Program-made: the position numbers and the translations under genes
Notes under the pieces: generated by a model
Seen by the model: the letters and a program-made list of their open reading frames with translations, nothing else
Told to the model about the DNA's origin: nothing
Database searches by the model: none
In this document: positions 1 through 20,578 of the stretch, piece after piece
Numbering within the stretch: position 1 is the stretch's first letter
Layout of the letters: each line of letters starts with the position of its first letter
From: a virus
Strand: one strand, 5' to 3'
DNA: 20,578 nt
Virus record (IMG/VR): IMGVR_UViG_3300017991_000442
Location: 1-20,578 of that record

Positions 1-388
1 AATTTTCTCTTGATTTAATTATCTTAAAATCTTTATAAATCTTATCTTGATGTTTATAAAAAGCTTTAACAATGTTTACAATCTCTTGATTTGTAAATTT
101 TTTCATATCTATATGCACATGACATCCACAAGTAGGTCTAATATGTCCATGATGAGCTTTAATAAGCCCTATAATCTCCTTAATCTGGTCTATACAATCT
201 TCGTTATAATAAAGATGATTTTTATTTTTTGGGCGATACTCTGCTCCGTTTTCTAAAGAACCGTCGAAATCCATTTCCCAACCTCTAATTAAACGATTTT
301 TTTCTATTAATTGATAACTATCTTTAACTTCTGGAAATTCGCACTCTAATTCTACTGCAAATCGTATAGAATCTAAATTTTTTTCCAT
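1..388 (-). CDS. Amidoligase-family enzyme (COOH-NH2 ligase), C-terminus cut by window edge
   Basis: The start is the ATG at 388 and the frame stays open to the window edge, giving 129 residues of an incomplete protein. It matches the Amidoligase_2 pattern of the glutamine-synthetase/ATP-grasp-like ligases. An N-terminal strand carries VELE (residues 12-15). GWEMDFDGSL (36-45) is followed by GAEYRP (48-53), where the family usually has GxExxSP. CGCHVHID (87-94) is the metal/ATP-site His-x-His motif. These enzymes join a carboxyl group to an amine using ATP. In phages they have been proposed to modify peptides, cell wall or small molecules, but the substrate is unknown. The gene is the last one visible in the leftward block C, directly after the small basic protein gene, with AAAGG about ten bases before the start. 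The motif match is good; the reaction is inferred from the family. Confidence 0.75.
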   Translation of the reverse strand, partial: MEKNLDSIRFAVELECEFPEVKDSYQLIEKNRLIRGWEMDFDGSLENGAEYRPKNKNHLYYNEDCIDQIKEIIGLIKAHHGHIRPTCGCHVHIDMKKFTNQEIVNIVKAFYKHQDKIYKDFKIIKSREN

Positions 389-403
389 TATTATTTGCCT
401 TTC

Positions 404-646
404 CTATTTTTTAGTAGGAAGAGGATTTGTAGGAGGAACAGTAGGAGTTAAAAAATTTACCTCTTTTTTCTTTTCGTCTTTAATTTTTAATTTGATTCTT
501 AATATTTTTTCTTTAGGCAAACCATAAACAGACATACCTTCTATCCATTTTTCAGTTCTAATTAACTTAGCAATGCGTTCATGTCTTTTATTAACTGAAC
601 GAATTTTTTTAAATCTTTCTGATTTTAAAGATGGGTGCATACTCAT
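404..646 (-). CDS. Small basic protein resembling the PVC/Omnitrophota ribosome-linked family
   Basis: An 80-residue, lysine/arginine-rich protein. The N-terminal 55 residues fit a family I recall as TIGR04137-type small basic proteins of Chlamydiae, Verrucomicrobia, Planctomycetes and Omnitrophota. The shared pattern is MSxHPSL at the start, then RSVxKRxER (17-25 region), then W-x-EG-x-SV-x-GLPK (34-45), followed by a variable low-complexity tail, here rich in Pro/Thr and ending in lysines. The family is thought to be rRNA- or ribosome-associated, but its function is not proven. The AGGAG site lies in the end of the upstream membrane-protein gene (stop 649), so the two are coupled. A gene of this kind is expected on a host chromosome rather than in a phage. 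It could be captured from the host or may replace or modify the host protein. The family call is from memory of the motif, without a search. Confidence 0.6.
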   Translation of the reverse strand: MSMHPSLKSERFKKIRSVNKRHERIAKLIRTEKWIEGMSVYGLPKEKILRIKLKIKDEKKKEVNFLTPTVPPTNPLPTKK

Positions 647-648
647 TA

Positions 649-795
649 TTAGCTCCTTTTGTTAAGAAAAGAATATACTAAAAAGAAAGGAGTAAGAAAT
701 AAACCAAATAATATAGAACCAATTGTATATCCTATTATTAATATGGCAATAATTAGTCCTAAAAATAAAGATAATATTTTATAAATTTTCTTCAT
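649..795 (-). CDS. Small two-helix membrane protein, 48 aa
   Basis: The frame starts at 795, after GGAGACTAAA, and ends TAA at 649-651, three bases before the next start. The product has a short basic N-terminus (MKKIYK) followed by two hydrophobic stretches: residues 7-23 (rich in Leu and Ile) and 26-43, separated by a Tyr-Thr turn. It ends in KRS. It is almost certainly an inner-membrane protein. No family is recognised. It sits in an unbroken series of small genes, and its ribosome site, start and coupling support a real gene. A holin-like role is conceivable from size and topology, but nothing specific supports it. Confidence 0.6.
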   Translation of the reverse strand: MKKIYKILSLFLGLIIAILIIGYTIGSILFGLFLTPFFLVYSFLNKRS

Positions 796-796
796 T

Positions 797-997
797 TTAG
801 TCTCCTTTATTATCTTTAGTAGCTTCTTTAGAAATGCTTATATTTAAATTTTCGGACATAGTATTATCTCTATCATCCAGAAACTCAAATTTAAAACGAA
901 ACCAATTTAATACTCTACCTTTAATTCTAATTATTAATTGATTTTTAAAATTCATAATTCGAACTAAAGCTTCTACAATATAAGTTTTAATTTCCAT
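797..997 (-). CDS. Hypothetical small protein, 66 aa
   Basis: The start at 997 follows AAGGAGCTATAA, an excellent ribosome site that overlaps the stop of the upstream gene (998-1000). The stop lies one base before the next start. The product begins with a hydrophobic/basic mix (residues 1-40: alternating Ile, Val, Leu with Lys/Arg, including FRFKFEFLDD) that looks like a beta-rich segment. It ends in a polar acidic tail. No domain is recognised and no membrane helix is clear. Its tight packing in the block C operon is the main support. Confidence 0.5.
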   Translation of the reverse strand: MEIKTYIVEALVRIMNFKNQLIIRIKGRVLNWFRFKFEFLDDRDNTMSENLNISISKEATKDNKGD

Positions 998-1138
998 TTA
1001 TAGCTCCTTAACTCTGTTATTCATCATAAATAAAATATAAAAATATTTTACAACCTTACAAACTCCTGCAAGCAAATAAAGCCCTATTAACAAAGGAAAA
1101 CATAAAATATAATAACCTAAATAATATTTCTTTTTCAT
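998..1138 (-). CDS. Small membrane protein, 46 aa
   Basis: The ATG at 1138 overlaps the TGA of the upstream gene (ATGA, 1135-1138), a typical translational coupling. The stop TAA is at 998-1000. The product has a basic start (MKKKYY), one long hydrophobic segment at residues 7-26 containing Gly, Cys and Leu, a second semi-hydrophobic stretch at 29-39 and a polar end. It is probably a one- or two-pass membrane peptide. Its last codons supply the AGGAG for the next gene. No family is recognised. Confidence 0.5.
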   Translation of the reverse strand: MKKKYYLGYYILCFPLLIGLYLLAGVCKVVKYFYILFMMNNRVKEL

Positions 1139-1380
1139 TGTTTAACCTCCACAAACCTGCTATCAGCATCTATAATATTTTTTCTACCTTTTATAGTATG
1201 AAGTCCAGATAATACTGAACCAACACTTAAAACTTTCTTCCATCTGCTGAAATTTCGCATTTTAGGATATAAATAACTAATGTAACTATTACCTTCTAAA
1301 TCTTTGAAGCATACTAAATAAAATTTATCACCATAGCGAGAAGGCTTTTTCTGGATTTTTATAATTGTAGCGGTAATCAT
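1135..1380 (-). CDS. Small beta-rich protein, possible OB-fold nucleic-acid binder
   Basis: An 81-residue product that starts at 1380, sharing a base with the upstream stop (TAATG). The predicted pattern is five strands: residues 1-9, 18-25, 31-37, a linker with NFSRWKKVLSVGSVLSGL, then 60-67 and 73-80. The order, including a conserved-looking 'W..VLSVGSVLSGL' turn and a final IDADS segment, resembles an OB barrel as found in small single-strand DNA-binding proteins. No other SSB candidate is seen in this replication region, which makes the idea attractive, but the sequence alone does not establish it. It could equally be an unrelated small beta protein. Confidence 0.4.
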   Translation of the reverse strand: MITATIIKIQKKPSRYGDKFYLVCFKDLEGNSYISYLYPKMRNFSRWKKVLSVGSVLSGLHTIKGRKNIIDADSRFVEVKQ

Positions 1381-1676
1381 TATTTTTTCTCTAAATCTTT
1401 TTTAATTTGTTTTAATTTCTCTTCTGCTTCTGTAAAATCTATACCTAACCCTTTAGCAGTTTCAATAAGAACCTTGATATGCTCTAAATTAACTGTTTGG
1501 GCTTTTATTTCTTGTTCTTTTTTAACTATATTATCTTTCATTGTTTCTATCATTTTAATATGCTGTTCTCTTAAAGTTACTAATTGAACCGCATCTATAA
1601 CTGTTTCCATTTCTCTAACAATTTTAAATTTATTATCTTCGGTTTTGCTATACTTTTCTTTTGGTTTATTATTCAT
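1380..1676 (-). CDS. Coiled-coil protein, 98 aa
   Basis: This is a mostly helical, charged protein. Residues 25-70 form a long heptad-like segment rich in Glu, Lys, Ile, Leu and Gln, and a second helix runs from about 76 to the KDLEKK end. There is no enzyme motif. The start at 1676 lies inside the 3' end of the upstream HNH endonuclease gene, whose last codons also contain the AAGGAGG ribosome site, so translation is coupled. The function is unknown. A scaffold or accessory role in DNA metabolism is only a guess from position. Confidence 0.5.
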   Translation of the reverse strand: MNNKPKEKYSKTEDNKFKIVREMETVIDAVQLVTLREQHIKMIETMKDNIVKKEQEIKAQTVNLEHIKVLIETAKGLGIDFTEAEEKLKQIKKDLEKK

Positions 1677-2142
1677 TATTTTCCTCCTTGATTTCTTTTA
1701 ACCCAAATTTTTTATCAAACCATTTAATATAATCATCAATACCTTTTTCACCATATTTTTCATAAAGATAATCATAAGCAGTATGGTGCAATTTCATATG
1801 TTTAGAATAGGATAATTCTATAGTTTTTTTACTATTTTCTTGCTTATATATATGATGTTGAACAGGTCTTTTAGACCTTTCTTTAGCAGTGTTTTTGGGA
1901 TATTTTTTCCCAAACCAGGGATTTAATTTCCCTGTTCTAGCACAAGATTTACATCTTTTACATCTATAACCACTTAGTAATTTACCACAATCAACACATT
2001 TTGGTTTACCGCCTTTCCAATTGGGATGATTTTTTCCTTTATATTTTAATCCATGTAGTTTATCTGCACATTTACGACATCTTTTAACATTCTTAAAAGG
2101 ATAAGTTTCTTTACCGCAATCTATACAATAATGTTTTTTCAT
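1669..2142 (-). CDS. HNH homing endonuclease with zinc-ribbon and NUMOD3-like repeats
   Basis: 157 residues. Two Cys-rich ribbons come first: C6/C9 with C22/C25, and C49/C52 with C61, C64 and C67. They alternate with NUMOD3-like DNA-binding repeats, KYKGKNHPNWKGG (33-45) and KLNPWFGKK (72-80). The C-terminal nuclease core is VQHHIYKQEN (94-103), followed by LSYSKHMKLHH (110-120), which fits the His-Asn-His layout with H96/H97, N103 and H115/H119. It would cut DNA at a homing site and spread by gene conversion. It sits between the phosphoesterase and coiled-coil genes, starting one base after the phosphoesterase stop. Its last codons provide the ribosome site for the next gene. Its N-terminal modules are shared with the endonuclease at 12910..13569. 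Confidence 0.8.
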   Translation of the reverse strand: MKKHYCIDCGKETYPFKNVKRCRKCADKLHGLKYKGKNHPNWKGGKPKCVDCGKLLSGYRCKRCKSCARTGKLNPWFGKKYPKNTAKERSKRPVQHHIYKQENSKKTIELSYSKHMKLHHTAYDYLYEKYGEKGIDDYIKWFDKKFGLKEIKEENNE

Positions 2143-2143
2143 A

Positions 2144-3265
2144 TTACCCTAATAAATTAATTTTATATGCCCATGTTTCTGGTCTATGAGCATTGCACCC
2201 AAAAAAATGTTGTTTTGGAACAGAATAACTTTTGAATTTGGAAAATCCGTAATTATCTTTGGAAATCCAGCATCCGTTCTGTTTAACTATAATTTTGTCA
2301 GAAATTTCTCGTTCTTTTAATTTATGCACATGACCCATATGAAAAACATCAAAACCAGCAACATTTATAGCAAGTTCTTTTATTTGTTTTTCAATAGAGG
2401 TATCACTAAATCCTCTGATATTATCTCCATGTTCTATCATATGTCTCCATCCATAGATTTTGTGAATATATCTTCTGGTTTCTGGAACAATTATATTTAT
2501 TCTATTACTCTTTCCAAATTGTTTTTCAAGAGTCTTATAAAGAAAATATTCATAATTGTTCTGCACAGGTTCTGAATAAGAATTTGGCAAACTTCTACCA
2601 TGATTACCTACAACTCCTACTACAGTAATTTTTTCGTAGATTTTTAATAAATTATTAAAAAATACTGTAAAATAGTTTACAGCATCCCAAATCTGAAGCC
2701 CTACTACTTTTTCTATTTCGAAAACTTGTTCTTCAAATATTCTATCATTTGTTACTATATCTCCAAGCATGAATATTACTAATTCTTTTAATTTATAAGA
2801 ATTTCGCAATATTTCATGAATTTGAAATATAGATTCTTGAAGAGTTTCTAATTCCTTCTTGAAAATATTCATATTATAGGTTATTATTTTCTTTCCGCTA
2901 TCACTATCAAAAACTTCATTAATTGACCCTATATGGACATCGGAAATATCAAGAATAGAAACTTCTTCTCTTTTTGCTTTACTTTTTAAAGCTCTTGGTT
3001 CACGAAGATTTACTGTCTTATAATTGTCATAGATATTTTGACCTATTAATCTAGCAAGTTGAGTAATATCGTCTTTTCGAAGTTTATTCTTATTTTTTGG
3101 AAATACCAACTCAGGGTCTATAGTTTCTTTTAAACTATATCTCCTTACAGCATGTTCTAAAGAATCAGGAGTAACTTTAAGTTTTTTAGCAATTTCTCTA
3201 TAGCTCAACCCTGCTTCTAAATAAGCTTTAATAACCTCTAATTTTTCTTCTGTATATTTTTTCAT
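2144..3265 (-). CDS. Metallophosphoesterase with N-terminal helix-turn-helix
   Basis: 373 residues. Residues 5-45 form a resolvase/sigma-type helix-turn-helix (AGLSYREIAKKLKVTPDSLE). A linker leads to a calcineurin-like phosphoesterase domain with all motifs: D109-V-H111, G168-D169 with N173, GNHGR at 220-224, H279 in IEHGD, and GHVH at 311-314. The two-metal site is therefore complete. The layout recalls SbcD/Mre11-type DNA nucleases, and similar proteins occur in phages, but nucleotide phosphatase or phosphodiesterase activity is also possible. The DNA-binding domain at the front favours a DNA substrate. The gene follows the PDDEXK resolvase by one base in block C, so the two are likely used together in recombination or DNA processing. 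Confidence 0.8.
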   Translation of the reverse strand: MKKYTEEKLEVIKAYLEAGLSYREIAKKLKVTPDSLEHAVRRYSLKETIDPELVFPKNKNKLRKDDITQLARLIGQNIYDNYKTVNLREPRALKSKAKREEVSILDISDVHIGSINEVFDSDSGKKIITYNMNIFKKELETLQESIFQIHEILRNSYKLKELVIFMLGDIVTNDRIFEEQVFEIEKVVGLQIWDAVNYFTVFFNNLLKIYEKITVVGVVGNHGRSLPNSYSEPVQNNYEYFLYKTLEKQFGKSNRINIIVPETRRYIHKIYGWRHMIEHGDNIRGFSDTSIEKQIKELAINVAGFDVFHMGHVHKLKEREISDKIIVKQNGCWISKDNYGFSKFKSYSVPKQHFFGCNAHRPETWAYKINLLG

Positions 3266-3266
3266 T

Positions 3267-3542
3267 TTATCTTCTCCTTCTTACTATATCGACTTTTAAA
3301 ATCCAATCTTCATCTTTACTTGTTAAAACTATTCCAAATAAAGGAAATTTATTTTGCGAAAAAGCCTGTTCCCAAATTTTATTTAATAATTTCGTATTAA
3401 TTGAAAAACTCTTTTTTTCTGTTGTTTTTATTTCTACACAATGCTCTTCAGAAATCCCATCGCCTTTCTGATAAAAAGCTCCGCTATTAATTGTCTTTAT
3501 AAATAATTCTTCGCCTTTATCGCCTTTTTTTCTTTTGTTCAT
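3267..3542 (-). CDS. PDDEXK nuclease, Holliday-junction-resolvase-like
   Basis: 91 residues. The order of motifs is a basic start (KRKKGDKGEELF, with E11/E12), then G27-D28, then VEIKTT with E37 and K39, then an amphipathic helix (KLLNKIWEQA), and a strand with FGIVLTS. This is the short restriction-endonuclease fold of Hjc/RecU-like and phage recombination nucleases. It probably resolves branched DNA or trims DNA ends during recombination. It is the first gene after promoter P1, with AGAGGGGAAA before the ATG, so it opens block C. The window also encodes a RuvC-like resolvase, an unrelated fold that acts on the same kind of substrate. Confidence 0.7.
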   Translation of the reverse strand: MNKRKKGDKGEELFIKTINSGAFYQKGDGISEEHCVEIKTTEKKSFSINTKLLNKIWEQAFSQNKFPLFGIVLTSKDEDWILKVDIVRRRR

Positions 3543-3561
3543 TTTCCCCTCTTACACTTAT

Positions 3562-3591
3562 AGTATATCACATTTATACCTCTGCTGTCAA
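3562..3591 (-). promoter_or_regulatory. Promoter P1, sigma70-like
   Basis: Read on the minus strand, TTGACA (3586-3591) is followed after 18 bases by TATACT (3562-3567). The -35 is a perfect match and the -10 matches at five of six positions. Transcription should start near 3555, only about 13 bases before the ATG at 3542. It lies in the only gene-free gap on this side of the window and has the same boxes and spacing as P2. Host RNA polymerase is the likely reader. Confidence 0.75.
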
Positions 3592-3622
3592 GCCTACAGT
3601 GCTAACTTTTTTATCCCTAACA

Positions 3623-3666
3623 ACAAGATGTAGGGAGAGAGAATTACTCTCTCCCCCATATCTTGT
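3623..3666 (-). terminator. Strong hairpin ending block B, terminator-like without a clear U tract
   Basis: A nine-base perfect stem, GGGAGAGAG (3633-3641) against CTCTCTCCC (3647-3655), encloses the loop AATTA. A lower stem, ACAAGAT (3623-3629) against ATCTTGT (3660-3666), extends it with a small internal bulge. It stands between the last gene of block B (stop at 3674) and promoter P1, where a terminator is expected. On the minus strand the downstream sequence begins TTGTTAGGG and has no run of T, so it may terminate weakly, need a factor, or act as a 3' RNA-stabilising stem. Confidence 0.6.
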
Positions 3667-3673
3667 ATTTGGC

Positions 3674-3895
3674 TTATTCTTCGTTCTTTTCTCTCTTTGG
3701 TGTCTCGGAAGTTTTACCAACTCGCAATTCAACTCCTAGCTTCTTCATTATCACTATCTGATTTCCTCTTACATCTCTTATCATCTTGCCTAAAAGCTCA
3801 ACACCTTTAACTATATCGCCAACTGATACAGTGCCAGCTTCAGCTTTTGCTTTGAGTTTATTGACTTCCAATTCGAAATCTTTGTATCTGAGCAT
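3674..3895 (-). CDS. Small helical protein, 73 aa, last gene of block B
   Basis: The start at 3895 has a near-ideal ribosome site (GGAAGGAGGTAAAGATT). The product is mostly helical and charged: residues 3-22 are Lys/Glu/Ala-rich, residues 27-43 contain KGVELLGKMIRDVR, then there is a short beta-like part and a polar tail with Lys and Glu. No domain is recognised. It is less AT-biased in codon choice than many neighbours (GAG, AAG and CTC-type codons are frequent), which may indicate strong expression or another origin. It ends just before the hairpin at 3623..3666. Confidence 0.55.
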   Translation of the reverse strand: MLRYKDFELEVNKLKAKAEAGTVSVGDIVKGVELLGKMIRDVRGNQIVIMKKLGVELRVGKTSETPKREKNEE

Positions 3896-3915
3896 AATCT
3901 TTACCTCCTTCCTTT

Positions 3916-4035
3916 TTATTTTGTTCCGTATTCCATACCCTCTGGCTTACGGAATTTTATTTTTTTACAATAATAAGATTTGACTCTATATCCTATAGCA
4001 TAACCTAAAATCAAACCTAATAAAAATAATATCAT
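3916..4035 (-). CDS. Tiny membrane-anchored protein, 39 aa
   Basis: ATG at 4035 overlaps the TGA of the upstream zinc-ribbon gene (ATGA), with AAGGAGGAAGATTT ahead of it. Stop TAA is at 3916-3918. Residues 2-16 are hydrophobic with Gly-rich spacing (one short membrane helix), followed by a basic, Tyr/Cys/Lys-rich tail. It is too short to classify. The strong ribosome site and coupling make it a probable gene. Confidence 0.5.
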   Translation of the reverse strand: MILFLLGLILGYAIGYRVKSYYCKKIKFRKPEGMEYGTK

Positions 4036-4226
4036 AAATCTTCCTCCTTAATTTTCTTGTCTCTATTTCTTTTATAGTGTTTATCCGATTTTTTTATTTT
4101 AGTTTTTGGATTTATTGTCCAAGTTCTTCGCACAGCAATTTTAATAGGTTTATGACATCTATTACAAATAAAACCACATAAATCATAAGTTATTGCTGGA
4201 TTTTTACAATTACAATATTTAGACAT
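4032..4226 (-). CDS. Small zinc-ribbon protein, 64 aa
   Basis: The N-terminal half carries C5-x-C7, C17 and C22-x2-C25 (ICNRCHKP), a probable zinc-binding ribbon. The second half is very basic (INPKTKIKKSDKHYKRNRDKK), as in nucleic-acid-binding or RNA-polymerase-binding phage mini-proteins. The GAGGG site precedes the start at 4226. It lies just after the polymerase-linked gene at 4230..4493. Function is unknown; it is one of six small Cys-motif proteins in the window. Confidence 0.55.
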   Translation of the reverse strand: MSKYCNCKNPAITYDLCGFICNRCHKPIKIAVRRTWTINPKTKIKKSDKHYKRNRDKKIKEEDL

Positions 4227-4229
4227 TTT

Positions 4230-4493
4230 TTAATTACCCTCTTTTTTTGGAAAGGCTTTTTCTTCAATTAATTTTCTTTTATGTTCAGTATTTAATTCAT
4301 CAAGAAATTCTTCAATATCTTTTATACAAGAAAGGGAAAATAGAGTATTAGTTTCAGGGAAAAAACAATATTGTCTCCATTGAGAATACCATTTAATTTC
4401 TCCTAAGTAAACATTAGTTTCTTTATTACTTACATTATATACTTGTGTTTTACTTTTCTTTTCAACTTCAAAATATTTTAACCATTTAGACAT
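4230..4493 (-). CDS. Conserved phage-type hypothetical protein, 87 aa
   Basis: The product has a recognisable core, LGEIKWYSQWRQYCFFPETNTLFS (about residues 30-53), followed by a helix (CIKDIEEFLDELN, 56-68). I have met this IKWy-WRqYcFfP arrangement in many phage and bacterial small proteins of unknown role, so the gene is real even though the function is not known. Its start at 4493 forms TAATG with the polymerase stop, and the last polymerase codons carry AAGGAGG. This strict coupling hints at co-expression with the polymerase. Confidence 0.65.
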   Translation of the reverse strand: MSKWLKYFEVEKKSKTQVYNVSNKETNVYLGEIKWYSQWRQYCFFPETNTLFSLSCIKDIEEFLDELNTEHKRKLIEEKAFPKKEGN

Positions 4494-7400
4494 TATAAAA
4501 CCTCCTTAACATCCCAATTTAAACTTTCGAAAATTGTATCTAGCTTCATCAAGATGTTTCGTTGAATAATCAATGACCAATCGACCAGCCCTCTGTGAAC
4601 ATGGTCAAATACTTCATCACTAAACGCTATAACATCTTTAGGTTTATCTTTTCTATGTAATACACTTACTTCTTTACTATCGAATTCTTTATTGTATTGT
4701 TTTTTAGCGTATTCTAATCCTTCTTTTCTAGTTAAATTTTTATCTAAAACTATATCTTGATAACTAATTCCATCTTTTTCGAAATCATTTTTAATCTTAA
4801 TAATGGTTTTTGTATCGCTCTCTTCTTGAGGTTTAACATAAATATAATAAAAACTCTCTCCAATTTTAACCGAAAATTCTGGAGTATTCTCCAAAGCTCT
4901 AACAAAAATAGGTTTATTTTTATAGTTTACAGGGTCTTTAGCTAAACGACAAGGAAAGGCAATATCCTGTAAAGGAGCATTTTTTATATCTTTTTGCTGT
5001 AGTTTAATCCATTTGAAAATCTCTTCTTTAGGAGTATCATTATGTATTTTATTAAATAATTCTTCTTGAAATTTAACCATAAATTTAGTGCTATTTCCAG
5101 ACCAATAAGCTTTTCCGTTTCTCATAACAAAAATAGTATGATAAGGTTCAATATCTACACAATAAATTTTTCCTTTATATTTTTTAGTTTTTATTTTTTT
5201 TGGATTTATTTTGAAATATTTATTGGAACTTTCTGAAATTTGATAATGAATTCCTCCTATATTTGCCCAATGATTTACAATCCATTTTTTCTTAAATTCT
5301 ATTTTTCTTTCTAATATTGTAGCCGATTTGCCTATTTTGGTTATCAATTCTTGCAAATCTAATGCCATTTGTTTACTTGAAGTAGAAAAAATTCGTTGTT
5401 TAGTTTTACCTTTATACCATCCATCTCCTAAACAATAAGTATAAAGAAAATGTTCAATAGTATGAGGAAATGCTTTTTTAATATAATTAGGTATAATTTT
5501 ATTTTTAGCATTATTTCCATATTTTTTTAATTCATAAGCAATTAATTTATTTTTTATTTGAAATCCTCTTTCGTTTTCATAAAAATAAACAGATAAGTCT
5601 TTTAAAAGTTCTTTTATTAGTTTCTTTTTTTGGCTATTTTTATTAGACTGACCAATAAAAATTTCATATATTTTTTTCTTTTCATTAATATAAACACATC
5701 CTTCGCTTAAATACCAGCCCATAAATTGAAACCAAGCATCTATAGGAAATTGTATTTCTTTATATTGTCTATTTACTATTCCAGACAAAATAAAATAATT
5801 TCCTAAATGTTGTCCATTCCATTCATAATATTTTTGAGAAGTAAAATTAGTATTAGAATTTTTAATTTCAGTTATCGTTTTAAATTTATTTCTATCTGTA
5901 TGTGGAGACTGATAAGTTCTTTGTAAAAATTTATGATTCGGAGTTACACAGAAATCTATAGATTGGTCAGAATAAGTAAACATTTTTCCTTCGTAATCTT
6001 CTTTAATTATATTTTTAATAGGATAATAATGGGATATATTTGTTTCGGGATTCATACTTAAAACTTTATCTTCATAAGTTAAATTTTTAAAATATTTCCA
6101 ACCCGAATCTGTTAAAATCAAAGTTTTTCCGTCAAAACAATCTTTACGCTTACTTTCAACCCCTTTAGTTTCTCGTTCACCATTATCTTTGATAGCATCG
6201 TATCGGCATTTTGTAAGGAGGATAAGAGATTTAAAATAACCCTGATACTCAAATTCTACATTAACTTTATCTTTACCAAATTTTTTACCCCATTCTTGAA
6301 CGATTTCATTTAATAAAGAAGAAATATCTTCCGTATTATTGTTTATCATAATACCATCTGTATCAACATAAACTACTTCATAACCTTTTTCTTTTAGTTT
6401 ATCTATTGTATATTTTAAAACATCTCTTGCTAAAAAAGTAGTAGCACTTGCTACATTTTTGTTATAAAGCCTAAAGAAACGATTACCAAATACTCCATAA
6501 GCGGAATTAACCACACTTTTAATAGCATCATACATTTTTTTTGTATCTTTATATTCTTCGCTTTCATGAGATAAAGTTGACAACTTTTTCTTGATGTCAA
6601 CTTTTAAAGTTGTCAACTTGTTGACAACAGTAGGTAATAAAGCTTTAGAATTTTGTTTAAAATAAGTTTCGTTGATTTTAATAGGAGTATAATCTTTTTC
6701 TGCTGTTAAAGGAGCAGTTAATAAAATATTCGCAGGGTCAAGACAAAAATCGCTTATCATAGTAGGATAACAACTTGAAAGGTCATACACCCCTACGTCT
6801 TTTAAATGACCTTCTCGAAATACCTCTCTAAATGCTCCTTCATAATCTTCTTTTTCTAATAAAGTTCCTCTTTCTTCAGCAGGTTTCATCGGAAGAATTA
6901 TGTTTTGATTTTTTGCTTCTTGTAAAAGTAACATATCCAGCACTCGGCTATTAAATAACATGTCCTCCCATTCTACTTTACTTAATCTTCTAATCGCATC
7001 GAAATAATCTATTAAATGAAATTTTCTTTCTAATTTTTCTAATCGTCTTACGTCATTTTGATTCTTTTTTATAAGGTCATCAGAAATTTGATTAAAATCT
7101 ACTTTTTTATTTGCTTCATCATTAAGATGTTTTTGAGCAATGTAATCGAGGGTGTATTGTTTTTCTCTATTTAATGTAATTTTTTTAAACCAACTATTTC
7201 CTGTAATAAATACTTTACCATTTCTTCGGCATACTACAGTTCCGTTATCTGTAGAAATACACCATACTTTACCTTTATATTGAATTTTTTCGTATTTAGC
7301 TAATTTAGGATAATATCGTAATCTCTGCTTTGACCCGATTATAATATAATTATTATCTTTATTAGATTTGCTTAAATTAGTATTATATCCGCATTTAAAA

Positions 7401-8779
7401 GCTAATTCTTGAAATTGGTTAGCTCTTTCGTTATTTTCTTCATAATAAATAAACCCATTTTTACGAATATGTCCATCTCCTTTAATCATTTCTTTTAAAA
7501 GAATATTTAATTGATTTTTATCTGCATTTAAAATATATCGAGGTAATAATTTATTTATTCCTATAATATCAAAATAATTTTTGATTTGACTTTTTTTATT
7601 AGATAAATAAAATTGAGTTTGAGTGTATTTTTTATATTCATAATTATATTTTTTATATTTTATATTTAAATATTTTAGAATATTTTCAATTTCTTCTATA
7701 TATTGGTTACATTGTGTAATTTTAATTCCTTCAAATTTGCCATTACACATCATTATATTACCTTCAGTAATTATCCATGCTAATAATTTTAATTCTTCAT
7801 TTGATAATTTACATGTTATACCATCGAAACCATTTTTACTATAGTTAAATAAATAGCATTGAGAGGGTAAGTTATCTGGTATGTCAAATTTAATATTTAA
7901 AGGTTTCCCTTTTCCATCCGCAGTTTGATATAATTCTCTATGATTAGGAGTAATTAATCTATCTGTTCTTTTATTTTTTAAATATCTCATTTTACCATTA
8001 AAATTATAGATATATTTTTCTTTGATAGGCATTATTTCTAATTGTTGTGAATTAATATTATATGTAATAGCATTTTTTATATCTTTTATTTCTTTATATT
8101 TTTTCCAACCATCTTCTGTTAATATTTCAGTATTTTGGTCAACACATAAATAATCGATAATACTTATTCCTGCTGGATAAAAAACTTGACCATCTCCATA
8201 TCTAGTTTGTCCAATTATACTTAATTCTTTGGCAAAATCAGGATACCGATTATATAAATAATTATAATCAAATTGCACATTCCAAGAAAGCCAAAGGTCG
8301 AATTTTTCTTCTTTCATGAAGCAAATAAAAGCATTAATCATCTCATATTCTGAAGCGTATTTATCAAGTCTAAAAGTCATTAAAGTTTTTCTTTCGGAAT
8401 TATAAACAGTAATTAAAGAAATAGGAAATTTAGCTTCTTCTACATTAGGCATTTCATTTGCTAGAACTTCAATATCTATAAAAGCGTATTTAATCATTGT
8501 TTTTTCTATTTTATCTACTTTATCTATTAAATACCTTTTAACAAAAAGAATATCAGCTTCGCAAGCATTTAAAGTTCTTTGTTTAGGAACATCACAAGGA
8601 TTAGATACTAAAACTTTACGCAAACTTTCGCCTGTATATGCTTTAAATTGCCCTACAGGGTCTTTCTCATAAAAATAAGGAAAGAAATCCTTAATCTCAT
8701 GAGTAATAAGCACTCCGTCTATATCTCTCTCGAATAAATAAAGAGTGCGAAAATTATTTGCTATATTTACTAAACGCAT
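4493..8779 (-). CDS. polB: Family B DNA polymerase with 3'-5' exonuclease, interrupted by two inteins
   Basis: The 1428-residue precursor becomes a 762-residue enzyme after removal of two inteins (residues 212-528 and 881-1229). Exonuclease: Exo I FIDIE (100-104), Exo II SWNVQFD (165-171), and Exo III as F587-x3-D591. Polymerase: motif A DLSSCYPTMISDF (666-678), motif B IKSVVNSAYGVFG (753-765), motif C YVDTDG (804-809), and KCRY (857-860) as the KxY element, followed by KGVESKRKD. All catalytic acids are present, so both activities should be intact. It is the replicative polymerase of this element. The start at 8779 has AGGGA ahead of it. The downstream gene is coupled by TAATG. No terminal-protein-priming insertions were identified, so it probably uses the primase encoded at 13562..15436. 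Confidence 0.95.
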   Translation of the reverse strand: MRLVNIANNFRTLYLFERDIDGVLITHEIKDFFPYFYEKDPVGQFKAYTGESLRKVLVSNPCDVPKQRTLNACEADILFVKRYLIDKVDKIEKTMIKYAFIDIEVLANEMPNVEEAKFPISLITVYNSERKTLMTFRLDKYASEYEMINAFICFMKEEKFDLWLSWNVQFDYNYLYNRYPDFAKELSIIGQTRYGDGQVFYPAGISIIDYLCVDQNTEILTEDGWKKYKEIKDIKNAITYNINSQQLEIMPIKEKYIYNFNGKMRYLKNKRTDRLITPNHRELYQTADGKGKPLNIKFDIPDNLPSQCYLFNYSKNGFDGITCKLSNEELKLLAWIITEGNIMMCNGKFEGIKITQCNQYIEEIENILKYLNIKYKKYNYEYKKYTQTQFYLSNKKSQIKNYFDIIGINKLLPRYILNADKNQLNILLKEMIKGDGHIRKNGFIYYEENNERANQFQELAFKCGYNTNLSKSNKDNNYIIIGSKQRLRYYPKLAKYEKIQYKGKVWCISTDNGTVVCRRNGKVFITGNSWFKKITLNREKQYTLDYIAQKHLNDEANKKVDFNQISDDLIKKNQNDVRRLEKLERKFHLIDYFDAIRRLSKVEWEDMLFNSRVLDMLLLQEAKNQNIILPMKPAEERGTLLEKEDYEGAFREVFREGHLKDVGVYDLSSCYPTMISDFCLDPANILLTAPLTAEKDYTPIKINETYFKQNSKALLPTVVNKLTTLKVDIKKKLSTLSHESEEYKDTKKMYDAIKSVVNSAYGVFGNRFFRLYNKNVASATTFLARDVLKYTIDKLKEKGYEVVYVDTDGIMINNNTEDISSLLNEIVQEWGKKFGKDKVNVEFEYQGYFKSLILLTKCRYDAIKDNGERETKGVESKRKDCFDGKTLILTDSGWKYFKNLTYEDKVLSMNPETNISHYYPIKNIIKEDYEGKMFTYSDQSIDFCVTPNHKFLQRTYQSPHTDRNKFKTITEIKNSNTNFTSQKYYEWNGQHLGNYFILSGIVNRQYKEIQFPIDAWFQFMGWYLSEGCVYINEKKKIYEIFIGQSNKNSQKKKLIKELLKDLSVYFYENERGFQIKNKLIAYELKKYGNNAKNKIIPNYIKKAFPHTIEHFLYTYCLGDGWYKGKTKQRIFSTSSKQMALDLQELITKIGKSATILERKIEFKKKWIVNHWANIGGIHYQISESSNKYFKINPKKIKTKKYKGKIYCVDIEPYHTIFVMRNGKAYWSGNSTKFMVKFQEELFNKIHNDTPKEEIFKWIKLQQKDIKNAPLQDIAFPCRLAKDPVNYKNKPIFVRALENTPEFSVKIGESFYYIYVKPQEESDTKTIIKIKNDFEKDGISYQDIVLDKNLTRKEGLEYAKKQYNKEFDSKEVSVLHRKDKPKDVIAFSDEVFDHVHRGLVDWSLIIQRNILMKLDTIFESLNWDVKEVL
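5093..6139 (-). mobile_element. Intein 2 (349 aa) with LAGLIDADG-type endonuclease, in the polymerase thumb boundary
   Basis: Precursor residues 881-1229. It begins C881-FDGKTLILTDSGW (block A), has VTPNHKF (946-951 region, block B) and ends NGKAYWSGN with N1229, followed by Ser+1. The endonuclease part has two LAGLIDADG-like helices, FMGWYLSEGC (1019-1028) and FLYTYCLGDGW (1111-1121), each with an acidic residue. Joining the exteins restores KGVESKRKD-STKF, the normal polymerase sequence after the KxY motif. The residue before the final Asn is Gly instead of the usual His. Nucleophile, block B Thr/His and terminal Asn are all present, so splicing looks possible. Confidence 0.9.
6573..6628. 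repeat. Cluster of GTTGACAAC-type inverted repeats inside the polymerase gene
   Basis: GTTGACAAC at 6576-6584, its reverse complement GTTGTCAAC at 6609-6617, GTTGACAAC at 6620-6628, and the partial copy TGTCAAC at 6595-6601. Nested palindromes result: AAAGTTG/CAACTTT at 6573-6587, CAACTTT/AAAGTTG at 6598-6612, and GTTGTCAA/TTGACAAC (6609-6616 and 6621-6628) with a four-base loop. The region encodes polymerase residues about 718-736 (LTTLKV and KLSTL). It may be a protein-binding or origin-like site, or a by-product of a repeated peptide. Confidence 0.6.
7196..8146 (-). mobile_element. Intein 1 (317 aa) with LAGLIDADG-type endonuclease, in the exonuclease domain
   Basis: Precursor residues 212-528. 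It starts C212-VDQNTEILTEDGW (block A), has LITPNHREL (275-283, block B) and ends NGKVFITGN with N528, followed by Ser+1. LAGLIDADG helices are LLAWIITEGN (332-341) and LLKEMIKGDGH (427-437). Flanking exteins join as IIDYL-SWFKKI, between Exo II and Exo III. Like intein 2 it has Gly before the terminal Asn. The two inteins share block layout and the RNGKxFxxGN end but differ clearly in the middle, so they are relatives and not recent duplicates. Confidence 0.9.
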
Positions 8780-8780
8780 T

Positions 8781-9044
8781 TTATTTCCCTGTTATTGTTA
8801 ATTTTTCTGGTATAATGTTTGAATAAAATTTTAAAGATTTTCTTTTAATTTCTTTACAGCAATCATTATAAATTTGAAATAAAATTTGTCTTAATTCGTA
8901 TTGATTTTTAACTTCTAGAATTCGATAATATGCTAATAGATAGCGACAATGAGCATAACCATCTCCATATTGCACAATCCAATCTCCATAATTATCTTCT
9001 TTATAACCAAATTCTTCTAAAAATATTTTATATTCTAATTTCAT
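8781..9044 (-). CDS. Hypothetical protein, 87 aa, directly before the polymerase
   Basis: The product is rich in Tyr, Glu and Lys. The first half (FGYKEDNYGDWIVQYGDGYAH) looks like short strands. The second (about residues 40-72) is helical, with two adjacent Cys at the CCKEIKRK segment. Nothing is recognised. The stop lies one base before the polymerase start, and its final codons carry the AGGGA used by the polymerase, so expression of the two is linked. Its own start at 9044 has only a weak AAAGA site and relies on the preceding gene. Confidence 0.5.
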   Translation of the reverse strand: MKLEYKIFLEEFGYKEDNYGDWIVQYGDGYAHCRYLLAYYRILEVKNQYELRQILFQIYNDCCKEIKRKSLKFYSNIIPEKLTITGK

Positions 9045-9045
9045 T

Positions 9046-9252
9046 CTAATCTTTTTCTGTTATTTTTGTTAGATATTCTTCTATAAATTTTAATCCTACA
9101 CAATAATAAAAATTCATAATTCCATCTGATAATAAAATTTGATGAACGTATGTTTTATCGACTGAATCAAATTGTTGATATTTGTCATTAAAAGTAGTTT
9201 CAACTGCTTTATCAAAAATTTTTCTCATTTCTTCGAAAGATATTTTTTTCAT
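9046..9252 (-). CDS. Hypothetical helical protein, 68 aa
   Basis: Starts at 9252, sharing a base with the cupin stop (TAATG). The sequence is largely helical: KISFEEMRKIFDKAVETTF (3-21), then VHQILLSDGIMNFYYCVGLKFIEEYL (36-61). No domain or catalytic motif can be named. Position between the cupin and polymerase genes, with both junctions tight, supports it as an expressed gene. Confidence 0.5.
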   Translation of the reverse strand: MKKISFEEMRKIFDKAVETTFNDKYQQFDSVDKTYVHQILLSDGIMNFYYCVGLKFIEEYLTKITEKD

Positions 9253-9653
9253 TATTCTAACATTCCTTTTTTACGAAGTTGGTCTTCTGTATATTCTTTT
9301 CCATCTATAAATCGCCCACCTTGTTTAATTCTATTAATATCATCAGGTCTAATAAATCCTTGCTCAACATAAGCACATTCAATAACAATAGAATCTTCTA
9401 AAGCTACAAATCTGTGCATTGTTGGAGGACGGACTTCAAAGACATCATTCTTTTTTAAAGTTTTTCTTCCGAATTCGGTATCAATTCTAATCTTACCAGA
9501 AACAACAATAAATTTATTAATTTTTGATTCATGATTATGTCGAGAAGAAAATCCTCCTCTACGAAGATAAAGCAAATCTATCTCTGTTTCATTAGAAAGA
9601 AGCATCCTGCGACGTTCACCCCAAACTTTAAAAATATTTGAATTATCAGGCAT
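9252..9653 (-). CDS. Cupin-domain protein, 133 aa
   Basis: A single cupin barrel of the mannose-6-phosphate-isomerase/WbuC-like type. Motif 1 is GGFSSRHNHESKINKFIVVSG (33-53) with H39 and H41. The Glu usual four or five residues later is not there (Asn/Lys instead). Motif 2 runs from KTLKKNDVFEV to RPPTMHRFVAL with P76/P77 and H80. The three histidines could hold a metal. Cupins bind sugars or small acids or act as isomerases, epimerases or dioxygenases, and I cannot choose among them. TAATG coupling joins it to the upstream helical gene at 9653..10108. The presence of a small-molecule protein inside the replication operon is odd. Confidence 0.75.
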   Translation of the reverse strand: MPDNSNIFKVWGERRRMLLSNETEIDLLYLRRGGFSSRHNHESKINKFIVVSGKIRIDTEFGRKTLKKNDVFEVRPPTMHRFVALEDSIVIECAYVEQGFIRPDDINRIKQGGRFIDGKEYTEDQLRKKGMLE

Positions 9654-10108
9654 TATTTTTCTTCTTTCCCTGAAAGTTTCATTTCTTCTTGAATCTGTTT
9701 TAAAATTGATTGAATACTTGACATCGCACTTCTACAAGCTTCGACATAACCTTCTATATAATTTCTTATTCTTCTATAATCCGAAACTTCGGCACTTGCT
9801 TGTTTTTCTGCTGAAGCAGATACAAATTTACCGCCAGCATTATCTGTTTCTTGTTTTATTCTATTATAGGCTCGAACTTCTCGATTCTTTTTCTCAGTTA
9901 TAGCAACAGAATAAGCAGTGTTTAATCGCATAAAAATACCAGTCAATTCCATTAATCCTTGTTTTGCCATTTCTGGATTTGTAGCTTGATTATCTCGAAG
10001 TAATTCAGCCCATTCATCAACTTTAGCTAATTCAGTTTTAAGGTCTTCTAAAACCAAATCTAAATTCTGCTCATCTTGAAAAAGTTTTTCGATTTCTTTT
10101 ATTCTCAT
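9653..10108 (-). CDS. Helical/coiled-coil protein, 151 aa, unknown role
   Basis: An almost wholly helical protein, heavily charged. Residues 1-42 and 85-150 form long amphipathic helices, and the middle contains NPEMAKQGLMELTGIFMRLNTAYSVA. A less biased Ala/Ser-rich part (SASAEKQASAEVSDYRRIRNY, about 97-117) resembles the DNA-contacting helix pairs of phage recombination accessory proteins, but no family can be named. Start at 10108 follows AGGAGGCAATAA, an excellent site overlapping the preceding stop. Confidence 0.55.
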   Translation of the reverse strand: MRIKEIEKLFQDEQNLDLVLEDLKTELAKVDEWAELLRDNQATNPEMAKQGLMELTGIFMRLNTAYSVAITEKKNREVRAYNRIKQETDNAGGKFVSASAEKQASAEVSDYRRIRNYIEGYVEACRSAMSSIQSILKQIQEEMKLSGKEEK

Positions 10109-10414
10109 TTATTGCCTCCTTAAATATTTTTCTATTTGAATAACTTTCTTAATTTCTAAAATAATACGCTGAAAAAGTCCTATTAAAATTTCAAAATAAG
10201 AACCTTCTTTTGTAAAATGAATATCTCCTTTATGTAATTCTGTTTCAAATTTTTGAGTTGTTTTATTAAAAATAGGTTGTTCATATTCATCTACTTTTAA
10301 AGTTTCAAAATCTCCTGTTTTATCATCAGCCCATTGAACAAATCTAATTTTTTCATTGTTATCATTTCTAATTGCATAATAACCAGATAACCAACTATTT
10401 ACATTTAAATACAT
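10109..10414 (-). CDS. Hypothetical protein, 101 aa
   Basis: I place the start at 10414, where ATCAGGAGGAATAAA precedes ATG. A longer frame opens at 10489 but lacks a ribosome site and would cover the gene at 10416..10589. The product begins MYLNVNSWLSGYYAIRND, with a beta-rich first half (IRFVQWADD, FETLKV, FETELHKGDIHF) and a hydrophobic helix at the end (about 76-95). It looks like a compact mixed fold. No family is recognised. Confidence 0.5.
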   Translation of the reverse strand: MYLNVNSWLSGYYAIRNDNNEKIRFVQWADDKTGDFETLKVDEYEQPIFNKTTQKFETELHKGDIHFTKEGSYFEILIGLFQRIILEIKKVIQIEKYLRRQ

Positions 10415-10415
10415 T

Positions 10416-10589
10416 TTATTCCTCCTGATAATCTTCTGCTTTTTGAATAAAACCTTCTTTAACAGAATTAGAATGAAATCCATAAGCAATTAAAGCTTTC
10501 TCGATTTCATCCATAACTTCATGTATATTTTCTGCCTCAGTAATTAATTCTATTCTATTTTTTTCATCATATTCAAATATTATTTTCAT
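10416..10589 (-). CDS. Hypothetical small acidic protein, 57 aa
   Basis: Starts at 10589 in a TAATG junction with the zinc-ribbon gene, with AGGAGCAAAA ahead of it. Ends TAA at 10416-10418, right where the next ribosome site lies. The product opens with a strand (MKIIFEYDEKNRIELI) and continues as an acidic helix (AENIHEVMDEIEKALIAYGF). This strand-strand-helix outline is common in small phage proteins. It is missed if only longer frames are considered. Confidence 0.55.
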   Translation of the reverse strand: MKIIFEYDEKNRIELITEAENIHEVMDEIEKALIAYGFHSNSVKEGFIQKAEDYQEE

Positions 10590-10759
10590 TATTTTTGCTC
10601 CTGTATTAAATCACAATCTTTACAAACAACTCTTTTTTCGGATTTTGTTCCGTCTTTATAATAACCAGAAGAAGTAGCATATTGCGTTCTAACTTCATTT
10701 TCTTTTAATTCTTTACCACAACAATAACACTCATATTTTTTTACTTCATTCGTTTCCAT
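10589..10759 (-). CDS. Small zinc-ribbon protein, 56 aa, overlapping the end of recA
   Basis: The start at 10759 lies inside the last codons of recA, after GAGGGAAAT, and the frame runs to TAA at 10589-10591. The product has C11-Y-C13-C14 and C46-x2-C49, a likely four-Cys zinc ribbon, with a Ser/Gly/Tyr/Lys-rich loop between them (ATSSGYYKDGTKSEKR). It overlaps recA by 19 bases. Such ribbons are typical of DNA/RNA-binding phage mini-proteins, but function here is unknown. Confidence 0.6.
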   Translation of the reverse strand: METNEVKKYECYCCGKELKENEVRTQYATSSGYYKDGTKSEKRVVCKDCDLIQEQK

Positions 10760-11709
10760 ATTTCCCTCGTTATTTCTTTTAAATCTTTTTCTTCTAAAAT
10801 TTCCATAAATTTTTCTTTTCCAACTGCTTTTTTATCTTTATATTCATAAGTCTTTCCAGAAAAGTTTATAACTCCGTATTTAATTCCAGCAAATACTATT
10901 GATTTTTTATTATCTATTTTACCATCATAATAAAAATCTAATACTGCTGTTCTATGAGGTTTACCTTTTTTATTTTTAATAGTATGGAGATTAATTTCTA
11001 CACCTATTCTTTCTTTATTATCTCCTGAACCTATATCCATAGGTTTGCCAGCTCTAAATTCTACTCTTGTATGATAAAGATGTTTCAAAGCTCTACCGCC
11101 TCCTGTTGTATAAGGATTCCCATACATAGTTCCTACTTTTTCTCTTAATTGATTAATAAAAATTATAGCTGTTTGATGTTTAGCAATTGTTTGATTTATT
11201 TTTCGGCAAATAAGTGCATTGACCCTTGCCTGAAGTGCCATAGTAGGTTGATTAGTATCTCTATCTATTTCTTCTTCTGGAATTAACATTGAAATACTAT
11301 CTACTACTATTAAATCAGTATCTTCTTGAATTAACTTAACAAATAAATCTCCAGCTTCTTCTAATGAACCTGCTTTTAATACTAACAAATTATCATTATC
11401 AACACCATTTTGAGCACCCCATTGTGGGTCATAACTATTCTCAGCATCTATCCATACACATGTTTTGCCTTGTTCCTGAAAAGATTTAATAACATGCAAA
11501 GCAAAAGTTGATTTACCAGAACTTTCTGCTCCAAAGAATTCGATAAAATGCCCTCCATTACCAATTTTAATTCCTCCTAAAACATAATCAAGAGCAAAAA
11601 CTCCGCTATAAATAACTTCTGTATCTTTAATATCAGAAGCTTTTTGAATAGCATAGTCTTTTTCTAATTGATTAAGAAGTTTATTTAGCTTTTCATTCTT
11701 TTTCGCCAT
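10741..11709 (-). CDS. recA: RecA recombinase
   Basis: 322 residues, close to bacterial RecA core length but with a short C-terminal domain. Walker A is GAESSGKST (60-68), Walker B LIVVDS (133-138), and loop L2 NQLREKVGTMYGNPYTTGGG (187-206), followed by RALKHL, all in the RecA-specific arrangement. IDAENSYDPQWG (88-98) corresponds to the conserved EHALDP segment, here with an unusual Asn-Ser-Tyr. It should form filaments on single-stranded DNA and catalyse strand exchange in ATP-dependent recombination or repair. Start at 11709 uses GGAGATAGAT and overlaps the upstream gene by 17 bases. It belongs with the RuvC-like gene two kilobases upstream. Confidence 0.93.
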   Translation of the reverse strand: MAKKNEKLNKLLNQLEKDYAIQKASDIKDTEVIYSGVFALDYVLGGIKIGNGGHFIEFFGAESSGKSTFALHVIKSFQEQGKTCVWIDAENSYDPQWGAQNGVDNDNLLVLKAGSLEEAGDLFVKLIQEDTDLIVVDSISMLIPEEEIDRDTNQPTMALQARVNALICRKINQTIAKHQTAIIFINQLREKVGTMYGNPYTTGGGRALKHLYHTRVEFRAGKPMDIGSGDNKERIGVEINLHTIKNKKGKPHRTAVLDFYYDGKIDNKKSIVFAGIKYGVINFSGKTYEYKDKKAVGKEKFMEILEEKDLKEITREIWKRMK

Positions 11710-11884
11710 ATCTATCTCCGATTTTATATTTTTTATTTAATCGTTCAAAATCACATTTAATTTCATACAAATTAGTATCTCCAGTTATTCCCTCTGTAAA
11801 AAGACATCCCATACATCTTATAATATTGACATTACATTTACAATAAGGACAATATCTATTTTCGTTTTTTTGTTTTTTTGACAT
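11693..11884 (-). CDS. Small zinc-ribbon protein, 63 aa
   Basis: Start at 11884 follows ATAGGAGTAAAAT. C12-x2-C15-x-C17 (CPYCKC) and C24-x2-C27 (CMGC) form a probable zinc site. The remainder is charged and contains a strand-turn-strand outline (TNLYEIKCDFERL). It overlaps recA at its 3' end and the gene at 11856..12065 at its 5' end, a packing typical of this operon. No function can be given. Confidence 0.55.
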   Translation of the reverse strand: MSKKQKNENRYCPYCKCNVNIIRCMGCLFTEGITGDTNLYEIKCDFERLNKKYKIGDRYGEKE

Positions 11885-12065
11885 ATTTTACTCCTATAAA
11901 TTCGCTATTTATACCATTCAAATGAATGGCAGGTTCGCCTTCTTCCACTCTTCTACAATGCAATTCCAAAGTATCAAGAATTAACTCTGCTTCTTTGGAT
12001 TCAATTCCTAAAATAACAGTTAATAATCCATAAGGAGTTAATTCGTATTTTTCTTGTTTTTTCAT
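11856..12065 (-). CDS. Hypothetical protein, 69 aa
   Basis: Starts at 12065 in TAATG with the preceding stop, after GAAGGAAGAAAA. The product is YELTPYGLLTVILGIESKEAELILDTLELHCRRV followed by a beta-like AIHLNGINSEFIGV and a basic tail (KKTKKRK). The first half looks like two helices around a short turn and could be a small DNA-binding fold, but no defined motif is present. Confidence 0.5.
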   Translation of the reverse strand: MKKQEKYELTPYGLLTVILGIESKEAELILDTLELHCRRVEEGEPAIHLNGINSEFIGVKYVKKTKKRK

Positions 12066-12331
12066 TATTTTCTTCCTTCTTTTATATCTATTAAATTTCT
12101 ACGCAAAGTATAAATATTAGGATTTTGATTATGAGGTTTATAAGGAATTTTGCCAGGTGGCAGACCTAATTTTTTATAATAATCTCTTTCTGCATCATAT
12201 AATTTTTCATCCATTTCTTGACACCAAATACAATGATTTACATGTTCAATACATTCTTCTAAAGTTTTTTCTCCTAAAGATTCTAAACAACGAGGACATT
12301 TATCAATAAAACCTTTTTTTCTAATGTCCAT
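12065..12331 (-). CDS. Small Cys/His protein, probable zinc-binding, 88 aa
   Basis: C12-x2-C15 (CPRC) and a second cluster H30, H33, C34, C37 (HVNHCIWC) fit a zinc finger-like site joined by an acidic helix (GEKTLEECIEHV). The C-terminal half is polar with a Pro-rich stretch (GLPPGKIPYKPHNQNPN). Start at 12331 has GGAGGAATAAA. It lies between the RuvC-like gene and recA. Function is unknown; it counts among the small zinc proteins of this region. Confidence 0.55.
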   Translation of the reverse strand: MDIRKKGFIDKCPRCLESLGEKTLEECIEHVNHCIWCQEMDEKLYDAERDYYKKLGLPPGKIPYKPHNQNPNIYTLRRNLIDIKEGRK

Positions 12332-12332
12332 T

Positions 12333-12905
12333 TTATTCCTCCGTTAATCCTGCAAGACCCAAAACACAAGCATCTCCTAAATCTTGGTCTTTATTCTTTT
12401 TTAAATGAATTCCTAATGCCTTATTTATATAATTTACTATTTCTTTCTTTAAATAATCGCCTTTAATATTTTTATTTGATTTTTCAAAATTTATTAATCC
12501 CCTCGCTTTTGTAGGAAGTATAAAGTATTGTTTACGAGATAATCCTCGAAATCTGTCATAGACAAATGCTGAATGGCGAGCCAATGCTTTTAAAGTTCTA
12601 ACATTTTGACCCATCCAACAATCTTCAATAACATTGAAATCTATTTTATAAGTCTGACTAATTTTTTTAGCAAAAATATCAAGTTGGTCAAGAAATAAAT
12701 CAAGAGCATCTTTATCATTTACTTTTTGAGGAATTTTTATTTTTTCTAATATATCTAAGATTAAAAAATCATTAGAAGTTCTAATTACAGCTATACCTGT
12801 GCTTCTCATACTTACATCCCAACCTATAGCTATTTTATTTCTAGCAAGTTTTACTTCTAGTAAGGCTTCGACGGTCTCTATTTTAATTTTCTTTAGGTTT
12901 TTCAT
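12333..12905 (-). CDS. RuvC-like Holliday junction resolvase (RNase H fold)
   Basis: 190 residues. The RNase H-fold nuclease signature is IAIGWDVSMRSTGIAVI (25-41) with D30 as the first catalytic acid, VIEDCWMG (92-99) with E94, and DLGDACVLGLAGL at the end (175-187) with D175/D178. This matches the phage/poxvirus-type RuvC relatives. It should cut four-way DNA junctions made by RecA or during replication. It has about 20 extra N-terminal residues. Upstream of its ATG (12905) no AGGAG is visible, only an A-rich tract after the stop of the homing endonuclease. The homing gene has perhaps separated it from its original ribosome site. Confidence 0.75.
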   Translation of the reverse strand: MKNLKKIKIETVEALLEVKLARNKIAIGWDVSMRSTGIAVIRTSNDFLILDILEKIKIPQKVNDKDALDLFLDQLDIFAKKISQTYKIDFNVIEDCWMGQNVRTLKALARHSAFVYDRFRGLSRKQYFILPTKARGLINFEKSNKNIKGDYLKKEIVNYINKALGIHLKKNKDQDLGDACVLGLAGLTEE

Positions 12906-12909
12906 TTTT

Positions 12910-13569
12910 TTATAATATACCCATATTTTTTAATTCTAATTCCATTAATAGTTTAATTTTTATATTAGGATATTTTTCTTTAAACTTATTAAATCTTCTT
13001 TTTGTATTATCTCTCCAATAACCTTTAATTTCTATATATTCATTAGTTTTAGGTAAATAGAAATCTGGTGTATAAGTTATATCTCCTAAATAAAATCTTT
13101 TAGGTTCATATTGCCATTTAATTTTATTTTTCTCTAAATATTTAGCATATAGTAGTTCCCAAGTTGAACGAAAACAAATATTTTTATACCAAAACCTTTT
13201 ACCATGTTTCGCTTTTTTACCCCACATGGGATTATTTTTGCCTTTTAAATTTTGATGATATTTACTATTACGGATTTTATTTATAGTTTCTTTTTTAAGA
13301 TGTTTTTTCCAATTTGGATTATTTTTGCCTTTAAATTTTTTCGAAGTTTTTTTATATTTATAAGCACATTTTTTACATCTTTTATGGTTATAATAATAAG
13401 CATGAATAGATAATAATTTACCGCAATCTATACAATAAGATTTTTGCAATGTTTTGCCATGTTTATAATTAGCATTTTTAATCCCTGTTCGTAATTTAGA
13501 ATGACAAGAAATACAAGCTATAGCTTGTATTGTTTTTAATATTTTTCCACAATATTTACATTTATTCAT
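12910..13569 (-). CDS. Vsr-fold homing endonuclease with zinc-ribbon and NUMOD3 repeats
   Basis: 219 residues from the ATG at 13569. A frame from 13593 exists but adds eight residues ahead of the ribbon without support. Zinc ribbons are C4/C7 with C19/C22 and C46/C49 with C65/C68. NUMOD3-like repeats follow: FKGKNNPNWK (79-88) and LKGKNNPMWGKKAKHG (108-123). The nuclease part runs from FRSTWELLYAKYL (133-145, E138) to YTPDFYLP (166-173, D169) and YIEIKGYW (178-185, E180/K182), which resembles the very-short-patch-repair fold of I-Bth0305I-type homing enzymes. It lies between the primase-helicase and RuvC-like genes, overlapping the former by eight bases. It should promote its own spread by cleaving an empty site. 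Confidence 0.8.
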   Translation of the reverse strand: MNKCKYCGKILKTIQAIACISCHSKLRTGIKNANYKHGKTLQKSYCIDCGKLLSIHAYYYNHKRCKKCAYKYKKTSKKFKGKNNPNWKKHLKKETINKIRNSKYHQNLKGKNNPMWGKKAKHGKRFWYKNICFRSTWELLYAKYLEKNKIKWQYEPKRFYLGDITYTPDFYLPKTNEYIEIKGYWRDNTKRRFNKFKEKYPNIKIKLLMELELKNMGIL

Positions 13570-15436
13570 TGTTCTTTTCTTTTTGTATTTCATCAGCTCT
13601 TTCTAATATTTTAGTTTCCCAATTATATATACATGGAACAGAATAAGTTTTTATTTTGATTTTAGGGTCTCTAATAGGTTTGATTATAAATTGACCAGAT
13701 TCTCCAGTTTCTTCGTCATATATATATTTAGCTCCTAAAGCTGGAAATTGATTTACTAAATTAGGAGAAAACCAACTTCCATCTTCTTTTAGTTGCATAA
13801 AAACAATTAAAATTCCATTTGTTCTTAATAATTGTTCAACAAATTTCATAAATAATTTATCAACTTTAGCAAAATCTTTAGGGCATAACCAATCTATAAT
13901 AGTTATTGCCGAATCTTCTAATTCAATTTGTTCGGGGTCAACACACCAATCATATTTAAAATCTCCTTCTTTTAATCCTAATTGCAATGCTATTTCTGCA
14001 AATCTTGAAGTCGGTTCTAAAGATAAATAATAAGGAGTTATGCCTTCTTCTACTAATTTTTTAATAATATTTAAAGCTATATGGGTTTTGCCGAATTTAT
14101 TTTGACTTCCTATTAAAATTAAATCTTTATATTTAAAATTAGCTATATCATAAAAATAAGGCATTTTAAAATTAATAGCCTTACCTACTTGAATTAATTC
14201 TGTTTTCCAATTAGCTCTTTTTTTAATTTTATAAGAACTTCTACCTGTTTTTAAAATATAACCTTCTTTAATTAAATAAGTTAAAACTTTATCTATTCTT
14301 TTTTTGTCTTCTCCTCTATTAGTTCCTACAATAGTCATAGCTATTTCGTTTCTACTTGCTTCTTCTACATCGTCTTTTAAATATTTTAAAACCTCATGAG
14401 CTAACTCTTCATTATCAAATTTTGTATAGTGTTCAAGTTTTCGAAGCATAGCATTAACTTCTTTTTGTGGTAAAGGAGATTTATTATGTCTATTTAATAC
14501 GTTAAGCACATACTCAGTTTGACGAATATTTAACCCCTTCCTCAAAACGCCACCTAATTTCACTAATGAAACATTACGAGAACCTTCGTCAAATAATTCC
14601 ATTTTAAAATCTTCAGTTTCGATTTCTTCTTTAAGTTGTTCGCTTTGAGTTTTACGAGGTATAGTAATTTTATTTAATAATAATTTTTTTAATTCGTTAG
14701 GCATTTTAATAATGGGATTTAATTCTTCTATTATTCTTTCTTTGCCTTCTATTTTACTTGGATAAATAACAACTTGACCACCATCATTTTCAATATCAAT
14801 TTTATAATTATCTATTCTGGTCTTAGGTAATTCGGGCTCATATTGATAAAAAAGATGAAATCCTTTTGTTGTAGTTTGTATTAAAGTATTCCCCATAACT
14901 TTTTTAATATTTTCAGGAATAGGTTTTTGGTCAATATCTATAACAGTTATTCCCGATTTTTTTCCACATTTCATCCCAAGATTAAGTCCATCAGTAAGCC
15001 ATTGAAGCCATTCATTTTTATCTGTATGAGTTTTAGTTGTCCAATTTTTTTCTACTGGCACTTTAGAATTACCTGCAACAGGCACTAAATCAAATTTATT
15101 TTCAACATAATAATTTAAATACTTTTCCAAATCTTCTTCGTCTTTTTTTGTAATGACTTTAACATCAAATAATTTCCTAACTATTTGATAAACCTCTTCC
15201 TCAGTATAATCTTTATTTTCTAATTTTTTAACTACATCTACAATATTATAAAGTCTATTTATTTTCTTTAAAGGTTGACAATTATGGCAATTTAACCCAT
15301 AACTTCCTGGCACAACTTGAGCACTTTTAGCAGTGCCACAAAAAGGACAATCAAAAGCATCTAAAGGTTTTTTAACTTTATAATTAAATTTTTGTAAATA
15401 AGGAATAATATAACTCTCTATAATGTGTTTATACAT
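13562..15436 (-). CDS. Primase-polymerase / helicase fusion (AEP-type Prim-Pol with RecA-fold ATPase)
   Basis: 624 residues. A zinc ribbon comes first: C30/C33 and C50/C53. The archaeo-eukaryotic primase-type Prim-Pol core follows: LNLGMKCGKKSGITVIDID (151-169, D167/D169), TTKGFHLFYQY (189-199, H194) and DGGQVVIYPSKI (218-229). A helical PriCT-like part (286-340) and a winged helix (about 360-405) come next. The C-terminal ATPase has Walker A LIGSQNKFGKT (441-451) and Walker B TIIDWL (512-517), like DnaB/RadA-family phage helicases. It should lay primers and unwind DNA for the family B polymerase. Start at 15436 has AGAGGAGAAAAA. No motif is missing. I do not give a gene symbol since the domain order is not that of DnaG or gp4. 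Confidence 0.85.
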   Translation of the reverse strand: MYKHIIESYIIPYLQKFNYKVKKPLDAFDCPFCGTAKSAQVVPGSYGLNCHNCQPLKKINRLYNIVDVVKKLENKDYTEEEVYQIVRKLFDVKVITKKDEEDLEKYLNYYVENKFDLVPVAGNSKVPVEKNWTTKTHTDKNEWLQWLTDGLNLGMKCGKKSGITVIDIDQKPIPENIKKVMGNTLIQTTTKGFHLFYQYEPELPKTRIDNYKIDIENDGGQVVIYPSKIEGKERIIEELNPIIKMPNELKKLLLNKITIPRKTQSEQLKEEIETEDFKMELFDEGSRNVSLVKLGGVLRKGLNIRQTEYVLNVLNRHNKSPLPQKEVNAMLRKLEHYTKFDNEELAHEVLKYLKDDVEEASRNEIAMTIVGTNRGEDKKRIDKVLTYLIKEGYILKTGRSSYKIKKRANWKTELIQVGKAINFKMPYFYDIANFKYKDLILIGSQNKFGKTHIALNIIKKLVEEGITPYYLSLEPTSRFAEIALQLGLKEGDFKYDWCVDPEQIELEDSAITIIDWLCPKDFAKVDKLFMKFVEQLLRTNGILIVFMQLKEDGSWFSPNLVNQFPALGAKYIYDEETGESGQFIIKPIRDPKIKIKTYSVPCIYNWETKILERADEIQKEKNNE

Positions 15437-15566
15437 TTTTTCTCCTCTTATCTGTAATTTGTAAAATATGTTTAGCAGTGTTTTTATGAATAGCTATCCA
15501 AGAACCGCCATATCTTTTAAGTTTTTTCTTAATTTCTTTTCTTACTGCTTTAGTTAATTTATTCAT
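15429..15566 (-). CDS. Very small basic protein, 45 aa
   Basis: Starts at 15566 after AAAGGATTAATT, ends TAA at 15429-15431, overlapping the primase start by eight bases. The product is MNKLTKAVRKEIKKKLKRYGGSW and so on, strongly basic, with a possible helix at 5-18 and no Cys. Likely a nucleic-acid-binding peptide; no family is known. The primase ribosome site is within its last codons, so it may couple primase translation. Confidence 0.5.
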   Translation of the reverse strand: MNKLTKAVRKEIKKKLKRYGGSWIAIHKNTAKHILQITDKRRKNV

Positions 15567-15576
15567 AATTAATCCT

Positions 15577-15789
15577 TTATTTTATATTATCTACTGTAAA
15601 GGCTATTTTTTCCTTTGTTTTTTGATTAGTAACTACCATATAATATCCATCAACATACTCCATCGTATCACCGCAATTACGACAAACCCCTGTGATAGGG
15701 TCAGGAGAATGATAAGTGCATTTATAAATGATAGGAATATACTCTACAGTATGACCATTTCTTTTTATTGTTATAGTTTTATGTTCCAT
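15577..15789 (-). CDS. Small Cys/His protein, 70 aa
   Basis: Start at 15789, with GGAGGCTATAAA ahead of it (inside the end of the SemiSWEET-like gene). C24, H27, then C36-x2-C39 (CRNC) form a zinc-finger-like set, with the pattern KCTYHSPDPITGVCRNCGD. The N- and C-terminal parts are beta-rich (TITIKRNGHTVEYIPIIY and YYMVVTNQKTKEKIAFTV). The fold looks like a small zinc-ribbon barrel. Function is unknown. Confidence 0.55.
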   Translation of the reverse strand: MEHKTITIKRNGHTVEYIPIIYKCTYHSPDPITGVCRNCGDTMEYVDGYYMVVTNQKTKEKIAFTVDNIK

Positions 15790-15790
15790 T

Positions 15791-16153
15791 TTATAGCCTC
15801 CGTCTAATTCGATTTGGCATTATAGAATTGATTGTATATAAAATAATATTCGGTCTTTTGAATCCAAGTTTATACCTCTTTAAATAAGGATAATAACGAT
15901 AAGTTACAAAAAATAAAAATATCATACAACCTAATGCTAAAGCATTTATAGTAAATAAATATAAATCTTTAATTATTATAGAATAAGTAATTCTTACAAT
16001 ATCATTTAATATAGCACAATTTGTAAATTTCCTACTCATTCCTTTAGCAGTGCCGACTTCGATTATCTTTTTGGCTTGAAACGAATATTTCCAAGAATCG
16101 AATATACCAGTAATTATAAGTAAAATTCCTATTATTGTTTTTAAATTAAGCAT
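15791..16153 (-). CDS. SemiSWEET-like/PQ-loop membrane protein with altered PQ motif, 120 aa
   Basis: Three membrane helices: residues 4-20, 43-61 and 65-86. Between the first two lies SFQAKKIIEVGTAKGMS (24-40), corresponding to the PQ-loop signature (PQ...k..saeGlS) with F25-Q26 in place of Pro-Gln. An Asn (N70) in helix three fits the family. SemiSWEETs are half-transporters that dimerise to move sugars or other small solutes. A basic tail (about 87-120) extends beyond the usual length. The start at 16153 overlaps the homing-endonuclease stop and has no clear AGGAG. It is one of two such proteins in the window. Alternative: an unrelated three-helix membrane protein. Confidence 0.55.
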   Translation of the reverse strand: MLNLKTIIGILLIITGIFDSWKYSFQAKKIIEVGTAKGMSRKFTNCAILNDIVRITYSIIIKDLYLFTINALALGCMIFLFFVTYRYYPYLKRYKLGFKRPNIILYTINSIMPNRIRRRL

Positions 16154-16628
16154 ATTTACGAATTTGTTTGGAATGTTTAAAATTAATAACTTTAATTAAT
16201 TGTCTTTTTCTTCTAGGTATTTTAACGAACTTAATAAATTCTTCTGCCAATGCTAAAGTATCTCCTAAATTGGCAACATGATAATGATAATGAATATTAC
16301 CAGAAGGAAGTATTGCATGACGAATAGAACCTGTTTTTAATTTATTTTTTATTTGTTTAAAAACAGATAAGTCATTTTGAGATATATGTAAAGAATAATT
16401 TCTATTATTTGGTCTTTTAAAAATATAGCCTTCTCCTTCCCAAAATCCTACCAACCACGCTTTAAAAGGAATATTTAATTTATTTAATTTAATTTTCATT
16501 GTTTTATAATTTTTTAAAGAACGAGATAAATAGGCACATTCTAATTTACAATATTTTCTATTAGAACTTTTATAGGAAATAAATTCTTTTTCACAAACTA
16601 AACAATATTTTTTTATCTTTTTTAACAT
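16146..16628 (-). CDS. LAGLIDADG-type homing endonuclease with N-terminal zinc finger, 160 aa
   Basis: C9/C12 and C27/C31 form a short zinc finger. The core AWLVGFWEGEGYI (57-69) is a single LAGLIDADG-like helix with the acidic E64/E66, followed by a strand-rich segment (YSLHISQND, then TGSIRHAIL, then HYHYHVANLGD) and a C-terminal helix. Single-motif members work as homodimers and recognise a near-palindromic site. It is a free-standing gene placed directly upstream of the SemiSWEET-like gene, which it overlaps by eight bases. Start at 16628 carries GGAGTATAA. Confidence 0.75.
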   Translation of the reverse strand: MLKKIKKYCLVCEKEFISYKSSNRKYCKLECAYLSRSLKNYKTMKIKLNKLNIPFKAWLVGFWEGEGYIFKRPNNRNYSLHISQNDLSVFKQIKNKLKTGSIRHAILPSGNIHYHYHVANLGDTLALAEEFIKFVKIPRRKRQLIKVINFKHSKQIRKYA

Positions 16629-16868
16629 TTATACTCCAAATAAATGTTTCAATTTAATTATAATTTCATTCCAATTTAAAAGTAATTCTTGTAACCACCA
16701 AATAACAAATACTGCTTCAAATAGAATTAACATATAGGTTGTTAATTTTGTCCAGCGATTAGAACAATAAGCATCAAGATGTCGAGAAAAAAATCCTTTT
16801 CTTTTGCGGATTTTATTTCTTTTTCTTTCTTGAGTTCGTCTTTTTATTTTTCTTCTACTTTTTCTCAT
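16629..16868 (-). CDS. Basic single-pass membrane protein, 79 aa
   Basis: The N-terminal 25 residues are extremely basic (runs of Arg/Lys, such as RKSRRKIKRRTQERKRNKIRK). A membrane segment follows at residues 43-60 (TYMLILFEAVFVIWWLQ), then a second amphipathic helix. The topology is probably a cytoplasmic basic tail that binds acidic lipid or nucleic acid. No family is identified. It overlaps the preceding gene by 14 bases. Confidence 0.5.
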   Translation of the reverse strand: MRKSRRKIKRRTQERKRNKIRKRKGFFSRHLDAYCSNRWTKLTTYMLILFEAVFVIWWLQELLLNWNEIIIKLKHLFGV

Positions 16869-17031
16869 AGTAGATAATACCTTCTTTTTTAAGATATTTC
16901 AAAATATCTTCTCGAATATACCAACGAATATCGTCTAAACAATCTTCTATAATATCATCGATAGCTTGTTTAAATTTTCGTATTTTAGAGATTTTTAATT
17001 TTTTACGAAGTTTTAATTTTGGGTGTTTCAT
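16855..17031 (-). CDS. Small basic helical protein, 58 aa, first gene after P2
   Basis: ATG at 17031 with AGTAGGAGTAATATAAA ahead, stop TAG at 16855-16857. The first 21 residues are strongly basic (KHPKLKLRKKLKISKIRKFKQ). Residues 22-36 are acidic (AIDDIIEDCLDDIR), and the end is IREDILKYLKKEGIIYYEKK. The alternation suggests a two-helix protein, maybe a small DNA-binding regulator, but no helix-turn-helix is evident. It opens the long replication operon. Confidence 0.55.
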   Translation of the reverse strand: MKHPKLKLRKKLKISKIRKFKQAIDDIIEDCLDDIRWYIREDILKYLKKEGIIYYEKK

Positions 17032-17046
17032 TTTATATTACTCCTA

Positions 17047-17062
17047 CTATACAATAGTATAG
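17047..17062. promoter_or_regulatory. Inverted repeat overlapping P2 -10 and start point, possible operator
   Basis: CTATAC (17047-17052), four bases, GTATAG (17057-17062). One arm covers most of the -10 box of P2 and the other lies near the expected transcription start (about 17049), so a bound protein would block RNA polymerase. P1 has no comparable repeat. The site is small and rests on symmetry alone. Confidence 0.4.
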
Positions 17063-17085
17063 CATACTTAACCCCTCGATGTCAA
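17056..17085 (-). promoter_or_regulatory. Promoter P2, sigma70-like
   Basis: TTGACA (17080-17085), 18-base spacer, TATACT (17056-17061) on the minus strand: the same boxes and the same spacing as P1. The -35 lies in the last codons of the upstream zinc-ribbon gene (stop 17068-17070) and the -10 just after it. Transcription from here would cover the whole replication operon down to the hairpin at 3623..3666. Confidence 0.75.
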
Positions 17086-17304
17086 GGGTAGCTTACCAAC
17101 TTTTGTTTTCTTAACATTATTCCGACGGTGATAATTTCCGTCGCACCAAATACAACCTTTATCGGTAAACCAATTTTTATTAGGAACATCCCTTAAACAA
17201 TTAGGACAAATTAAATCATCATGGAAATACAATTTAATAATTAAAGGCTCTAATTCTTTAACTATTTTGTTTATTTGTTTTTTTGTTAAATTTGATTTTT
17301 TCAT
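17068..17304 (-). CDS. Small zinc-ribbon protein, 78 aa
   Basis: I choose the ATG at 17304, just after the TAA of the upstream gene and preceded by a GGGA-type site, over an earlier one at 17337 that has no site and lies inside the upstream gene. C33-x2-C36 and C51-x2-C54 (CPNC and CIWC) form a four-Cys ribbon, and the ends are basic. The last codons contain the -35 of P2. Function is unknown. Confidence 0.55.
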   Translation of the reverse strand: MKKSNLTKKQINKIVKELEPLIIKLYFHDDLICPNCLRDVPNKNWFTDKGCIWCDGNYHRRNNVKKTKVGKLPLTSRG

Positions 17305-17305
17305 T

Positions 17306-17878
17306 TTAATCCCAAAATGCTCCATAATATTTAACAAATAATTTCATACCCTCATTAAATTTCTTCATTTGCTTATCAAATTTTTCTTTTGTATTTGTTT
17401 TAGTATAGTCGCAAGCTTTTTTATAAGCTTTAAATCCTTTAATAATCTTTTGTAAAATTCTTTTCCATTCTCTTAAACTTCTTACTTTTTTAGTATAAGG
17501 ATAACCATGAATATATTTTTTCAAATGACTCATTCCTCCAATTATTATATCTGTAAGATAATCATCAAAATCCCAAGTATCTTCATCAGCCCATCCTCTT
17601 TTTCCTCTTTGAATAAAACTTTTAATCTTTAAAGGAATAGAAGATACATAATTCCAAAAATATCTATACCAATAACTTTCTAAATAATCTAGAATTGTCC
17701 AATCTTTTTTCATGTTATTTAGATAATCTTTAACTTCTTCAATTGAACTAAATTGCTTATCTTTTTTAATAGATTTCTTTTTTCGTTTAAAAAATTTACT
17801 TAATCCTTTTAAAGGATTACCAATACATGCACCTATTTCTAAATAATCCATTCTACTTTTTTTAATACGTTTTCCCAT
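17306..17878 (-). CDS. Conserved phage protein of unknown function, 190 aa
   Basis: ATG at 17878 has GGAGGAAACAAA before it. An earlier ATG at 17899 would add seven residues within the deaminase gene. The product has a basic N-terminus, then RGKRGWADEDTWDFDDYLTDIIIGGMSHLKKY-HGYP in the middle and a C-terminal helix with IIKGFKAYKK. I have met this combination, (R)GW/Y-x-D-x-D-x-W-x-hD-x-YL then GYP and a final W-x-x-hL-x-x-I-x-x-GF, in many phages and related sequences, always without a known function. It overlaps the deaminase by 17 bases and so is coupled to it. Confidence 0.65.
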   Translation of the reverse strand: MGKRIKKSRMDYLEIGACIGNPLKGLSKFFKRKKKSIKKDKQFSSIEEVKDYLNNMKKDWTILDYLESYWYRYFWNYVSSIPLKIKSFIQRGKRGWADEDTWDFDDYLTDIIIGGMSHLKKYIHGYPYTKKVRSLREWKRILQKIIKGFKAYKKACDYTKTNTKEKFDKQMKKFNEGMKLFVKYYGAFWD

Positions 17879-18329
17879 TTTGTTTCCTCCAGATTTCAAA
17901 TAATTGTAATCCTTTCCCCCGATAAAAATTCCCTACTATTAAAATTCCTAAATGAGCTAATTTAATTAAAGTTTGATTGCTAACAAGCATTTCCCGAAAT
18001 CCGTATTCAGAAGCATCGCCAATAGTCGTAGCCGAAACAATAACATCAATATGAGCCCAATGAATAGCAGTGAGGCACATCGGACAGGGCTCAGTTGACG
18101 AATAAATATAGCATCCTTCTAAATTAATTGTTTTGAGTTTTTTACAAGCTTTTTTAATAGCATTAATTTCGGCATGAGCTGTAGGGTCGTTATCTTGTAA
18201 TACTGTATTATGAGCAGAAGCTATTACTTTCCTATTTTTAACTATTATAGCTCCAAAAGGAGATTGACCTTTTTTAATCCCTCTTTTTGCTTCTTTAAAT
18301 GCTAAATTTATAAATTTATCACTTTTCAT
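17862..18329 (-). CDS. Nucleoside/nucleobase deaminase, guanine-deaminase-like, 155 aa
   Basis: Zinc-dependent cytidine-deaminase fold. The active site HAE has H52 and E54, and PCPMC supplies C82 and C85. NDPTAHAEINAIKKAC (47-62) and SSTEPCPMCLTAIHWAHIDVIV (77-98) resemble bacterial guanine deaminase (GuaD) more than tRNA adenosine deaminase, and the later GDASEYGF (103-110) also fits. The reaction would be conversion of guanine to xanthine plus ammonia. A different amino-purine or pterin substrate is possible. ATGA overlap with the PQ-loop gene upstream and a 17-base overlap with the next gene place it in a tightly coupled set with two transporters. No signal peptide, so it is cytoplasmic. 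Substrate is inferred, fold is sure. Confidence 0.78.
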   Translation of the reverse strand: MKSDKFINLAFKEAKRGIKKGQSPFGAIIVKNRKVIASAHNTVLQDNDPTAHAEINAIKKACKKLKTINLEGCYIYSSTEPCPMCLTAIHWAHIDVIVSATTIGDASEYGFREMLVSNQTLIKLAHLGILIVGNFYRGKGLQLFEIWRKQNGKTY

Positions 18330-18592
18330 TTTAATCTCCTATATTTTATTACTAAAAAATTAATAATTAATAAATTAATGAACGGAAAGACATGGGCGAT
18401 AACTACTGACCATTGTTTTAATAAAATATTTCCTGTTATAAAAACAACATAAGCAATACAGCAAATTATAAAAAATAATAAGCTAATCCCTTCTGTTCTC
18501 TTGGTGCGAAGTAGATGCCAGATTTGAGGCAAGGTTTCCAGTGTCCAAAGAACGCCAGCTAAAATAATAAGTAAATTAGCAAATTTATGCAT
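18326..18592 (-). CDS. SemiSWEET / PQ-loop transporter, 88 aa
   Basis: Three membrane helices: 5-18, 36-55 and 62-82. The PQ-loop lies at the end of helix one, LETLPQIWHLLRTKRTEGIS (18-37), with P22-Q23, the classic SemiSWEET signature. Length matches the family (about 85-100). The family moves sugars, and relatives (PnuC-type, cystinosin, others) move other small molecules; the cargo here is not visible. Start at 18592, directly after the transporter stop and after AGAGGAATAA. It couples to the deaminase by ATGA. Unlike the second copy at 15791..16153, its PQ motif is intact. Confidence 0.78.
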   Translation of the reverse strand: MHKFANLLIILAGVLWTLETLPQIWHLLRTKRTEGISLLFFIICCIAYVVFITGNILLKQWSVVIAHVFPFINLLIINFLVIKYRRLK

Positions 18593-19765
18593 TTATTCCT
18601 CTTTAAAATATTTAATTACTGGAAAACATAAAAAAGTAGTTATACTGCTTATTGCTATTAAAGGCAAGAAACCTACTTTATCAAATAACCACCCACCTAA
18701 TATCCCTGCTCCAGCTCCTGTTAAATTACTTATAGAAGCCACGATAGCATAAGTTGTGCCTTCGTGTTTTGTTCTAGAAGCTAATTTCATAAATAAAGTC
18801 ATAAGAGGAATATATAATATCATAGCTATTATCCCTCCTATTATAGTATCTAAAATAGCAAACCATTTAATATAATAAAACCAAATTAACCAGGTTGAAA
18901 TTGCTCCTATAATAATACTAGCATAGAGCACTTTTTTAATTGGTAATGCCTTAAAGAATTTATTGTAAAGAATTGTTCCAATTACTGCACTGGCACTTCC
19001 TATGCTTCCTAATAAACCTAAAAATGTTGTTGAAATTTCGTGTTGTTTCATGTAAAACAAAAAAGCTATCCCTAGTCCTGGACTAAACATGCCTAAAAAT
19101 AAAAATAAAGTTAAAACTCTTAATTGTCGGTCTTTAATATATTCTTTTATAGGATTTAGAATTCCTTGTATTATATTTATTTTATTTTTAATTTGAATTT
19201 TAATATCATCCATAAAAATAACAGCACTTAGTATAACTAATTGCACAAAACACATAATTTTAAATATCAAAAAATATCCAAATTTATCAATTAAAAGTCC
19301 ACCTAATATCCCTGTTATTACTGCTCCCAAAGCTCGATAACCTAAAGAAATAATTTGATAATGTTTAGCATCTGAATCTTTTTTACTATGTTCTGCTATT
19401 TTAGCATCTACAACTACATCACGTAAACAATAACCTGTTGTATAAAATATCCCACACAATACTAATAGCCAAAAAGTAGGTTGTTTTAAAATACATAATA
19501 AAAACCATCCAAATAAACTAATTAAACAAGATAAAATAACATAAGGTTTTCGCCTCATTCCAAAAATAGGATAATTATCGCTTATCATACCAAAAACAAT
19601 TTTAACATACCAGGCTATTCCTGCTATAGCACTTATACTTGCTATTTGTGCTACTGTAAAACCTAAAGAATGGTAATACAAAGGAATAGCAAGCCCTACT
19701 AATCCAAGTGCTCCTTGAAAAAAATAAGTTAAAGCAGTAATTATATCTAATTTATTTATTTTCAT
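18593..19765 (-). CDS. MFS transporter of the BT1/folate-biopterin transporter family
   Basis: 390 residues with about 12 membrane helices. Family-specific motifs: YFFQGALGLVGLAIPLYY (14-31), WYVKIVFGMISDNYPIFGMR (52-71) followed by RKPYVILS, and DVVVDAKIAE (116-125), then GGLLIDKFG (155-163). The C-terminal half repeats a shorter form of the last (GGWLFDKVGF). These match BT1/FBT transporters of Leishmania, plants and cyanobacteria, which move folates and pterins, more closely than generic sugar MFS proteins. The exact cargo is inferred. The start lies in the 3' end of the phosphoesterase gene (14-base overlap). A full MFS transporter in a phage-like region is unusual. Confidence 0.75.
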   Translation of the reverse strand: MKINKLDIITALTYFFQGALGLVGLAIPLYYHSLGFTVAQIASISAIAGIAWYVKIVFGMISDNYPIFGMRRKPYVILSCLISLFGWFLLCILKQPTFWLLVLCGIFYTTGYCLRDVVVDAKIAEHSKKDSDAKHYQIISLGYRALGAVITGILGGLLIDKFGYFLIFKIMCFVQLVILSAVIFMDDIKIQIKNKINIIQGILNPIKEYIKDRQLRVLTLFLFLGMFSPGLGIAFLFYMKQHEISTTFLGLLGSIGSASAVIGTILYNKFFKALPIKKVLYASIIIGAISTWLIWFYYIKWFAILDTIIGGIIAMILYIPLMTLFMKLASRTKHEGTTYAIVASISNLTGAGAGILGGWLFDKVGFLPLIAISSITTFLCFPVIKYFKEE

Positions 19766-20345
19766 TTTTTAACCATTTGTTATATCTACTCCAAATTTCA
19801 TCAAAAGTAACTGGTAGAAATTTCCACACATCTACTCCCACATTTATACAATCTGTAAATCCAAATCCTTTTCTTATTCTTTTTATTTCAAAATTATTAT
19901 GCACATGCCCTACTAAATTAATTTTAAATCTTTCATCTGCATGAGCAGGGTCGTGAACCATGTTAATAAGTTGATTGTTTATTTGTATTACTAAACTTAT
20001 GATTTTAGATTTATTTTTATTGTTTCTATCGTGATTTCCTTTTATAAAAATTATATTTCCATTTAATTGTTTTCGATAATAATCAAATACATTTCCTGTA
20101 GGTGCTTCTGAAGATTTATTAAAACAGAAATCTCCAATAACAAATACAGTGTCTTCTTCTTTTACTCTCGAATTCCAATTTTTAATTATTAATTCATCCA
20201 TTTCTTTAGTTCGTATTTTTTCAATATATTTTGAAATCCAATTACCTTTTTCATCTAAATCAGTAGGTTTAAGCATGGGTCTATTAGTGTAGCGTATTAT
20301 GTTACTGTGCCCCATATGCAAATCGCAGGTAAAGAAATATTTCAT
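19752..20345 (-). CDS. Calcineurin-like metallophosphoesterase, 197 aa
   Basis: Motifs in order: TCDLHMGHSNIIRYTNRP (6-23) with D8 and H10, IGDF (70-73) with D72, GNHDR (103-107), MVHDPAH (129-135) with H131, and VGHVHN (145-150). The two-metal site is complete. The CDLHxGHxNIIRYxNRP beginning is typical of stand-alone phage and bacterial phosphoesterases, whose substrate is usually unknown. Start at 20345 has AAGGAGAGATT. It overlaps the transporter gene by 14 bases. It is distinct from the larger helix-turn-helix fusion at 2144..3265. Confidence 0.8.
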   Translation of the reverse strand: MKYFFTCDLHMGHSNIIRYTNRPMLKPTDLDEKGNWISKYIEKIRTKEMDELIIKNWNSRVKEEDTVFVIGDFCFNKSSEAPTGNVFDYYRKQLNGNIIFIKGNHDRNNKNKSKIISLVIQINNQLINMVHDPAHADERFKINLVGHVHNNFEIKRIRKGFGFTDCINVGVDVWKFLPVTFDEIWSRYNKWLKNENK

Positions 20346-20354
20346 AATCTCTCC

Positions 20355-20534
20355 TTAAAAAAACCAACTCCCTTTTAATGTAACAGATAAAGAACTAATT
20401 ATTTCTTTAACACTTTCCATTTTAATATTAAGATTATTTAATGAAATAGTTAAAGCAACCAGTAAATAAATAAGAGCTAATGACACCATTAATGCTATTA
20501 ATCTTTCTATAATATTATAAATTTTATTAAACAT
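20355..20534 (-). CDS. Small single-pass membrane protein, 59 aa
   Basis: ATG at 20534 forms TAATG with the upstream stop. Stop TAA is at 20355-20357, next to the AAGGAG of the phosphoesterase. Residues 12-32 are a strong membrane helix (LIALMVSLALIYLLVALTISL), followed by a short amphipathic stretch and a Trp-Phe-Phe end. No family is recognised. Confidence 0.5.
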   Translation of the reverse strand: MFNKIYNIIERLIALMVSLALIYLLVALTISLNNLNIKMESVKEIISSLSVTLKGSWFF

Positions 20535-20578
20535 TATTCTTCTATTTTTTCTCCCTCTTCAATTACTTTATTGATAAA
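20534..20578 (-). CDS. C-terminal end of an upstream gene, cut by window edge
   Basis: The minus-strand frame from the window edge to TAA at 20534-20536 reads as 14 residues (polar, Glu-rich, ending KIEE) and overlaps the next start as TAATG. The frame is chosen only because of this coupling, which is the rule in this window. Nothing can be said about function. Confidence 0.4.
   Translation of the reverse strand, partial: FINKVIEEGEKIEE

Follow-up and report, generated by a model that had tools for sequence, protein, structure and literature searches.

A transport island with a host-derived transporter and variable metabolic cargo in a clade of uncultured phages

Introduction

Why would a phage carry, one directly after the other, a major facilitator superfamily (MFS) transporter of the BT1 type, a small PQ-loop carrier resembling SemiSWEETs and a purine-type deaminase? 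To our knowledge, complete secondary transporters are rarely carried by phages. The question is raised by the 20,578-nt viral record IMGVR_UViG_3300017991_000442 (positions 1 to 20,578, analyzed in full and called the window below), for which a preliminary description made from the sequence alone had proposed that the three genes form one unit serving the import and deamination of a purine- or pterin-like molecule. Here we report that the locus is a transport island in which a host-derived MFS gene is accompanied by a SWEET-fold neighbor in several of the phages and by metabolic cargo that varies and includes the deaminase. The auxiliary-transport module is real and new in these uncultured phages; it was not found in the literature on MFS, SemiSWEET, guanine-deaminase and PnuC auxiliary genes of phages, a search in which subscription journals were thinly covered.

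Results

The transporter, PQ-loop and deaminase genes lie in a tightly packed phage genome

The window has a GC content of 26.7% and carries all called genes on the minus strand. Its assignment to a phage is borne out by the replication genes around the trio, which encode a family-B DNA polymerase with intein signatures, a PrimPol, a RecA/UvsX recombinase and a RuvC-like resolvase. Together with the conserved synteny of the clade described below, these genes rule out a prophage or a fragment of host chromosome. A second IMG/VR record, 3300018080_000270 (44.9 kb), is 99.99% identical to the window across a 17.6 kb overlap. The two records therefore represent one phage, and the trio of the second record, the only other copy of it found, does not count as independent conservation. 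Searches with models of anti-phage defence systems returned weak matches only.

The three open reading frames are present where they had been placed, on the minus strand and head to tail in the order MFS, PQ-loop, deaminase (Table 1). The junctions are likewise as first described, with the PQ-loop gene starting on the base right after the MFS stop and a 4 bp overlap (ATGA) between the PQ-loop and deaminase genes. The flanking genes are joined to the trio in the same manner: the upstream phosphoesterase gene overlaps the MFS gene by 14 bp and the downstream gene for a 197-aa protein overlaps the deaminase gene by up to 38 bp. Across the window, 24 of the 33 neighboring gene pairs either overlap or are separated by no more than 3 bp. 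A sequence scan found no terminator-like site between the genes of the trio and their neighbors, and a promoter scan gave no excess over shuffled sequences. The view of three genes as one unit thus stands as far as adjacency and tight junctions are concerned, but because tight spacing is found genome-wide and the flanking genes overlap as well, the sequence itself marks no limits of such a unit. The junctions and the lack of a terminator-like site fit one transcript of at least 5-6 genes and not a bounded trio.

Table 1. Genes of the transport island and its surroundings in the window
Feature	Coordinates	Strand	Evidence
BT1-type MFS transporter, 390 aa, ~12 TM helices	18593..19765	-	PF03092 122.9 bits
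PQ-loop/SemiSWEET-like 3-TM protein, 88 aa	18326..18592	-	PF04193 41.8 bits; 4rng E 2.3e-7
Zn-dependent nucleobase/nucleoside deaminase, guanine/guanosine-deaminase-like, 155 aa	17862..18329	-	HAE, PCPMC; 7dbf E 1.5e-29
Calcineurin-like phosphoesterase, upstream neighbor of MFS	19752..20345	-	PHROG 547
Clade-specific 197-aa protein without known function ('FIQRGKRG')	17306..17899	-	PHROG 11543, 7e-7
Another small 3-TM protein, PQ-loop-like, of the clade family 'PQw2' (118-124 aa)	15791..16153	-	MtN3_slv E 0.013, below cut-off
PrimPol, marker of the clade at the border of the variable island	13562..15436	-	PF09250 63.4 bits

Related phages carry the transporter gene with changing neighbors

Single-sequence scans of viral contigs with each of the three proteins recovered the same phage only, and tblastn with the MFS against phage and plasmid sequences returned nothing beyond two weak Bradyrhizobium matches. 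A scan of viral contigs with a deaminase alignment, followed by family searches in the records found, led to two other, divergent contigs, G023 (82 kb) and G024 (101 kb), in both of which a BT1-type MFS gene is directly followed by a PQ-loop gene. Alignment scans with the transporter, the PQ-loop protein and PrimPol raised the number of related contigs to about 30, which form a clade, and gene maps of this clade identified such an MFS in 14 of them, the window phage included.

The slot after the PQ-loop gene is variable. It holds the deaminase gene in the window phage, a gene for the Kdo-8-P synthase KdsA in G024 (TIGR01362, 346 bits against a cut-off of 314) and neither of these in G023, while in contig L171 a KdsA gene is located two genes beyond that for the PQ-loop protein. 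In five of the 14 MFS-bearing phages the MFS gene is immediately followed by a SWEET-fold gene; the others have such a gene in the vicinity, or none was found, and a strict MFS and SWEET partnership is therefore not universal. No deaminase adjoins the MFS in any of the other 13 clade contigs that encode one (1/14 overall), and scans of viral contigs did not find the order MFS, PQ-loop, deaminase in an independent phage. The three-gene cassette is not conserved across phages. The preliminary description had named a gene order unique to one contig as grounds for giving up its proposal, and the outcome is divided, with the pair of MFS and PQ-loop genes recurring in divergent siblings and the full trio confined to the window phage.

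Other genes recur around the transporter. In L065 and L165 the MFS gene is directly followed by a gene for a 3-TM PnuC-like half-transporter (PF04973, 32.0 bits against 27.3 in L165; a weak PnuC match in L065), and a LOG-type gene precedes the MFS gene in L065, L165 and L168, directly so in the first two. These genes give weak residual support to a nucleobase theme. Homologues of the phosphoesterase are found near the transport module in many sibling phages, homologues of the 197-aa protein directly after the SWEET-fold gene in L061, L065 and L165 and nearly so in G023, and PQw2 homologues in L164, L165, L168, L176 and L185. G023 and G024 carry another, short deaminase elsewhere that is absent from the sequence available for the window phage. 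The islands of the clade are also rich in membrane proteases (HtrA-like, M50) and MgtC.

The transporter and deaminase genes were probably acquired from Omnitrophota in separate events

Searching genomes for exact MFS peptides yielded no relative. When the transporter alignment was used against 85,000 species genomes, one contig matched, from an Omnitrophota metagenome-assembled genome (MAG), and a survey of this phylum detected an MFS homologue in 84 of 285 genomes (best match 35% identity, E 6.5e-62). Omnitrophota was surveyed deeply and other phyla at lesser depth, so that closer relatives may exist there. In a tree of 53 MFS sequences, the phage copies occupy three separate places among Omnitrophota transporters. 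The window MFS groups with the Omnitrophota type-1 transporters (support 100/99), eleven phage copies form a main lineage of their own (100/100) and those of L164 and L185 stand beside type-2 transporters (100/100). Constraining the tree to a single phage clade worsens the fit by 121 log units (p-AU 4.4e-10), and vertical descent of all copies within the phage clade is rejected on this basis. The tree points to at least three captures of the MFS from Omnitrophota, two of them into the same locus, with the long branch of the window transporter as its main caveat. The PrimPol proteins of MFS-bearing siblings are 43-52% identical to that of the window while the transporters share only 25-28%, which, together with the flanking genes that G023 shares, suggests in-place replacement by a second host-derived MFS as the simplest account. 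Among six main-lineage phage MFS, dN/dS values of about 0.08-0.24 (dS >1) indicate purifying selection on this lineage, outside of which the window MFS stands with no near relative.

The deaminase is placed within a clade of Omnitrophota proteins (support 97/87 and 100/99; 55% identity) and was captured from this phylum separately from the MFS. With their host origin and their location within a phage genome, the MFS and the deaminase both qualify as auxiliary metabolic genes.

An Omnitrophota MAG includes among its binned contigs a short one that its PrimPol (E 7.8e-214) identifies as a member of the phage clade. At the DNA level, most matches of the window to this phylum come from the deaminase gene, and others from a conserved stretch near 11.1 kb; a comparison of the window with 384 Omnitrophota genomes gave no convincing CRISPR-style match at E 1e-5. 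Based on the phylogeny of the MFS and deaminase genes and on the one short binned contig, the clade probably infects Omnitrophota.

The transporter is of the BT1 type and its host relatives point to carbon metabolism

The MFS scores far above the cut-off of 22 bits of the Pfam BT1 model and ahead of the other MFS models (MFS_1, 85.1 bits), in agreement with the family first proposed for it. No sugar-transporter model scores above BT1, and a generic sugar MFS identity is rejected as not being the best-scoring profile. The best NCBIfam model is the folate-biopterin transporter model fbt (TIGR00788), at 80.5 bits against a cut-off of 216.4; sibling phage MFS reach 43-63 and Omnitrophota MFS 102-110. 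With scores this far below the cut-off, BT1 similarity fixes no folate or pterin substrate. An AlphaFold2 model (pLDDT 79.9) shows an MFS fold with TMq values of 0.73-0.83 to PDB entries of the superfamily and matches VMAT2, MdfA, NorA and AmpG about equally. Asp115 and Asp119 are invariant across nine aligned phage copies. The PHROG families matched by the MFS and the PQ-loop protein are without function.

Several Omnitrophota genomes have their type-1 transporter gene in the order pgk-tpi-secG-MFS-galT-GH57, and others place it in an unrelated housekeeping cluster; type-2 genes follow the order pgk-tpi-secG-MFS-marC-glgC in most genomes read. The gene names given for these clusters are our own reading of the sequences. 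This host context, largely of glycolysis and glycogen genes, points to carbon metabolism, and a sugar-type or other carbon solute is slightly more likely as the MFS substrate than a nucleobase or pterin.

The PQ-loop protein has an altered pocket and the deaminase an intact zinc site

The PQ-loop protein exceeds the PF04193 cut-off of 22 bits and contains an LPQ hinge at residues 21-23, while it reaches 40.8 bits against a cut-off of 80 for the NCBIfam model SemiSWEET_2. In each of the seven clade proteins compared, Phe (one Tyr) and His take the pocket positions that correspond to Trp50 and Asn66 of EcSemiSWEET, whereas Omnitrophota and solved (PDB) SemiSWEETs retain Trp and Asn. In EcSemiSWEET, sucrose uptake is reduced by the N66A exchange but not by W50F (PMC4309421). 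The earlier label of SemiSWEET consequently holds for the PQ-loop repeat and the Pro-Gln hinge but not for the pocket, and the protein is best described as SemiSWEET-like, its pocket being altered by the loss of the sugar-binding Asn.

The deaminase matches dCMP_cyt_deam_1 of Pfam above its cut-off (97.6 bits) and its zinc site of the H-A-E ... P-C-x-x-C type is intact (TAHAE and PCPMC). Closest by sequence among solved proteins are Arabidopsis guanosine deaminase (7dbf) and bacterial guanine deaminases, with 5jfy, named a deoxycytidine deaminase, scoring close to them. By fold (Foldseek), 7dbf (TMq 0.86) and NE0047 (0.84-0.90) are ahead of TadA (1wwr, 0.80-0.82), so that the guanine/guanosine-deaminase-like character seen at the outset is upheld by sequence and structure alike. 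A tRNA adenosine deaminase (TadA) is rejected by the NCBIfam equivalog model (65.9 bits against a cut-off of 150). QSPFG replaces GGPFG and GFRE replaces GF(R/D)D in the window protein; because of these departures and of its uncharacterised Omnitrophota subfamily, guanine is the leading predicted substrate and a candidate only.

Discussion

The reading that we favor, and hold to be fairly probable, is that the locus represents the auxiliary-metabolism island of a tailed-phage clade, in which nutrient-moving carriers are combined with assorted salvage enzymes. We infer that a phage-encoded MFS and a small SWEET-fold carrier are inserted into the membrane of the infected, probably Omnitrophota, cell, that small nutrients are thereby moved inwards and that salvage enzymes are carried on the same transcript as the carriers. 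The MFS would act as a BT1-like carrier, presumably gradient-driven, and the PQ-loop protein as a facilitator of the homodimer type whose sugar pocket is altered from Asn to His. The deaminase, captured independently, would deaminate guanine or a similar base or nucleoside and need not act on the cargo of the MFS.

A possible but rather unlikely alternative is that the MFS and the PQ-loop protein together move a sugar or sugar acid, for energy or for phage-directed glycan synthesis, and that the deaminase is unrelated to them. The carbohydrate clusters around the host transporters, the resemblance to SemiSWEETs and the KdsA genes of G024 and L171 would fit such a module, but no sugar-MFS profile reaches its cut-off and the residue whose exchange cuts sucrose uptake in EcSemiSWEET is His in 7/7 clade proteins. 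Unlikely, too, is a chance neighborhood of three unrelated host-derived genes without joint function. The compact genome with its tight spacing everywhere and the variable deaminase slot would allow this, yet the MFS was captured three times, twice at the same locus, selection has retained it in the main lineage and five contigs have a SWEET-fold gene directly downstream.

The single pathway first proposed, in which a purine- or pterin-like compound is taken up by the MFS, aided by the PQ-loop protein, and then deaminated by the third protein, as a nucleotide supply or to remove a toxic or signalling base, has become improbable. BT1 and fbt as the best models, the guanine/guanosine-deaminase-like enzyme, the LOG-type and PnuC-like genes of the siblings and a similar pair of deaminase and MFS genes in Acinetobacter all speak for it. 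Against it, the deaminase is found in the island of one MFS phage in 14 and was gained separately, its slot is taken by KdsA or by neither enzyme in the siblings, the fbt score remains far under the cut-off and the Omnitrophota MFS loci read are without a deaminase neighbor, many of them being carbohydrate clusters. We consider it very doubtful that the island is a host-derived two-carrier import system, with a new SWEET-fold pocket and an MFS recaptured at least three times, that is tied here to a dedicated deaminase processing the imported base. An envelope change in place of uptake (efflux, membrane potential or superinfection exclusion) is just as doubtful: the membrane proteases and MgtC of the islands and the efflux and vesicular carriers among the nearest solved folds (VMAT2, MdfA, NorA) would agree with it, but these fold matches are generic for the superfamily, an MFS origin amid host carbon-metabolism genes fits a nutrient transporter, and KdsA, LOG and the deaminase are metabolic cargo.

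The at least three independent MFS captures indicated by the tree, combined with purifying selection in the main lineage, are strong evidence that the phages benefit, during infection, from altering the movement of solutes across the membrane of the host. The clade also provides genomes linked to a probable host for phages of Omnitrophota, a phylum for which we found little phage literature, and a SWEET-fold family with a predictable change in its substrate pocket.

Each of the three proteins has known counterparts. The phage MFS shares its Pfam family and 12-TM architecture with the BT1/folate-biopterin family of kinetoplastid folate transporters and cyanobacterial homologues, and differs from it in belonging to an uncharacterised Omnitrophota branch far under the fbt cut-off. 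With bacterial SemiSWEETs (E. coli, PMC4309421; 4RNG), the clade proteins have the single 3-TM PQ-loop repeat and the PQ hinge in common, and depart from them by Trp to Phe/Tyr and Asn to His changes. PQ-loop genes are also phage-borne in Bacillus phage vB_BcoS-136, Geobacillus phage GR1, where the gene overlaps one for a nucleoside 2-deoxyribosyltransferase, and Sporosarcina phage Lietuvens, and a phage SemiSWEET has been mentioned earlier (PMC8540626); in contrast to the island described here, those proteins form another sequence clade and have no adjoining MFS in the two loci read. In the Acinetobacter pair of a TadA-like deaminase and a CynX-like MFS, a deaminase gene likewise adjoins an MFS gene, but the MFS annotation is different, the PQ-loop gene is missing and the contig labelled as phage reads as bacterial chromosome. 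Compared with the CDA-fold guanine and guanosine deaminases (B. subtilis GuaD, Arabidopsis GSDA and NE0047), the window deaminase is set apart by its QSPFG and GFRE motifs and its Omnitrophota subfamily, while the HAE/PCxxC zinc site and the fold are common to all of them.

Further genes of the window phage and its siblings

An MgtC-like membrane protein is common to most sibling phages and lies near the transporter region (loci L053, L054, L064-L067 and L069). Proteases are unusually numerous in this clade and include ClpP-like, HtrA-like, M50 site-2, M42 aminopeptidase and M16 types, accompanied by a peptide deformylase (L053, L054, L059 and L065-L067). In sibling phage L064, an RtcB-like RNA ligase ORF is located just upstream of the transporter, and a GGDEF domain is encoded by contig G001, which belongs to the same phage as the window.

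In contig G024 the MFS and PQ-loop genes are directly followed by a KdsA gene, while in locus L171 KdsA is encoded two genes after the PQ-loop gene. The presence of phage-borne KdsA suggests phage manipulation of the LPS core sugar supply.

Features of the window and of related loci
Feature	Location	Evidence
MgtC-like membrane protein	L053 15527-15988	
MgtC-like membrane protein	L054 (G024) 12177-12614	PF02308, 99.9 bits
GGDEF diguanylate-cyclase domain	G001 33279-33818 (= L009 13279-13818)	90.3 bits
RtcB-like RNA ligase ORF	L064 8476-9663	recognised by eye
KdsA (Kdo-8-phosphate synthase)	G024 (L054) 10367-11158	full-length, above curated cut-off
KdsA (Kdo-8-phosphate synthase)	L171 7516-8367	
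PQ-loop-like protein, 118-124-aa family	window 15791-16153	below Pfam cut-off
PQ-loop and nucleoside 2-deoxyribosyltransferase genes	OK896991.1 8491-9251 (= L015 3504-4264), Geobacillus phage GR1	
Family-B DNA polymerase ORF, 1428 aa	window 4493-8779	LAGLIDADG and intein-splicing signatures
Calcineurin-like phosphoesterase split by intein with LAGLIDADG endonuclease	L053 (G023) 10138-11718	

A second PQ-loop-like family and inteins

The 118-124-aa PQ-loop-like proteins, conserved in the window and in loci L164, L165, L168, L176 and L185, share an AKGMSRKF-like motif and a C-terminal tail, GFKRPN..LY..NS..PN.IR, and possibly represent a new SWEET-fold family. The family-B DNA polymerase of the window appears, judged by eye, to carry two inteins, and the calcineurin-like phosphoesterase of sibling contig G023 is an unusual intein host gene.

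Loci outside the clade

The record CAKLQH020000001.1 (L012) contains a deaminase and MFS pair and, despite being labelled Acinetobacter phage MD-2021a, reads as a bacterial chromosome by its genes, among them a DotU secretion gene and a LysR regulator. In Geobacillus phage GR1, the PQ-loop gene overlaps the nucleoside 2-deoxyribosyltransferase gene, with ribonucleotide reductase encoded just downstream.
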